A stretch of DNA of 64,000 nucleotides from Janibacter corallicola NBRC 107790. GTDB taxonomy: Bacteria > Actinomycetota > Actinomycetes > Actinomycetales > Dermatophilaceae. How positions within the stretch are numbered: the first letter of the stretch is position 1; the number at the start of each line of letters is the position of its first letter. Where the stretch lies: the NCBI RefSeq assembly GCF_001570965.1, contig NZ_BCSR01000003.1:1-64000 (forward strand). The letters are read 5' to 3'. Positions 1 through 64,000 of this stretch are shown here, piece by piece. The notes beneath the pieces were generated by a model, which saw nothing but the letters and a program-made list of their open reading frames with translations, searched no databases and was not told where the DNA came from. The translations under genes and the position numbers were made by a program.

Positions 1-3
1 CGG

Positions 4-76
4 CGCCCCCGGCAGGATTCGAACCTGCGGCCCCTGGTACCGGAAACCAGTGCTCTATCCCCTGAGCTACGGAGGC
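4..76 (-). tRNA. tRNA-Arg (anticodon CCG)
   Basis: Read on the minus strand this folds as a complete cloverleaf. The acceptor arm GCCTCCG pairs with CGGGGGC (one G-T pair), the anticodon stem CTGGT/ACCAG encloses a loop with CCG, and the T arm carries GGTTCGAATCC. The anticodon reads CGG arginine codons, common in this GC-rich genome. No CCA is encoded after the discriminator G. It lies divergently upstream of argS, the gene for the enzyme that charges it. Confidence 0.95.
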
Positions 77-160
77 TGGATGTGAATGCCGGACGAGGTT
101 AGCACCGGCGGGCGCCGTCCCGAGAATCGGGCGCGGTCCGAGGCGGGGGCCTCGTCGACC

Positions 161-166
161 TAGACT
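161..166 (+). promoter_or_regulatory. -10 element (TAGACT) of a probably leaderless argS transcript
   Basis: TAGACT ends 8 bases before the GTG start of argS, so transcription would begin at or next to the start codon. No convincing -35 hexamer is visible. This supports the GTG at 175 as the start, because no Shine-Dalgarno sequence precedes it. Confidence 0.6.
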
Positions 167-174
167 GGCCGATC

Positions 175-1818
175 GTGACCCCCGATGAGCTCTCCCACGC
201 GATCCGTGACGCCCTGACCGCCGCCGTCGAGGCCGGCGACCTGAGTCTCGAGGTGCCCACCGAGATCCGCGTAGAGCGACCGAAGGGGAAGGGGCACGGC
301 GACTGGACGAGCAACATCGCGATGCAGCTGGCGGGGCCGGCCGGCAGGAAGCCGCGCGACCTCGCCGACGTCCTCGCCCGCCGGCTCGAGGCGAGCGAGG
401 GCATCGCCTCGGTCGACGTCGCCGGCCCGGGCTTCCTCAACGTCACCCTCGAGGCCGCCTCCGCCGGCGAGCTGGCCCGGACCATCGTCGAGGCCGGCGC
501 CGACTACGGCCGGGGCGACAGCCTCGCCGGGCACACGGTCAACGTCGAGTTCGTCTCGGCGAACCCGACCGGTCCGCTGCACATCGGCCACACCCGCTGG
601 GCCGCGCTCGGGGACTCCATGCGACGGCTGCTCGCCGCCTCGGGCGCCGACGTGACCGCCGAGTACTACATCAACGACGCCGGCGCGCAGATGGAGAACT
701 TCGCCGCCTCCGTCCTGGCCCGGGCGAAGGGGGAGCCCACCCCCGAGGGCGGCTACCCCGGCGCCTACGTCGACGACCTCGCCCAGAGCGCGCTGAGCGC
801 CCGCCCCGACCTGCTCGACCTGCCCGAGGAGGAGGCGCTCGCAGAGGCACGCGCCCTCGCCTACGCCGCGCAGCTGGAGGACATCAAGGGCACCCTGGCC
901 GACTTCGGCGTGCACTTCGACGTGTGGTTCTCCGAGAAGTCGTTGCACGACGGGGGAGCGGTCGAGGCCGCGATCACCCGGCTGCGCGAGCAGGGCCACG
1001 TCGAGGACCGGGACGGTGCGGTGTGGCTGCGCACCACCGAGTTCGGTGACGACAAGGACCGCGTCCTCGTGCGCACCGACGGCATCCCGACCTACTTCGC
1101 CTCCGACGCCGCCTACTACCTGAGCAAGAAGGACCGCGGCTTCCCCGAGAAGCTCTACCTCCTCGGCGCCGACCACCACGGCTACGTCGCCCGGCTCAAG
1201 GCGATCGCGGCCTGCGCGGGGGACGACCCGCAGCGCAACATCGAGATCAAGATCGGTCAGCTGGTCAACCTCGACGGCGCCAAGCTGTCCAAGCGCGCCG
1301 GCAACATCATCGAGCTGCGCGACCTGATCTCGTGGATCGGTTCGGACGCCGTGCGCTACTCCCTGGGCCGTTACCCGGCCGACTCCCCGCTGAGCCTGGA
1401 CGGGGAGGCGCTGCGCAGGCAGACCAACGACAACCCGGTCTTCTACGTCCAGTACGCCCACGCGCGCACCTCCAACGTCGCCCGGCTCGCGGCCGAGGAC
1501 GGCATGACCCGGGAGGGCGGCTTCGACCCCTCGCTGCTCACCGACCAGACCGAGGCGACCCTGCTCGCGGCCCTCGGGGACTTCCCCCGCGTCGTCGCCC
1601 AGGGCGCCGAGCTGCGCGAACCGCACCGCGTCGCGCGCTACCTCGAGGGCCTGGCCACCCACTTCCACAAGTGGTACGACACCTGCCGCGTGCGCCCGCG
1701 CGCCGACGAGGAGATCACCGACACCCACCGCACTCGACTCTGGCTCAACGATGCCACCCGGCAGGTGCTGGCCAACGGCCTGGACCTGCTCGGCGTCTCC
1801 GCGCCGGAGCGGATGTGA
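175..1818 (+). CDS. argS: Arginyl-tRNA synthetase
   Basis: Class I aminoacyl-tRNA synthetase of 547 residues that attaches arginine to tRNA-Arg in the cytoplasm. The N-terminal Arg-tRNA synthetase domain is followed by the ATP-binding HIGH motif (PLHIGHT, about residue 135), the KMSKS-type loop KLSKRAGN (about residue 370) and a helical DALR-type anticodon-binding domain at the C terminus. Length is normal for the family. The GTG start is supported by the -10 hexamer just upstream. It is followed after 7 bases by lysA, the common actinobacterial order argS-lysA-hom-thrC-thrB. Confidence 0.97.
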   Translation: MTPDELSHAIRDALTAAVEAGDLSLEVPTEIRVERPKGKGHGDWTSNIAMQLAGPAGRKPRDLADVLARRLEASEGIASVDVAGPGFLNVTLEAASAGELARTIVEAGADYGRGDSLAGHTVNVEFVSANPTGPLHIGHTRWAALGDSMRRLLAASGADVTAEYYINDAGAQMENFAASVLARAKGEPTPEGGYPGAYVDDLAQSALSARPDLLDLPEEEALAEARALAYAAQLEDIKGTLADFGVHFDVWFSEKSLHDGGAVEAAITRLREQGHVEDRDGAVWLRTTEFGDDKDRVLVRTDGIPTYFASDAAYYLSKKDRGFPEKLYLLGADHHGYVARLKAIAACAGDDPQRNIEIKIGQLVNLDGAKLSKRAGNIIELRDLISWIGSDAVRYSLGRYPADSPLSLDGEALRRQTNDNPVFYVQYAHARTSNVARLAAEDGMTREGGFDPSLLTDQTEATLLAALGDFPRVVAQGAELREPHRVARYLEGLATHFHKWYDTCRVRPRADEEITDTHRTRLWLNDATRQVLANGLDLLGVSAPERM

Positions 1819-1825
1819 GGCACTG

Positions 1826-3304
1826 ATGGCGACGAACATGAGGGCCCACGAGGCCGGGATCCTGCACGCCGACGGGTACGGCACCGCCCCGCAGTGGTTG
1901 CCCTACCCGGAGGACGTCACCGAGCTCATGCCCGAGCTGTGGGCGGGCAACGTCCGCCGCTCCCGCAGCGGCGAGATCACCGTGGCCGGGCTGCCGGTCA
2001 CCGAGATCGCGCGCGAGTTCGGCACGGCGGCCTACGTCATGGACGAGGGCGACTTCCGCGCCCGCGCCCGCGCCTTCCGCGACGACTTCACCGCCCCCTT
2101 CGCCGCGCTGGCCGGCGCCGACGTCTACTACGCCGGCAAGGCCTTCCTGTGCACGGCCGTCGCCCGCTGGATCAAGGAGGAGGGGCTCTTCCTCGACACC
2201 TGCTCCGGCGGTGAGCTGGCGGTCGCGCAGCGGGTGGACTTCCCGCCGGAGCGCGTTGCGCTGCACGGCAACAACAAGTCCCGCGAGGAGATCCACCGGG
2301 CCCTCTCCTGGGGGATCGGACGGATCGTCGTCGACTCCTTCGCCGAGATCGACCGGGTCGCCCAGATCGCCACCGAGCTCGGCGTCGTCGCGCCGGTCAT
2401 GGTCCGCGTGACCGTGGGGGTCGAGGCGCACACCCACGAGTTCATCGCCACCGCGCACGAGGACCAGAAGTTCGGCTTCTCCCTCGCGGGCGGGCAGGCG
2501 CGCGAGGCGGTCGACGCCATCGTGGCGAAGGGGGACCGCCTCCACCTGCTCGGCCTGCACAGCCACATCGGCAGCCAGATCTTCGACACCTCCGGCTTCG
2601 AGATCGCCGCCCGGCGGCTCATCGCGCTGCACACCGAGGTCGCCGACGAGCACGGCATCGCCATGCCGGAGATGGACCTCGGCGGCGGCTACGGCATCGC
2701 CTACACCTCCGAGAACACCCCGCTCACGGCCGAGGAGCTCGGCTTCCAGATGGCCGAGCTCGTCGAGCGCGAGCTGAAGGAATTCACCGACGGGCACCCG
2801 GAGGCCCCGCTGCCGCGGATCTCCATCGAGCCGGGGCGGGCCATCGCGGGACCGAGCACCTTCACCCTCTACGAGATCGGCACCATCAAGGACGTGACGA
2901 TCGGGCCCGAGGAGGAGATCCGCACCTACGTCAGCGTCGACGGCGGGATGAGCGACAACGTGCGCACCGCCCTCTACGGCGCGGACTACTCCTGCGCGCT
3001 CGCCAGCCGTGACTCCACCGCCGACCCGCGCCTGGTGCGCATCGTCGGCCGGCACTGCGAGAGCGGCGACATCGTCGTCATGGACGAGTACCTGCCCGAG
3101 GACGTCACCGTCGGCGACCTCGTCGCCGTCCCGGCCACCGGCGCCTACTGCCGCAGCCTGGCCAGCCAGTACAACCACACCCCCCGGCCGCCGGTCATCG
3201 CCGTGCGCGACGGGGTGGCCCGCCCCATCGTCCGCCGCGAGAGCATCGAGGACATCCTCGCCCTCGACGTGGACGACCCCGCCGAGAACCAGGAGGCCCG
3301 ATGA
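1826..3304 (+). CDS. lysA: Diaminopimelate decarboxylase
   Basis: PLP-dependent fold-type III enzyme (492 residues) that decarboxylates meso-diaminopimelate to L-lysine, the last step of lysine synthesis. The Schiff-base lysine lies in YYAGKAF (about residue 104). The glycine-rich phosphate-binding segment GGGYG, the SIEPGRA motif and the CESGD segment with the active-site Cys donated across the dimer are all present. The ATG at 1826 sits 7 bases after the argS stop; an in-frame ATG at 1838 is an alternative. The stop overlaps the hom start (ATGA), indicating translational coupling. Confidence 0.96.
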   Translation: MATNMRAHEAGILHADGYGTAPQWLPYPEDVTELMPELWAGNVRRSRSGEITVAGLPVTEIAREFGTAAYVMDEGDFRARARAFRDDFTAPFAALAGADVYYAGKAFLCTAVARWIKEEGLFLDTCSGGELAVAQRVDFPPERVALHGNNKSREEIHRALSWGIGRIVVDSFAEIDRVAQIATELGVVAPVMVRVTVGVEAHTHEFIATAHEDQKFGFSLAGGQAREAVDAIVAKGDRLHLLGLHSHIGSQIFDTSGFEIAARRLIALHTEVADEHGIAMPEMDLGGGYGIAYTSENTPLTAEELGFQMAELVERELKEFTDGHPEAPLPRISIEPGRAIAGPSTFTLYEIGTIKDVTIGPEEEIRTYVSVDGGMSDNVRTALYGADYSCALASRDSTADPRLVRIVGRHCESGDIVVMDEYLPEDVTVGDLVAVPATGAYCRSLASQYNHTPRPPVIAVRDGVARPIVRRESIEDILALDVDDPAENQEAR

Positions 3305-4617
3305 CCGACTCCGGCCAGACCCCCCTTCGTGTCGCGCTGCTCGGTGGCGGCGTCGTCGGTGGCGCCGTCGCCCGCATGCTGGCCACCCAGGCGGACGACC
3401 TCGCCGCGCGCATCGGTCGCCCGCTGCAGCTCGTCGGCGTCGCGGTGCGCCGCGCAGGGAAGGACCGCTCCGAGACCGGCATCGACCCGGAGCTGTTCAC
3501 CACCGACGCCGAGGCGCTGCTGGACCGCGCGGACATCGTCGTCGAGCTGATCGGCGGCATCGACCGGGCCCGGGAGCTCATCCTCGCCGCGATGGAGCGG
3601 GGCGCCTCGGTCGTCACGGCCAACAAGGCGCTGCTCGCCGAGGACGGCCCGACGCTCTACGCGGCCGCCGCCGAGCACGGCGTCGACCTGTACTACGAGG
3701 CAGCGGTGGCCGGCGCGATCCCGATCCTGCGCCCGATCCGCGACTCGCTCGCCGGTGACTCCATCCAGCGGGTCATCGGCATCGTCAACGGGACGACGAA
3801 CTTCGTCCTCGACGCGATGGACACCAGCGGTGCCGGCCTGCCGGAGACCGTCGAGCAGGCCCAGTCGCTCGGGTACGCCGAGGCCGACCCGACGGCAGAC
3901 GTCGAGGGCTTCGACGCCGCAGCGAAGGCCGCGATCCTCTCCTCGCTGGCCTTCCACACCCGGGTCGCGAGCAGCCAGGTCCACCGCGAGGGCATCACCT
4001 CGATCAGCTCCCGCGACGTCCAGGCGGCCAGGGAGATGGACGCCACCGTCAAGCTGCTCGCGATCTGTGAGCGCGTGGAAACCCCTGCCGGAGTTGGCGT
4101 CTCGGCACGCGTGCACCCGGCGATGATCCCGCTCACGCACCCGCTCGCGTCGGTGCGCGGGGCCTACAACGCGGTCTTCGTCGAGGCGGAGGCCGCCGGC
4201 CAGCTGATGTTCTACGGGCAGGGGGCCGGTGGCGACCCGACCGCGAGCGCGGTCCTCGGTGACATCGTCGCGGTGGCCCGCACCCGGGTGGGTGGGGGCC
4301 ACGGCCCCGGCGAGATCGCCTACGCCGACCTGCCGGTGCTGCCGATGGGTGAGGCGATCACCCGCTACCACGTCAGCCTCGACGTCGCGGACCGGCCGGG
4401 CGTGCTGGCCGCCGTCGCGCAGGTCTTCTCGGACCAGGGCGTCTCCATCGAGACCGTCCGCCAGGAGGTGGGCGGCGACGGGGGCGGACCGCGCGCCGAG
4501 CTGATCATCGTCACCCATGCGGCACGCGACGCCGCCCTTACCGCCACGGTCACCGCCCTCGCGGGCCTGGACCAGGTCAACGAGGTCACCTCCGTCATGC
4601 GAGTGGAAGGAAGCTGA
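3301..4617 (+). CDS. hom: Homoserine dehydrogenase
   Basis: NAD(P)-dependent oxidoreductase of 438 residues that reduces aspartate semialdehyde to homoserine, the branch point to threonine and methionine. It has an N-terminal Rossmann motif ([10 protein letters not shown], about residues 14-23), the central NGTTNF segment and catalytic region, and a C-terminal ACT domain from about residue 355 ([19 protein letters not shown]). The ACT domain suggests threonine feedback inhibition, as in corynebacterial Hom. It overlaps lysA by 4 bases and thrC starts 1 base after its stop, so the genes form an operon. Confidence 0.97.
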
Positions 4618-4618
4618 C

Positions 4619-5722
4619 ATGGGCGCACCCCAGTGGCGCGGCGTCATCACCGAGTACGCCGAGCGCCTGCCGATGCTCGAGGGAGCGCCCGTCGTCACCC
4701 TCCGGGAGGGCGGCACCCCGCTCATCCCCGCCGAGCACCTCAGCGAGCTCGTCGGGGCGGAGGTGCACATCAAGTACGAGGGGCTGAACCCCACGGGGTC
4801 CTTCAAGGACCGCGGCATGACCACCGCGATGTCCGTGGCGGCGGCGAAGGGGGCCAAGGCCGTCATCTGCGCCTCCACCGGCAACACCTCCGCCTCCGCG
4901 GCGGCCTACGCCACGAAGGCGGGCATGACCTGCGCGGTGCTCGTGCCCGAGGGCAAGATCGCGATGGGCAAGCTCTCCCAGGCCATCGCCCACGGCGCGA
5001 CGCTGCTGCAGGTCGAGGGCAACTTCGACCACTGCCTCGGCGTGGCCCGCAAGCTCGCCGAGGCCTACCCGGTCGAGCTGGTCAACTCGGTGAACCCGGC
5101 GCGCATCGAGGGGCAGAAGACGGCCTCCTTCGAGATCGTCGACGCCCTCGGTGACGCCCCCGGCATCCACTGCCTGCCGGTCGGCAACGCCGGCAACATC
5201 ACGGCCTACTGGCGCGGGTACCGCGAGTACGCGGCCGAGACCGAGGGCGTCGGCGGCCCGCTGGCCGCCGTCGCCACGCGGACCCCGCAGATGTGGGGCT
5301 TCCAGGCGGCCGGCTCCGCGCCGATCGTGCTCGGGCACCCCGTCGACGAGCCGGAGACCGTCGCGACCGCGATCCGGATCGGCAACCCCGCCTCGTGGCG
5401 GCAGGCCGAGGAGGCGCGGGACGACTCCGGCGGGTCGATCGGGGCCGTCACCGACGAGGAGATCCTCGACGCCCACCGGCTGCTCTCCTCGCGGGAGGGG
5501 ATCTTCGTCGAGCCGGCCTCGGCCTCCTCGGTCGCCGGGCTGCTGCAGGCCCACGCCGCCGGCCGCGTCCCGAAGGGCGCGACGATCGTGTGCACCGTGA
5601 CCGGCCACGGTCTGAAGGACCCGCAGTGGGCGCTGAAGAACGCCGACGGCTCGGACGTCGAGCCGGTCCGGGTCCCTGCCGAGGCCTACGCGGTCGCCGC
5701 CGAGCTGGGTCTGCAGGACTGA
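4619..5722 (+). CDS. thrC: Threonine synthase
   Basis: PLP enzyme of 367 residues that converts O-phosphohomoserine to threonine. The PLP lysine is in GSFKDRGMT (about residue 62), with [13 protein letters not shown] and the phosphate-binding loop [12 protein letters not shown] downstream. Length fits the short actinobacterial ThrC class. The ATG at 4619 is preceded by GTGGAAGGAAG, a good Shine-Dalgarno sequence that also overlaps the hom end. It works between Hom/ThrB and the threonine pool; the operon order hom-thrC-thrB is standard for the phylum. Confidence 0.97.
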
Positions 5723-5725
5723 CCC

Positions 5726-6691
5726 TTGGGCCTCGCCGTCGGCACCTCCGCCACCCTGCGGGTCCCCGCCTCGAGCGCGAACCTCGGTCCCGGCTTCGAC
5801 TGCGTCGGGATGGCCCTCGGGGTCTGGGACCAGATGACCGCCACGGTCACCGAGCGCCCGGGGCTGGTCATCGAGGTCACCGGCTCCGGCGCCGGTGAGG
5901 TGCCTCTCGACGAGAACCACCTCGTCCACCGGACGATGGTCACCACCTGGCAGCACCTCGGCGTGACCCCGCCGCAGGGGCTGCACCTGTCCGCGGTGAA
6001 CGAGGTGCCCCACGGCCGGGGCCTCGGCTCCTCGGCGACGGCGATCGTCATGGGCGTCGCGCTCGCGCACGTGCTCGCGGCCGCCGGGGACGCGCGCGAC
6101 GGCGCCGCGGGGGAGGGGCCGCTGCTGGACCTGGGGCGGGTCAACGCCCTCGCCTGCGCGCTGGAGGGCCACCCGGACAATGCCTCGGCGAGCGTCTTCG
6201 GGGGAGCGACGCTCTCCACGACCGACGGGGACCGGCCGTGGCCGCAGACCCGGACCGTCCCCCTTCGGCTGCACCCGGAGGTCACTCCGTACGTGCTCGT
6301 CCCGGAGGCGACGCTCAGCACGCACACCGCGCGCTCGGTGCTGCCCGACGTCGTCGCGCTGCCCACCGCCGCCGCCCACGCCGCGCGCGCCGGGCTGCTC
6401 GTACATGCGCTCACCGTCGATCCCGGTCTGCTGCTCGAGGGGACCCGCGACCTGCTCCACCAGGAGGCGCGCCGCCCGAGCTACCCGGAGTCGATGGCCC
6501 TCGTCGACGCGCTGCGCGCCGAGGGCCTCGCGGCGACGATCTCCGGCGCCGGTCCCTCGGTCCTCGTGCTCACCGCGGGCGAGGAGCCCGGGCGGATCGA
6601 GGCGGTCGCGGGCTCGGGTGCCACCCCGTGGCGGGTGCTGGCCCCCGGTGTGCCCGAGCGGGGCGTGCACGCCGTCTCTGATACATTGTGA
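5726..6691 (+). CDS. thrB: Homoserine kinase
   Basis: GHMP-family kinase (321 residues) that phosphorylates homoserine to give the ThrC substrate. The N-terminal VPASSANLGPGFDCVG motif, the ATP loop HGRGLGSSATA (about residue 97) and the C-terminal ISGAGPSVL motif are all present. The start is a rare TTG at 5726, 3 bases after the thrC stop; no ATG or GTG lies between it and the conserved N-terminal motif, so TTG is the best choice. The last coding bases include a TACATT hexamer that might serve the rho transcript. Confidence 0.94.
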   Translation: MGLAVGTSATLRVPASSANLGPGFDCVGMALGVWDQMTATVTERPGLVIEVTGSGAGEVPLDENHLVHRTMVTTWQHLGVTPPQGLHLSAVNEVPHGRGLGSSATAIVMGVALAHVLAAAGDARDGAAGEGPLLDLGRVNALACALEGHPDNASASVFGGATLSTTDGDRPWPQTRTVPLRLHPEVTPYVLVPEATLSTHTARSVLPDVVALPTAAAHAARAGLLVHALTVDPGLLLEGTRDLLHQEARRPSYPESMALVDALRAEGLAATISGAGPSVLVLTAGEEPGRIEAVAGSGATPWRVLAPGVPERGVHAVSDTL

Positions 6692-6885
6692 GTGCTCCAC
6701 GGGCCCACTGACCGGTGATCGCACCGGATTCCACGGGCAGGAGTTTTTCCCCCCGGACGTGAGCGGCCTTCGCCGACTCCGGCTCCGCACGCGGCATCTG
6801 GGGTTCTGAGAAGAAATCCCGCTCTTGACGGGAGTCAACAGGCCTGCCGTCCACGGGGGCCGCACGACGAGGGAAAGGGTCCTTC
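6692..6885 (+). promoter_or_regulatory. Untranslated region upstream of rho
   Basis: This 194-base gap between thrB and rho has no credible gene. It contains two short inverted repeats (6 bp stem at 6712-6727, 5 bp stem TTGAC/GTCAA at 6825-6838), a T-run at 6744-6748, and three copies of TCCACGGG. A long leader is often found before rho, where Rho can attenuate its own synthesis; that role here is inference. A weak -10-like TACATT lies at 6682-6687 without a clear -35. Confidence 0.4.
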
Positions 6886-8748
6886 GTGACCGAAACCACC
6901 ACCGGCGAGACCACCTCGGAGAAGCCGCGCCGCTCCGGCGCGCTCAGCGCCATGCGCCTCGCCCAGCTCCAGCAGCTCGCCACGAGCATGGACATCAACG
7001 TCACGGCGAAGATGCGCAAGAGCGACCTCATCGAGGCCATCCGGGCCAAGCAGTCCGGCTCCTCCGCCCCGGTGCCACAGGCCAAGGAGGCGAAGGGGGC
7101 CGCCGCCCCCGAGCAGCCGGCCGCGTCGGCCGTGCCGGAGACCACGCCCGCCCCGGAGACGACGTCTGCGCCGGAGACCACGTCGGCCGACACGCAGCAC
7201 TCGAACGAGCGCTCCTCGGGCAACGACGGCCGGGCTCGCGGCGGCAACCGCGGCGACCGGGACGACAACGGCAACAACCGTGGCGATCACCGCGACCGGG
7301 ACGACCACGGCAACCGCGGTGACAACCGGGGCGATCGCGACCACGGCGGCAACAACCGCGACAACCGTGGCGACAACCGCGACCGGGACAACAACGGCAA
7401 CCGCGGTGACAACCGGGGCCGCAACAACGACAACCGGAACGAGCACCGGAACAACAACGACGACGACCGCGGTGGCCGTCGCCGGAACCGCAACCGGGGC
7501 CGCAACCGCCGTGGCCGTGGGGGCGGCGGCAACCAGGTCGAGGACCACGAGCCGCAGATCAACGAGGGCGACGTCCTCGTCCCGGTCGCGGGCATCCTCG
7601 ACGTCCTGGACAACTACGCCTTCCTGCGCACCTCCGGCTACCTCGCCGGGTCCAACGACGTCTACGTCCCGCTCGGCGTGGTCAAGCGCTACGGCCTGCG
7701 CAAGGGCGACGCCGTCACCGGCCAGGTCAAGGGTGCCCGCGAGGGCGAGGAGCCGCAGCAGCAGACCATCAAGGGCAAGCACAAGGGGCGCTACAACCCG
7801 CTGGCGAAGCTCGAGACGGTCAACGGCCTGACCCCCGAGGACGCCCGCCGCCGGGCGAACTTCGGCCAGCTGACCCCGCTCTACCCGCAGGAGCGACTGC
7901 GGCTGGAGACCGAGTCCGGCGCCCTCACCACCCGGATCATCGACCTCGTCTCGCCGATCGGCAAGGGTCAGCGCGGCCTCATCGTCGCGCCGGCCAAGGC
8001 CGGCAAGACGATGGTCATGCAGTCGGTCGCCAACGCGATCACGACGAACAACCCCGAGTGCCACCTCATGGTCGTCCTCGTCGACGAGCGTCCCGAGGAG
8101 GTCACCGACATGCAGCGCGCGGTCAAGGGCGAGGTCATCTCCTCGACCTTCGACCGCCCGGCCGACGACCACACCACCGTCGCCGAGCTGGCCATCGAGC
8201 GCGCCAAGCGCCTCGTCGAGATGGGCCACGACGTCGTCGTGCTGCTCGACTCGATCACCAAGCTGGGCCGCGCCTACAACCTCGCCGCCCCGGCGAGCGG
8301 GCGCATCCTCTCCGGTGGTGTCGACTCGGCCGCGCTGTACCCGCCGAAGAAGTTCTTCGGCGCCGCGCGCAACATCGAGAACGGCGGCTCCCTGACGATC
8401 CTCGCCACCGCCCTGGTCGAGACCGGCTCGCGGATGGACGAGGTGATCTTCGAGGAGTTCAAGGGCACCGGCAACATGGAGCTCAAGCTCGACCGCGGCC
8501 TGGCCAACCGCCGGATCTTCCCCGCCGTCGACGTCAACGCCTCCGGTACCCGCCGCGAGGAGATCCTCCTGGCGCCGGACGAGCTGAAGATCATGTGGAA
8601 GCTGCGCCGGGTCCTCGCCGCCCTCGACACCCAGCAGGGTGTCGAGCTCCTCCTGGACCGGCTGCGCAAGACGAAGACGAACTACGAGTTCCTCCGCCAG
8701 GTGCAGCAGACCTCCTCGATCAAGCTCGAGGACGACGAGACCGCCTGA
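6886..8748 (+). CDS. rho: Transcription termination factor Rho with Asn/Arg/Asp-rich insert
   Basis: Hexameric RNA-dependent ATPase/helicase (620 residues). A Rho_N helical domain (about 12-50) is followed by a low-complexity segment rich in Asn, Arg, Asp and Gly (about 105-215) built from repeats such as DNRGDRD and NRGDNRG. Next come the cold-shock-like RNA-binding domain (about 225-300) and the RecA-like motor with Walker A APAKAGKT (about 367-374) and Walker B VVVLLDS (about 446). The insert is typical of high-GC actinobacterial Rho and expected to add RNA affinity. GTG start preceded by AGGGAAAGG. Confidence 0.97.
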   Translation: MTETTTGETTSEKPRRSGALSAMRLAQLQQLATSMDINVTAKMRKSDLIEAIRAKQSGSSAPVPQAKEAKGAAAPEQPAASAVPETTPAPETTSAPETTSADTQHSNERSSGNDGRARGGNRGDRDDNGNNRGDHRDRDDHGNRGDNRGDRDHGGNNRDNRGDNRDRDNNGNRGDNRGRNNDNRNEHRNNNDDDRGGRRRNRNRGRNRRGRGGGGNQVEDHEPQINEGDVLVPVAGILDVLDNYAFLRTSGYLAGSNDVYVPLGVVKRYGLRKGDAVTGQVKGAREGEEPQQQTIKGKHKGRYNPLAKLETVNGLTPEDARRRANFGQLTPLYPQERLRLETESGALTTRIIDLVSPIGKGQRGLIVAPAKAGKTMVMQSVANAITTNNPECHLMVVLVDERPEEVTDMQRAVKGEVISSTFDRPADDHTTVAELAIERAKRLVEMGHDVVVLLDSITKLGRAYNLAAPASGRILSGGVDSAALYPPKKFFGAARNIENGGSLTILATALVETGSRMDEVIFEEFKGTGNMELKLDRGLANRRIFPAVDVNASGTRREEILLAPDELKIMWKLRRVLAALDTQQGVELLLDRLRKTKTNYEFLRQVQQTSSIKLEDDETA

Positions 8749-8804
8749 CGTCGGTACTCCTTCGCGGGATGGCGACGGGGGCCAGCCCTTGGCCCGCCTC
8801 CGGT

Positions 8805-8904
8805 CCCTGAGGTGCGACGAGCGCTGGCGAGGAGCCTCGGAGGGGTTGTCGTGGACCGCTCCTCCCTTCGAGGCTCGCTTGCTGCGCAAGCTCGCACCTC
8901 AGGG
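8805..8904. repeat. 100 bp imperfect inverted repeat (REP-like element)
   Basis: Perfect 13 bp outer arms, CCCTGAGGTGCGA at 8805-8817 and its reverse complement at 8892-8904, enclose a second pair of arms related to GAGCCTCGAAGGG. A single-arm relative with the same two blocks lies at 28987-29028. The architecture resembles REP/BIME-type intergenic repeats. No transposase is linked to it. Confidence 0.65.
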
Positions 8905-8986
8905 AGCGGGGCTGGGGGCCGTGCGGCTTCGCCCTCAGGGAGCGGGGCTGGGGCCGTGCGGCTTCGCACCTCAGGGGGCGGGGCGG
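8898..8986. repeat. 36 bp tandem repeat, about 2.5 copies
   Basis: The unit begins CTCAGGGAGCGGGGCTGGGG and restarts at 8898, 8934 and 8970, an exact 36-base period. The first two units are nearly identical, differing by a one-base G loss and a two-base change at the junction; the third is partial and ends just before the GNAT gene. The first unit overlaps the right arm of the inverted repeat, so the array probably grew from it by slippage. Confidence 0.75.
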
Positions 8987-8998
8987 CATCATGGGGTC

Positions 8999-9565
8999 AT
9001 GTCCCCGCGTTCGCCCCGGCTCCCACGCCGTTCGAAGGAGACGCCGGAGCACCTGCCCGGCCCGGTCGAGGGCTCGATCATCCGCCCCGCCACGCAGGAG
9101 GACATCGCGACCATCGTCGCGCTGCGCGCCCTGCTCTTCGAGGCGACCGGCGCCCCGCCGGAGGTCGTCTCCGACACCGCCTGGCAGCAGGACGCCGCCC
9201 GGTGGTTGCAGCTGCGCCTGGCCTCCGGCGACGCCCACGTCGTCGTCGCCGAGGCACACGGGACGGTCGTCTCCTGCGTCATGGGTCAGGTCGTGGACCT
9301 CATGCCCTCGCCCCACCGGTCCGGGCCCGGCGGCCGCGTCAGCAATGTCGCAACCTTCCCGCGCCACCGGCGCCTGGGCTTCACCGGCGCGATCATCGAG
9401 GCGGTGCTCACGTGGTTCCGCGAGGAGACCGACGTCGAGGTCGTCTCGGTGGGTGCGACCGAGGACGGGCGCTCGATCTACGAGCGTTTCGGCTTCGAGG
9501 AGGCCGCCTTCCCCGAGATGCGGCTGCGGATCGACCGCACGCCGGCCGAGGAGGAGGGGGAGTAG
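8999..9565 (+). CDS. GNAT family N-acetyltransferase
   Basis: 188-residue protein with one GNAT (Gcn5-related) acetyltransferase fold after a basic 25-residue N-terminal extension. The conserved acetyl-CoA region reads VSNVATFPRHRRLGFTGAIIEAVL, and the C-terminal half ends in the usual SIYERFGFEE motif. The substrate cannot be deduced. The ATG at 8999 lacks a Shine-Dalgarno sequence, but CATCAT ends 5 bases upstream, so a leaderless message is possible. It is a single gene between repeats and the rpmE promoter. Confidence 0.85.
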   Translation: MSPRSPRLPRRSKETPEHLPGPVEGSIIRPATQEDIATIVALRALLFEATGAPPEVVSDTAWQQDAARWLQLRLASGDAHVVVAEAHGTVVSCVMGQVVDLMPSPHRSGPGGRVSNVATFPRHRRLGFTGAIIEAVLTWFREETDVEVVSVGATEDGRSIYERFGFEEAAFPEMRLRIDRTPAEEEGE

Positions 9566-9585
9566 CCCCCTTCGCCCGCTGGTGG

Positions 9586-9611
9586 GGAACAATCTCCCCC
9601 GGGTGAGTGTT
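9586..9611 (+). promoter_or_regulatory. SigR/SigH-type promoter of rpmE
   Basis: GGAAC at 9586-9590 and GTT at 9609-9611 are separated by exactly 18 bases. This matches the consensus GGAAT/C-N18-GTT of the disulfide-stress sigma factor SigR of Streptomyces (SigH in mycobacteria). In S. coelicolor rpmE is, to my recollection, a known SigR target. The predicted transcript start lies near 9618. Confidence 0.65.
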
Positions 9612-9618
9612 TTGGGGG

Positions 9619-9640
9619 GTGTGCCACAGGTCTGGCACAC
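9619..9640. promoter_or_regulatory. Perfect 8 bp inverted repeat at the predicted rpmE transcript start
   Basis: GTGTGCCA and TGGCACAC flank CAGGTC symmetrically. The site begins about one base after the predicted start of the SigR-type transcript. It could be an operator for a dimeric repressor or a 5' RNA hairpin. It does not look like a Zur box, and no T-tract follows. Confidence 0.5.
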
Positions 9641-9749
9641 TTGACTGTTGGTCCCGGTTCACGGCCGGCGGGACAGAAGACCGCAGCTGTGGGTTCCCGA
9701 CGAGGGCGCAGCGCCGACCCGGGCCAGACGAAGACCCAAGGAGCACCAC

Positions 9750-9968
9750 GTGCAGAAGGACATCCACCCCGCATACGAGACCACCACGGTCACGTGCACC
9801 TGCGGCAACACCTTCACCACCCGCAGCACCGCTGCCAGCGGCGAGATCCGCGCCGAGGTCTGCAGCAACTGCCACCCGTTCTACACCGGGAAGCAGAAGA
9901 TCATGGACACCGGTGGCCGCGTGGCCCGCTTCGAGAAGCGTTACGGCAAGAAGGCTGCCGCCAAGTAG
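9750..9968 (+). CDS. rpmE: 50S ribosomal protein L31, zinc-binding type
   Basis: 72-residue ribosomal protein bL31 that bridges the large subunit to the 30S head. The zinc-ligand cysteines (CTCGNTF and CSNCHPFYTGKQK) are present, so this is the C+ zinc-containing form that is replaced by a C- paralogue under zinc limitation in many bacteria. The start is the GTG at 9750, preceded by CAAGGAG; upstream codons in the same frame do not match L31. Transcribed from a SigR-like promoter and followed by its own terminator. Confidence 0.96.
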   Translation: MQKDIHPAYETTTVTCTCGNTFTTRSTAASGEIRAEVCSNCHPFYTGKQKIMDTGGRVARFEKRYGKKAAAK

Positions 9969-9975
9969 CCCACCC

Positions 9976-10013
9976 GATGCGCCGGTCAGCCCACCCGGGT
10001 TGACCGGCGCATC
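9976..10013 (+). terminator. Intrinsic terminator of rpmE
   Basis: A perfect 13 bp stem (GATGCGCCGGTCA at 9976-9988, reverse complement at 10001-10013) with a 12-base loop follows 7 bases after the rpmE stop. The downstream tail TGTGTCTGT is T-rich for this genome. Confidence 0.8.
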
Positions 10014-10072
10014 TGTGTCTGTCGGCGCGCCCGGTCCTGCGACGCGTCCCGCGAGATCGAGAGGCGAGAAGG

Positions 10073-11158
10073 ATGATCGAGTCGGTCGAGGCGCTGCTCG
10101 CCGAGCACGCCGAGCTGGAGGCCGCCCTGGCCGATCCCGAGGTCATCGGGGACCACGACCGGCTGCGCGACGTCAACCGCCGCTATGCCCGGCTCACCCC
10201 GGTCGTGACCGCCCACCGGCAGCACGAGGCGGCGCTCGGCGACCTGGAGGCTGCCCGCGAGCTGGCCGAGGAGGACCCCGCCTTCGCCGAAGAGGTCCCG
10301 CCGCTCGAGGAGGCGGTCGCCGCCGCGGAGGACCGGCTGCGCCGACTGCTCATCCCGCGCGACCCCGATGACGACCGGGACGTGCTGCTGGAGATCAAGG
10401 CGGGCGAAGGGGGCGAGGAGTCCGCCCTCTTCGCCGGCGACCTGCTGCGGATGTACCTGCGCCTCGCGGAGAAGCACGGCTGGAAGGTCGAGGTCCTCGA
10501 GTCCACCGAGTCCGACCTCGGCGGCTACAAGGACGTGCGGGTCGCGGTCTCGGCCACCGGCACCCCGCAGCCGGGCGAGGCGCCGTGGGCCCGCCTGAAG
10601 TACGAAGGGGGCGTGCACCGGGTCCAGCGCGTCCCGGTCACCGAGAGCCAGGGGCGCATCCACACCTCCGCCGCCGGCGTGTGGGTCATGCCCGACGTCG
10701 GTGACGTCGCCGAGGTGGAGATCGACAGCAACGACCTGAAGATCGACGTCTACCGCTCCTCCGGGCCCGGCGGGCAGAGCGTGAACACCACCGACTCCGC
10801 GGTGCGGATCACCCACCAGCCGACCGGCCTCGTCGTCAGCTGCCAGAACGAGAAGTCCCAGCTGCAGAACAAGGAGCAGGCGATGCGCGTGCTGCGCGCC
10901 CGGCTGCACCAGATGGCGATGGACGAGAAGGCGGCCGCGGAGGCCGAGGTGCGCGCCTCCCAGGTGCGCACGGTCGACCGTTCCGAGCGGATCCGGACCT
11001 ACAACTTCCCCGAGAACCGGATCAGCGACCACCGCACCGGCTACAAGGCCCACCAGCTCGACGCCGTCCTCGACGGCGCGCTCGACCCGGTCATCGACTC
11101 GGCGGTGGCCGCCGACGAGGCCGCCAAGCTGGCGGCCCTCGCCGGGGACGAGGGGTGA
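10073..11158 (+). CDS. prfA: Peptide chain release factor 1
   Basis: Class I release factor (361 residues) that reads UAA and UAG and triggers peptide release. The stop-codon-reading motif PVT, the RF1 form of PxT, is at about residue 188, and the catalytic GGQ lies in [10 protein letters not shown] (about 232-234). The length is standard. The ATG at 10073 is preceded by GCGAGAAGG. It overlaps prmC by four bases (GTGA), coupling the factor to the methyltransferase that modifies its GGQ glutamine. Confidence 0.98.
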
Positions 11159-12036
11159 ACCCCCTTCGCTCGCTGGTGAGGGAGGCCGTGGCAACCCTCA
11201 CCGAGGCAGGGGTCGCCTCCCCCCGCGCGGACGCCGTGGCGCTGGTCGCGCACGTGCTCGGCGTCGGGCCGGGTGAGCTCGAGCGCCGCCTCGTCCTCGG
11301 TGAGGAGCTCTCCGAGGAGGGGGTCACGCGCTTCCGCGACCTCGTGGCCGAGCGGGCGGCCCGGGTGCCGCTGCAGCACCTCACCGGCCGCGCCGCCTTC
11401 CGCCGGCTGACGCTGCACGTCGGGCCGGGGGTCTTCGTCCCCCGTCCGGAGACCGAGGGCGTGGCGGGGCTCGCGATCGAGGCGCTCGCGGGACGGGAAT
11501 CGCCGATCGCGGTCGACCTGTGCACCGGCTCCGGCGCGCTCGCGCTCGCGCTCGCCGACGAGGTGCCCGGCGCCCGGGTGCTCGCCGTCGAGGTCGATCG
11601 GCTGGCCCTGGCGTGGACGGCCCGCAACGTCGCGGCGACCGGGCTGCCCGTCGAGGTGCTCGCCGCGGACGCGACGGCCCCGCCGGAGGAGGAACCGGCG
11701 CTCGCCGAGCTGCTCGGGTCGGTCGACGTCGTCGTCAGCAACCCGCCGTACGTCCCGCAGGAGATGGTCCCCGTCGACCCCGAGGTGGCCGAGCACGACC
11801 CGGCGGTCGCGCTCTTCGGGGGCAGCGCGGACGGACTGCGCATCCCGTTGGCCGTCGCCGCCACCGCTGCCCGGCTGCTGCGCCCCGGTGGCCTGCTCGT
11901 CATGGAGCACGCCGACGAGCAGGGGGAGAGCCTGCCCGCCGCGCTCACCGCGACCGGCGCCTGGACCGACGTCACCGACCACCGCGACCTCGCCGGTCGC
12001 CCCCGGGCCGTCACCGCGTCGCGCTGCATCACCTGA
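11155..12036 (+). CDS. prmC: Release factor glutamine N5-methyltransferase
   Basis: SAM-dependent methyltransferase (293 residues) that methylates the GGQ glutamine of RF1 and RF2. A helical N-terminal recognition domain precedes the catalytic domain, with SAM-binding [15 protein letters not shown] (about residue 120) and the glutamine-methylating NPPY motif in VVSNPPYVP (about residue 196). The GTG start overlaps the prfA stop. A copy of the CGAAGGGGG nonamer (reverse orientation) covers its first codons. Confidence 0.96.
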
Positions 12037-12048
12037 CCGCGACGCACG

Positions 12049-12054
12049 TATGGT
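12049..12054 (+). promoter_or_regulatory. -10 element (TATGGT) before tsaC
   Basis: The hexamer ends 7 bases before the ATG at 12062. This suggests a leaderless transcript in addition to read-through from prmC, and it favours 12062 over the in-frame ATG at 12050, which lies inside the hexamer. Confidence 0.45.
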
Positions 12055-12061
12055 GGAGGCC

Positions 12062-12853
12062 ATGAGTCCCGTCGTCGACGCCACCGGAGACGACCGCGGC
12101 CCGAGCATCGAGCGCACCGTCGATGCCGTCCGACGCGGTGAGGTGGTCGTCATCCCCACCGACACCGTGTACGGGATCGGCGCCGATGCCTTCGACGCGG
12201 CCGCGGTCGCCGACGTCCTCGAGGCGAAGGGGAGGGGTCGGGACATGCCCCCGCCCGTCCTCGTCCCCGAGGTCCGCACCATCGACGGCCTGGCCCGCGC
12301 GGTGCCCGACTTCGCCCGCCGCCTCGTCGAGGAGTTCTGGCCCGGGCCACTGACCCTCATCCTGCTCGCCCAGCCCACCCTGCACTGGGACCTCGGCGAG
12401 ACCGCCGGGACCGTCGCCCTTCGCATGCCCGACGACGAGGTGGCCCTGGAGGTGCTGGGCGAGACCGGACCGCTGGCCGTCACCAGCGCCAACCGCACCG
12501 GCCAGCCCGCCGCGACGACCGTCACCGAGGCCGCCGCCTCGCTCGGTCCGGCCGTGACGGTCTACCTCGACGGCGGACCACGCACCACCCAGTCGCCCTC
12601 GACGATCATCGACTGCACCGGCGAGCGCCCCGAGGTGCTGCGCCAGGGCGCGATCAGCCGCGAGCAGCTCGTCGCCGTGCTCGGCGAGGGCTTCGACCGG
12701 CCCGCCGACGCGGGGGAGGACGCCGGCGACGTCATCGACGCACCGACCGATCCCACCGATGCCGCGCCGGAGGAGCCGGAGTGGCAGGATCCTGCACCAG
12801 AGCAGGACACGCCAGAGCAGAGCACGACCGACACGGAGGCACAGCAGCGATGA
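12062..12853 (+). CDS. L-threonylcarbamoyladenylate synthase (TsaC/Sua5 family)
   Basis: 263-residue YrdC-domain protein that makes threonylcarbamoyl-AMP from threonine, bicarbonate and ATP for the t6A37 modification of ANN-decoding tRNAs. The YrdC core (about 20-205) has the opening IPTDTVYGIG and the loop PLAVTSANRTGQPAATT. The last 50 residues form an acidic, Pro/Asp/Glu/Thr-rich tail (PTDPTDAAPEEPEWQDPAPE) not needed for catalysis; its role is unknown. The prfA-prmC-tsaC-glyA order is conserved in actinobacteria. It overlaps glyA by 4 bases. Confidence 0.93.
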   Translation: MSPVVDATGDDRGPSIERTVDAVRRGEVVVIPTDTVYGIGADAFDAAAVADVLEAKGRGRDMPPPVLVPEVRTIDGLARAVPDFARRLVEEFWPGPLTLILLAQPTLHWDLGETAGTVALRMPDDEVALEVLGETGPLAVTSANRTGQPAATTVTEAAASLGPAVTVYLDGGPRTTQSPSTIIDCTGERPEVLRQGAISREQLVAVLGEGFDRPADAGEDAGDVIDAPTDPTDAAPEEPEWQDPAPEQDTPEQSTTDTEAQQR

Positions 12854-14127
12854 CCGACGACACCTTCTACGGCTCCGACTTCGGGGCGCTGGAGGCCTTC
12901 GACCCGGAGCTCAGCGGCATCCTGCTGAGCGAGCTGGAGCGCATCCGCGGCGGGTTGCAGCTCATCGCGAGCGAGAACATCTGCTCCCCGGAGGTGCTGA
13001 CCGCGCTCGGCTCCACCCTGAGCAACAAGTACGCCGAGGGCTACCCGGGCCGGCGCTACTACGGCGGCTGCGCCGAGGTCGACAAGGCCGAGGAGCTGGC
13101 CATCGAGCGCTGCAAGAGCCTCTTCGGCGCAGACCACGCCAACGTCCAGCCGCACTCGGGAGCGAGCGCCAACCAGGCCGTCTACGGCGCCTTCCTCCAG
13201 CCGGGGGAGAAGCTGCTCGCGATGTCCCTCCCGCACGGCGGCCACCTGACCCACGGCACGAAGGTCTCCTTCTCCGGCAAGTGGTTCGACGCGGTGCACT
13301 ACGGGGTGCACCCGGAGACCGAGGACGTGGACTACGACGAGATGGAGCGCCTGGCCAAGGAGCACCGCCCGAAGGTCATCTGCTCCGGCGGTTCGGCCAT
13401 CCCGCGGTTGCTGGACTTCGACCGCATCCGCGCGATCTGCGACGAGGTCGGCGCGATCATGTGGGTCGACGCCGCGCACTTCATCGGTCTCGTGGCCGGC
13501 CAGGCCATCCCGAGCCCGGTTCCCCAGGCGGACGTGGTCACCTTCACCACGCACAAGGTGCTGCGGGGCCCGCGCTCCGGCGCGCTGGTGTGCAAGGAGG
13601 AGCACGCCAAGGCCCTGGACAAGGCGGTCTTCCCGATGCTGCAGGGCGGCCCGCAGATGAACACCATCGCGGCGAAGGCGGTCAACTTCAAGGAGGCCGC
13701 CACCCCCGCCTACCAGGACTACGCGAAGAACGTCATCGCCAACGCCAAGGTGCTCGCCACCGAGCTCGCCGAGCGGGGCATCCGCCCGACGACCGGCGGC
13801 ACCGACACCCACCTGGCCCTGCTGGACCTGCAGGGCGTGGGCGTCACCGGCAAGGAGGCCGAGGCCCGCAGCGACGCGGCCGGCATCACCCTGAACAAGA
13901 ACGCCATCCCCAACGACCCGCAGAAGCCCTCGATCGCCTCCGGCATCCGCGTCGGCACCCCGAGCGTGACGACCCAGGGCATGGGTGCCGACGAGATGGT
14001 CACCATCGCGGAGCTGATCCACACCGCAGTGACGAAGGGGGACGGCGACCCCGATCACGAGGTCTCCCGCGAGGTCCGTGGCCGGGTCACCGAGCTGGTG
14101 ACCACCCACCCGGCGTACCCGCGCTGA
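12850..14127 (+). CDS. glyA: Serine hydroxymethyltransferase
   Basis: PLP enzyme of fold type I (425 residues) that interconverts serine plus tetrahydrofolate with glycine plus methylene-tetrahydrofolate. The N-terminal LIASENICSPEV and KYAEGYPGRRYYGGC motifs and the PLP lysine in TFTTHKVLRGPRSG (about residue 236) are clear. Length is normal. The ATG overlaps the tsaC stop (ATGA). The CGAAGGGGG nonamer occurs near the end at 14033-14041. It supplies one-carbon units and glycine. Confidence 0.97.
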   Translation: MTDDTFYGSDFGALEAFDPELSGILLSELERIRGGLQLIASENICSPEVLTALGSTLSNKYAEGYPGRRYYGGCAEVDKAEELAIERCKSLFGADHANVQPHSGASANQAVYGAFLQPGEKLLAMSLPHGGHLTHGTKVSFSGKWFDAVHYGVHPETEDVDYDEMERLAKEHRPKVICSGGSAIPRLLDFDRIRAICDEVGAIMWVDAAHFIGLVAGQAIPSPVPQADVVTFTTHKVLRGPRSGALVCKEEHAKALDKAVFPMLQGGPQMNTIAAKAVNFKEAATPAYQDYAKNVIANAKVLATELAERGIRPTTGGTDTHLALLDLQGVGVTGKEAEARSDAAGITLNKNAIPNDPQKPSIASGIRVGTPSVTTQGMGADEMVTIAELIHTAVTKGDGDPDHEVSREVRGRVTELVTTHPAYPR

Positions 14128-14155
14128 TCCGCGCCCCCCGGTCGGAGGAGAGGCG

Positions 14156-15295
14156 ATGAGGGAGTACCTCTTCGTCTTCCTCGTGGCTCTGGCCACCACC
14201 TACCTGTGCGTCCCGGCGATGCGGGCGCTGGCCGTGCGGGTCGGTGCCTTCACGCAGGTCCGGGCCCGGGACGTCAACGACGTCCCGGTGCCCCGGCTCG
14301 GCGGGGTGGCGATGTACCTCGGGTACGCCGCGGCCACGCTCACCGCCTGGCGGATGCCCTTCCTGCGGCAGGTCTTCGACTCCTTCGAGCTCGTCGGCAT
14401 CCTCATCGGCGCCGGCCTCCTGTGCCTGCTGGGCGCCCTCGACGACATCCTCGAGCTCGACGCGCTGACCAAGCTCGGCGGCCAGATGGTCGCGGCGGCG
14501 ATCATCGCCTTCGCCGGCGTGCAGTTCTACTCGCTGCCGGTCGGCGTCATCACCGTCCTCCCCGCCCCGCTGCTCGTGCTGCTCACGATGTTCGTCGTCG
14601 TGCTGTGCATCAACGCGGTGAACTTCATCGACGGCCTCGACGGCCTCGCCGCGGGTCTGGTGACGATCGCCGCGACCGCCTTCTTCCTCTACAGCTACCT
14701 GATCTCCTCGGCCTACTCCTCGCCGAACGTCTTCGCCGCCGCCACCTTCGTCGCGGCCGGCCTCGCCGGGTGCTGCGTGGGCTTCCTGCCGCACAACTTC
14801 TACCCGGCGCGGCTCTTCATGGGCGATTCCGGCTCGCTCGTCCTCGGCCTGCTGCTGGCCGCCGGCGCGATCCTGACGACCGGCTCGGTCAACCCCGCGG
14901 ACGTCGGCGGCACCAACCGGGTGGCCGCGACGGTGCTGCCGCTGCTCATCCCCATCTCGATCATGCTGCTGCCGCTGCTCGACGTCGCCTGGGCGGTCGT
15001 CCGCCGGACCGCCCGCGGCCAGCGGCCCTGGCAGCCGGACAGCCAGCACCTGCACCACCGGATGCTGCGCATCGGCCACGGGCACCGCCGGGCGGTGCTC
15101 CTGCTGTGGCTGTGGGCCTTCGTCGTCGCGATGGGCTCGGTGAGCTTCGTCTTCCTCCCACCGCTGGTCGCCGCGGTCGGGGGAGTGCTCATGCTCGTCC
15201 TCGCGGCTGCCCTGACCGTCTGGCTGCCCCGGTTCTCCCGGCCGGGGCACCGTCCGAAGGACTTCGACGGCCAGGAGCCGGCGGCCGGGGCCTGA
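14156..15295 (+). CDS. WecA/MraY-family undecaprenyl/decaprenyl-phosphate GlcNAc-1-phosphate transferase
   Basis: Polytopic membrane protein (379 residues, about 10-11 hydrophobic segments) of the polyprenyl-phosphate N-acetylhexosamine-1-phosphate transferase family. It carries the Mg-binding NFIDGLDGLAAGL motif (about residue 158) and the cytoplasmic His-rich segment DSQHLHHRML (about 297) typical of WecA/TagO rather than MraY. It is expected to start cell-wall linkage-unit or surface polysaccharide synthesis by transferring GlcNAc-1-P to a lipid carrier. It normally sits just upstream of atpI in actinobacteria; here two orphan genes intervene. Confidence 0.9.
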   Translation: MREYLFVFLVALATTYLCVPAMRALAVRVGAFTQVRARDVNDVPVPRLGGVAMYLGYAAATLTAWRMPFLRQVFDSFELVGILIGAGLLCLLGALDDILELDALTKLGGQMVAAAIIAFAGVQFYSLPVGVITVLPAPLLVLLTMFVVVLCINAVNFIDGLDGLAAGLVTIAATAFFLYSYLISSAYSSPNVFAAATFVAAGLAGCCVGFLPHNFYPARLFMGDSGSLVLGLLLAAGAILTTGSVNPADVGGTNRVAATVLPLLIPISIMLLPLLDVAWAVVRRTARGQRPWQPDSQHLHHRMLRIGHGHRRAVLLLWLWAFVVAMGSVSFVFLPPLVAAVGGVLMLVLAAALTVWLPRFSRPGHRPKDFDGQEPAAGA

Positions 15296-15416
15296 CCGAG
15301 CTGGGATGCCCGGGCCCGAAGCGGTCGAGTCCTTCGCTCTTCCGACGATGCCGCCGCCCGGTCCTGCGTACAGTGAGCCCTGCTCGTCACCTCAGACCGG
15401 AAGGGCCGTCCACCAC

Positions 15417-15836
15417 ATGGGTGCAGAGAAGCATGTTTCGACTGAGACGTATTTCCCCGTCGAGGAGTTGTGGTCCGCGTTGATTCACGTGGTGCAGCGC
15501 TCCGGGTATGACATCGGTGGCCTGAGCAACGAGATGCATCAGATGTTCTTCAGGAGTGGTAAGTCCGCCACGTCCTGGGGACACATGTATGCCGTGACCG
15601 TCCTGCCGTCGGGTTCCGAGTCGACCCTGAACCTGACTGTGACAGGCATCCCGGGGGCGCCGACCTCACTCATGGATGGCCGCAAGAACAAGAAGGCCGC
15701 CCAGAAGTTCCTCAGTGACCTGGAGGCGGTCTTCCAGGGGGACGAAGGCCCCTTCCCCGAGCCGGTGGAATCGTTCGCGGTGCTCAGCGATGGCACCACC
15801 GTCCCGTGGACCGAGGGGGACTACCCCGGGGTCTGA
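15417..15836 (+). CDS. Hypothetical protein, atypical codon use
   Basis: 139-residue soluble protein with no family I can name. The pattern (FPVEELWSALIHVVQ near the start, a central run of beta-strand-like residues, a C-terminal amphipathic helix KKAAQKFLSDLEAVF) would fit a small SRPBCC-like alpha/beta sandwich, but that is a guess. Codons such as CAT, GTT, TAT, ATT, TTG, AGT and AGG are frequent, unlike the neighbours. It precedes another orphan of the same character; together they interrupt the usual wecA-atpI order, which suggests transfer. ATG at 15417 chosen; no strong ribosome site is visible. Confidence 0.6.
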   Translation: MGAEKHVSTETYFPVEELWSALIHVVQRSGYDIGGLSNEMHQMFFRSGKSATSWGHMYAVTVLPSGSESTLNLTVTGIPGAPTSLMDGRKNKKAAQKFLSDLEAVFQGDEGPFPEPVESFAVLSDGTTVPWTEGDYPGV

Positions 15837-15902
15837 TCAGGTCGCACCACAGGCGGGCGATGCCTGTTGCAGGTCCGTTCGGTCACACAAGAGAGGTGTC
15901 GC

Positions 15903-16760
15903 ATGCGCTCGCACGAGACGGTGGAGGAATGGGCCAGAACGGCCGAGTTCCCGGAGCCGATCGTCTGGGGTGACGTCGAGGCAGGCATTCTGACCAGGGA
16001 GCCGAGGAAGGGTCCCGGCCTGCCCGTTGGAATGTGGGTGCGTGTGGTGCTCGCGTGGGTCGGGATCGCCGCCTTCGTGATCGTGGTCTTCGGAGCATCC
16101 TTGTTCGGGCTGGTCTTCGTCATCCTCGGCAACGTCATTCAGGGCCTCGGGTGGGACTGGGACATGGCCGCCCGAGTGGCGTTCGTTGTCGCGATACTGG
16201 TGGAGGTGCCGTCCTTCCTGACCTGGCTGGAAACGCGTCGCCGATCAGCCATGAGCACGGCGGTGAGTACGCTCACCCTGGTCGCCTCTGTCGCCGCGTG
16301 GATCGTCATTCTCCTCGGTGAGGGGTTCAGCATCTCCTGGCTGTCGCTGTTCGTCACCGTCGCTGCAGTCAGTGCGCTGGTCGTGCTCGTGCTCGGGCTG
16401 CGGTCGAAGCCCGAGGGGAGACCGAAAAACCGGATACCGCCCCGTCGGGGCCCACGGGGCTATCGAAAGCGAGCCGACTACACGGACGCTCGGGCCCAGG
16501 TGCTCCAGATCCTGCAGAAGCGTCGGCTGGTCACGGTCGACGAGGCCGACGAGCAGCGCCTCAAAGAGATGCCCCTGGGGTACTGGGAGGAGCTGGACGG
16601 TGTCGACGAGAAGGAGTGGCGCCGGATCCTGGAGTACCGCCACGTCGGGTGGCGGGACTTCGACGAGAGTGATCGGCGGGCTTGGCCGCCACCCCGAGCT
16701 GAGGATCCGGACACCCCCCGGCAGGGCGCCGGTCGATCGCGGCGCGGGCACGGTGGATGA
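15903..16760 (+). CDS. Hypothetical membrane protein
   Basis: 285-residue protein with four predicted membrane segments between about residues 45 and 165, a short N-terminal cytoplasmic part (MRSHETVEEWARTAEFPEP), and a charged C-terminal region of about 115 residues. Within that region RADYTDARAQVLQILQKRRLVTVDEADEQRL looks helical. I do not recognise the family. The ATG at 15903 is preceded by AGAGAGGTG; an upstream in-frame TTG at 15867 is less likely. Its codon use is atypical like the preceding gene, from which it is separated by 66 bases. Confidence 0.6.
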   Translation: MRSHETVEEWARTAEFPEPIVWGDVEAGILTREPRKGPGLPVGMWVRVVLAWVGIAAFVIVVFGASLFGLVFVILGNVIQGLGWDWDMAARVAFVVAILVEVPSFLTWLETRRRSAMSTAVSTLTLVASVAAWIVILLGEGFSISWLSLFVTVAAVSALVVLVLGLRSKPEGRPKNRIPPRRGPRGYRKRADYTDARAQVLQILQKRRLVTVDEADEQRLKEMPLGYWEELDGVDEKEWRRILEYRHVGWRDFDESDRRAWPPPRAEDPDTPRQGAGRSRRGHGG

Positions 16761-16772
16761 GTCGCCGCGACG

Positions 16773-16802
16773 ATTGGGGCCGCGACGGGCGCTTGTGTAA
16801 AC
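16773..16802 (+). promoter_or_regulatory. Probable promoter of the atp operon
   Basis: TTGGGG (16773-16778) and TAAACT (16797-16802) are separated by 18 bases, a reasonable -35/-10 pair about 50 bases before atpI. The -10 hexamer lies inside the Rex-like inverted repeat, so a bound repressor would block polymerase. Confidence 0.5.
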
Positions 16803-16815
16803 TTTCACAAGCGCC
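16786..16815. promoter_or_regulatory. Rex-like operator upstream of the ATP synthase operon
   Basis: A perfect 11 bp inverted repeat, GGGCGCTTGTG and its complement around TAAACTTT. Its core TTGTG-N8-CACAA (16792-16809, 18 bp) matches the spacing and arms of sites for Rex, the NADH/NAD-sensing repressor (consensus TTGTGAANNNNTTCACAA), with one mismatch in the conserved half-sites. Redox control of the ATP synthase genes is the likely meaning. Confidence 0.7.
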
Positions 16816-16851
16816 CCGGGAGCGGGTGCGCTTCCCGTTCGATACGACAGA

Positions 16852-17406
16852 ATGAAGTCCATGACGAGCACCCCATCCGCGGCGGCGAGGCCGGCAGCGG
16901 CCTTCCGTGTCATGGTGCGCGGGGCCTTCGTGCCCAGCACCGTCGCGGGCCTGCTGGCCGCCCTGGGCTTCCTGGTCGTCTCGGGCCCCGGCAGCGGGCT
17001 CTCGGCACTCTTCGGGGTGCTCGTCGCGGTGGCCTTCTTCGCCTCGGGCTTCCTCCTCATGGCGCGCATGGTGCGTGAGGCCAGCCCGATGCTCTTCATG
17101 GCCGCGGCCCTCAGCGTCTACATGGGCCAGATGATCGTCCTCCTGCTCGTCTTCATGGGCAGCCGTTCCATCGAGGGCCTCGACGGAGTCGCCGTCGGGG
17201 TGAGCATCCTCGTGGTGGCGCTCGTGTGGCAGGGGGCCTCGATGCTGGCCTGGCGACGCGCCCGCAACCCCGTGTACGACACGACGTCGGAGTCCGGTAC
17301 CCTTTCTCCCGGCGCCCAAAGCCACGCGCACGCGCATGGCCGCGATGTGGCCGCGCAGGAGCGTCCGACCGCGACCACGAGCAATCAGACCAAGGAGAGG
17401 CTGTGA
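16852..17406 (+). CDS. atpI: AtpI-like membrane protein of the ATP synthase operon
   Basis: 184-residue protein with four hydrophobic segments between about residues 25 and 140 and a polar, His-containing C-terminal tail (SHAHAHGRD). Its position directly before atpB and its topology match actinobacterial AtpI, which in other bacteria helps assemble the c-ring or take up Mg; sequence conservation of AtpI is low. The ATG at 16861 is an alternative start. Its TGA overlaps the GTG start of atpB, so it is co-translated with the operon. Confidence 0.75.
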   Translation: MKSMTSTPSAAARPAAAFRVMVRGAFVPSTVAGLLAALGFLVVSGPGSGLSALFGVLVAVAFFASGFLLMARMVREASPMLFMAAALSVYMGQMIVLLLVFMGSRSIEGLDGVAVGVSILVVALVWQGASMLAWRRARNPVYDTTSESGTLSPGAQSHAHAHGRDVAAQERPTATTSNQTKERL

Positions 17407-18221
17407 GCCCCACCGTGCTGCATGCGCACGCTCAGACTGGTGTTGCAACCGTTGCCAGTGAGTTCCAGGCTCCGGGACCCTCGGACTTCTGGCAGCCCCT
17501 CGTCGGCGACGGCGCCTGGGCCCTGACCCGGCCCGGCGTCATGATGCTGATCTCGGTCCTCGTGCTCGGCGTCTTCTACGTGACGCTCTCGAAGCGGCTG
17601 ACGGTCGTGCCCAGCAAGACGCAGTGGCTCGCCGAGGGCGTCTACGGCTTCGCTCGCGACACCATCGGTCGCGACATCATCGGGGCCCGCGACTTCCGGC
17701 CCTTCATCCCCTTCATCTTCACGCTGTTCACGCTGATCCTGCTGAACAACCTCATGGGGATCATCCCGATCATCCAGTACCCGTCGCTGAGCCGCATCGG
17801 TATCCCGATCGCGCTGACGGCGATCGTCTACGTCGTCTACCAGGCGGTCGGGATCAAGCGGAAGGGCGGCTTCCTCGGCTGGGTCAAGTCCATGGTGCCC
17901 CCGGGCCTGCCGGCGTGGATCGTGCCGATGATGTTCGTGCTGGAGCTGATGCGCTTCTTCATCACCCAGCCCGTCACGCTCGCCCTGCGAATCTTCGGCA
18001 ACATGTTCGCCGGGCACCTGATGCTGCTGCTCTTCTCCCTCGGTGGGGAGTACCTGCTGCTGCACGGGAGCAACGTGGGCCTGCAGGCCGCAGGCATCCT
18101 CTCGTTCCTCGTCTTCATCGTGATGACCGCCTTCGAGCTGCTGATCGCGGTGCTCCAGGCATTCATCTTCGCCCTGCTCGCCGCGCTGTACATCGGGGAC
18201 GCCGTCTCCGACGGTCACTGA
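17403..18221 (+). CDS. atpB: ATP synthase subunit a
   Basis: Fo subunit a (272 residues, about six transmembrane helices) that forms the proton half-channels against the c-ring. The essential Arg lies in the conserved TLALRIFGNMFAGH segment (about residues 195-208), with FELLIAVLQAFIFALL following in the last helix. The GTG start overlaps the atpI stop; the long in-frame upstream extension does not resemble subunit a and is discarded. Confidence 0.97.
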   Translation: MSPTVLHAHAQTGVATVASEFQAPGPSDFWQPLVGDGAWALTRPGVMMLISVLVLGVFYVTLSKRLTVVPSKTQWLAEGVYGFARDTIGRDIIGARDFRPFIPFIFTLFTLILLNNLMGIIPIIQYPSLSRIGIPIALTAIVYVVYQAVGIKRKGGFLGWVKSMVPPGLPAWIVPMMFVLELMRFFITQPVTLALRIFGNMFAGHLMLLLFSLGGEYLLLHGSNVGLQAAGILSFLVFIVMTAFELLIAVLQAFIFALLAALYIGDAVSDGH

Positions 18222-18512
<291 letters not shown>

Positions 18513-18563
18513 GCCGATCGTCGGCACCAGTAACCCTGTCCCTGCACTAGGTAAGGAAGTGAC

Positions 18564-19166
18564 GTGAACACAGCATCCGTCACCGCGGCCGAGGAGTCTG
18601 ACTCCTTCTGGAGCCAGGCCGTGCCGATCATCCCGCACCCCGCGGAGCTGATCATCGGCCTCATCGCGTTCGGCATCCTCTACTGGCTGTACCAGTCGAA
18701 GGTCGTCCCGGCGCTGGAGCGTGTCTACCAGGAGCGTGCCGCTGCCATCGAGGGGCGCATGGAGTCGGCCCAGCGCGCCGAGGCAGAGGCAGAGGAAGCC
18801 AAGGCCAGGTACGAGGCCCAGCTCTCCGACGCCCGTGCCGAGGCCGGCCGCATCCGCGAGGAGGCACGCGCCGAGGGCGCGAACATCGTCGCGGAGATGC
18901 GGGGCCAGGCCCAGGAGGAGGCCAACCGCATCACGGAGTCCGCGCACAAGCAGATCGAGGCCGAGCGCCAGCAGGCGGCGGTCTCCCTTCGCGGCGAGGT
19001 GGGACGTATCTCGACCGACCTCGCGGGGCGCATCGTCGGCCACGAGCTGCAGGACTCCGAGAGCCGGAAGGGTCTGATCGACCGGTTCCTGACGGACCTC
19101 GAGTCCGGTCAGGTCCAGCCCGAGAAGGTCGGCAGCGCGGCGCCGACCCCGACGGGTGAGGCCTGA
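18564..19166 (+). CDS. atpF: ATP synthase subunit b
   Basis: 200-residue peripheral stalk subunit with one N-terminal membrane helix (about residues 30-48, ELIIGLIAFGILYWLY) followed by a long charged coiled coil rich in Ala, Glu and Arg, ending in a region that binds delta. Length matches the single b type of most actinobacteria rather than the mycobacterial b-delta fusion. GTG start after GGTAAGGAAGTGAC. The TGA overlaps the atpH ATG by one base. Confidence 0.95.
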   Translation: MNTASVTAAEESDSFWSQAVPIIPHPAELIIGLIAFGILYWLYQSKVVPALERVYQERAAAIEGRMESAQRAEAEAEEAKARYEAQLSDARAEAGRIREEARAEGANIVAEMRGQAQEEANRITESAHKQIEAERQQAAVSLRGEVGRISTDLAGRIVGHELQDSESRKGLIDRFLTDLESGQVQPEKVGSAAPTPTGEA

Positions 19167-19975
19167 TGCAGGGATCCTCCCGTGACGCCGTCCTCGAGAG
19201 CCGCCCCGCTCTCGAGACGGCCCTCACCCACGGCCGTCCGGCTGCGCTGTCTGAGGACCTCTTCGCCATTACCGGGCTGCTCGACGAGCAGGCGACCCTG
19301 CGTCGCACCCTCGTCGACCCGACCCGGGAGGGCTCCGGCAAGGGCGAGCTGATCGCCCGGCTCCTCGGCGGCCAGGTGGGCGAGGACGCGGTCTCCATCG
19401 TCTCCACGATGGTGGCCCAGCGGTGGTCGCGCGAGCGCGACCTCACCGACACCATCGAGCGGTTCGCCGTCGAGGCCCTGCTGAAGGGGGCCGAGGAGGC
19501 AGGCGCGATCGAGCAGGTCGAGGACGAGCTCTTCCGCTTCGAGCGGGTCGTCGCCGGCGACGCCGCGCTGCGTGACGCGCTGGGCAACCGTGCGGGCGAC
19601 CCCCACGGCAAGGCCGAGCTCGTCTCCCGGCTGCTGCAGGGCAAGGCGCAGGAGCAGACGGTCGCCCTGGCCCGGCAGGCGGTGCTCGCCCCGCGCGGAC
19701 GCCGCTTCGACCGCACCGTCGAGGAGTACCTCGACATCGCCGCGGAGCGTCGCCAGCAGCTCACGGCCATCGTCACCACCGCCGGTGACCTCGGCGAGGA
19801 GCAGCGCACCCGGCTCGCCACCGCCCTGCAGCGCACCTACGGCACGGCCGTGCTGCTGCAGGTCGTCGTCGACGAGTCGGTCGTGGGCGGCATCCACGTC
19901 CAGATCGGTGACGAGGTCGTCGACGGCACCGTCGCACGCCGCCTCGACGAGACCCGACGCCACCTGGCCGGCTGA
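19166..19975 (+). CDS. atpH: ATP synthase subunit delta
   Basis: 269-residue OSCP-like subunit that joins the peripheral stalk to F1. It is longer than the E. coli delta (177), as usual in actinobacteria, with the helical N-terminal F1-binding part followed by the C-terminal OSCP signature ([21 protein letters not shown]). It overlaps atpF by one base (TGATG), so stoichiometric translation is likely. A 73-base gap with AAGGAG precedes atpA. Confidence 0.95.
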
Positions 19976-20048
19976 CGGCCGACGAGCGACCCACCATGCA
20001 GACCACCGAATCGGCCCGTTCGACGGCCGGCACCAAGGAGAAGAGATC

Positions 20049-21686
20049 ATGACGGAGCTTTCGATCCGTCCGGAGGAGATCCGGGACGCCCTGGACGGCT
20101 ACGTCCAGTCCTACACGCCGGGCGCGGCCTCCCGCGAAGAGGTCGGCCGTGTCACCGACACCGGTGACGGCATCGCCCACGTCGAGGGCCTGCCCTCGGC
20201 GATGACGAATGAGCTGCTGGAGTTCGAGGACGGCACCCTCGGCATCGCGCTGAACCTCGACGTCCACGAGATCGGTGTCGTCGTCCTCGGTGAGTTCTCC
20301 AACATCGAGGAGGGCCAGGAGGTCAAGCGCACCGGCGAGGTCCTCTCCGTGCCCATCGGCGACAACTTCCTCGGTCGCGTCGTCAACCCGCTCGGCCAGC
20401 CGATCGACGGCCTCGGTGACATCGAGTCCGAGGGCCGTCGCGCCCTCGAGCTGCAGGCACCGAGCGTCGTGGAGCGCAAGTCGGTCCACGAGCCGCTGCA
20501 GACCGGTCTGAAGGCCGTCGACGCGATGACCCCGATCGGTCGTGGCCAGCGTCAGCTGATCATCGGTGACCGCCAGACGGGCAAGACCACCGTCGCGGTC
20601 GACACGATCATCAACCAGAAGCAGGCCTGGGAGACGGGCGACCCGGACAAGCAGGTCCGCTGCATCTACGTCGCGATCGGTCAGAAGGGCTCGACGATCG
20701 CCTCCGTCAAGGGCAGCCTCGAGGAGGCCGGCGCGATGGAGTACACCACCATCGTCGCGGCCCCGGCCTCGGACTCCGCGGGGTTCAAGTACCTCGCCCC
20801 CTTCGCCGGCTCCGCCATCGGCCAGCACTGGATGTACCAGGGCAAGCACGTGCTCATCGTCTTCGACGACCTGAGCAAGCAGGCCGAGGCCTACCGTGCG
20901 ATGTCGCTGCTGCTGCGCCGCCCGCCGGGCCGTGAGGCCTACCCGGGTGACGTCTTCTACCTGCACTCCCGGATGCTGGAGCGCTGCGCGAAGCTCTCCG
21001 ACGAGATGGGTGCGGGCTCGATGACCGGTCTGCCGATCATCGAGACGAAGGCCGGTGACGTCTCGGCGTACATCCCGACCAACGTCATCTCGATCACCGA
21101 CGGCCAGATCTACCTGCAGGCCGACCTCTTCAACTCCGACGTCCGCCCCGCCATCGACGTGGGTGTCTCGGTCTCGCGCGTCGGTGGTGACGCGCAGATC
21201 AAGCCGATGAAGAAGGTCGCCGGCCGGCTCAAGCTCGACCTGGCCCAGTACCGCTCCCTCGAGGCCTTCGCGATGTTCGCCTCCGACCTGGACCCGGCCT
21301 CCAAGCAGCAGCTGGCCCGAGGCGCCCGCCTCGTCGAGCTGCTCAAGCAGAAGCAGGCCGACCCGTACCCGGTCGAGGACCAGGTCGTCTCCATCTGGGC
21401 CGGGAGCACCGGCCGACTGGACGACATCGCGGTGGGGGACATCTCCCGCTTCGAGTCCGAGCTCATCGACTACATGCACCGCAACCACCAGGACCTGCTC
21501 GACGCGCTGCGCGAGCGCCAGGACTGGGAGGACTCGACCCAGCAGGCGCTGGCGGAGGCCTTCGACGGCTTCCGGCCGACCTTCGTCGGCTCGGCGGACG
21601 ACGACGTGCCGCTGGGGTCCGGGGAGGGCGACGGCTCGGAGGCCCAGGACTCCGACCAGGAGCAGATCGTCAAGCAGAAGAAGTGA
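20049..21686 (+). CDS. atpA: ATP synthase subunit alpha
   Basis: 545-residue non-catalytic nucleotide-binding subunit of F1. A beta-barrel N-terminal domain is followed by the P-loop GDRQTGKT (about residues 173-180), the arginine-finger region near [10 protein letters not shown], and a helical C-terminal domain ending in an acidic tail. The ATG at 20049 is preceded by CACCAAGGAGAAG; the in-frame extension upstream overlaps atpH and is not part of the protein. Confidence 0.98.
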
Positions 21687-21791
21687 TCTCCGCCGGTCGG
21701 GCGCCCACCTCGGGCGCCCGACCGGGAGAGTCACCCCAGGTACACCACCGGCCACCACGCCGGCCACGACCCACCAGAGAGGCGGAAGCAC

Positions 21792-22691
21792 ATGGGAGCG
21801 CAGATCCGGGAGTACCGGCAGCGCATCCGGTCCGTCAGTGCGACCAAGAAGATCACCAGGGCCATGGAGCTCATGGCGGCCTCGCGCGTCGTGCGGGCCC
21901 AGCAGGCGGTGCGTGAGTCCACGCCGTACGCGCGCGCGCTCACGCGGGCCGCGTCCGCGGTGGCCACGTACTCCGACGAGGCCCACCCGCTGACGACGGA
22001 GAAGGAGGACGTCCGGCGCGCCGCGCTCGTCGTCATCGCCGCCGACCGCGGGCTGGCCGGTGGGTACAACGCGAACGCCCTCAAGGAGGCCGAGGCGGTC
22101 GCGGCCCGGCTGCGGGACGAGGGCAAGGAGGTCGTGCCGTACCTCGTGGGTCGGCGCGCGGTGTCCTACTACTCCTTCCGAAAGCGGGACTACGCCGCCG
22201 AGTGGACCGGGTTCACCGAGAAGCCGGCCTTCGAGGACGCCCGGCGCATCGGCGAGCGGCTCACGGAGGACTTCATCAGGGACACCGAGGACGGGGGAGT
22301 GGACGAGGTCCACGTCGTCTTCACCCGGTTCGTCTCGATGGTCTCCCAGGTACCCGAGGTCATCCGGCTGCTGCCGCTCGAGGTCGTCGAGGGTGTCGAG
22401 GAGCCGGACGCCGACGAGGTCTTCCCGCTCTACGAGTTCGAGCCCAGCGCGGAAGAGCTGCTCGACACGCTGCTGCCGCGCTACGTCAACGCGCGCATCT
22501 TCAACTGCCTCCTCCAGGCAGCTGCCTCCGAGCTCGCGGCGCGCCAGCGCGCCATGAAGTCGGCGACCGACAACGCCGAAGAGCTCATCAAGAAGTACAC
22601 CCGGCTGGCCAACCAGGCCCGTCAGGCCGAGATCACCCAGGAGATCTCGGAGATCTCCGGCGGCGCCAGCGCCCTGGCCGAGTCCAAGTGA
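21792..22691 (+). CDS. atpG: ATP synthase subunit gamma
   Basis: 299-residue central rotor subunit. The N-terminal helix [28 protein letters not shown] and the C-terminal helix with [31 protein letters not shown] form the coiled-coil shaft; the Rossmann-like central domain lies between. The start ATG follows AGAGAGGCGGAAGC. The 105-base gap after atpA holds a GC-rich inverted repeat at its left end (GGTCGGGCGCCC/GGGCGCCCGACC) that may tune the transcript. Confidence 0.97.
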
Positions 22692-22699
22692 GAAGGTAG

Positions 22700-24169
<1,470 letters not shown>

Positions 24170-24182
24170 TCCACCCGTCCCG

Positions 24183-24227
24183 GTGAGCAGCGCCCCCTTC
24201 GCGATCGGCGAAGGGGGCGCTGCTCAC
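24183..24227. terminator. Perfect 20 bp hairpin after atpD, built from two inverted CGAAGGGGG motifs
   Basis: The stem 24183-24202 pairs perfectly with 24208-24227 around a 5-base loop. Each arm contains one copy of the overrepresented nonamer in opposite orientation. It lies 13 bases after the atpD stop. No T-tract follows, but actinobacterial terminators often lack one. It may separate atpD from atpC. Confidence 0.7.
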
Positions 24228-24261
24228 GTGTGCCGGGGCGTCGGGGGCGAGGGCCGACGCA

Positions 24262-24267
24262 TACACT
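24262..24267 (+). promoter_or_regulatory. -10 element (TACACT) before the DUF2752 gene
   Basis: The hexamer ends 7 bases before the ATG at 24275, the spacing expected for leaderless transcription. It gives this gene, and possibly atpC downstream, a promoter after the hairpin. Confidence 0.5.
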
Positions 24268-24274
24268 GACCGGC

Positions 24275-24739
24275 ATGACGACGTACGAGGTGTGGGCCCG
24301 CCGGCAGCGACGTTCCCAGCTGGCGACACGCACGATGGTCCTCGGGATGGCCGCGGTCAGCTTCGTCGGGCTGGTCATCGCCCGGCTGTGGCCCGTGCAG
24401 TCGGTGGACTCGGGCGAGCCGACCTGCCTGCTGCGGATCATGACCGGGCTGCCGTGCCCCGGCTGCGGCATGACGCGCGCGTGGGTGCACCTGGCCCACG
24501 GCGACGTGCTCACCGCCTTCGAGTACAACGTCTTCGGCCCGCTCGGCATGGCCGCGGCCGCCGGAGTCCTCGTCTACGTCGTGGTCGCGCTCGTGCGACG
24601 ACAGCCACCCGAGCGGATCCTGGACCTGGTCAACCCCCGGGTCGCCGCCGTGCTGGTGGCCGTGTGGATCGGCTACTCCGCGGTGCGGATGATCAGCATC
24701 GGGATGGGCCAGCCGTACTTCGCGCTCGTCGTCTCCTGA
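24275..24739 (+). CDS. DUF2752 membrane protein inserted in the atp operon
   Basis: 154-residue protein with three predicted membrane segments. It carries the DUF2752 signature CLLRIMTGLPCPGCGMTRAW, with a CPGCGMTR motif after the first helix. The biochemical role of DUF2752 is unknown to me. The ATG at 24275 is chosen over the upstream in-frame ATG because of the -10 hexamer. It sits between atpD and atpC, normally adjacent genes, and 76 bases before atpC. Confidence 0.8.
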   Translation: MTTYEVWARRQRRSQLATRTMVLGMAAVSFVGLVIARLWPVQSVDSGEPTCLLRIMTGLPCPGCGMTRAWVHLAHGDVLTAFEYNVFGPLGMAAAAGVLVYVVVALVRRQPPERILDLVNPRVAAVLVAVWIGYSAVRMISIGMGQPYFALVVS

Positions 24740-24815
24740 GCCGAGGCGGGGCCGGGACAGTGCGCGGGCTACGATGGGATGAGCAGCCCGCATCCAGAGA
24801 TGAAGGAACCCGTTA

Positions 24816-25085
24816 GTGAGCTCCCTCAACGTAGAACTCGTCGCCGCGGACCGGAAGGTCTGGTCCGGTGAGGCCAGCATGGTCAGGGCCCGGACCCAGG
24901 AGGGCGAGATCGGCATCATGCCGGGTCACACCCCGCTGCTCGGCGTCCTCATCGTCGGCGACGTCGTCATCTCCGGCGCCGAGGGTGGGGAGTCCCGGTC
25001 CGCCCACATCGACGGTGGCTTCCTCTCCGTCGACCACGACACCGTGACGATCGTCGCGGAGACCGTCGAGACGACCCAGGCCTGA
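24816..25085 (+). CDS. atpC: ATP synthase subunit epsilon (short form)
   Basis: 89-residue F1 epsilon consisting only of the N-terminal beta-sandwich (NVELVAADRKVWSGEASMVRARTQEGEIGIMPGHTPLL). The C-terminal helical hairpin found in epsilon of E. coli, Bacillus and mycobacteria (about 120-135 residues) is absent, so the helix-insertion form of inhibition cannot occur. GTG start preceded by GAAGGAAC at 24802-24809. DUF2550 follows, as usual for actinobacteria. Confidence 0.93.
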   Translation: MSSLNVELVAADRKVWSGEASMVRARTQEGEIGIMPGHTPLLGVLIVGDVVISGAEGGESRSAHIDGGFLSVDHDTVTIVAETVETTQA

Positions 25086-25094
25086 GGCCACCTC

Positions 25095-25526
25095 ATGTCG
25101 ACCCTGCAGACGGTGGAGATGGTCCTCCTCGCAGGGTGCCTGCTGGTCGCGCTCTGGCTCGTCCTGCTGTGGCTTCGCCGCCGCGCCCTGGCCGCGCACG
25201 GTCCCGTCTGCCCCAGCGCGGTACGTCTGCCCGGGTCGCCTCGATGGCGGCTCGGGCTGCTTCGTCTGAGCCCGCACGAGCTCGACTGGTTCAGTGTCGG
25301 GGGAGTGACCACCCACCCGACCATCTCGTGGGGTCGGGACGGCCTGGACATCTCCACGCCGGGGGAGGAGGACGTGAGCATCCCCGGCCTCCCCGGCGCC
25401 GTGTGCGTGCGGCTCACGCTGGCCGAGCAGCCGCTGGCCGACCTCGCCCTCGAGGCGAAGTTCTACCCCGCCGTGCGCTCCTGGCTCGAGTCGGCGCCGC
25501 CGGGGCACAACGTCAACGTCACCTGA
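25095..25526 (+). CDS. DUF2550 domain-containing protein
   Basis: 143-residue protein with one N-terminal membrane helix (about residues 8-27) followed by a basic stretch and a cytoplasmic domain with the pattern WRLGLLRLSPHELDWF and a C-terminal acidic/proline part. DUF2550 genes are found directly after atpC throughout actinobacteria; their role is unknown. It begins 9 bases after atpC and is probably in the same transcript. The Trp-rich strand pattern resembles a small PH-like fold, which I cannot confirm. Confidence 0.85.
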   Translation: MSTLQTVEMVLLAGCLLVALWLVLLWLRRRALAAHGPVCPSAVRLPGSPRWRLGLLRLSPHELDWFSVGGVTTHPTISWGRDGLDISTPGEEDVSIPGLPGAVCVRLTLAEQPLADLALEAKFYPAVRSWLESAPPGHNVNVT

Positions 25527-25604
25527 CCCGCGGGACTCACGGTCGCCGGGCGACCCGCACCTCGGTGGAGGTCCGGGCGCGCCGGCCGAGCCTCCCGCCT
25601 CGAC

Positions 25605-26255
25605 TCAGCTCTCCTTGGTGCGCCGGCGGCGCTCGGGTGCCTCGCGGCGCCCGCCCGCGGGCTGCCACAGCACGTCGCCGCCCGCGTCGAGGTTGGCCAC
25701 CCGGGCGAGGATGAAGAGCAGGTCCGAGAGCCGGTTCAGGTAGGTCGTCGTCAGCGGGTTCACGCCGCCGACCTCGTCCCCCTTCGCCTCCTCGGTGCCG
25801 TGGGCCTCCCGCGCCGCCCAGGCCGAGCGCTCGGCCCGACGCACGACCGTCGTCGCGTGGTGCAGGTGCGCCGAGCCGGCGGTGCCCCCCGGGAGGATGA
25901 AGGAGCGCAGCGGCTCGACCATCTCCAGGTAGCGGTCGCAGGCGGCCTCGAGCTCGTCGACCCACTCCTGCTGCACGCGCAGCGGCGGGAACTTCGGCTC
26001 GACCTGCAGGGGGGTGGACAGGTCCGCCCCGACGTCGAAGAGGTCGTTCTGCACCCGCGTCAGGGTGGCGACGACCTCCTCGGAGAGTCCACCCGTGGCG
26101 ATGGCGATCCCGATGATCGCGTTGGCCTCGTTGGCGTCGGCGTAGGCCTGCAGCCGGGGATCGGTCTTGCGGGTGCGGCTGAAGTCGCCGAGCGCGGTGC
26201 TGCCCTCGTCGCCGGTGCGGGTGTAGATCTTCGTGAGGTTGACCATGTCCGTCAT
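25605..26255 (-). CDS. PduO-type ATP:cob(I)alamin adenosyltransferase
   Basis: 216-residue enzyme that converts cob(I)alamin to adenosylcobalamin using ATP. The PduO signature TKIYTRTGDEGSTALGD at the N terminus binds ATP, and the helical bundle region with ATTVVRRAERSAWAA is present. A basic Arg-rich tail ends the protein. It lies close to the adenosylcobalamin-dependent mutase at 26886, which needs its product, and MeaB at 36495 would gate cofactor loading. A start four codons later (MVNLTK) is possible. Confidence 0.93.
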   Translation of the reverse strand: MTDMVNLTKIYTRTGDEGSTALGDFSRTRKTDPRLQAYADANEANAIIGIAIATGGLSEEVVATLTRVQNDLFDVGADLSTPLQVEPKFPPLRVQQEWVDELEAACDRYLEMVEPLRSFILPGGTAGSAHLHHATTVVRRAERSAWAAREAHGTEEAKGDEVGGVNPLTTTYLNRLSDLLFILARVANLDAGGDVLWQPAGGRREAPERRRRTKES

Positions 26256-26372
26256 CGTCGCAGACCGCCTCGAGACGTGAGCGTGACCACATCGTGACAG
26301 CGTCGCTACAGACTTATCCGGGTCCCTCGGGCAACACTGATCGCACAGGGATTGCAGGAGCAGGGGAAGGCG

Positions 26373-26795
26373 GTGACCACCGTGAATCCGGTCTCGTCAC
26401 TGACACCGGTGGGTGATGACTGCACGACGCGGGTTCGGGTCTCGATCCCGTTCGATCGACGCAACAGTGCGGATCTGCGACAGGGGCTGATCGCGGCGCT
26501 GGACGAAGGGAGCGGGTCGATCCTCGTCGACCTGTCCGAGACGACCGTCATCGACCACGTCGGCTTCACGACGCTGGTCGCCGCGCACGCCCGGGCGGCG
26601 CGCGCCGGTCGCCGGCTGCGCTTCAGCGGCCCGGACGAGCGCACCACCCGGCTGCTGCGCCGGGCCGGTCTGGTCCGGCTCATCGACGAGGAGGGCCGCG
26701 GCGGAGCCACCCGGGAGGGGTCCCGGCGCGGCGGCGCCGGCTTCGACCGGACCGTGGGCCCGGAGCGGCCGCGACTGCGGGTGGCGACGGGCTGA
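26373..26795 (+). CDS. STAS-domain protein lacking the usual phosphorylated serine
   Basis: 140-residue protein with a single STAS domain of the anti-anti-sigma type (about residues 20-110: a beta-alpha fold with SILVDLSETTVIDHVGFTTLVAAH). In SpoIIAA-like proteins the motif reads D-S-S-G with a phosphorylatable Ser; here it is DHVG, so kinase control at that position is not possible. The C-terminal 35 residues are Arg/Gly-rich. GTG at 26373 chosen, preceded by GGGGAAGG; an upstream TTG at 26352 is less likely. Partner unknown. Confidence 0.75.
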   Translation: MTTVNPVSSLTPVGDDCTTRVRVSIPFDRRNSADLRQGLIAALDEGSGSILVDLSETTVIDHVGFTTLVAAHARAARAGRRLRFSGPDERTTRLLRRAGLVRLIDEEGRGGATREGSRRGGAGFDRTVGPERPRLRVATG

Positions 26796-26873
26796 CCCCC
26801 TTCGCCGCCATGCGGGTGGCCGGTGTGGTGGTCTTCACCTCCCGAGGGTCTGTGCCGGAGCGGCCGCCCCCGG

Positions 26874-26879
26874 TACGTT
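26874..26879 (+). promoter_or_regulatory. -10 element (TACGTT) before the ethylmalonyl-CoA mutase gene
   Basis: The hexamer ends 6 bases before the ATG at 26886, again the leaderless spacing. No Shine-Dalgarno sequence precedes the start codon. Confidence 0.5.
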
Positions 26880-26885
26880 GCGAGC

Positions 26886-28973
26886 ATGGCCGACAGCACC
26901 GATGCCCCGACTCCCGCCGCGGAGGCGAAGCGCCGCGAGCGTGACCGCCCGTGGGTGATGCGCACCTACGCCGGACACTCCAGCGCCGCCGCGTCCAACG
27001 AGCTCTACCGACGCAACCTCGCCAAGGGCCAGACCGGGCTCTCGGTCGCCTTCGACCTGCCCACGCAGACCGGGTACGACCCCGACCACGTGCTCAGCCG
27101 CGGTGAGGTGGGCAAGGTCGGGGTGCCGATCAGCCACATCGGGGACATGCGCCGGCTGTTCGACCAGATCCCGCTCGGCGAGATGAACACCTCGATGACG
27201 ATCAACGCCACGGCGATGTACCTGCTCGCGATGTACCAGGTCGCGGCGGAGGAGCAGGCCGAGGCCGCGGGGGAGGACCCCGCCGAGATCGTCGCGAAGC
27301 TCTCCGGCACCACCCAGAACGACATCATCAAGGAGTACCTGAGCCGCGGGACCTACGTCTTCCCGCCCGGGCCCTCGATGCGCCTGATCACCGACATGGT
27401 CAGCTACACGGTGAACACCATCCCGAAGTGGAACCCGACCAACGTCTGCAGCTACCACCTGCAGGAGGCGGGGGCGACCCCCGTCCAGGAGATCGCCTAC
27501 GCCCTGTCGACCGCGACCGCGGTGCTCGACGCGGTGCGCGACTCCGGCCGGGTGCCGGAGGAGGACTTCGGCCGGGTCTTCGGGCGGATCTCCTTCTTCG
27601 TCAACGCCGGGGTGCGTTTCGTCGAGGAGATGGCCAAGATGCGTGCCTTCGTCCAGCTCTGGGACGAGATCGCCCGGGAGCGCTACGGGGTGACCGAGCC
27701 CAAGCAACGCCGCTTCCGCTACGGCGTCCAGGTCAACAGTCTCGGCCTGACCGAGGCGCAGCCGGAGAACAACATCCAGCGCATCGTCCTCGAGATGCTC
27801 GCCGTGACGCTGAGCAAGGACGCCCGCGCCCGCGCGGTGCAGCTGCCGGCGTGGAACGAGGCGCTCGGTCTGCCGCGGCCGTGGGACCAGCAGTGGGCGC
27901 TGCGCCTGCAGCAGGTGCTCGCCTACGAGTCCGACCTGCTCGAGTACGACGACCTCTTCACCGGCTCCCCGGTCGTGGAGGCGAAGGTCGCCGAGCTCGT
28001 CGAGGGCGCCAAGGCCGAGATGGACCGCATCCAGGAGATGGGCGGTGCCGTGCCGGCCGTCGAGTCGGGCTACATGAAGTCCGCGCTCGTGGCCAGCCAC
28101 TCCCTTCGCCGGCAGCGCATCGAGGCCGGCGAGGACGTCGTCGTCGGCGTCAACAAGTACGAGACCACCGAGCCGAACCCGCTGACCGCCGACCTGGACA
28201 CCGCCATCCAGACCGTCGACGAGGGCGTCGAGGAGGCCGCCATCGAGGCCGTGCGGGCCTGGCGGTCCGAGCGCGACGAGGACCCCGAGCGCGGTCCGCG
28301 CGCCGCGGCGGCGCTCGCCCGACTGCGCGAGGTCGCCGCCACCGAGGAGAACCTCATGGAGGCCTCGCTGGAGTGCGCCCGCGCCGGCGTCACCGTCGGC
28401 GAGTGGGCCCAGGCGCTGCGCGAGGTGTTCGGCGAGTTCCGGGCCCCCACCGGCGTCAGCGGCTCCGTGGGCGTGGCCGACGGCGGCACCGAGGACCTCG
28501 TCTCCGTGCGCGAGCGGGTGCGCCGGACCGAGGACGAGCTCGGCGAGAAGCTGCGCGTCCTCGTCGGCAAGCCGGGCCTGGACGGGCACTCCAACGGCGC
28601 CGAGCAGATCGCCGTGCGGGCCCGTGACGCGGGCTTCGAGGTCGTCTACCAGGGCATCCGGCTCACGCCGGACCAGATCGTCTCCGCCGCCGTCGCCGAG
28701 GACGTGCACCTCGTGGGCGTCTCGATCCTCTCCGGGTCGCACATGGAGCTCGTCCCCGACATCATCGAGGGGCTGCGCGCCCAGGGCGCCGAGGACATCC
28801 CCGTCATCGTCGGCGGCATCATCCCGGAGGCCGACGCCGAGCGGCTGCGGGAGATGGGCGTGGCGGCCGTCTTCACCCCGAAGGACTTCGGGCTCAACGA
28901 GATCATGGGACGCCTGCTCGACGTCATCCGCGAGGCCCGCGGGATGCCCCTGCCGGAGAGCGTCGAGGCCTGA
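26886..28973 (+). CDS. Ethylmalonyl-CoA mutase (MeaA/Ecm type)
   Basis: 695-residue adenosylcobalamin-dependent acyl-CoA mutase. The N-terminal TIM barrel has the MeaA/Ecm-type sequence [18 protein letters not shown] and [19 protein letters not shown], and the C-terminal B12-binding domain (from about residue 555) has the base-off ligand His in [15 protein letters not shown]. These motifs match ethylmalonyl-CoA mutase better than methylmalonyl-CoA mutase, in line with the nearby ccr gene. It converts (2R)-ethylmalonyl-CoA to methylsuccinyl-CoA in the ethylmalonyl-CoA pathway. Cofactor supply and protection come from the nearby adenosyltransferase and MeaB. Confidence 0.9.
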
Positions 28974-28986
28974 GGCCCGGTTGGCT

Positions 28987-29028
28987 CCCTGAGCTGCGCA
29001 TGCCCGCTGGGGCGTGAGCCTCGAAGGG
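28987..29028. repeat. Single-arm copy of the REP-like element
   Basis: CCCTGAGCTGCGCA at 28987 and GAGCCTCGAAGGG at 29016-29028 repeat, in the same order, the two blocks of one arm of the 8805-8904 element. A third degenerate copy ending in TCTCGAAGGG lies at about 29099-29135. The 181-base gap between the mutase gene and the next gene is largely made of these copies. Confidence 0.6.
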
Positions 29029-29154
29029 TGGTGTCGCCCCGCAATGAGGGCGCGGTGCACGGCGGAGGTCTTGGCGCGCACCTGCCGCAACCGGCGCTCC
29101 CTGGGGAGGGTGCGTTCGCCGAGCGTCTCGAAGGGACCGCCCTACAGTGGTCCT

Positions 29155-29481
29155 GTGACCATGCACTGCCCGGCGACCCTGCTGCTCACCTCCGCCCCGA
29201 CGGACGAAGGGGGCGTGACCGCCCTCGTCGACCGGTTGCGCGGCGAGCTGGTCATGGCCGTCGTGGCGGCACCCGACGTGCCGGGCGCCGCCCGGCTCGC
29301 GGAGGTGCTCGACACCTCGCTGGAGACCGACGCGGCCTTCGCGGCGGTGCCGGACCGGGATGCCCTGATGGGTGTCGCCGACCTGCACCGCGGGGAGACC
29401 GTCGTCGTGCTGACCCCGGGTCAGGAGGGCTCGGAGGGTGGCTCCGGGGTGCGGAGGGTGGAGCTCGGCGACTCGTTCTGA
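29155..29481 (+). CDS. Hypothetical protein, possibly a degenerate histidine-phosphatase-like domain
   Basis: 108-residue protein. The order of elements (LVMAVVAAPDVPGAARLAEVLDTSLETD, then VADLHRGETVVVLTPG) recalls the second half of histidine phosphatases, where a similar strand reads VLVVTHGG; the catalytic RHG and second His are missing, so no phosphatase activity would be expected. This relation is tentative. A -10 hexamer TACAGT at 29143-29148 sits 6 bases before the GTG start. Its last 61 bases overlap the convergent stomatin-family gene. Contains one CGAAGGGGG motif. Confidence 0.55.
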   Translation: MTMHCPATLLLTSAPTDEGGVTALVDRLRGELVMAVVAAPDVPGAARLAEVLDTSLETDAAFAAVPDRDALMGVADLHRGETVVVLTPGQEGSEGGSGVRRVELGDSF

Positions 29482-30248
29482 GGTTCCGGCGCCCCCTTCG
29501 CGGTGTCGAAGAGCCGCAGCAGCTCCATGGGGAGGGGGAAGACGACGGTCGAGTTCTGCTCGGCGCCGAGCTCGAGCATCGAGGAGAGGGTGCGCAGGTG
29601 CATGGCGCCGGGGTGGGCCTCGATGGTCTTCGCGGCCTCGGCGAGGTTCTCGGCCGCCTCCTGCTCACCGATGGCGTGGATGACCTTGGCGCGGCGGTCG
29701 CGCTCGGACTCGGCCTGCCGGGCCATGGCGCGGCGCATGCTCTCCGGGAGCATGACGTCCTTGACCTCGACGATGGTGACCTTGATGCCCCACGGGTTGG
29801 TCACCTCGTCGATGATCTGCTGCAGGCGGCTGTTGATCTCCTCGCGCTTGGTCAGCAGGTCGTCCAGGCTCGTCTGCCCGATGATGCTGCGCAGCGTCGT
29901 CTGGGCCACCTGCTGGGTGCCGACCCGGTAGTCCTCGATGGCCAGCACGGCGCGGATCGGGTCGACGACGTTGTAGTACGTGACCGCGTTGACCTGGACC
30001 GTGACGTTGTCCTTGGTGATGAGGTCCTGCGGCGGGATGTCGTAGGTGTGGGTGCGCAGGTCGATCCGGTGGACCTTGTCCAGGACCGGGGCGACGAGGA
30101 TGACCCCCGGCCCCTTGGGTGCCTGGATGCGCCCGAGCCGGAAGATCACCGCGCGCTGGTACTCCGGGATGACCCGCACCGTCCGCGTGATCACCCAGAT
30201 CACGACCAGGGCCGCGATGACGAGCCCGATGAGTGCCGTGTCGATCAT
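29421..30248 (-). CDS. Slipin (SPFH/band 7 family) membrane protein
   Basis: 275-residue stomatin-like protein: one N-terminal membrane helix (about 4-22, ALIGLVIAALVVIWVI) followed by a band 7 domain beginning VRVIPEYQRAVIFRLGRIQ and the slipin motif DVMLPESMRRAMARQAE, then a helical oligomerisation region and a Pro/Ser-rich tail. Such proteins scaffold membrane microdomains together with an NfeD partner, which is the gene directly upstream (4-base overlap ATGA). The ATG at 30248 is chosen; the longer in-frame extension lies inside nfeD. The tail overlaps the convergent gene. Confidence 0.93.
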   Translation of the reverse strand: MIDTALIGLVIAALVVIWVITRTVRVIPEYQRAVIFRLGRIQAPKGPGVILVAPVLDKVHRIDLRTHTYDIPPQDLITKDNVTVQVNAVTYYNVVDPIRAVLAIEDYRVGTQQVAQTTLRSIIGQTSLDDLLTKREEINSRLQQIIDEVTNPWGIKVTIVEVKDVMLPESMRRAMARQAESERDRRAKVIHAIGEQEAAENLAEAAKTIEAHPGAMHLRTLSSMLELGAEQNSTVVFPLPMELLRLFDTAKGAPEPQNESPSSTLRTPEPPSEPS

Positions 30249-30661
30249 GACTCCTCCTTCTCTCGTGGTGATGCCACCGGCTCGACGAGCAGCTCGAGGC
30301 GCTCGACCGAGGTGATGCGCACCCGCTGGCCCACCCGCAGGGGAGTGGCCGATCGCGCCGACCACCAGCTGCCCTCGACGAAGACCTGCCCGCTCTCGCC
30401 GTCGGCGGAGCGGACGGTGGCGACCTGGCCGGGGAGGACGTCGACGCCGGTGCTGCGCGAGGGGGAGCGGGCGTAGCGGCGCCAGAACCACACGGTGAGC
30501 GCGAGGCCGATGACCAGCAGGACCAGGAGGGGCAGCACGAGCCCGACGAGGAGGCCCCAGCCGATCCCGAGCTCCTCGGCGAGCCACGCCAGCAGGTCAC
30601 CGGGGACGTCTCCCGGGTCCTCGAAGGGGCCGGGGCCACTGCGCCCCGGAGTGCCTGCCAT
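30245..30661 (-). CDS. NfeD-like protein
   Basis: 138-residue short NfeD: an N-terminal polar part, one or two membrane helices (about 33-60, GWGLLVGLVLPLLVLLVIGLA) and a C-terminal OB-fold domain (VDVLPGQVATVRSADGESGQVFVEGSWWSA). NfeD and SPFH proteins are encoded together across bacteria and act as a membrane complex. It lacks the N-terminal protease domain of long NfeD. A TAGTGT hexamer on the minus strand at 30700-30695, 33 bases upstream of the ATG, may be its -10 element. Confidence 0.88.
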   Translation of the reverse strand: MAGTPGRSGPGPFEDPGDVPGDLLAWLAEELGIGWGLLVGLVLPLLVLLVIGLALTVWFWRRYARSPSRSTGVDVLPGQVATVRSADGESGQVFVEGSWWSARSATPLRVGQRVRITSVERLELLVEPVASPREKEES

Positions 30662-30781
30662 GACTCGCTCCTCGTCGCGGCTGCCTGTGACACAACACTA
30701 GTGGGCCCGGGGGGCCCGAGGGTCGGCATCGGGGGTGCCCGGGCGCGCAGGCCGCCTCGCGACCGTGAGCCCCCCAGTGGG

Positions 30782-31477
30782 TCAGAAGAGGCGGTGCAGG
30801 CTCGTGTCGATGCCCTTGAGCTCCTCGTAGTCGAGGGTGACGCAGCGGATGCCGCGGTCCTCGGCGAGGGTGCGCGCCTGCGGCTTGATGACCTGGGCGG
30901 CGAAGACACCGGTGACCGGGCGCAGCGCGGGGTCGCGGTTCATCAGCTCGAGGTAGCGGGTCAGCTGCTCGACGCCGTCGATCTCGCCGCGGCGCTTGAT
31001 CTCCACGGCGATGCTGGCCCCCGTCTCGTCCCGGGCGAGGATGTCGACCGGGCCGATCGCGGTCATGTACTCGCGCCGCACGAGGGAGTAGCCCTCGCCG
31101 AGGGTCTCGATGTGCTCGGCGAGGAGCTTCTGCAGGTGGGCCTCGACACCGTCCTTGACGAGGCCGGGGTCGACGCCGAGCTCGTGGCTGGAGTCGTGGT
31201 GGACCTCGTGCAGGCGGACCCGCAGGTGGTCCTCGGTCTTGGCGTGCTGGACGTTCCAGACGGCGACGACGCCCTCGGCGGCCTCGGTCTCGTCCGGCTC
31301 GACCTCCGCCATCGCGCAGGGCGGTGCCATCCAGTTCAGCGGCTTGTAGGAGCCGCCGTCACTGTGCACGAGGACCGACCCGTCCGCCTTGACGATGAGC
31401 AGCCGGGTGGCCAGCGGGAGGTGGGCGTTCAGCCGCCCCTCGTAGTCAACGCTGCAGGTCGCAATCACCACACGCAC
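30782..31477 (-). CDS. nucS: Mismatch-specific endonuclease NucS
   Basis: 231-residue endonuclease of the NucS/EndoMS family, which performs non-canonical mismatch repair in actinobacteria lacking MutS/MutL. The N-terminal DNA-binding half ([35 protein letters not shown]) and the C-terminal RecB-like nuclease with catalytic residues in [21 protein letters not shown] are intact. GTG at 31477 gives the family N terminus; codons further upstream are not conserved. The C terminus ends in SLHRLF, in the position of the short motif that binds the sliding clamp in homologues. Confidence 0.94.
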
Positions 31478-31588
31478 GCAGCAGACCCTACGGCTCCGAC
31501 GGGCCGGCGGTGTCATGGGGATCACCTGTGGTCACTCTCACCCCCGCGGGGCCTACCGGGGGAGCGGCCCGACTGCCACAGTTCCCAC

Positions 31589-32797
31589 ATGTCTGAATCG
31601 CGCTCTCTCGCCGACGCTTTGGTCTTCCCGTACCTGAACCACGCCGCCTCGATGTTCGAGGAGAAGTACGCCTCCCGCGAGGACGTCGACAACGGCATGC
31701 GCTTCGGGTGCGGTCTGCCCAAGGGCCCGCTGACCGTCATCGACGAGCTCGGGCTCGAGACGGTGCGGGACGCCCTCGCGGCACGCCACGCCGAGGGCGG
31801 GGACCCGCGCCACGAGCCCAACGCGGTCCTCGAGCGCCTCATCGCCGAGGGGCGCACCGGCCGGGCCGCGGGCAAGGGCTTCTACACCTACGACGGTGAC
31901 GAGGTCGTCGCCGATGACCTGACCCCGGCCGGTGCCGGCGGTGGTGAGGTCCGGCAGATCGAGACCGTCGGTGTCGTCGGCTCCGGCACGATGGCGACCG
32001 GCATGATCGAGGTCTTCGCCACCAGCGGCTTCCCCGTGACCTACGTCGCCCGCAGCCAGGAGAAGATCGACGCCGTCGCGGCGAAGATCGCCAAGAACCT
32101 CACCCGCAAGGTCGACAAGGGCCGCATGGAGCAGGCCGACGCCGACGCGGCGCTGGCCCGCCTCAACGGCTCCCTCGAGCGCGAGTCCCTCGCCGACGCC
32201 GACATCGTCGTCGAGGCCATCGCCGAGGAGATCGGCATCAAGAACCAGCTGTTCGCCGACCTGGACCGCATCTGCAAGGACGGTGCCGTGCTCGCCACGA
32301 CGACCTCCTCGCTGTCCATCGCCGACCTCGCCGCGCAGACCTCGCGCCCGCAGGACGTCGTGGGGATGCACTTCTTCAATCCCGCCCCGGTGATGAAGCT
32401 CGTCGAGGTCATCGACCAGGAGCACACCGGTCAGGACGTCCTCGACACCGTGGTCGACCTGTGCGCGCGCACCCGCAAGGTGCCGGTCCGCTGCTCCGAC
32501 CGCGCCGGCTTCATCGTCAACGCACTGCTCTTCCCGTACCTCAACGACGCCGTCAAGGCCCACGAGGACGGCCGGGAGCTGGACGAGATCGACACCGCGA
32601 TCACCGAGGCCTACAGCTACCCGATGGGGCCCTTCGCGCTGCTGGACGTCGTCGGCACGGACGTCGCGCTCGCGATCCAGGAGGAGCTGCTCGGCGAGTT
32701 CGGGCACGAGAGCCTCACGCCTGCCGGGACGCTGCGCGAGCTCGTCGCCGCCGGCAAGCTGGGTCGCAAGACCAAGGAAGGCTTCCGCACCTACTGA
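31589..32797 (+). CDS. 3-hydroxyacyl-CoA dehydrogenase with C-N-C domain order
   Basis: 402-residue enzyme, likely (S)-3-hydroxybutyryl-CoA dehydrogenase. Residues about 1-105 form a copy of the HCDH C-terminal domain (LVFPYLNHA, PKGPLTVIDELG, GRAAGKGFYTY). These are followed by a Rossmann domain (VGVVGSGTMATGM, from about 128), the catalytic-His motif MHFFNPAPVMKLVEV, and a second C-terminal domain (LLFPYLNDA, PMGPFALLDVVG, GRKTKEGFRTY). This matches the last three quarters of a tandem N-C-N-C enzyme of actinobacteria with the first Rossmann domain missing. One complete unit remains, so activity is expected. The in-frame upstream sequence overlaps nucS and is not coding. Confidence 0.9.
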   Translation: MSESRSLADALVFPYLNHAASMFEEKYASREDVDNGMRFGCGLPKGPLTVIDELGLETVRDALAARHAEGGDPRHEPNAVLERLIAEGRTGRAAGKGFYTYDGDEVVADDLTPAGAGGGEVRQIETVGVVGSGTMATGMIEVFATSGFPVTYVARSQEKIDAVAAKIAKNLTRKVDKGRMEQADADAALARLNGSLERESLADADIVVEAIAEEIGIKNQLFADLDRICKDGAVLATTTSSLSIADLAAQTSRPQDVVGMHFFNPAPVMKLVEVIDQEHTGQDVLDTVVDLCARTRKVPVRCSDRAGFIVNALLFPYLNDAVKAHEDGRELDEIDTAITEAYSYPMGPFALLDVVGTDVALAIQEELLGEFGHESLTPAGTLRELVAAGKLGRKTKEGFRTY

Positions 32798-32829
32798 GCC
32801 GCCGGGACGCCCGGTGCGAGGATGAGGAC

Positions 32830-33117
32830 ATGCCCCGCTCCAACCGCCGCCGACGTGACGAGCACCGTCCGCTGCGCATGGGGGCGATGTCCTCGCAGAC
32901 CGTCCAGTCGTGGATGGGCCGCCGCTGGGTCGTGCGCAGCCTGAACGGCACGACCTCGACCCGTGGCTACACCTGCCCGGGGTGCACGCACGACATCGCC
33001 CCCGGGACGCCCCACGTCGTCGTCTGGCCCGACGACGGGATGGGCGGCGTCGACGACCGCCGCCACTGGCACAACGCCTGCTGGCGTGCCCGGGACCAGG
33101 GCCGCTACGGCCGCTGA
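32830..33117 (+). CDS. Small zinc-finger-like conserved actinobacterial protein
   Basis: 95-residue basic protein. The motif YTCPGCTHDIAPGTPHVVVWP followed by RRHWHNACWRARDQ offers Cys-Cys and His/His/Cys ligands for one zinc. Proteins of this pattern are conserved in actinobacteria and usually annotated as hypothetical or ATP/GTP-binding; no function is established to my knowledge. It begins 32 bases after the dehydrogenase gene and ends before a shared terminator with the convergent ccr gene. Confidence 0.8.
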   Translation: MPRSNRRRRDEHRPLRMGAMSSQTVQSWMGRRWVVRSLNGTTSTRGYTCPGCTHDIAPGTPHVVVWPDDGMGGVDDRRHWHNACWRARDQGRYGR

Positions 33118-33161
33118 CCCCCTTGGTCACCCGGGAGAATCATGTGGGGGGGGGCTGGCGT

Positions 33162-33205
33162 GACGAAGGGGGCCATCCCGGATGTCCGGGATGGCCCCCT
33201 TCGTC
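33162..33205. terminator. Bidirectional terminator made of inverted CGAAGGGGG motifs
   Basis: A perfect 21 bp stem (33162-33182 with 33185-33205) around a 2-base centre, each arm containing one nonamer. It lies between two convergent genes, 15 bases from the ccr stop, so it can end both transcripts. Confidence 0.85.
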
Positions 33206-33220
33206 GTGGGGAAGCGCGGC

Positions 33221-34567
33221 TCAGGCGTCCTTGAAGCGGTTGATCTGCGTCTCGAACTTCGCGCGCTTGTCCGGGTTGGTGACGCCCAGGCCCTCCTGCG
33301 GGGCGAGGGCGAGCACGCCGACCTTGCCCTGGTGCTTGTTGTGGTGCACGTCCAGGGTCGCCTGGCCGACGTCGTCCAGGGAGTAGGTGCGGCTGAGCGT
33401 CGGGTGGATCAGGCCACGGTTGATCAGCGCATTCGCCTCCCAGGACTCGCGGTAGTTCGCGAAGTGGCTGGAGATGATGCGCTTGAGGTTCATCCAGAGG
33501 TAGCGGTTGTCGTACTCGTGCATGTAGCCCGAGGTCGAGGCGCAGGTGACGATCTTGCCGCCCTTGCGGGTGACGTAGACCGAGGCGCCGAAGGTCTCGC
33601 GGCCCGGGTGCTCGAAGACGATGTCCACGTCGTGGCCGCCGGTGAGCTCACGGATCTTCTTGCCGAGGCGCTTCCACTCCTTGGGGTCCTGCTCGGTGCC
33701 GTCCTCGTTCCAGAACCTGTACCCCTCGGCCCTGCGGTCGATGATCAGCTCGGCGCCCATGGCGCGGCAGATCTCGGCCTTCTCGGGGGAGGAGACGACG
33801 CAGATCGGCTCGGCGCCCGCGGCGAGGGCCATCTGGACGGCGTAGGAGCCGAGCCCGCCGGAGGCGCCCCAGATGAGGACGCGGTCGCCGAGCTTGAGGC
33901 TGGCGCCGTTCTTGGAGATCAGCTGGCGGTAGGCGGTGGAGTTGACGAGCCCGGGGGAGGCGGACTCCTCCCAGGTCAGGTGGTCCGGCTTGGGCATCAG
34001 CTGGTTGGCCTTGACGATGGCCAGCTCGGCGAGGCCGCCGAAGTTGGTCTCGAAGCCCCAGATGCGCTGCTGCGGGTCCATCATCGTGTCGTCGTGGCCG
34101 TCGGCGTCCTCGAGCTCGACGGACAGGCAGTGGGCGACGACCTCCTGCCCGGGCTTCCACTTCGAGACGTGCCCGCCGGTGCGCAGCACCACGCCGGAGA
34201 GGTCGGAGCCCATGACGTGGTAGGGCAGGTCGTGGCGCTTGGAGTACTTGTTCAGTCGGCCGTAGCGCTCGAGGAAGCCGAAGGTGGGGGCGGGCTCGAA
34301 GATCGAGGTCCACACCGTGTTGAAGTTGATGGCGCTCGCCATCACCGCGACGAGGGCCTCGTCCGGGGCGAGCTCGGGGATCGGCACGTCGTCGATGTGG
34401 ATGGACTTGCGGGGGTCCTTGTCCCTGCTCGCCATCCCCTGGAACATCTCGATCTCGTCCTTGTGGATCGTGGCGCCGCGGTAGGTCTCGGGGACCGGCA
34501 GGTTGGCGTAGGTCTCCTCTGCGCGGTCTCCGGAGAGGATCGCGTCGCGGATCTGGTCCATGGTCAT
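33221..34567 (-). CDS. ccr: Crotonyl-CoA carboxylase/reductase
   Basis: 448-residue MDR-family enzyme that reductively carboxylates crotonyl-CoA to (2S)-ethylmalonyl-CoA with NADPH and CO2, the key step of the ethylmalonyl-CoA pathway. The residues reported to hold CO2 in Kitasatospora Ccr are conserved: Asn81 (ASAINFNTVW), the Phe-Glu pair at 172-173 (IWGFETNFGG) and the His in RIISSHFANY. The NADPH motif IWGASGGLGSYAVQ is present. These separate it from plain crotonyl-CoA reductases. It is the mirror neighbour of the dehydrogenase gene and lies upstream of mce on the same strand order. Confidence 0.95.
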   Translation of the reverse strand: MTMDQIRDAILSGDRAEETYANLPVPETYRGATIHKDEIEMFQGMASRDKDPRKSIHIDDVPIPELAPDEALVAVMASAINFNTVWTSIFEPAPTFGFLERYGRLNKYSKRHDLPYHVMGSDLSGVVLRTGGHVSKWKPGQEVVAHCLSVELEDADGHDDTMMDPQQRIWGFETNFGGLAELAIVKANQLMPKPDHLTWEESASPGLVNSTAYRQLISKNGASLKLGDRVLIWGASGGLGSYAVQMALAAGAEPICVVSSPEKAEICRAMGAELIIDRRAEGYRFWNEDGTEQDPKEWKRLGKKIRELTGGHDVDIVFEHPGRETFGASVYVTRKGGKIVTCASTSGYMHEYDNRYLWMNLKRIISSHFANYRESWEANALINRGLIHPTLSRTYSLDDVGQATLDVHHNKHQGKVGVLALAPQEGLGVTNPDKRAKFETQINRFKDA

Positions 34568-34682
34568 GCAGCTGACTCCTTGGCCTCGTCGGCAGGTCGT
34601 TGGGGATGCTGCCCCGACCGGGGGCGCTTGCGGTGCAACCTAATCGGCGCGCGGTCTCGACAGGTCGCGGTCATGACCGACC

Positions 34683-35105
34683 TCACACGGCGGCCGGCTC
34701 CACGAGCTCGACGAGCACGCCGCGGGCGTCCTTGGGGTGGATGAAGTTGACCCGGGAGTCGCTCGTGCCCCGCTTGGGGGTGTCGTAGAGCAGCCGGAGG
34801 CCGCGCTCCCGGAGCGTGGCGCACACGGCGTCGATGTCCTCGACCCGGTAGGCCAGCTGCTGGATGCCCTGCCCGTTGCGGTCGAGGAACCTCGCGATGG
34901 TCGACTCCGGGCTCAGCGGCGCGAGCAGCTGGATGCAGGTGTCGGAGTCGCCGACCCGCAGCATCGCCTCCCGCACGCCCTGCTCCTCGTTGACCTCCTC
35001 GTGGGCCAGCTCCATGCCGTAGGCCTCGCCGTAGAAGGCGATCGCGTCGTCCAGGTCGGGGACGGCCACGCCCACGTGGTCGATGGTGGTGAAGAGTGCA
35101 GTCAT
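34683..35105 (-). CDS. mce: Methylmalonyl-CoA/ethylmalonyl-CoA epimerase
   Basis: 140-residue vicinal-oxygen-chelate fold protein. It has paired beta-alpha-beta modules with metal ligands near His10 (IDHVGVAVPD), the QLAYRVED segment and the Glu of VELVEP near the C terminus. It interconverts the epimers of ethylmalonyl-CoA and methylmalonyl-CoA, linking Ccr product to the mutase. It lies 115 bases upstream of ccr on the same strand; the gap contains no gene. Confidence 0.94.
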   Translation of the reverse strand: MTALFTTIDHVGVAVPDLDDAIAFYGEAYGMELAHEEVNEEQGVREAMLRVGDSDTCIQLLAPLSPESTIARFLDRNGQGIQQLAYRVEDIDAVCATLRERGLRLLYDTPKRGTSDSRVNFIHPKDARGVLVELVEPAAV

Positions 35106-35292
35106 GCCCGCAGCCTATGGAGGGGGCCGCTCGGACGGGAGGGGTCCGACCTGTGAGGCCGACCACCGTGCCCGTGTGTCCGGGCCCACCGTGGCAGCCC
35201 CTGCCCAGCGCCTCCCGCCCTCGCTAGGCTGAGTGCACGAGCTGTGGCGCCCGGGGGTGCCACACGACCCACAATCGTTGGAGGCATCCCAC

Positions 35293-36492
35293 ATGTCCGA
35301 GCGTCCCGTGTCCGTCATCGTCGCCGGGGCCCGCACCCCGATGGGTCGCATGAGCGGCTCCCTCAAGGGTTTCTCGGGGTCCGACCTCGGTGGCTTCGCC
35401 ATCAAGGGCGCACTGGAGAAGTCAGGCGTCACGGGTGAGCAGGTCGACTACGTGATCATGGGCCAGGTCCTCACCGCCGGTGAGGGGCAGATCCCGGCCC
35501 GGCAGGCCGCGATCAAGGCCGGCATCCCCAAGGACGTGCCCGCACTGACCGTGAACAAGGTCTGCCTCTCCGGGCTGGACGCCATCGCCCTGGCCGACCA
35601 GCTCGTCCGTGCCGGCGAGTTCGACGTGGTGGTCGCCGGTGGGCAGGAGTCGATGACCAACGCCCCGCACCTGCTGCCCAAGAGCCGCGACGGCATCAAG
35701 TACGGCGATGCCAAGCTCAAGGACTCGATGGCCTACGACGGCCTGCACGACGTCATCACCGACCAGGCGATGGGCGCGCTCACCGAGGCCAAGAACGCCG
35801 ACACCTCCGAGTTCTCCCGCGAGGAGCAGGACGCCTTCGCCGCGGCGAGCCACCAGAAGGCCGCCAAGGCCTGGGCCGAGGGCCGCTTCGCCGACGAGGT
35901 CGTCCCGGTGCAGGTCCCGCAGCGCAAGGGAGACCCGGTGGTCTTCGACACCGACGAGGGCGTGCGCGGAGACACCACGGCCGAGTCCCTGGGCAGGCTG
36001 CGCCCCGCCTTCGCCAAGGACGGCACGATCACCGCCGGCTCCGCCTCGCAGATCTCCGACGGCGCCGCCGCGGTGGTCGTGATGAGCAAGGAGAAGGCCC
36101 AGGAGCTGGGCCTGACCTGGCTCGCCGAGATCGGGGCCCACGGCGTCGTCGCCGGCCCGGACTCCACGCTGCAGGCCCAGCCGGCCAATGCGATCGAGGC
36201 GGCCGTGAAGAAGGAGGGCGTCGCCGTCGGTGACCTCGACCTCGTCGAGATCAACGAGGCCTTCGCCGCCGTCGGGCTCTCCTCGACCAAGCAGCTGGGC
36301 CTCGACCCGGAGAAGGTCAACCCCAACGGTGGCGCGATCGCCATGGGGCACCCCCTCGGCATGTCCGGCGCCCGGATCGCCCTCTCCCTCGCGCTGGAGC
36401 TGAAGCGCCGCGGTGGCGGCCTCGGTGCCGCCTCGCTGTGCGGCGGCGGCGGTCAGGGCGACGCCCTGCTCGTGCGCGTGCCGAGCGCCTGA
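35293..36492 (+). CDS. Acetyl-CoA C-acetyltransferase
   Basis: 399-residue biosynthetic thiolase. The acyl-accepting Cys91 is in [11 protein letters not shown], the His base in [17 protein letters not shown] (about 352) and the second Cys in [11 protein letters not shown] (about 382). It condenses two acetyl-CoA to acetoacetyl-CoA, the entry step of the ethylmalonyl-CoA pathway. The ATG at 35293 follows GTTGGAGGCATC. A TAGGCT -10-like hexamer at 35226 lies in the 187-base gap shared with the divergent mce. meaB starts 2 bases after its stop. Confidence 0.95.
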
Positions 36493-36494
36493 GG

Positions 36495-37466
36495 TTGATC
36501 CGCCACGTCGACGTCCCCGTCCTGGTCGAGCAGACCAGGGCGGGGATGCCGCGTGCCATCGGCCGGGCGGTCTCCCTCGTCGACGACCAGCACCCCGCGC
36601 TGCGGGAGATCATGGCCGCGCTCGCGGCCCACACCGGCGGCGCCCACGTCATCGGGATCACCGGGGCGCCCGGGGTCGGCAAGTCCACGACGACCAACTC
36701 GATCGTGGCGGCCCTGCGCCGGCGCGAGAAGCGGGTCGCCGTGCTGGCCGTCGACCCCTCGTCCCCCTTCTCCGGCGGTGCCCTCCTGGGAGACCGGATC
36801 CGGATGGAGGAGGCCGCCGGCGACCCGGGGGTCTACGTCCGCTCGCTCGCCACCCGAGGTCACCTGGGCGGGCTGTCGGTCTCCGCGCCGCAGGCCATCA
36901 GGGTCCTCGACGCGGCCGGGTTCGACGTCGTCATCGTCGAGACCGTCGGGGTCGGTCAGTCCGAGGTGGACATCGTGCGCCTCGCCGACACCACGCTCGT
37001 GCTGCTCGCCCCCGGGATGGGCGACGGCATCCAGGCGGCGAAGGCCGGGATCCTCGAGATCGGCGACGTCTTCGTCGTCAACAAGGCCGATCGCGCCGGT
37101 GCCGATGCGACGGTGCGCGACCTGCGGCACATGATCCAGATGGGGGAGGGGACCGCCCCCGGCGGTTGGCGGCGCCCCGTGGTGCGCGCGAGCGCCCTCG
37201 AGGGCACCGGGGTGGAGGAGACCGCCGATGCGGTCACCGGCCACCTCGAGTGGCTGGCGCGCACCGGCACCCTGCGCCGGCGGCGCACGAAGCGGGCCGG
37301 TGACGAGGTCTCCGGGCTCGCCCTGGCCCAGCTGCGCGCCCGCATCGGTGACCTGGACGCCGCGGGCAGCCTCCCCGCGCTGGCCGCGCGCGTCGTCGAC
37401 GGCGCGCTCGACCCCTACGCCGCCGCCGACGAGCTGCTCGCCTCGATCGGGGCCGGCACCGGGTAG
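36495..37466 (+). CDS. meaB: MeaB/ArgK-family G3E GTPase (mutase chaperone)
   Basis: 323-residue P-loop GTPase that gates loading of adenosylcobalamin into acyl-CoA mutases and protects them. Walker A GAPGVGKST (about residues 57-65), the VDPSSPFSGGALLGDRIRM segment, ETVGVGQSEVD and the base motif NKAD are intact, and a C-terminal dimerisation arm follows. The TTG at 36495, directly after the thiolase stop, is the only start that keeps the conserved N-terminal helix. The partner here is most likely the ethylmalonyl-CoA mutase 8 kb upstream. Confidence 0.93.
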   Translation: MIRHVDVPVLVEQTRAGMPRAIGRAVSLVDDQHPALREIMAALAAHTGGAHVIGITGAPGVGKSTTTNSIVAALRRREKRVAVLAVDPSSPFSGGALLGDRIRMEEAAGDPGVYVRSLATRGHLGGLSVSAPQAIRVLDAAGFDVVIVETVGVGQSEVDIVRLADTTLVLLAPGMGDGIQAAKAGILEIGDVFVVNKADRAGADATVRDLRHMIQMGEGTAPGGWRRPVVRASALEGTGVEETADAVTGHLEWLARTGTLRRRRTKRAGDEVSGLALAQLRARIGDLDAAGSLPALAARVVDGALDPYAAADELLASIGAGTG

Positions 37467-37544
37467 CGGCGACGGGTCACCACCGGCACCTCCGTGGGTC
37501 GGACGCGTCCCGTGGGGTGGTCAGCGCTTACGCTGTTCCCTGAG

Positions 37545-39077
37545 ATGAGTGACGAGACTTCACGCGAGCTGATTGCCGGTCGCTACGAGGTCGTGCGCCA
37601 GATCGGCCGCGGCAGTGGTGGCGCCGTGTGGTTGGCGCAGGACAGCCTGCTCGGCCGCCACGTGGCGATCAAGCAGATCGGGGCCTTTCCCGGCGAGAGC
37701 GAGGCGGACACCCGCCGCGCCATCCGGGAGGCCCGGCAGGCCGCTGCGCTGAACCACCCCAACGTCGTCGCGGTCTACGACGTCGTCGAGTACGACGAGG
37801 TCCCCTGGCTCGTCATGGAGTACGTCGACGGGCCCACGCTCGCCTCGGCGATCCGGGAGCGCGGGCCGATGGCCCAGGTGGGGGTGGCCGACCTCGGGGC
37901 ACAGCTGGCCGCGGCCTTGTCGGCCTCGCACCGCGCCGGGGTCGTGCACGGGGACATCAAGCCCTCCAACGTCCTCATCGGCCAGGGCCGTCCCAAGATC
38001 AGCGACTTCGGGATCGCCCGCAGCAACGTCGAGCAGCAGTTCACCCAGGTCGGGGTGGCGATGGGCACGCCGAACTTCACCGCGCCCGAGGTGGCAGTCG
38101 GCGGCAAGCAGACCGGCGCCGCGGACGTGTGGTCGCTCGGCGCGACGCTCTACTACGCGATCGAGGGGCGGGAGGCCTTCCCCCTGCTCGAGCCGCCGCT
38201 CGCGACGCTGCAGTACATCGCGACCAACCCGCCCCGGACCCCGCAGCGTGCGGGCGCCCTCGAGCCGATCCTCGCCGACATGCTCTCCCGCGACCCCAAC
38301 CGCCGGGGAACCATGGCCGACATCTCCCGGCGCCTGGAGCACCTCGCGGCCGGGGAACGGATGCGTGCCAACCCGCCGGCTGCCGCGGGGGCCGGATCGC
38401 CCGGCCCCACCGCTGCCGGTGCGGCCGCCGCAGGCGCGGCTGGTGGCGCAGTGGGCGGGGCTGCTGCCGCCACGGGGGCCCCGGGGCCGGCCGACCCCAC
38501 CGACGCGCCCGGCCCGGAGGGGGACGCGCAGGCACCCGAGGTCGAGGGCGCCGGCGTCGAGGACGAGGCCGGGACCGAGATGCACATGGTCACCGAGCCG
38601 CCGCGCGCGGACGGCGGCAGCACCATCGCCTGGGTGGTCGCGATCATCCTCGCCCTGCTCCTCGCGGCGCTGGCCGTCGGCATCGTCGGGATCGGTGACG
38701 ACGAGGGCTCGGCAGCGAGCACCACCTCCTCGACCAGCGAGGACACGCCCGAGTCGGAGGCGCCCGAGGCGGCGATCAACTTCGTCGAGCGGGCCGGCAC
38801 CTTCGTCCAGCACTACTACAAGACTGCTCCGAAGGACCCGTCGACGACCTGGAACCAGCTCTCCGAGTCGGCCCAGGAGGCCGAGGGCGACGAGTCGGAC
38901 TACGTCGACTTCTGGAACGGGGTGAAGAAGGTGAAGACGGACGATCTCGCCGTCGACCCCGAGAGCGGCAAGGTCACCCTCAAGGTCACCTATGAGATGA
39001 AGGGTGGCAAGACCAAGACCGAGAAGGTCAACCACGTCGTCAAGGACGTGGATGGCCAGATGTTGATCGAGAAGTAG
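37545..39077 (+). CDS. Membrane serine/threonine protein kinase
   Basis: 510-residue PknB-like kinase. Kinase domain about residues 12-280: glycine loop GRGSGGAVW, Lys43 (VAIKQ), catalytic loop HGDIKPSNVL (HGD instead of HRD, so a non-RD kinase) and DFG in ISDFGIA. Then come an Ala/Gly/Pro-rich linker, a membrane helix (about 362-385, IAWVVAIILALLLAALAVGIV) and a 120-residue external domain of unknown fold without PASTA repeats. The ligand is unknown. TACGCT 10 bases before the ATG may be its -10 element. Confidence 0.92.
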   Translation: MSDETSRELIAGRYEVVRQIGRGSGGAVWLAQDSLLGRHVAIKQIGAFPGESEADTRRAIREARQAAALNHPNVVAVYDVVEYDEVPWLVMEYVDGPTLASAIRERGPMAQVGVADLGAQLAAALSASHRAGVVHGDIKPSNVLIGQGRPKISDFGIARSNVEQQFTQVGVAMGTPNFTAPEVAVGGKQTGAADVWSLGATLYYAIEGREAFPLLEPPLATLQYIATNPPRTPQRAGALEPILADMLSRDPNRRGTMADISRRLEHLAAGERMRANPPAAAGAGSPGPTAAGAAAAGAAGGAVGGAAAATGAPGPADPTDAPGPEGDAQAPEVEGAGVEDEAGTEMHMVTEPPRADGGSTIAWVVAIILALLLAALAVGIVGIGDDEGSAASTTSSTSEDTPESEAPEAAINFVERAGTFVQHYYKTAPKDPSTTWNQLSESAQEAEGDESDYVDFWNGVKKVKTDDLAVDPESGKVTLKVTYEMKGGKTKTEKVNHVVKDVDGQMLIEK

Positions 39078-39091
39078 CCCCGGGAGGCATC

Positions 39092-39394
39092 GTGCTCATC
39101 GCGTTCTCCATCGCCCCCTCGTCCCCCGACGAGACCGGCTCCTACGCCGAGGCGGTCGCGGCGGCCCTGCGGGTCGTCCGCGACAGCGGGCTCCCGCACG
39201 ACCTCGGGTCGATGTTCACCACCCTCGAGGGGGAGTGGGACGAGGTCATGGCCGTGATCAAGTCCTGCGTCGATGCCATGGGTCCGTACGGGGACCGGGT
39301 CTCCCTCGTGATGAAGGCCGACATCCGGGCCGGGCGGACCGGGATGATCACGGAGAAGGTGCAACGGGTCGAGGGCCTTCTCGGGGAGCAGTGA
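39092..39394 (+). CDS. MTH1187/YkoF-type thiamine-binding protein
   Basis: 100-residue protein of the MTH1187 family, a small ferredoxin-like fold that forms tetramers and in some members binds thiamine-like ligands. Typical elements are the N-terminal strand AFSIAPSS, the helix with YAEAVAAALRVVRDSGLPHDLGSMFTTLEG and the strand RVSLVMKADIRAG. The GTG start follows CCCCGGGAGGCATC, 14 bases after the kinase gene. Its physiological role is not established. Confidence 0.85.
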   Translation: MLIAFSIAPSSPDETGSYAEAVAAALRVVRDSGLPHDLGSMFTTLEGEWDEVMAVIKSCVDAMGPYGDRVSLVMKADIRAGRTGMITEKVQRVEGLLGEQ

Positions 39395-39415
39395 GCGGTG
39401 GGACAGAATGGTCCC

Positions 39416-40375
39416 ATGAGTGACCCGACCCGTGCCCTGCGTGGAGCCGTCGACCTGTCCGGACTGGGCGATTCGTCGCGTGAGCCCGGTGCCACCCCCA
39501 CCACACCGTCCGCACCGGCCGGTGCCCCGGCCCCGGGAGGCGCCCCCGCCGCGGGCGGACGGGCTGACGGGGTCCTCGTGGAGGCCACCGATGAGACCTT
39601 CAACCAGATCGTCGCCCGCACGAGTGCGGTGCCCGCGCTCGCGGTCGTGTGGTCCTCCCAGCACCCGAGCAGCCGGACGCTCCTGGACGACGCGGTCGAC
39701 ATCGCCTCGGGGCTCGACGGGCGGCTGCAGATCGTGGGCATCGACCTCGTCTCCAGCCCCGGGGTCCAGCAGGCGCTGCAGCCCCAGGAGGTGCCGCTCG
39801 CCCTGGGGCTCGTCGCCGGCCAGCCGGTCCCGCTCTTCAGCGGGCTGGTCGAGCGCGAGCAGCTGCGCCAGGTCGCCGACCAGCTGCTCCAGCTCGCGGT
39901 CCAGCACGGCGTGACCGGCCGGATCAGCGGCGCGGAGCCCGGCGAGGACGCGGAGCAGGAGCTGCCGCCGCTGCACCAGGAGGCCTTCGACGCGATCGAG
40001 CGCGGGGACCTGGACGCCGCGTCCGCTGCCTACGAGAAGGCCCTGGCCGAGAACCCGAAGGACGCCGATGCCGAGATCGGCCTCGCCCAGGTCGGCCTGA
40101 TGAAGCGGACCCAGGACGTGGACCTCAATGCGGCGCGCGAGGCCGCCGCCGCCGACCCGAAGGACATCGACGCCGCCCTCGTCGTGGCCGACCTCGACGT
40201 GCTCGGTGGGCACGTCGAGGACGCCTTCACCCGGCTCATCGATCTCGTGCGGGTGACCGCGGGCGAGGAGCGGGACCGCGTCAAGACCCGGCTGCTCGAC
40301 CTCTTCGCGGTCGTCGGCAACCACGACGAGCGGGTGCGCAAGGGCCGGACGACCCTGATGAGCGCCCTCTTCTGA
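39416..40375 (+). CDS. Thioredoxin-fold/TPR protein (YbbN/CnoX-like)
   Basis: 319-residue protein: a Pro/Ala/Gly-rich N terminus (about 1-50), a thioredoxin-like domain (about 52-165) whose active-site loop reads VVWSSQHPSSRTL with no cysteine, and a C-terminal TPR region (about 180-319; AFDAIERGDLDAASAAYEKALAENPKDADAEIGLA). This layout matches the YbbN/CnoX chaperone family, which hands oxidised substrates to folding machines; the missing CxxC means no redox catalysis here. CAGAAT 6 bases before the ATG suggests a leaderless start. Confidence 0.85.
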   Translation: MSDPTRALRGAVDLSGLGDSSREPGATPTTPSAPAGAPAPGGAPAAGGRADGVLVEATDETFNQIVARTSAVPALAVVWSSQHPSSRTLLDDAVDIASGLDGRLQIVGIDLVSSPGVQQALQPQEVPLALGLVAGQPVPLFSGLVEREQLRQVADQLLQLAVQHGVTGRISGAEPGEDAEQELPPLHQEAFDAIERGDLDAASAAYEKALAENPKDADAEIGLAQVGLMKRTQDVDLNAAREAAAADPKDIDAALVVADLDVLGGHVEDAFTRLIDLVRVTAGEERDRVKTRLLDLFAVVGNHDERVRKGRTTLMSALF

Positions 40376-40396
40376 CCCTGCGCGGACGCCGCCCCG

Positions 40397-42573
<2,177 letters not shown>

Positions 42574-42577
<4 letters not shown>

Positions 42578-44061
42578 GGGTGTCCCTCCAGGATTCGGGC
42601 CACGGCGGCGGTCGGCAGGTGCAGCCAGGTCGGGCGGTGGCGGGCCTCGTAGACGACCTCGTAGAGCGCCTTGTCCAGCACGAAGGCGGTGAGCAGCTCC
42701 GGGAGGTCGCGCGGGTCGGGGGCGGTCTCGGCGTAGCCGTCGAGGAAGGCGAGGACGGCCTCCTCCCGCCAGGCCTCCGCCGCGGCCACGGACCGCCCGC
42801 CCGCCCCGACCGTGTCGATGACGGTGCCGGCGACGTAGTCCAGCGACCGCAGCATCCCCGCGACGTCGCGCACGGTGCAGTCCGGTGCGTTGCGCTCGGT
42901 GAGCGGGCGCAACGGCTCTCCCTCGAAGTCGATGATCACCCAGCCCCGCCCGGGCACCTCGAGCACCTGCCCGAGGTGCAGGTCACCGTGGATGCGCTGC
43001 AGCCGCGGCCACGTGGCCGCCTCGGCGGCGTCGAGGACGGCGCGGATCGCGGGCTCGTGCGCGGCCAGGGCCGGCACCTCACCCACGGCCGCCGCGGCTC
43101 GCCTGCGCATCCGGCGCACCTGCTCGGCGACCTCCTCCGGACCCGGCGCGTGGGTGGGCAGCGCGGCCGCGAGCTCGGTGTGCACCCCTGCCACCGCCTG
43201 CCCCAGCGTGTGGAAGGAGGGGCCCGGTGGTTCGCTACCGGTCCCTCGGGTCCCACGCTCCGCCTGCCGGAGACACACCCGCCAGGCGTCCTCCGCCCCG
43301 TCGAGGAACTCCTGCGCCACGGCCAGCTGGCCGGTGTCCCGGCCCTGGCCGTCGGCGCGCTCCCAGCCGCCCGTGACGTGACCGACCCCCGCGGGGACGA
43401 AGGGGGACCCGCCCAGTGCCTCCGGCAGCGTGATGTCCGGGTTCTCCCCGGCGTGCAGGGTGCGGAAGATCTTCATGATGACCGACCGCCCCTCGTCCGG
43501 GGTGATGACGACGGAGGTGTTCGACTGCTCGCCGGCGAGCACCCGGAAGGAGGCCACCTGCGGCTCCTCACCCCAGTCGGGGTGCGGGTGGCCGACGACG
43601 CCGGGGTCGGGGGTCTCGGACACCGAGCCGGACTGTGCCTCGGCCCGCCCGCGCAGCAGCGCCAGCAGGCGCTCGAGGTAGACCGGGTCGTGCGGGGCGT
43701 CGTAGACCCACCGGTGGCCGAGCACGGAGTGCTCCATCTCGCCGATCAGCCCGTCCGCAGCGCCCTCCAGCGGGGCGCCGCGGTAGGTCAGGGGCACCTG
43801 GATGACGACGGGTTCGGGGGCCCCCTTCGAGGCGGCTCCGTCGCGCCGCCCACGCGGACCGTGGGACCCGAGGGCATCGCCTTCGACGAGGAAGACGATG
43901 GTCTCGATGCCGACCTCGCCCGCCGGGTCGTCGAGGCGCCACGAGCCCAGCCGGCGCAGCCGCGGTCGCCCGCGCCCGGTGTACCACCGCTGGCCCACGA
44001 CCCACTCCTCGACGAGCTCCCCCTTCGTCGGGGTGAGCCGGGCGTCGAAGATCTCGGCCAT
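42574..44061 (-). CDS. mak: Maltokinase
   Basis: 495-residue aminoglycoside-phosphotransferase-like kinase that phosphorylates maltose to maltose-1-phosphate, the GlgE donor. The N-terminal cap (WVVGQRWYTGRGR), the catalytic loop IHGDLHLGQVL (about 357) and the metal-binding DFEGEPLRP are all present. The start ATG at 44061 overlaps the glgE stop by one base. Three copies of the CGAAGGGGG nonamer lie within the gene. Usually treS is adjacent or fused; no treS is seen here, so the maltose source must be elsewhere. Confidence 0.94.
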
Positions 44062-46121
44062 CAGGACCTCCGGCCCCGCTGCACGGTCACGATGTGCACC
44101 GGCTCGGCATCGGCGCCGAGCCGCACGAAGTTCGCCCGGCCCCACTCCCACTGCTGGCCGGTGACCAGGTCGGTGACGGCGAAGCGCTCGTCGTGGTCCA
44201 TCCCGAGCGCACCCATGTCGAGGCGCAGCGTGGACTCCCGCGTGCTGTGCGGGTCGACGTTGGCGACGACGATGACGAGGTCCTCGGTGCCGTCAGCGCG
44301 GGTGGCCGCCTTGCTGTAGGCGAGCAGGTTCTCGTCGTCGACGTGGTGGAAGGTCAGGTTCCGCAGCAGCTGCAGCGCCCGGTGCTCGCGGCGGACCCGG
44401 TTGAGCATCGTGAGCCAGCCGGCGAGCGAGGCGTCGCCGACCTCCTCCCAGCGGCGGTCCTTCAGCTCGTACTTCTCGTTGTCGATCTGCTCCTCGGAGC
44501 CCGGGCGCGCGACGTGCTCCATGAGTTCGTAGCCCGCGTAGATGCCCCACGTCGGGACCATCGTGGCGGCCAGCGCCGCCCGCACCTTCCACGCCGCCGG
44601 CCCGCCGAACTGCAGGTAGGGGGTGAGGATGTCGTGGGTGGTCGGCCAGAAGCTGGGGCGCATGTACGCGGCCGCCTCGCCGGCGACCTGCTTGCCGTAC
44701 TCGACGAGCTCGGGTGCGGTGTTGCGCCACGCGAAGTAGGTGTAGCTCTGCTGGAAGCCGACCTTGGCCAGGGTGTGCATCATCGGCGGGGTCGTGAAGG
44801 CCTCGGCGAGCCAGATGACGTCCGGGTGGTCCTCGGCCACGTCCGCGATGAGCCACTGCCAGAACTCCACCGGCTTGGTGTGGGGGTTGTCGACCCGGAA
44901 GATCCTCACCCCGTGGTCGATCCACACCTGCACCACCCGGCGCACCTCGCGGTAGATGCCCTCGGGATCCCGGTCGAAGTTCAGCGGGTAGATGTCCTGG
45001 TACTTCTTCGGCGGGTTCTCCGCGAAGGCGATCGAGCCGTCGGCCCGCTCGGTGAACCACTCCGGGTGCTCGCCGACCCACGGGTGGTCCGGCGAGCACT
45101 GCAGCGCGAGGTCGAGGGCGACCTCCAGGCCGAGCCGCTCCGCCTCCGCCACGAGGGCGTCGAAGTCCTCGAAGGTCCCCAGGTCCGGGTGGATCGCGTC
45201 GTGCCCGCCGTCGGGGGAGCCGATCGCGTAGGGCGAGCCCGGGTCGTCCGGCCCGGCCTCGAGGGTGTTGTTCGGCCCCTTCCGGGCGCTCGTGCCGATC
45301 GGGTGCACCGGCGTCAGGTAGACCACGTCGAAGCCCATGTCGGCGATCGCGGGCAGCCGGCGCGCCGCGGTGCGCAGCGTGCCGGTGGTCCACCGGCCGG
45401 TCGTCTCGTCGCGGCGCGCCCCCTCGCTGCGCGGGAAGATCTCGTACCAGGAGCCGTACAGCGCCCGCTCCCGCTCCACGAGCAGCGCCAGGTCGGCGCT
45501 GCCGGTCACCAGCTCACGCACCGGGTGGGCGAGCAGCTCCTCGGCGGCGGCACCCGTGGTCACCAGGTGCAGCGCCGCGGTGGGGTGGTGCTCCTCCCTG
45601 CCCTCGAGGACCTCGAGGGCGGAGCGAAGGGCGAGGCGCCCCTCGATGCCTCGGGTCGGGTCGGCGAGCGCCCGGCGCAGCAGCAGGACACCCTCCTCGA
45701 GCATCAGCCGGGTGTCCACGTCGGCGCGGACCTTCACGGTCGCGTCGCGCACCCACGTCGCCCACGGGTCCGACCAGCCCTCGACCCGGTAGCGCCACCA
45801 GCCCTCCCGGTCGGCGACCACCTGCGCTCCCCACTCGGCGAGCCCGGGGTTGTGGCAGGTCATGGGCACCCGGTGCTCGGTGCCGTCGGGGTCGGTGAGC
45901 ACGACGGTGGCACCCACCGCGTCGTGGCCCTCCCGGAAGACCGTGGCGGTCACCTCGAAGGGTTCGCCGACCACGGACTTCGCCGGGCGCGCCCCGTGGT
46001 CGATGCACGGTGCCACGTCGAGGACCGGGATCCGGCCGAGGGGATGCTGCGGCGGCGCGGAGACCGGTACCCGGGCCGCTCGGCGGGCGTCGGGGGCGGA
46101 ATTGGAGGCATCGGCGTGCAC
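44061..46121 (-). CDS. glgE: Alpha-1,4-glucan:maltose-1-phosphate maltosyltransferase
   Basis: 686-residue GH13_3 enzyme that extends alpha-1,4-glucan with maltosyl units from maltose-1-phosphate. The N-terminal domain begins RIPVLDVAPCIDHGARPAKSVVGE. The catalytic barrel has the nucleophile Asp in IFRVDNPHTKPVEFW (about 408), Glu in WLAEAFT (about 436) and the signature FENPPKKYQDIYPLNFD-like segment. The start is uncertain; GTG at 46121 is taken, TTG at 46130 is possible. Divergent from glgP, with a 63-base shared promoter gap. Confidence 0.94.
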   Translation of the reverse strand: MHADASNSAPDARRAARVPVSAPPQHPLGRIPVLDVAPCIDHGARPAKSVVGEPFEVTATVFREGHDAVGATVVLTDPDGTEHRVPMTCHNPGLAEWGAQVVADREGWWRYRVEGWSDPWATWVRDATVKVRADVDTRLMLEEGVLLLRRALADPTRGIEGRLALRSALEVLEGREEHHPTAALHLVTTGAAAEELLAHPVRELVTGSADLALLVERERALYGSWYEIFPRSEGARRDETTGRWTTGTLRTAARRLPAIADMGFDVVYLTPVHPIGTSARKGPNNTLEAGPDDPGSPYAIGSPDGGHDAIHPDLGTFEDFDALVAEAERLGLEVALDLALQCSPDHPWVGEHPEWFTERADGSIAFAENPPKKYQDIYPLNFDRDPEGIYREVRRVVQVWIDHGVRIFRVDNPHTKPVEFWQWLIADVAEDHPDVIWLAEAFTTPPMMHTLAKVGFQQSYTYFAWRNTAPELVEYGKQVAGEAAAYMRPSFWPTTHDILTPYLQFGGPAAWKVRAALAATMVPTWGIYAGYELMEHVARPGSEEQIDNEKYELKDRRWEEVGDASLAGWLTMLNRVRREHRALQLLRNLTFHHVDDENLLAYSKAATRADGTEDLVIVVANVDPHSTRESTLRLDMGALGMDHDERFAVTDLVTGQQWEWGRANFVRLGADAEPVHIVTVQRGRRS

Positions 46122-46184
46122 ACCATGCAAGGTACCCGTCGTGGGCACTTGGCGCCCGGCCCGTCGACCCCCCAAGATGAGGGT

Positions 46185-48806
46185 GTGAAGGCCATCCGAC
46201 GCTTCAGCGTCCGCACCGCGCTGCCCCAGCCCCTCAGTGCCCTCGACGAGCTCGCCATGAACCTGCGGTGGAGCTGGCACGCCCCGACCCGGGAGCTCTT
46301 CGCCCGGATCGACCCGCAGCGCTGGGAGGAGGCCGGGCACGACCCGGTACGGCTGCTCTCGACCTTCTCCGCCGGGGAGCTGGAGGAGCTGGCCCGGGAC
46401 GAGGAGCTCGTCGCGGGCGTGGCGGCGGCCAAGGAGGAGCTGGACGGCTACCTCGGCGCGCGCCTGTGGTACCAGCGCGCGATGGAGCCCTCGGACCCCG
46501 AGGCGCGAGGAACCGGCTCCCACGCGCCGCGTGGGAGCCTCGAGGGGCCCGCCTCGATCGCCTACTTCAGCCCGGAGTACGGCATCACCGAGGTGCTGCC
46601 GCAGTACTCCGGCGGCCTGGGCATCCTCGCCGGCGACCACCTCAAGGCGGCCTCCGACCTCGGGGTGCCGGTGATCGGCGTCGGGCTCTTCTACAAGACC
46701 GGCTACTTCGAGCAGAGCCTGGATGCCTCGGGGTGGCAGCAGGAGACCTATCCCGTCCTCGACCCGCAGGGCCTGCCGCTGCAGCTGCTGCGCGAGGACG
46801 ACGGCACCCCGTGCCTGATCACCCTCGACCTGCCCGACGGCCAGGTGCTGCGCGCCCAGGTCTGGCGGGCCCAGGTCGGGCGGGTGCCGCTGCTGCTCCT
46901 CGACTCCGACGTGCCCGGCAACGACGACGTCATGCGGGGTGTCACCGAGAGCCTCTACGGCGGGGGCGGCGAGCAGCGGTTGCAGCAGGAGCTCCTCCTC
47001 GGCATCGGCGGTGTGCGCGCACTGCGCCTGTGGTCCCGGCTCACCGGCGCGCCGGAGCCGGAGGTCTACCACAGCAACGAGGGCCATGCCGGCTTCCTCG
47101 GTGTCGAGCGGATCAGCGAGTTCACCTCCCGCGGGATGGACTTCGCCGAGGCGCTCGAGGCCACCCGTGCCGGCACCGTCTTCACCACGCACACGCCCGT
47201 GCCGGCAGGCATCGACCGCTTCGACGCCGGGCTCATCGAACGCTACTTCGGCGAGGGGCACGGGCTGCCCGGGGTGCCGGTGGAGGAGCTGCTCGCCCTC
47301 GGCGCCGAGACCTACGAGGGCGGTGCGGACGGGGTCTTCAACATGGCCGTCATGGGGCTGCGGCTCGCGGCCCGCGCCAACGGCGTCTCGCAGCTGCACG
47401 GCGTCGTCTCCCGGGGGATGTTCGACGGTCTGTGGCCGGGCTTCGACGACACGGAGGTGCCGATCACCTCGATCACCAACGGCGTCCACGCACCGACGTG
47501 GGTCGATGGCCGGGTCCGGGAGATCGCCGCCGAGCACCTCGGCGGGGCGCTGCGCTCCCCGGGGCGCCAGTGGGAAGGCGTGCCCGACATCCCCGGCGAG
47601 GCCATCTGGTCGGCGAAGGGGGCGATGCGCGCCCAGCTGGTGCAGGAGGCGCGGGAGCGGCTGCGGGCCAGCTGGTCGGGGCGGGGCGCCACCGAGGCCG
47701 AGCTCGGCTGGACCGAGTCGGTGCTCGACCCGGACGTGCTGACGATCGGCTTCGCCCGGCGGGTGCCGACGTACAAGCGCCTCACCCTCATGCTGCGCGA
47801 CCCCGAGCGGCTGCGCTCGCTGCTGCTGCACCCGGAGCGGCCGGTCCAGCTCGTCATCGCCGGCAAGTCCCACCCGGCCGACGAGACCGGCAAGGCGCTG
47901 ATCCAGCAGATGGTGCAGTTCGCCGACGACCACGACGTGCGCCACCGGATCGTCTTCCTGCCCAACTACGACATCGGGATGGCCCGCTCGCTCTACCCGG
48001 GCTGCGACGTCTGGCTGAACAACCCCCTTCGTCCGCTGGAGGCCTGCGGGACCTCGGGCATGAAGGCCGCGCTCAACGGTGCTCTCAACCTCTCCGTCCT
48101 CGACGGCTGGTGGGACGAGTGGTTCGACGGGGAGAACGGCTGGGCGATCCCAACCGCGGACGGCGTCGAGGACGAGGACCGGCGCGACGACATCGAGGCG
48201 GCCGCGCTCTACGACATCATCGAGCACAAGGTGGCGCCGCGCTTCTACGACGTCGACGAGCAGGGGCTGCCGCAGCGGTGGCTCGAGATGCTGCGGCACA
48301 CCGTGATGACGCTCGGCCCGAAGGTCCTCGCGACGCGGATGGTGCGCGACTACGTCGAGCGGCTGTACGTGCCCGCGGCCCGGGCGGGTGCCCGGGTGGC
48401 GGCGGACGACTTCGCCGGTGCGCGGTCGCTGGCCGGCTACGCCAAGCGGGTGCGCGAGGGGTGGCCCGAGGTGCGGGTCGAGCACGTCGAGGGCAGCGGG
48501 ATCTCCGACTCGCCGATCGTCGGCGAGGAGCTCTCGGTCGACGCCTACGTCGCCCTCGACGGTCTGGACGCCGCCGAGGTCGACGTGCAGGTGGTCGCCG
48601 GTCGGGTCGACACGGGCAGCGACGAGCTCCTCGACTGGGCTGCGACCTCGCTGGAGCTCGTCGAGCGCTACCCGGACGGTCGGGCGAAGTTCGCCGGCCG
48701 GGTCCCGATCGCCACGCCGGGCCAGTTCGGCTGGACGGTGCGGGTGCTGCCCCGGCACGAGCTGCTCGCCTTCCCCTCGAGCCTGGGCCTGGTCGCCAAC
48801 GCCTGA
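46185..48806 (+). CDS. glgP: Alpha-glucan phosphorylase
   Basis: 873-residue GT35 enzyme that releases glucose-1-phosphate from alpha-glucan chains. It is the bacterial short type with an N-terminal DUF3417 (about 1-110, LPQPLSALDELAMNLRWSWH). The PLP lysine is in ACGTSGMKAALNGALNLS (about residue 626). The GTG start is preceded by CAAGAT (46173-46178), 6 bases upstream, with TTGGCG 18 bases before it, so the transcript may be leaderless. Being divergent from glgE places degradation and synthesis under one intergenic region. Confidence 0.95.
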   Translation: MKAIRRFSVRTALPQPLSALDELAMNLRWSWHAPTRELFARIDPQRWEEAGHDPVRLLSTFSAGELEELARDEELVAGVAAAKEELDGYLGARLWYQRAMEPSDPEARGTGSHAPRGSLEGPASIAYFSPEYGITEVLPQYSGGLGILAGDHLKAASDLGVPVIGVGLFYKTGYFEQSLDASGWQQETYPVLDPQGLPLQLLREDDGTPCLITLDLPDGQVLRAQVWRAQVGRVPLLLLDSDVPGNDDVMRGVTESLYGGGGEQRLQQELLLGIGGVRALRLWSRLTGAPEPEVYHSNEGHAGFLGVERISEFTSRGMDFAEALEATRAGTVFTTHTPVPAGIDRFDAGLIERYFGEGHGLPGVPVEELLALGAETYEGGADGVFNMAVMGLRLAARANGVSQLHGVVSRGMFDGLWPGFDDTEVPITSITNGVHAPTWVDGRVREIAAEHLGGALRSPGRQWEGVPDIPGEAIWSAKGAMRAQLVQEARERLRASWSGRGATEAELGWTESVLDPDVLTIGFARRVPTYKRLTLMLRDPERLRSLLLHPERPVQLVIAGKSHPADETGKALIQQMVQFADDHDVRHRIVFLPNYDIGMARSLYPGCDVWLNNPLRPLEACGTSGMKAALNGALNLSVLDGWWDEWFDGENGWAIPTADGVEDEDRRDDIEAAALYDIIEHKVAPRFYDVDEQGLPQRWLEMLRHTVMTLGPKVLATRMVRDYVERLYVPAARAGARVAADDFAGARSLAGYAKRVREGWPEVRVEHVEGSGISDSPIVGEELSVDAYVALDGLDAAEVDVQVVAGRVDTGSDELLDWAATSLELVERYPDGRAKFAGRVPIATPGQFGWTVRVLPRHELLAFPSSLGLVANA

Positions 48807-48931
48807 CCCGCCCTCGCCGGGAATAGGGGTGGTCGGGGAGCGGTTGTCGCCTCCCGTGGAGTACAACCTCTGGGGCCTGACGAGACGGCTCGACGTCGAC
48901 CTGCAGCGGCACGGCGCGACCCGATGATCGC

Positions 48932-48951
48932 GGCTGCGTGAGATCGCAGCC
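48932..48951. promoter_or_regulatory. 7 bp inverted repeat upstream of the symporter gene
   Basis: GGCTGCG and CGCAGCC flank TGAGAT in the 185-base gap between glgP and the symporter gene, 41 bases before the GTG start. It may be an operator or a weak terminator of glgP. The rest of the gap holds no convincing gene. Confidence 0.35.
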
Positions 48952-48991
48952 CGCTCATCCCCCTTCGTCACCCCAAAAGGAAATCGCTCCC

Positions 48992-50338
48992 GTGCTCGCA
49001 CCACTGAAGCGTGTCTCGTTCGGCACGCAGGTCCTCATCGGTCTCGTCCTCGGCGTCGTGCTCGGCATGGTCGCCCGTCAGCTGGGCGGCACCGAGGCCG
49101 ACCCCAACTGGCTCACCCAGACCCTCGACGTCGTCGGTTCCTCCTTCGTCAGCCTGCTGCGCGCGATCGTCCCGCCGCTGGTCTTCCTCGCGATCGTCGC
49201 TTCCATCGCCAACCTGCGGCAGGTCACCGGCGCGGCCCGCCTCGCCGGGCAGACGCTGCTGTGGTTCGCCGTGACCGCCCTGCTGGCCGTCGGGACCGGC
49301 GTCGGCCTCGGCCTGCTCATCGACCCGGCGAACGGCGCGCAGGTGACCCGTGACCAGGCCGCCGCCCCGGAGAGCACCGGTTCGTGGCTGGACTTCCTCA
49401 CCGGCATCATCCCGACCAACCCGCTCGGCATCGAGGGGTCCGTCGAGGCCGGTTCGGTCGCCTTCGACTTCAACGTCCTGCAGATCCTCGTCATCGCGAT
49501 CGTCGTCGGCATCGCCACGCTCAAGGTCGGCGAGCAGGCCGAGCCCTTCCTCACCTTCAGCCGCTCCGCGCTCGCGGTCGTGCAGAAGGTCCTCTGGTGG
49601 ATCATCCGCCTCGCCCCGATCGCCACCGTCGGCCTGCTCGGCACCGCCGTGGCCACCTACGGCTGGGACGCGCTCGGCTCGCTCGGCCGCTTCGTCGCGG
49701 CGATCTACATCGGCCTGGCCATCGTGCTCGGCATCATCTACCCGGCCCTGCTGCGGGTCCACGGCCTGTCCGTGCGTCGCTTCTACGGGGGCGCCTGGCC
49801 GGCCATCCAGCTCGGCTTCGTCTCCCGCTCCTCGATCGGCACGCTGCCCCTCACCCAGAGCGTGACCGAGCGCAACCTCGGGGTGCCGCGGGAGTACGCC
49901 TCCTTCGCCGTGCCGCTCGGCGCGACGACCAAGATGGACGGCTGCGCGGCGATCTACCCGGCGATCTCGGCGATCTTCGTCGCCCAGTTCTTCGGCATGT
50001 CCCTCTCGCCGACCGACTACCTGCTCATCGCCTTCGTCTCGGTCATCGGCTCCGCCGCGACCGCGGGCGTGACCGGCGCGGTCGTCATGCTCACCCTCAC
50101 CCTCTCCACGCTCGGCCTGCCGCTCGAGGGCGTCGGCCTGCTGCTCGCGGTCGACCCGATCCTCGACATGGGACGCACGGCCACGAACGTCGCCGGGCAG
50201 GCACTCGTCCCGACGCTCGTGGCCGCCCGCGAGGGGATCCTCGACACGGTCGCGTACGACCGGCGCTCCACCGGCGACGTGTGGGAGGACGAGGAGGCAG
50301 AGCTCGAGGGCGCCGAGCCCGCTCCCGTCACCGCCTGA
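48992..50338 (+). CDS. Dicarboxylate/amino acid:cation symporter (DAACS family)
   Basis: 448-residue secondary transporter with about eight transmembrane helices and two re-entrant loops. The substrate region shows the serine-rich motif FVSRSSIGTLPLTQ, the NMDGT-type motif TTKMDGCAAIYPAI and the helix VDPILDMGRTATNVAGQAL. Members carry glutamate, aspartate, C4-dicarboxylates or serine/threonine with Na+ or H+; the substrate is not decidable here. The GTG at 48992 is preceded by AAAAGGAAA. The C-terminal tail is acidic. Confidence 0.92.
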   Translation: MLAPLKRVSFGTQVLIGLVLGVVLGMVARQLGGTEADPNWLTQTLDVVGSSFVSLLRAIVPPLVFLAIVASIANLRQVTGAARLAGQTLLWFAVTALLAVGTGVGLGLLIDPANGAQVTRDQAAAPESTGSWLDFLTGIIPTNPLGIEGSVEAGSVAFDFNVLQILVIAIVVGIATLKVGEQAEPFLTFSRSALAVVQKVLWWIIRLAPIATVGLLGTAVATYGWDALGSLGRFVAAIYIGLAIVLGIIYPALLRVHGLSVRRFYGGAWPAIQLGFVSRSSIGTLPLTQSVTERNLGVPREYASFAVPLGATTKMDGCAAIYPAISAIFVAQFFGMSLSPTDYLLIAFVSVIGSAATAGVTGAVVMLTLTLSTLGLPLEGVGLLLAVDPILDMGRTATNVAGQALVPTLVAAREGILDTVAYDRRSTGDVWEDEEAELEGAEPAPVTA

Positions 50339-50378
50339 CCCCCTGCGCCGGGTCGAGGTGATCTCGCTCGACTGCGGT

Positions 50379-50420
50379 TCGAGGTTCCAGCGACCGTCTA
50401 TTCGGTCGCTGGAACCTCGA
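50379..50420. terminator. Bidirectional terminator
   Basis: An 18 bp perfect stem (50379-50396 with 50403-50420) around TCTATT, between the convergent symporter and glgX genes. It ends directly against the glgX stop codon. No poly-T run on either side. Confidence 0.8.
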
Positions 50421-50421
50421 C

Positions 50422-52605
50422 TCAGGTCGCGTCGTCGGCGCGGTAGACCCGCACCGTCGACGCGGAGACCGGCACCTCACGCCCGTCCACGGGGACGAAG
50501 GGGGCTCGAACGGCCGGTTCCTGCGGTGTGACCGAGGAACCTCGAAGGGCTTCGTCGGCCGGACGCTCCCAGGCGCTGTCCCAGAGCAGGTGGTAGCCGC
50601 CCACCCCCGGCGGTGCGGGGAGGGTGAGCGTGGCGTCCTCGCCGCCGCCGTGCAGCACGACGAGCAGCGATTCGTGCCCGAGATGGCCCCCGCTGAGATA
50701 CATCTGCAGCGTGCGCACCCGCCCGTCGTCCCACTGCCCGTCCATGAGCTCCCCGGCGGCGTCGTACCAGGCGATGTCGGTCGAGCCGTCCTCCGAGACC
50801 GGGCTCCCGGTGAAGAAGCGCCGCTGCCGCAGCGTCGGGTACCGCCGTCGCAACCCGACGAGGAAGGCCGTCGTGTCGACGAGGTCCTGTTGCCACCCCT
50901 CGAGGTCCCAGTCCACCCAGGAGATCTCGTTGTCCTGGCAGTAGCGGTTGTTGTTGCCCCGACCGGTCCGCCCGAGCTCGTCGCCCCCGGTGAGCATCGG
51001 GACGCCGGTCGCGAGCAGCTGGGTCGCCATGAGGTTGCGGATCGAGCGGCGTCGCAGACCGAGCACCACGGCGTCGTCGGTGTCTCCCTCGACCCCGTGG
51101 TTCCAGCTGCGGTTGTCCTCGGTGCCGTCCCGGCCCCCTTCGCCGTTGGCCTCGTTGTGCTTGTGGTCGTGGCTGGTCAGGTCGCGCATCGTGAAGCCGT
51201 CGTGGGCGGTGACGAAGTTGATCGACGCCTGCGGCCCGCGCACCGGCCCCGAGAAGAGGTCCTCCGACCCGGCGAGCCGCGTCGCCAGCTCGGCCACCCC
51301 GTGCTGCGCCTCCTCGCCGCGGCGCACCCGCCCGAGGTCGACCAGCCAGAAGTCGCGCGCGGCGTCGCGGAAGCGGTCGTTCCACTCGCTGATCGGCTCC
51401 GGGAACTGACCGGTGCGCCAGCCGTCCGGCCCGACGTCCCACGGCTCCGCGACGAGCGTCACCTCGGCGAGCAGCGGGTCGTTGCGCAGCGCGGTGAGCA
51501 GCGGGTGGTCCGGGTCGAAGACGCCGTGCCGGTCCCGCGCCAGCGCGGTCATCAGGTCGAAGCGGAAGCCGTCGACGTGGCACTCGCCGACCCAGTAGCG
51601 CAACGAGTCCAGGACCATCGACGCGACGACGGGGTGGGTGACGTCGAGCGTCCCGCCGCAGCCGGTGACGTCGACGTCGCGGCCGTGCTCGTCCAGCCGG
51701 TAGTACGCCTGACCGTCCAGCCCCCGCCAGGACAGCGTCGCGTCCGTGACCGACTGCTCCGCGGTGTGGTTGTAGACCACGTCGAGCAGCACCGCGATGC
51801 CGGCGGCGTGCAGCAGCTTGACCATGCCCTTGAACTCGCGCAGCGCCTCGGCCGGCTCCTGGTCGGAGGCATAGGGCAGGTGCGGGGCGAAGAAGCCGGT
51901 CGTGTTGTAGCCCCAGTGGTTGGTCAGGCCGAGGTCGCGCAGGTGCGGCTCGTCGGTGTGGGCGTGCACGGGCAGCAGCTCCAGCGTCGTCACCCCGAGG
52001 CGGTGCAGGTGGGCGATCGTCGCCGGGTGGGCCATGCCCGCATACGTGCCGCGGAGGTGCTCGGGCACCCCCGGCAGCAGCAGCGTCAGCTCGCGCACGT
52101 GCGTCTCGTAGATCACCGAGTCGCCGAGCTCGACGTCGGGGGAGCGGTCCTCCCCCCAGTCGAAGGAGGTGTCGATGATCACCGACCGCGGGACGAAGGG
52201 GGCCGAGTCCCCGCAGGAGCGTCGCCCCGGCTCGTGCTCCCCGGAGGGGTGCACGACGTGGGCGAAGACCGCCGGGTCGTAGGTGACCTCGCCCTCGACG
52301 GCGCGGGCGTAGGGGTCGAGGAGGAGCTTCGCCGGGTTGTGCCGGTGGCCCTGCTCGGGTGCCCAGGGACCCTCGACCCGGAAGCCGTACCGGGTCCCGG
52401 GGCCGACCCCGGCGACGTGGCCGGACCACCAGCCGTGGCGCCGGGTGGGCAGCTCGCACCGCGTCTCGGTGCCGTCGGCGGCGAAGTGGCAGAAGAGGAC
52501 CCTCGTCGCGTGGGAGGCGAAGACGGCCACGTCCGCCCCGCCGGGGACCGGGTGCACGCCGGGTCGCGGCGCGCGCGGGAGCGGCTGGGCGCGCGAGGTC
52601 GGCAT
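50422..52605 (-). CDS. glgX: Glycogen debranching enzyme GlgX
   Basis: 727-residue GH13_11 isoamylase-type enzyme that hydrolyses alpha-1,6 links of glycogen after phosphorylase trimming. CBM48 N-terminal domain, then the barrel with the nucleophile Asp in VDGFRFDLMTAL (about 348), Glu in LVAEPWDVGP (about 384), and Asp in TAHDGFTM. The motif NNRYCQDNEISWVDW of GlgX/TreX is present. Three CGAAGGGGG copies fall in this gene. It complements glgP and glgB nearby. Confidence 0.96.
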   Translation of the reverse strand: MPTSRAQPLPRAPRPGVHPVPGGADVAVFASHATRVLFCHFAADGTETRCELPTRRHGWWSGHVAGVGPGTRYGFRVEGPWAPEQGHRHNPAKLLLDPYARAVEGEVTYDPAVFAHVVHPSGEHEPGRRSCGDSAPFVPRSVIIDTSFDWGEDRSPDVELGDSVIYETHVRELTLLLPGVPEHLRGTYAGMAHPATIAHLHRLGVTTLELLPVHAHTDEPHLRDLGLTNHWGYNTTGFFAPHLPYASDQEPAEALREFKGMVKLLHAAGIAVLLDVVYNHTAEQSVTDATLSWRGLDGQAYYRLDEHGRDVDVTGCGGTLDVTHPVVASMVLDSLRYWVGECHVDGFRFDLMTALARDRHGVFDPDHPLLTALRNDPLLAEVTLVAEPWDVGPDGWRTGQFPEPISEWNDRFRDAARDFWLVDLGRVRRGEEAQHGVAELATRLAGSEDLFSGPVRGPQASINFVTAHDGFTMRDLTSHDHKHNEANGEGGRDGTEDNRSWNHGVEGDTDDAVVLGLRRRSIRNLMATQLLATGVPMLTGGDELGRTGRGNNNRYCQDNEISWVDWDLEGWQQDLVDTTAFLVGLRRRYPTLRQRRFFTGSPVSEDGSTDIAWYDAAGELMDGQWDDGRVRTLQMYLSGGHLGHESLLVVLHGGGEDATLTLPAPPGVGGYHLLWDSAWERPADEALRGSSVTPQEPAVRAPFVPVDGREVPVSASTVRVYRADDAT

Positions 52606-52627
52606 GGCTGACAGCGTATGCAGTAGG

Positions 52628-52633
52628 TACGTT
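52628..52633 (+). promoter_or_regulatory. -10 element (TACGTT) before the YbjN gene
   Basis: The hexamer ends 7 bases before the ATG at 52641, which has no ribosome-binding site; leaderless spacing. Confidence 0.5.
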
Positions 52634-52640
52634 TGGGCTC

Positions 52641-53165
52641 ATGAGTGATCCCACCGCGATCCCGAACTTCGGCCCCAACAACAACGGTGACTCCGGTAGC
52701 TCCGGCGAGACCGGGCAGCAGGAGGAGGCGCTGCGCGACCGGGTGCAGGCCGCCCTGACGGAGCTGGGCCTCGAGCCCAGCGTGGACAAGGACGGCGACG
52801 TCGCCTTCACCTTCTCCGAGCAGCAGATGTTCGTCCGCTGCACCGACGACGAGTCCAACGTGCTGCGCGTCTTCGGCCAGTGGGCCCTCGAGGACCCCGT
52901 GCCGAGCGACCCGAACGAGCGGCTGCAGGTGTGCAACGACCTCAACGTCGCCTTCAACCTCGTCAAGTCCGCCGTCGCGGGTGACACCCTCCTCGTGACG
53001 AGCGAGCACATCCTGCCGCGCGGCGCCGACGTGCGCGGCCTGCTCGGCCTCGCGCTGCCGCTCGTGCTCCAGGGCGTCCAGCTCTGGCACCAGCGGGCCA
53101 CCGGCCAGGAGCCGGGCGGCGAGGGCGCCGGGCAGGGTGAGCAGGGCGCGGAGGGCCAAGCATGA
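52641..53165 (+). CDS. YbjN domain-containing protein
   Basis: 174-residue protein with a single YbjN domain (about 30-145), a fold related to type III secretion chaperones; conserved pattern VDKDGDVAFTFSEQQMFVRC and NDLNVAFNLVKSAVAGDTLLV. The N terminus is Asn/Gly/Ser-rich and the C terminus Gly/Gln/Glu-rich. YbjN proteins are linked to stress and motility regulation in enterobacteria, without a known reaction. It overlaps the enoyl-CoA hydratase gene by 4 bases. Confidence 0.85.
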   Translation: MSDPTAIPNFGPNNNGDSGSSGETGQQEEALRDRVQAALTELGLEPSVDKDGDVAFTFSEQQMFVRCTDDESNVLRVFGQWALEDPVPSDPNERLQVCNDLNVAFNLVKSAVAGDTLLVTSEHILPRGADVRGLLGLALPLVLQGVQLWHQRATGQEPGGEGAGQGEQGAEGQA

Positions 53166-53941
53166 CCGACATCGTGCGCGTCGAGGTCGAGGGTGGCATC
53201 GCCGTCATCCGGCTGGACCGGCCGAAGATGAACGCCCTGGACGCCGACATGCAGCGGCGCCTCCTCGACGCCGCCACCCGGGTCTCCGACGACGCGGACG
53301 TCGCCGCGGTCGTCGTGTGGGGCGGGGAGAAGGTCTTCGCCGCGGGCGCGGACGTGAAGGAGATGTCCGACATGTCCTACACGGACATGCTCGAGCACGT
53401 GCGTCTGCTGCACGCCTTCAGCCGCGGCCTCGCCGCGATCCCGAAGCCGACCGTCGCCGCGGTCACCGGCTACGCCCTCGGCGGTGGGCTCGAGACCGCG
53501 CTCAGCTGCGACTTCCGGGTCGTGGCGGAGAACGCGAAGATGGGCCTGCCGGAGATCCAGCTCGGCATCATCCCCGGCGCCGGCGGCACCCAGCGGCTCC
53601 CGCGCCTCGTCGGCCCGGCGAAGGCCAAGAGCATGCTCTTCACCGGCCGGCACGTCGGCGCCGAGGAGGCGCTCGCGATCGGTCTGGCGGACCAGGTCGT
53701 CCCCGCGGATCAGGTGCTCGACGCCGCCAAGGCGATGGTCGCCCCCTTCGTCGGCGGTCCGGCGGTCGCCCTCCGCGGCGCCAAGGAGGCCGTGGACCGC
53801 GGTCTCGAGGTGGACCTGCAGACGGGCCTGGAGATCGAGGCGCAGATCTTCTCCGGGCTCTTCGCGACGAAGGACCAGAAGACCGGCATGCGCAGCTTCG
53901 TCGAGAACGGTCCCGGCAAGGCGACCTTCGAGGGAGCCTGA
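53162..53941 (+). CDS. Enoyl-CoA hydratase/isomerase family protein
   Basis: 259-residue crotonase-fold enzyme. It has the oxyanion-hole motif FAAGADVKEM, a second in GYALGGGLETALSCDFRV, and the segment GLPEIQLGIIPGAGGTQRLPRLVG with the Glu expected in hydratases. It could supply the crotonase step (3-hydroxybutyryl-CoA to crotonyl-CoA) of the ethylmalonyl-CoA pathway, but fatty acid oxidation is equally possible. Overlaps the YbjN gene (ATGA) and is followed after 4 bases by a methyltransferase gene. Confidence 0.92.
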   Translation: MTDIVRVEVEGGIAVIRLDRPKMNALDADMQRRLLDAATRVSDDADVAAVVVWGGEKVFAAGADVKEMSDMSYTDMLEHVRLLHAFSRGLAAIPKPTVAAVTGYALGGGLETALSCDFRVVAENAKMGLPEIQLGIIPGAGGTQRLPRLVGPAKAKSMLFTGRHVGAEEALAIGLADQVVPADQVLDAAKAMVAPFVGGPAVALRGAKEAVDRGLEVDLQTGLEIEAQIFSGLFATKDQKTGMRSFVENGPGKATFEGA

Positions 53942-53945
53942 GCCG

Positions 53946-54920
53946 ATGAGCGACCCGAGCGCGACCTCCTCGGCGGCGACCGCCGAGGAGGTCGAGCGCG
54001 CCTGGCAGGACAACACCCTCGCCCAGGTGCTCTACCACGACTGGGAGGCGGGCAGCTACGACGAGAAGTGGTCGATCTCCTTCGACGAGCGCTGCACCTC
54101 GATCGTGCGCGACCGCTTCATGCGGGTGCTGCGTTCCGGCCTCCGGCCGGGGGAGTCCGCTCCCTACCGACGGGTGCTCGAGATCGGCGCCGGCACCGGC
54201 TTCTTCTCGCTCAACCTGCGTCTCGCCGGTCTCGTCGAGGAAGTCTCGGTCTCCGACCTCTCCCCGGGCATGGTGCAGGCGGCGCAGCGCAACGCCGAGC
54301 GCCTCGGCTTCACCGTCGAAGGGAGCGTGGCCGCGGCGGAGTCGCTGCCCTACCCCGACGAGTGCTTCGATCTCGTCGTCGGGCACGCCGTGCTCCACCA
54401 CATCCCCGACGTGGAGGCCGCGCTCGCCGAGGTGCTGCGGGTGCTCGCGCCCGGGGGGCGCTTCGTCATCGCCGGTGAGCCCACGACGATCGGCAACTGG
54501 TATGCCCGCCACCTCGGGCGGCTCACCTGGGAGACGGCTACCCGGGTGACCCGGTTGCCGCCGCTGCGGCGGCGGTGGGCCCGCGAGCAGGAGGAGCTGG
54601 ACGAGTCCTCCCGCGCCGCCGCGCTGGAGGCCGTCGTCGACCTGCACACCTTCGACCCCGCCGACCTGGCCGCGACCGCCCGCCGCGCCGGAGCGGGGGA
54701 CGTCGGGACCGCGACCGAGGAGCTGGTCTCGGCCTTCGTCGGCTGGCCGGTGCGCACCTTCGAGTACGCGGTCAACCCGGAGCGGCTCGGCTTCGGGTGG
54801 GCGCGTTTCGCCTACGGCACCTGGGTCCGGCTGATGAAGCTCGACTCGGCGCTCGCCCGCGTCGTCCCGCAGCGCTTCTTCTACAACGTCGGCATCACCG
54901 GCACCAAGCCGCGGAGGTGA
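53946..54920 (+). CDS. Class I SAM-dependent methyltransferase
   Basis: 324-residue methyltransferase. Motif I is VLEIGAGTGFFSLNLR (about 77-92), the post-I acidic residue lies in VSVSDLSPGMV, and motif IV is FDLVVGHAVLHHIPD (about 140), followed by the usual LRVLAPGGRFVIAGEP. The C-terminal part (about 205-324) is longer than the core and of unknown use. The substrate cannot be inferred. It overlaps the acyltransferase gene (GTGA), so the two may act on the same molecule. Confidence 0.88.
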   Translation: MSDPSATSSAATAEEVERAWQDNTLAQVLYHDWEAGSYDEKWSISFDERCTSIVRDRFMRVLRSGLRPGESAPYRRVLEIGAGTGFFSLNLRLAGLVEEVSVSDLSPGMVQAAQRNAERLGFTVEGSVAAAESLPYPDECFDLVVGHAVLHHIPDVEAALAEVLRVLAPGGRFVIAGEPTTIGNWYARHLGRLTWETATRVTRLPPLRRRWAREQEELDESSRAAALEAVVDLHTFDPADLAATARRAGAGDVGTATEELVSAFVGWPVRTFEYAVNPERLGFGWARFAYGTWVRLMKLDSALARVVPQRFFYNVGITGTKPRR

Positions 54921-55555
54921 GCGCGCTGCCCACGTGGTGGCACTGGGCCCGGTGGGTGATCGCCAACCGTGCCTGGAGCCACCACCACCTGCTCGGTTAC
55001 CTGCGGATGCTGCGCGCCCGGGCCCGGGTGCCGGGTCTCGTCTTCGAGGGGCCCTGCTTCATCGGGCCGGACGTGCAGTTCCAGGTCGCTCCCGGCACGG
55101 CCCGGCTCGTCGTCGGTGCCTACACCCACATCGGTGGCGGAAGCGCCCTTCGCGCCCACGAGGGGACGCTGCGGATCGGACCCAAGACCGTCATCGGTGT
55201 CCGCAACACCGTCAACACGTGGCTGGACGTCGAGATCGGTGCGTCGTGCATCTTCGCCGACGACGTGTACGTGTGCGACTTCGACCACCGCACCGAGGAC
55301 CTGGACGTGCCGATCAAGGACCAGGGCATCGTGAAGTCCCCGGTCCGCATCGGCGACGACGTGTGGGTCGCGACGAAGGTCGTGGTCACCCGGGGCAGCG
55401 ACATCGGCCCGCACTCGGTCGTGGCCGCCGGTGCGGTCGTGCGCGGGCAGCACCCGGAGCTCTCCCTGATCGCGGGTGTCCCGGCGCGGGTCGTCAGGCG
55501 AAGGGAGCAGGCCCCGCCTCCCGATGACCTGGACCTGCCGCCGGAGTGGGCATGA
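54917..55555 (+). CDS. Left-handed beta-helix (hexapeptide repeat) acyltransferase
   Basis: 212-residue protein of the WbbJ/LacA-like acyltransferase group. After a short helical N terminus (about 1-40), hexapeptide repeats run from about residue 45 to 190 (VVGAYTHIGGGSALR, IGDDVWVATKVVVTRGSDIGPHSVVAAGAVV). His in CDFDHRTEDL fits the catalytic loop of these enzymes. It probably acetylates a sugar or polysaccharide. GTG start overlapping the methyltransferase stop. Confidence 0.88.
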   Translation: MSALPTWWHWARWVIANRAWSHHHLLGYLRMLRARARVPGLVFEGPCFIGPDVQFQVAPGTARLVVGAYTHIGGGSALRAHEGTLRIGPKTVIGVRNTVNTWLDVEIGASCIFADDVYVCDFDHRTEDLDVPIKDQGIVKSPVRIGDDVWVATKVVVTRGSDIGPHSVVAAGAVVRGQHPELSLIAGVPARVVRRREQAPPPDDLDLPPEWA

Positions 55556-55562
55556 TGGCGGC

Positions 55563-55904
55563 ATGAGCAGCGAAGCCCTCGACGTCCTCGTCCTGCACGT
55601 CCCGAGCGAGTCCACCGAGGCGGTGCTGGCCGCCCTCTTCGAGGCCGGCGCCGGTGAGGTGGGGGAGTACCGGGAGTGCGCCTTCGTCCTGACGGGGCGG
55701 GGGCAGTTCCGCCCGGTCGGCGGAGCGGACCCCGCGATCGGTGAGGTGGGCGAGCTGACGCACGTCACCGAGGACCGGGTCGAGATCACCCTGCAGCGCT
55801 CGCGGCGCCCGGCGGTCGTGGCCGCGCTGCGGGCCGCCCACCCCTACGAGGAGCCCTCCTTCCACGTCCTCGAGGACGCCGCGTCCGGGGGCGCCACCGC
55901 GTGA
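55563..55904 (+). CDS. Stand-alone NIF3/YqfO-insert-type domain protein
   Basis: 113-residue protein whose sequence (VLVLHVPSESTEAVLAALFEAGAGEVGEYRECAFVLTGRGQFRP, then RVEITLQRSRRPAVVAALRAAHPYEEPSFHVLE) matches the CutA1-like domain inserted in the middle of long NIF3/YqfO proteins. The two flanking metal-binding NIF3 halves are absent. CATGAT ends 6 bases before the ATG at 55563. Function unknown; ligand-binding is plausible. Confidence 0.8.
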   Translation: MSSEALDVLVLHVPSESTEAVLAALFEAGAGEVGEYRECAFVLTGRGQFRPVGGADPAIGEVGELTHVTEDRVEITLQRSRRPAVVAALRAAHPYEEPSFHVLEDAASGGATA

Positions 55905-55944
55905 CGGCGGCCTGCCGATGTGGCGAACGGCACCCGCCGCCGTC

Positions 55945-55973
55945 TTGGATGGGGGCACCCGGCTCGATAGCGT
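55945..55973 (+). promoter_or_regulatory. Promoter of etfBA
   Basis: TTGGAT (55945-55950) and TAGCGT (55968-55973) are separated by 17 bases, a good housekeeping-type promoter 93 bases before the etfB start. The 161-base gap between the preceding gene and etfB otherwise holds only a GC-rich leader. Confidence 0.65.
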
Positions 55974-56065
55974 GATGAGAACCGGGAACCCCCTTCTCGG
56001 GCGAGAGCCCGGCTCGGAGGTACCCGTTCCCAGCACCCGCACCCCAGGAAGAGGACGATTCACCG

Positions 56066-56845
56066 ATGAACATCGTCGTCTGCGTGAAGCACGTTCCGGA
56101 CGCACAGTCCGAGCGTGGGTTCAACGAGGACAACACGACCGATCGCCAGTCCGTCGACGGGCTGCTCTCCGAGCTGGACGAGTACGCCGTCGAGCAGGCG
56201 CTGCAGCTCGGCGAGGCGAACGAGGGTGAGGTCACCGTCCTCACCGTCGGCCCGGCCGACGCCGCGGACGCGGTGAAGAAGTCCCTCCAGATGGGCGCCG
56301 ACAAGGGCGTGCACGTCTCCGACGACGCGATCGCCGGGTCCGACGCCCCCGCGACCTCCCTCATCCTGGCCGAGGCCATCAAGAAGATCGGCACCCCCGA
56401 CGTCGTCCTCACCGGTATGGCCTCCACCGACGGCACCATGGGCGTCGTGCCCGCGATGGTCGCCGAGCGCCTCGGGCTGCCGCAGGTCACCTACGTCTCC
56501 GAGCTGGCTGTCGAGGGCGGCGCCGTGAAGGCCCGCCGCGACGGCGACACCGCGAGCGAGACGATCGAGGCCTCCCTCCCGGCGCTGGTCTCGGTCACCG
56601 ACCAGATCAACGAGCCGCGCTACCCCTCCTTCAAGGGGATCATGGCCGCGAAGAAGAAGCCGGTCGAGGAGTGGGCCCTGGCCGACCTCGGCGTCGACGC
56701 CGGCCAGGTCGGCCTCGCCAACGCCTGGACCCAGGTCGAGGCCACCAACAAGCGCCCGCCGCGCGAGCAGGGCACCATCGTCACCGACGAGGGCGACGGC
56801 GGCACCAAGCTCGCCGAGTTCCTGACCACCCACAAGTTCGTCTGA
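56066..56845 (+). CDS. etfB: Electron transfer flavoprotein subunit beta
   Basis: 259-residue ETF beta (FixA family) that binds AMP and with EtfA carries electrons from acyl-CoA dehydrogenases to the quinone pool. It has the N-terminal strand IVVCVKHVPD, VLTGMASTDGTMGVVPAMVAERLGLPQVTYV, and the dehydrogenase recognition loop near RRDGDTASETIEASLPALV. It starts with ATG after CCAGGAAGAGG. etfA follows after 29 bases. Methylsuccinyl-CoA dehydrogenase of the ethylmalonyl-CoA pathway would be one electron donor (inference). Confidence 0.95.
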   Translation: MNIVVCVKHVPDAQSERGFNEDNTTDRQSVDGLLSELDEYAVEQALQLGEANEGEVTVLTVGPADAADAVKKSLQMGADKGVHVSDDAIAGSDAPATSLILAEAIKKIGTPDVVLTGMASTDGTMGVVPAMVAERLGLPQVTYVSELAVEGGAVKARRDGDTASETIEASLPALVSVTDQINEPRYPSFKGIMAAKKKPVEEWALADLGVDAGQVGLANAWTQVEATNKRPPREQGTIVTDEGDGGTKLAEFLTTHKFV

Positions 56846-56874
56846 GCGAGACTCAGTAGACAAGGAGCACACCC

Positions 56875-57825
56875 ATGGCTGAAGTCCTCGTCCTCGTCGA
56901 CCACGCGAGCGGTGCGGTGAAGAAGCCCGCCGCCGAGATGCTGACGGTCGCCCGTCGCTTCGGCGAGCCGTCCGCCGTCTTCATCGGCCCCGGCGCCGAC
57001 ACCGCGAAGGACCTGCTCGCGCGCTACGGCGCCGAGAAGATCTACTCCGTCTCCGACTCGAGCGCCTGGGAGCACCTCGTGGCCCCCCAGGCCGAGATCC
57101 TCGCCCAGCTCGTGAGCGAGAAGCAGCCGGCCGCGGTGCTCATCCCGAGCAACTCCGCCGGCAAGGAGATCGGCGCCCGCCTCGCCATCAAGACCGAGTC
57201 CGGTCTGATCACGGACGTCGAGGACGTCCAGGCAGGCGGCGACGGCCCCGTCACCACCCAGTCGGTCTTCGCCGGCAGCTACACCGTCGACTCCAAGGTC
57301 ACCAAGGGCACGCCGATCATCTGCGTCAAGCCGAACTCGGCCGCCCCCGAGCAGGCCGCCGGGGCGGGCGCCTTCGAGGAGCTTTCCGTGAGCATCTCCG
57401 AGGACGCCAAGGCCGCGAAGATCACCGCGTCCGAGCCGAAGAAGGCCTCCGGCCGCCCCGAGCTCACCGAGGCGGCGATCGTCGTCTCCGGTGGTCGCGG
57501 CACCGGTGGTGACTTCTCCCCGGTCGAGACCTTCGCCGACACCCTCGGTGCGGCCGTCGGCGCCTCGCGCGCAGCGGTCGACGCCGGCTGGTACCCGCAC
57601 TCCTCGCAGGTCGGCCAGACCGGTAAGCAGGTCAGCCCGCAGCTCTACGTCGCCGCCGGCATCTCCGGCGCGATCCAGCACCGCGCGGGCATGCAGACCT
57701 CGAAGACGATCGTCGCCGTCAACAAGGACGAGGAGGCGCCGATCTTCGAGCTCGTCGACTTCGGCGTCGTCGGCGACCTCTTCCAGGTCCTGCCCCAGGC
57801 CACGGAGGCCGTCAAGGGCAAGTGA
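56875..57825 (+). CDS. etfA: Electron transfer flavoprotein subunit alpha
   Basis: 316-residue ETF alpha (FixB family). The C-terminal FAD-binding domain has the signature [61 protein letters not shown] and a final [24 protein letters not shown]. Length and features are normal. ATG follows ACAAGGAG. It forms the heterodimer with EtfB encoded just upstream and is followed by a terminator. Confidence 0.96.
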
Positions 57826-57838
57826 GCCCAGCCTCGAA

Positions 57839-57868
57839 GGGCCCCGCACCAGCACTGGTGCGGGGCCC
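57839..57868 (+). terminator. Terminator of etfBA
   Basis: A perfect 13 bp GC-rich stem (57839-57851 with 57856-57868) with a GCAC loop, 13 bases after the etfA stop. Confidence 0.8.
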
Positions 57869-57907
57869 TCGTCGTGTCGTGGCTGATCCGGAGCACGGGG
57901 GTCTGTT

Positions 57908-58013
57908 ACTCGCGGGTACTGCACCATGCTCCGTGTCGCCGGCGAGGTGGATCGCCGGGAGATCAAGGTTCTGTCAGTTCTCGAGGTCTGAGGGTGGTGT
58001 AGTACCCGCGAGT
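57908..58013. repeat. Structured 106 bp element with 19 bp near-perfect terminal inverted repeats
   Basis: ACTCGCGGGTACTGCACCA at 57908-57926 matches the reverse complement of 57995-58013 at 18 of 19 positions. Between them lies a smaller stem (CCGGCGA/TCGCCGG). The AT-richer content differs from the surroundings. It could be a miniature inverted-repeat element, a pair of operator sites, or a structured RNA. Confidence 0.5.
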
Positions 58014-58052
58014 TGCGAACGTGCGTGGTCCCTGCCCCCGGTGACGCCGCGG

Positions 58053-59522
58053 CTACCGGTGCGGGGCCGGGCGGGTGCGGTCGCGCTGGTCCTTCAGGGC
58101 CATGACGAGGGCGACGAGCACGACGACGGCGATGAGCGCGAAGCCGACGGTGGTCGCGGTGGCCCAGTCGGTGCGGCCGAGCGTGGCGAAGACCGTCCCG
58201 GTGATGACGGCGATCCCGATCGAGGTGCCGATGCGCTGGCCGGTCTGCATCACCGCCCCGGAGCTGCCGGCGTAGGCGAGGGGGACCTCGGCGAGGGTGA
58301 GGGTCTGGTTGGGGCTGATGACCGCCCCCTGGGCGATGCCGATGAAGACGAGGCTGGCGACCAGCCACCACTCGCTGAGGTGACCGCCGGCCTGCAGCTG
58401 GACCACGGCGATGCTCATGACCAGGCCGAGCAGGGCGCAGTAGAGCCCGCCGATGACGACCTTGCGTCCGTAACGGGTGACGCGGCTGCCGGCCCAGTGC
58501 GCCGCGTAGGCGGAGATCAGGGCCGAGGGGACCCCGACGAGCCCGGCCTGGAAGGCGCTCTTGCCGGTGCCCTCCTGCATGTAGAGGGCGACGAGCACCC
58601 AGATGCTCGTCATCCCCAGGAAGTAGAGCATGACGATGAGGCTGCCGTTGGTGAAGCTGCGGATCCTGAAGATGTCCAGGTCGACCATGGGGGAGCGACC
58701 GGTGCTGCGGTAGTGGCGCTCCCAGCGCACCCACACCCATGCCAGGAGGATGCCGAGCGGGAGGGTGAGCCAGAACCACGGGGAGGTCCCGCCCTCGACG
58801 AAGGGGAGCATCGTCGCCAGCACCGCGAGGCCCAGCAGGATCGACCCGACCGGGTCCAGCGAACGGGAGGCATGGGCCCCGTCGGCGGCGCTGCCGGCGC
58901 GCCGGAGCAGCGGGCGGGGGAACCAGCGCAGTGCGAGGGCCAGACACACCAGCCCGACCGGCACGTTGACGAGGAAGGTCAACCGCCAGCCGATCTCCGG
59001 GCCGCCGAGCTCGATGAGCAGCCCGCCGAGGACCGGGCCGATGCCGACGGCCACCCCGACGACGCTGCCGAAGGCCCCGAAGGCCCGCCCTCGCTCGGCC
59101 CCGCGGAAGTACTGCTGGATCATCCCGACGCCCTGCGGGTTGAGCAGTCCCGAGCCGACGCCCTGGATGAAGCGGGCGGCGTTGAGTGAGTTCGGATCCG
59201 GCGCCAGACCCGCGGCGACGGAGGAGAGGGTGAAGACGATGACGCCGAGGACGAAGAAGCCCCCGCGTCCCATGAGGTCACCGGCCCGACCCGCGGCGAC
59301 GAGGACGACACCGAAGGTCAGCGCGTACCCGGCGAGCACCCACTGGGCGTCGGAGTCGCTGGCCCCGAGGCCCTGCTGGATCGAGGGCAGTGCGACGTTG
59401 ACGATGCTCACGCCGACGAGCGACATGAAGATCGCCAGGAGGAGCACCCAGAGGATCTTCCAGCGCTGGGGGTCCGGCTCGAAGGACTCGGTCTCACCCG
59501 ACCCGACCTGACCGACCGTCAC
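58053..59522 (-). CDS. MFS transporter, DHA2 (EmrB/QacA) family
   Basis: 489-residue transporter with about 14 transmembrane segments. Features of the 14-TMS drug:H+ antiporter group are the VNVALPSIQQGLGASDSDAQWVLAGYALTFG start, the motif A-like loop GRAGDLMGRGGFF, and motif C GSVVGVAVGIGPVLGGLL. The substrate is unknown. The GTG at 59522 is preceded by AGGAGGGAACGC, a perfect ribosome site, and is preferred over the ATG at 59558. It is convergent to etfBA and has no regulator next to it. Confidence 0.92.
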   Translation of the reverse strand: MTVGQVGSGETESFEPDPQRWKILWVLLLAIFMSLVGVSIVNVALPSIQQGLGASDSDAQWVLAGYALTFGVVLVAAGRAGDLMGRGGFFVLGVIVFTLSSVAAGLAPDPNSLNAARFIQGVGSGLLNPQGVGMIQQYFRGAERGRAFGAFGSVVGVAVGIGPVLGGLLIELGGPEIGWRLTFLVNVPVGLVCLALALRWFPRPLLRRAGSAADGAHASRSLDPVGSILLGLAVLATMLPFVEGGTSPWFWLTLPLGILLAWVWVRWERHYRSTGRSPMVDLDIFRIRSFTNGSLIVMLYFLGMTSIWVLVALYMQEGTGKSAFQAGLVGVPSALISAYAAHWAGSRVTRYGRKVVIGGLYCALLGLVMSIAVVQLQAGGHLSEWWLVASLVFIGIAQGAVISPNQTLTLAEVPLAYAGSSGAVMQTGQRIGTSIGIAVITGTVFATLGRTDWATATTVGFALIAVVVLVALVMALKDQRDRTRPAPHR

Positions 59523-59745
59523 GCGTTCCCTCCTGATCTCGATGTGTGCACCATGCACGCAAACGTCACCGTCGCGTGGAACATTCCGTCATGTGGCCCC
59601 TCGGGAAGGTCGACGTGACGTCCGGGAGGGGGTGGCCGCCGCGAGGCCGAGGAACTGCATCGGGGTGACGGACCCGGCGGTGGTCATCGCCCCGGCTGCC
59701 GTTCCATGACCACGGCACGGGTCCCTCGTCTGCTCGATCGCCCCC

Positions 59746-60072
59746 TCAGGCCACGGCCGAGGCGAGCAGGACGTGCACGGCGGTGCCCGCGAAGATGCTG
59801 AGCGTCAGGTTCCCGCGCCACAGGTGTAGGCCCGCGGTGACGGCCAGCGCCAGTGCCGCCGGTCCGGCGGAGGTGAGGCTGGCGAGGTCGACGTCGCCGA
59901 GCGTGTGTACGACGAGCACGAGCATGATCCCCGGCGGCATCCACCGACCCAGGTCGGCGAGCAGTGCACTGTCGCGCAACGGTGCCAGCAGGGCGAAGGG
60001 GGTGGCCCGCAGCCCCCACGTGATCGCCGCCGCGAGCAGGACCGCGACGAGGTGGTGGACGTTCTCAGGCAC
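59746..60072 (-). CDS. azlD: AzlD-type branched-chain amino acid exporter subunit
   Basis: 108-residue membrane protein with four predicted helices; small partner of the AzlC permease (MPENVHHLVAVLLAAAITWGLRATPFALLAPLRD, GRWMPPGIMLVLVVHTL). AzlCD exports branched-chain amino acids or analogues such as azaleucine. Overlaps azlC by 8 bases. The 223-base gap to the MFS gene holds no gene that I can see. Confidence 0.92.
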   Translation of the reverse strand: MPENVHHLVAVLLAAAITWGLRATPFALLAPLRDSALLADLGRWMPPGIMLVLVVHTLGDVDLASLTSAGPAALALAVTAGLHLWRGNLTLSIFAGTAVHVLLASAVA

Positions 60073-60781
60073 GGTGGGTACCCCCCTTCGCCACGACGTG
60101 GGCCGCGACCAGGCCGGCGACGAAGAGCCCCATCGCGACGAGCAGCATGTTCGCGGGCGCCACGAGCAGCGCGGTGACAGCGCAGACGAGCGCCCACGCC
60201 GGGGCCGGGAGCGAGCGCTGCACCTTCCACGCCTCGATCGTCAGGACGACGAAGAGCGCGGTGACGGCGAACTCCAGCCCGCGCACCTGCGGCGGGATGA
60301 CCGACCCCAGCAGCGAGCCGATGACGACGCTGAGCACCCAGCAGGCCTGGAAGCCGGCCTGGATGGTGATGATCCGGGCCCGGCTCCACCACTGCGCCTC
60401 CGGCGGTGTCGTGAGGGCGTACGCCTCGTCGGTGAGCGCGAAGGTGCTGTACGCCCGCCAGCCGCGACCGTGGACCCGGTGCAGCGGGAAGGAGAGCGCG
60501 TAGAAGACGTGCCGGAAGTTCACCAGCAGGCTCGTCACCGCGACCTGGGCGAAGGGGGCGGCCGCCGCGAGCATCCCGACGAGGAGGAACTCCAGGGACC
60601 CGGCGAAGACGACGCCGGCGAGCACCGGCCGCCACCACCACGCGAGACCGGACTGCACGACGAGGACGCCGAGGGCGATCCCGAGCGGGAGCACGGCCAG
60701 GCCCGCCGGGGCGGTGGTGCGCCAGCCGGCGAGGACCTCCTCGCGCGTCCCGGTGGGCCGATCGTGCGTGGTGGTGGTCAT
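60065..60781 (-). CDS. azlC: AzlC-type branched-chain amino acid permease
   Basis: 238-residue large subunit with about seven membrane segments. Family features: PAGLAVLPLGIALGVLVVQSGLAWW, the central NFRHVFYALSFPLH motif and ALTDEAYAL. With AzlD it forms an exporter of branched-chain amino acids. Divergently transcribed from the broken lrp-type gene; in other bacteria azlCD is controlled by such a regulator (AzlB in Bacillus). Confidence 0.93.
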   Translation of the reverse strand: MTTTTHDRPTGTREEVLAGWRTTAPAGLAVLPLGIALGVLVVQSGLAWWWRPVLAGVVFAGSLEFLLVGMLAAAAPFAQVAVTSLLVNFRHVFYALSFPLHRVHGRGWRAYSTFALTDEAYALTTPPEAQWWSRARIITIQAGFQACWVLSVVIGSLLGSVIPPQVRGLEFAVTALFVVLTIEAWKVQRSLPAPAWALVCAVTALLVAPANMLLVAMGLFVAGLVAAHVVAKGGTHRA

Positions 60782-60845
60782 GGCGGCAATCCTAGAAAGG
60801 ATCGGGCGTTCCCGGGTTGCCTATGAGGGGCGCTAGTGTCTCCTC

Positions 60846-61297
60846 ATGGGCAATGAAACGACGAATGATGCGCTCGACTGGGCAATCATTGCCGAGCTCG
60901 AGGAGGACGCCCGACTGAGCAACGCCGAGCTCGCCCGCCGGGTGGGGCTGACCCCGGCCCCGTGCCTGCGCCGGGTGCAGCGGCTCGAGCGCGACGGGGT
61001 GATCACCGGCTACCACGCGCGGGTCGACCCGAGGTCGTCCGGGCGGGTCTCGAGGTCATCGTCGCCGTCGACATCGCGGTCAACGACGGCCCGACCTTCC
61101 TGGACTTCGAGGATGCCGTCACGGCGGTGCCCGAGGTGACCGAGGTGCGCAGGATGCTCGGCCAGCCGGACTACTACCTGCGCGTGCAGGTCGCCGACAT
61201 CGAGGCCTTCGAGGAGCTCATCGTCGCGGTGATCTCCCGGCTGCCCGCGGTCAGCCGGATCCTGTCGCACCAGACCATGCGCCTAGTCAAGGGGTGA
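60846..61297 (+). pseudogene. Lrp/AsnC family regulator, frameshifted
   Basis: The N-terminal helix-turn-helix (DWAIIAELEEDARLSNAELARRVGLTPAPCLRRVQRLERDGVITGYHARVDP) is in one frame and the C-terminal RAM domain (EVVRAGLEVIVAVDIAV to SHQTMRLVKG) continues in another. Restoring one G near 61031 rejoins them as RVDPEVVRAGLEV, a normal Lrp sequence of about 150 residues. Either a real one-base deletion or a sequencing error. TAGTGT ends 6 bases before the ATG. Divergent from azlCD, so probably its regulator. Confidence 0.85.
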
Positions 61298-61342
61298 GAA
61301 GGCGGGAATAACCCCCTTCGCGCGCTCGTAGACTCAGGGGTG

Positions 61343-62527
61343 ATGTCCACCTACCTCGACCACGCGGCGACCACGCCCATGACCCGGGCTGCCCGGGAGG
61401 CGATGGTCCAGCAGCTGGCCACGGCCGGCAACCCCTCGAGCCTGCACGAACCGGGCCGCGTCGCCCGCCGTGTCGTCGAGGAGTCGCGAGAACGGATCGC
61501 CGAGTCGCTCGGCGCCCGGCCCAGCGAGGTCGTCTTCACCTCCGGCGGCACCGAGGCGGACAACATCGCGGTCCTCGGCACGCTCCGCGCGGCCCGGGCC
61601 GCCGATGCCCGCCGCACCCGGATCGTCGCCAGCGCCGTCGAGCACCACGCTGTCCTCGACGCCGTCGACCACGCCGTCGAGCACGAGGGGGCCACGGCCA
61701 CCTTCGTCGTGCCGGGGGAGTGCGGCACCATCACGCCCGAGTCGGTCCGCGAGGCGATCGAGGAGGACCCCGGGTCCGTCGCGCTCGTCACGGTCATGTG
61801 GGCCAACAACGAGGTCGGCACCGTCCAGGACGTGGCCGCCATCGCCGCGATCGCCCACGAGCACGGCATCCCCGTGCACACCGACGCCGTGCAGGCGACC
61901 GCCCAGCTGCCGGTGGACTTCGGGGCCAGCGGTGTGGACCTGATGAGCGTCACCGCCCACAAGCTCGGCGGACCCGTCGGCGTCGGCGCCCTCATCGCCC
62001 GGCGCGACGCACGGCTCGTGCCGATCAGCCACGGCGGCGGCCAGGAGCGGGGCATCCGCTCCGGGACCGTCGACACCGCCGCCATCCGCGCCTTCGCCGT
62101 CGCACTCACCGACGCCGTCGGCCAGCGCGAGGTCGAGGCGCGTCGCCTCGCCGACCTGCGCGACCGCTTTCTCGCCGGCGCGGTCGCGCTCGACCTCGGC
62201 ATCCGGGTCACCGGCTGCTGGGAGCGCGGGGACGTGAGCACCCGCCTGCCCGGCAACGCCCACATCACCATCCCCGGGTGCGAGGGCGACTCGATGCTCT
62301 ACCTGCTCGACGCCGCCGGCATCGCCGTCTCGACGGGGTCCGCGTGCCAGGCCGGCATCCCGCAGCCCTCGCACGTCGTGCTCGCCATGGGACGCACCGA
62401 GGAGGAGGCCCGCGGCTCGCTGCGCGTCTCCTTCGGCTGGACCTCCACCGAGGAGGACGTCGACGCGATCCTGACCGCCCTGCCCGACGCCGTCTCGCGC
62501 GCCCGCCGTGCGAGCGGTGCCGCCTGA
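61343..62527 (+). CDS. Cysteine desulfurase
   Basis: 394-residue fold-type I PLP enzyme that takes sulfur from cysteine for thiolation and Fe-S clusters. PLP Lys in [13 protein letters not shown] (about 207), the persulfide Cys in STGSACQAG (about 334), and the N-terminal [10 protein letters not shown]. Class I NifS/IscS type. The upstream GTG at 61340 in the same frame is an alternative start; TAGACT at 61329-61334 is a likely -10. mnmA follows after 7 bases and uses the sulfur. Confidence 0.95.
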
Positions 62528-62534
62528 GGCCGCC

Positions 62535-63656
62535 GTGCGCGTCGTCGCAGCGATGAGCGGCGGTGTCGACTCCGCGGTCGCCGCCGCCCGGATGATCGAC
62601 GCCGGCCACGACGTGGTCGGCGTCCACCTCGCCCTGGCCCGGGACGCGAAGACCCTCCGCGAGGGGGCACGCGGCTGCTGCACCATCGAGGACGCCGGTG
62701 ACGCCCGCCGCGTCGCCGACCGGCTCGGCATCCCCTTCTACGTCTGGGACATGGCGACTCCCTTCGAGCAGGACGTGGTGGAGGACTTCGTCGCCGAGTA
62801 CGAGGCCGGTCGCACCCCCAACCCGTGCCTGCGCTGCAACGAGAAGATCAAGTTCGCGGCGCTGCTGGACAAGGCGCTCGCCCTCGGCTTCGACGCCGTC
62901 GCCACGGGGCACTACGCGCAGATCGCCGAGGGGCCGGACGGACGCGAGCTGCACCGCGCCGTCGACCCGCAGAAGGACCAGTCCTACGTCCTCGGCGTGC
63001 TCGACGAGGAGCAGCTCGCGCGGGCCTTCTTCCCGCTCGGGGACACGACCAAGCCGGACATCCGCACCGAGGCGGCCGAGCGCGGCTTCGCCGTCGCGAA
63101 GAAGCCGGACAGCCACGACATCTGCTTCATCTCCGACGGCAACACCCGCGGCTGGCTCACCGAGCGCCTCGGGGAGCGGCCCGGCGAGATCGTCGACGAG
63201 GGCAGCGGCGAGGTCGTCGGGGAGCACCGCGGGGCGTACGGCTTCACCGTCGGCCAGCGCCGCGGGCTGGGGCTCGAGCGCTCCTCCCTCGACGGCGAGG
63301 CGCGCTACGTCACGCGAGTCGAGGCCTCCTCCAACCGCGTCTTCATCGGCACCTCCGACCTGCTCGGGAACGACGTCATCGAGGCCGACCACGTGCGGTG
63401 GTGCGGCCCGGCGGCAGCCGGCGAGCACCGGCTCGGCGCCCAGCTGCGGGCGCACGGCGAGGAGATCCCGGCCACTGCGACCGTGACCGGCGAAGGGGGT
63501 GAGTCCCGCATCGTCGTGCGGCTGGACGACACCGTGCGCGGGGTCGCCCCGGGGCAGTCGGTCGTGCTCTACGACGGCACCCGGGTGGTCGGGTCGGGGA
63601 CCATCGTGCGGGCCGGGAGGGGCTCCCTCCGACCCGGCGGGGTGGCCTCGGCATGA
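62535..63656 (+). CDS. mnmA: tRNA-specific 2-thiouridylase
   Basis: 373-residue PP-loop ATPase that thiolates U34 of tRNAs for Lys, Glu and Gln. PP-loop [13 protein letters not shown] (about 5-17), catalytic Cys in [12 protein letters not shown] (about 98) and the persulfide Cys in [12 protein letters not shown] (about 196). GTG at 62535 chosen; an earlier in-frame GTG at 62508 lies inside the upstream gene. The sulfur donor is the cysteine desulfurase encoded directly before. Overlaps the next gene (ATGA). Confidence 0.97.
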
Positions 63657-64000
63657 CGCTCGCCTCCGGTGTCGGGTCCTGGCCCGGCACGCACTCCCGC
63701 GATGCCGTGCGGGCGGTGCGCGACCTGCTCGGTGACGGCATCCCGCACCTGCCGGAGCTGCCCGCCCGCGGCCCCGGCGCCGACATGATCGGTCGGGGCG
63801 CCGCGCTGCTCGAGGGGCTGCACGTGGAGACCCAGCCGTACGGCTGGCGCTTCGTCGACCGGCCCGGTGGGGACGAAGGGCGAGCCCGCGCCTTCCTCCG
63901 CGAGGACCTGGACGAGCTCGCCGAGGCCTACGACGGGTGGCGTGGGCCGCTGAAGCTGCAGGTCGCCGGGCCGTGGACCCTCGGCGCCCACGTCGAGCTG
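63653..64000 (+). CDS. MetE-like (cobalamin-independent methionine synthase C-terminal domain) protein, cut by the window end
   Basis: The first 116 residues are present: [50 protein letters not shown], then [14 protein letters not shown]. The pattern fits the UROD/MetE-C-like barrel proteins that follow mnmA in many actinobacteria and are annotated as methionine synthase, vitamin-B12 independent. Real activity is unproven for this short class. The ATG overlaps the mnmA stop. The gene continues past base 64000. Confidence 0.85.

Follow-up and report, generated by a model that had tools for sequence, protein, structure and literature searches.

A solo hairpin element of Janibacter as a probable member of a REPIN-like population partnered by a Vsr-like nuclease

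Between two convergent genes of Janibacter corallicola NBRC 107790 lies a short stretch of DNA that can fold into an imperfect hairpin, which raises the question of what kind of element occupies such a place. The original prediction offered a miniature mobile element or a small RNA. The window considered here is the whole stretch of 64,000 nucleotides in which the locus lies. The element is preceded by an etfA-like gene on the forward strand (56875..57825), whose DNA is present in all 16 genus genomes compared, and by a terminator-like hairpin outside the element (57838..57869, forward strand) formed by a perfect 15-bp inverted repeat. It is followed by a transporter-like open reading frame (ORF) on the reverse strand (58053..59558), and the convergent arrangement is as first described; both neighbours are named by reading. 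The terminal arms, 57908-57926 and 57995-58013, are indeed identical at 18 of 19 positions, and the inner stem that had been proposed is also borne out, since 57939-57945 is predicted to pair with 57952-57958 under both RNA and DNA parameters. This inner stem-loop (57939..57958, forward strand) belongs to the window copy and is absent from the consensus fold of the family described below. The locus folds better than 200 of 200 dinucleotide-preserving shuffles, whether as RNA (126 nt, z -5.5) or as DNA (112 nt, z -6.6). As a separate observation, the hairpin after etfA (57835-57873) resembles hairpins elsewhere in several genus genomes, at 80-94% identity over 30-60 bases, which is perhaps just common terminator sequence.

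The element is slightly longer than first delimited. Across 98 family ends, taken from related copies, conservation begins 3 bases outside 57908-58013, at the motif GTNAC, where the information content at the G rises from 0.01 to 1.12 bits. Because this edge sits further out, the full element, a complete solo copy without assigned strand, is 57905-58016 (112 bp), and a covariance model built on 47 copies, the window copy included, matches the window at exactly these coordinates on both strands. Its outer 27-bp stem is formed by a left arm at 57905..57931 and a right arm at 57990..58016 (both forward strand), within which lie the terminal near-palindromes TACTCGCGGGTA (57907..57918) and TACCCGCGAGTT (58003..58014), neither with a strand.

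A BLAST search with the window copy found 7 places in its own genome (G000), counting the window copy itself and one partial match of 55 bases; the other 15 genus genomes gave no match, so that a single genome of 16 was matched. The species-specific repeat suggested by this result was overturned by relatives recovered with a degenerate pattern and the covariance model. With at most 1 mismatch, the palindrome TACYCGCGRGTA occurs at 35 sites in G000 (reversed-pattern control, 14), 28 of which fall in 17 complete elements whose ends are spaced by 95-97 bp; by pattern, these 17 comprise 13 solo copies and 4 that bracket genes. The covariance model gives 37 strand matches in the same genome, or about 18 elements. 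An operator regulon was considered and rejected, as by hand count 7 of the 35 palindrome sites stand single, fewer than the 14 of the control, and lone operators are therefore not enriched. A degenerate two-arm pattern is matched in 13 of 16 genus genomes, 2-16 times in each (control, 0-1). Among the matches listed, one each in G001, G008 and G009 is a coding gene, and the non-coding ones fall at 96-99 bp where the pattern permitted 80-100 bp; the near-fixed length is partly a product of extraction, in which cores of 103-108 bp were accepted. The element is thus neither single nor unconserved, its copies being dispersed in its own genome, and the counts support a dispersed, miniature, non-coding repeat family.

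Base pairing of the outer stem is under selection. Over 28 pairs counted in 47 copies, 85.5% of positions are paired, with compensatory changes, and shifting one side of the stem lowers this value to 26-45%. Changes on both sides fill 165 cells, against 82.5 (sd 7.7) in shuffled alignments, a value reached in 0 of 500. Double changes affect 17 pairs where shuffling gives 14.9, a weak excess reached in 47 of 500 shuffles, and further pair types number 49 against 43.8 (8 of 500). The changes are concentrated in columns 19-25, the subfamily-specific inner arm.

A covarying stem would suit a structured RNA or a bidirectional terminator placed between convergent genes, with the bracketing of nuclease genes discussed below then serving as regulation of those genes. 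In keeping with this, the 79 solo elements extracted from 12 genomes lie in 35 convergent and 24 tandem gaps against 3 divergent ones, with 4 inside ORFs and 13 ambiguous under crude ORF calls. Extraction is not certainly complete for any genome; it leaves out G001, covers G004, G005, G012, G013 and G015 in part, and takes nothing from G003:C25 (L307), which is cut by a contig end. However, the family alignment has no T-run after the arms, etfA already has a terminator-like hairpin upstream of the element, and such a function leaves unexplained both the pairs around nuclease genes and the arms that follow the resident gene. The predicted small RNA fared no better, as an Rfam search of 57000-59000 at a relaxed threshold returned one chance-level match (E 0.57), on the etfA terminator hairpin, and no family on the element itself at E <= 1. 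We therefore consider an RNA or terminator role quite improbable.

The other half of the original prediction holds in part: the element does belong to a dispersed miniature repeat family, but the marks of a classical transposable element, a target-site duplication and an exact empty site, were not found. Terminal inverted repeats and dispersed copies are what a miniature derivative of a DDE insertion sequence would present. Across the 79 solo copies, however, no duplication of 2-9 bp rises above chance under four boundary settings, the 3-9 bp range included, and elements with covarying arms have long occupied sites shared between species, which leaves this origin extremely improbable. A clean empty site or polymorphic insertion was likewise not found at the etfA locus, in G013/G005, in G009/G008/G011/G014 or at the G000 C22 locus, where the comparisons gave shared sites or diverged DNA.

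The family does have a gene associated with it, which sits outside the 64-kb window. G000 carries two class-A nuclease genes, of 306 and 311 codons, each with an element copy on both sides. Genes of this kind occupy 51 places in 15 of 16 genus genomes, at a single location in most, and sorting by identity gives 13 class-A, 12 class-B and 26 class-C places. On inspection by eye, hairpins stand on both sides of most of them, and the hairpin sequence varies with the class. The upstream flank was compared with the reverse-complemented downstream flank, with the 99th percentile of 1612 cross-class pairs as the cut-off; 40 of the 51 loci surpass it (12/13 in class A, 9/12 in B and 19/26 in C) and 11 fail, while a far-flank control passes in 1 of 50. 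A wider set of 80 loci, kept from 145 relatives found in one scan of species genomes, spans Janibacter, Marihabitans, Knoellia, Terrabacter, Nocardioides and others. Here the cut-off was the 99th percentile of 6006 mismatched pairs, which 27 of 78 testable loci surpass and 51 do not (far-flank control, 0/74); the bracketing pattern is therefore clear without being universal. The last codons of the gene extend into the downstream element at 12 of 13 class-A loci.

Two further hairpin types were observed beside these genes. One, unrelated to the window family and centred on GCAAGAGTTTNAAACTCTTGC, brackets class C1 genes (L042, which is C13 of G000; also in G015 and G007); counts of its central palindrome, which take in the copies beside genes, range from 1 to 18 places in 13 genomes of the 16, with a control of 0 in all 16. 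The other, GTGTCGYACTGCAGTTC, is seen on both sides of class B genes, L041 among them. Separately, the 7-mer CTGTGGA, in the context CCTGTGGANRRC, stands between the upstream hairpin and the nuclease gene, as in L039 (gene start at 1501). It is found at 72 of the 80 wider loci and 39 of the 51 genus loci (controls, 0-1), mostly 41-50 bp 5' of the assigned start codon, and resembles a DnaA box (TGTGGAYAA).

Gene and repeat also co-occur. The class-A gene is present in 12 genomes, each of which has 8-37 strand matches to the element model, whereas it is missing from G002 (1 match, best E 0.003), G006 (2 matches, best E 8e-5) and G007 (2 matches, best E 0.004). The exception is G014, a genome 79% complete, with 14 strand matches and no class-A gene found. 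A Fisher test at four or more elements, a threshold set after the counts were seen, gives p = 0.007 (0.0022 without G014), and a rank test gives p = 0.012.

As for the encoded protein, both G000 members match DUF559 above the Pfam cutoff and MTES_1575 below it, and one matches AbiEi_4, also below cutoff. Among 47 relatives at E <= 0.01, MTES_1575 is found in 46, DUF559 in 45 and AbiEi_4 in 13. NCBIfam returns no family for any of five proteins, and the best match in a profile search of solved-structure sequences, 3hrl, is not significant (E 0.19); the fold assignments therefore rest on a structure model and on structure comparison. In the structure predicted for the J. limosus protein (pLDDT 95.1, pTM 0.90), residues 1-192 resemble the AbiEi antitoxin (6y8q; Z 10.4, rmsd 4.1, 174 residues aligned) and residues 1-192/194 resemble Rv2827c (1zel; Z 7.0). 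Residues 196-301 resemble NGO0050 (3hrl; Z 13.5), the homing endonuclease I-Bth0305I (3r3p; Z 12.7) and Vsr (1cw0; Z 10.9), in matches that span 91-99 residues. The partner is, as modelled, an AbiEi-like winged-helix protein fused to a nuclease of the Vsr/I-Bth0305I type (DUF559 / MTES_1575). Across 47 sequences, E200, E243 and H250 never vary and D232 hardly does; all four are putative catalytic residues. The gene is chromosomal and nearly absent from plasmids and phages: of 72,556 plasmid records, 2 encode the protein (partial matches at 28-33% identity), as does 1 of 50,697 phage records. A 38% identical relative was observed at 3941-4753 of MT837367.1, an unannotated 8.6-kb record, derived from human fecal samples, in the phage collection.

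Several known systems resemble this arrangement. As in the REPIN/RAYT system (REPtron), two inverted arms form a hairpin that is dispersed extragenically, mostly between convergent or unidirectional genes in Janibacter. In the cited portions of the REPIN/RAYT literature, a single resident chromosomal gene is flanked by full copies, the repeats persist for long periods, and they are more numerous in the presence of the gene (PMC3733652, PMC8049555); the Janibacter elements likewise flank one resident gene, are long-lived and are commoner alongside it. In contrast, the Janibacter partner is an AbiEi-Vsr fusion as modelled, whereas RAYT is an HUH tyrosine transposase, and where those REPs carry GTAG tags, the Janibacter family ends in CGTCGTAC...GTNAC and is nearly fixed in length. 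Its consensus after the palindrome is GAC, that is, CGTC/GTC on the other strand, and GTAG appears on one arm only of the window subfamily, through local change. Because GTAG tags and an HUH partner are both missing, the element is not filed as a REPIN-RAYT member. Size, the two inverted arms and gene context nonetheless resemble those described in the cited sections for REPINs (PMC3733652), and the elements might be REPINs mobilised by an ordinary RAYT encoded at another locus of the genome, with the nuclease gene as a passenger. Such a passenger would be hard to reconcile with three classes of nuclease gene, each the bracketed gene of a different hairpin, and the Pfam matches of the 47 nuclease relatives include no HUH/Y1 family; a RAYT-driven origin is very unlikely.

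TIRtrons offer a second comparison. In the part of the survey cited, a TIRYT gene lies between long terminal inverted repeats, some partly self-complementary, solo families are moderately abundant and paralogues carry different repeats, and the TIRYT enzyme is an HUH tyrosine transposase belonging to the IS200/IS605 group (PMC3733652). The bracketed gene, the solo families and the paralogue-specific repeats are shared with Janibacter, but the enzyme fold, predicted to be Vsr-like, is not. For CGTC-tagged REPs, the same cited sections report no dedicated transposase and list five phyla, Actinomycetota not among them, with 8-9-bp stems, 4-5-base loops and a CCA-like tail (PMC3733652). The class-A arm also reads CGTC beside the palindrome, whereas the Janibacter ends are a 12-nt palindrome without a loop and with a GTNAC edge. 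EDxHD homing enzymes have long recognition targets, that of I-Bth0305I being nearly 60 bp according to the cited portion of the source (PMC3943268); residues 196-301 of the partner are predicted to share the fold of that enzyme and of Vsr, but the partner gene is not in an intron and the DNA-binding half appears AbiEi-like. That half (residues 1-192/194) resembles AbiEi antitoxin (6y8q) and Rv2827c (1zel) in predicted fold, but is fused to a nuclease.

The distribution of solo copies among species bears on how the population is kept. At a flank-similarity score of 240, 47 of 79 solo elements fall in 14 sites where at least two species carry an element, and 32 have no shared-site partner among the regions compared. 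Elements persist at such cross-species sites. Many same-site pairs are no closer to each other than random pairs (0.65-0.76 against 0.71, sd 0.04), though close species pairs reach 0.96. Their inner arms track the copies that flank the resident gene: across 72 solos, the arms match the gene-flanking elements of their own genome at 9.69 of 12 positions against 8.47 (sd 0.41), a value reached in 0 of 5000 permutations. Within 12 shared sites, the own-genome arms match better in 27 comparisons and worse in 8, with 3 ties (0 of 3000 permutations). Without G000 the arm test stands at 2 of 2000, and when it is restricted to eight genomes the result is a weaker 52 of 2000; relatedness, or shared ancestry of arms and gene flanks, accounts for part of the signal.

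A case in point is the gap that separates a ligase gene from a hydrolase gene. G008 and G011 each hold one element there, at equal distance from the ligase stop, yet their arms differ, each resembling the gene flanks of its own genome, and their whole interiors differ as well. The same gap in G000 holds an element, the gene and a second element, whereas in 15 other genomes it measures 49-760 bp, too short to hold the gene. A small gene present in 9 of 12 relatives read is missing from G000 and three relatives, and the right-hand junction is therefore unreadable. The presence of the gene with both elements at a new place bears on homing, but is only suggestive.

The best rival explanation takes the elements to be immobile chromosomal marks, maintained by selection and bound or processed by the same AbiEi/Vsr-like protein in repair, replication or nucleoid organisation, so that arms and protein co-evolve as sites and reader. 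The 14 sites, with 47 of 79 elements common to several species, agree with such a static system, as do the low copy numbers, the covarying stem and the chromosomal, single-location genes of most genomes. It accords less readily with the 32 solo elements for which no shared site was found among the regions compared, with the whole-interior differences at shared sites such as that of G008 and G011, and with the new place taken by the gene and both elements in G000. We regard static marks as unlikely.

Element and gene are associated and have co-evolved, and the window element is probably a solo copy of a REPIN-like hairpin population that has a Vsr-like nuclease rather than a RAYT as its partner and is kept up in a homing-like manner. 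The AbiEi-like winged-helix half would recognise the element ends GTNACYYGCGGGTAC, and the Vsr-like half would nick or cut the element, perhaps while it is extruded as a hairpin in replication. Repair from another copy would then overwrite the cut element, giving a homing-like concerted change, and might occasionally seed a new copy or take the gene along. Binding, cutting and movement are what we infer from these associations. A broader proposal, to which we give somewhat short of even chances, is that Actinomycetota harbour a new class of intragenomic system, selfish or domesticated, in which each family of hairpins of near fixed length is kept and overwritten by its own bracketed AbiEi-Vsr nuclease through homing-like cutting and templated repair, the whole having evolved independently of RAYT/REPIN and with several unrelated pairs coexisting in a genome.

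The pairing of this protein family with repeats looks unreported in the open-access literature searched, preprints and subscription papers lying outside that search. It offers a likely substrate for a group of AbiEi-DUF559 proteins, and suggests what sort of enzyme might act on palindromic repeats with no known partner, such as the CGTC repeats in the cited sections of PMC3733652. If true, a second and unrelated enzyme fold would occupy the REPIN-RAYT niche, which would allow a comparison of why genomes keep hairpin populations for so long, and the matched hairpin-nuclease classes would be a ready set for specificity tests.

As for the site of the window copy itself, no element was seen by eye in about 420 bp after etfA in the other 15 genomes, most of which run on into a gene that G000 lacks there. 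The transporter-side flank resembles that of a G010 element at a score of 164, below the 240 used for shared sites, and the site may therefore be old. At both window 57825-58053 and L024 1131-2365, G000 lacks a neighbouring gene that is common in relatives, and elements may mark deletion points; at the L024 position, three relatives without the gene have no element there. Finally, G011 carries a pair of complete elements separated by 216 bp (L230 700-1030), the second of which matches the single shared-site element of G009.
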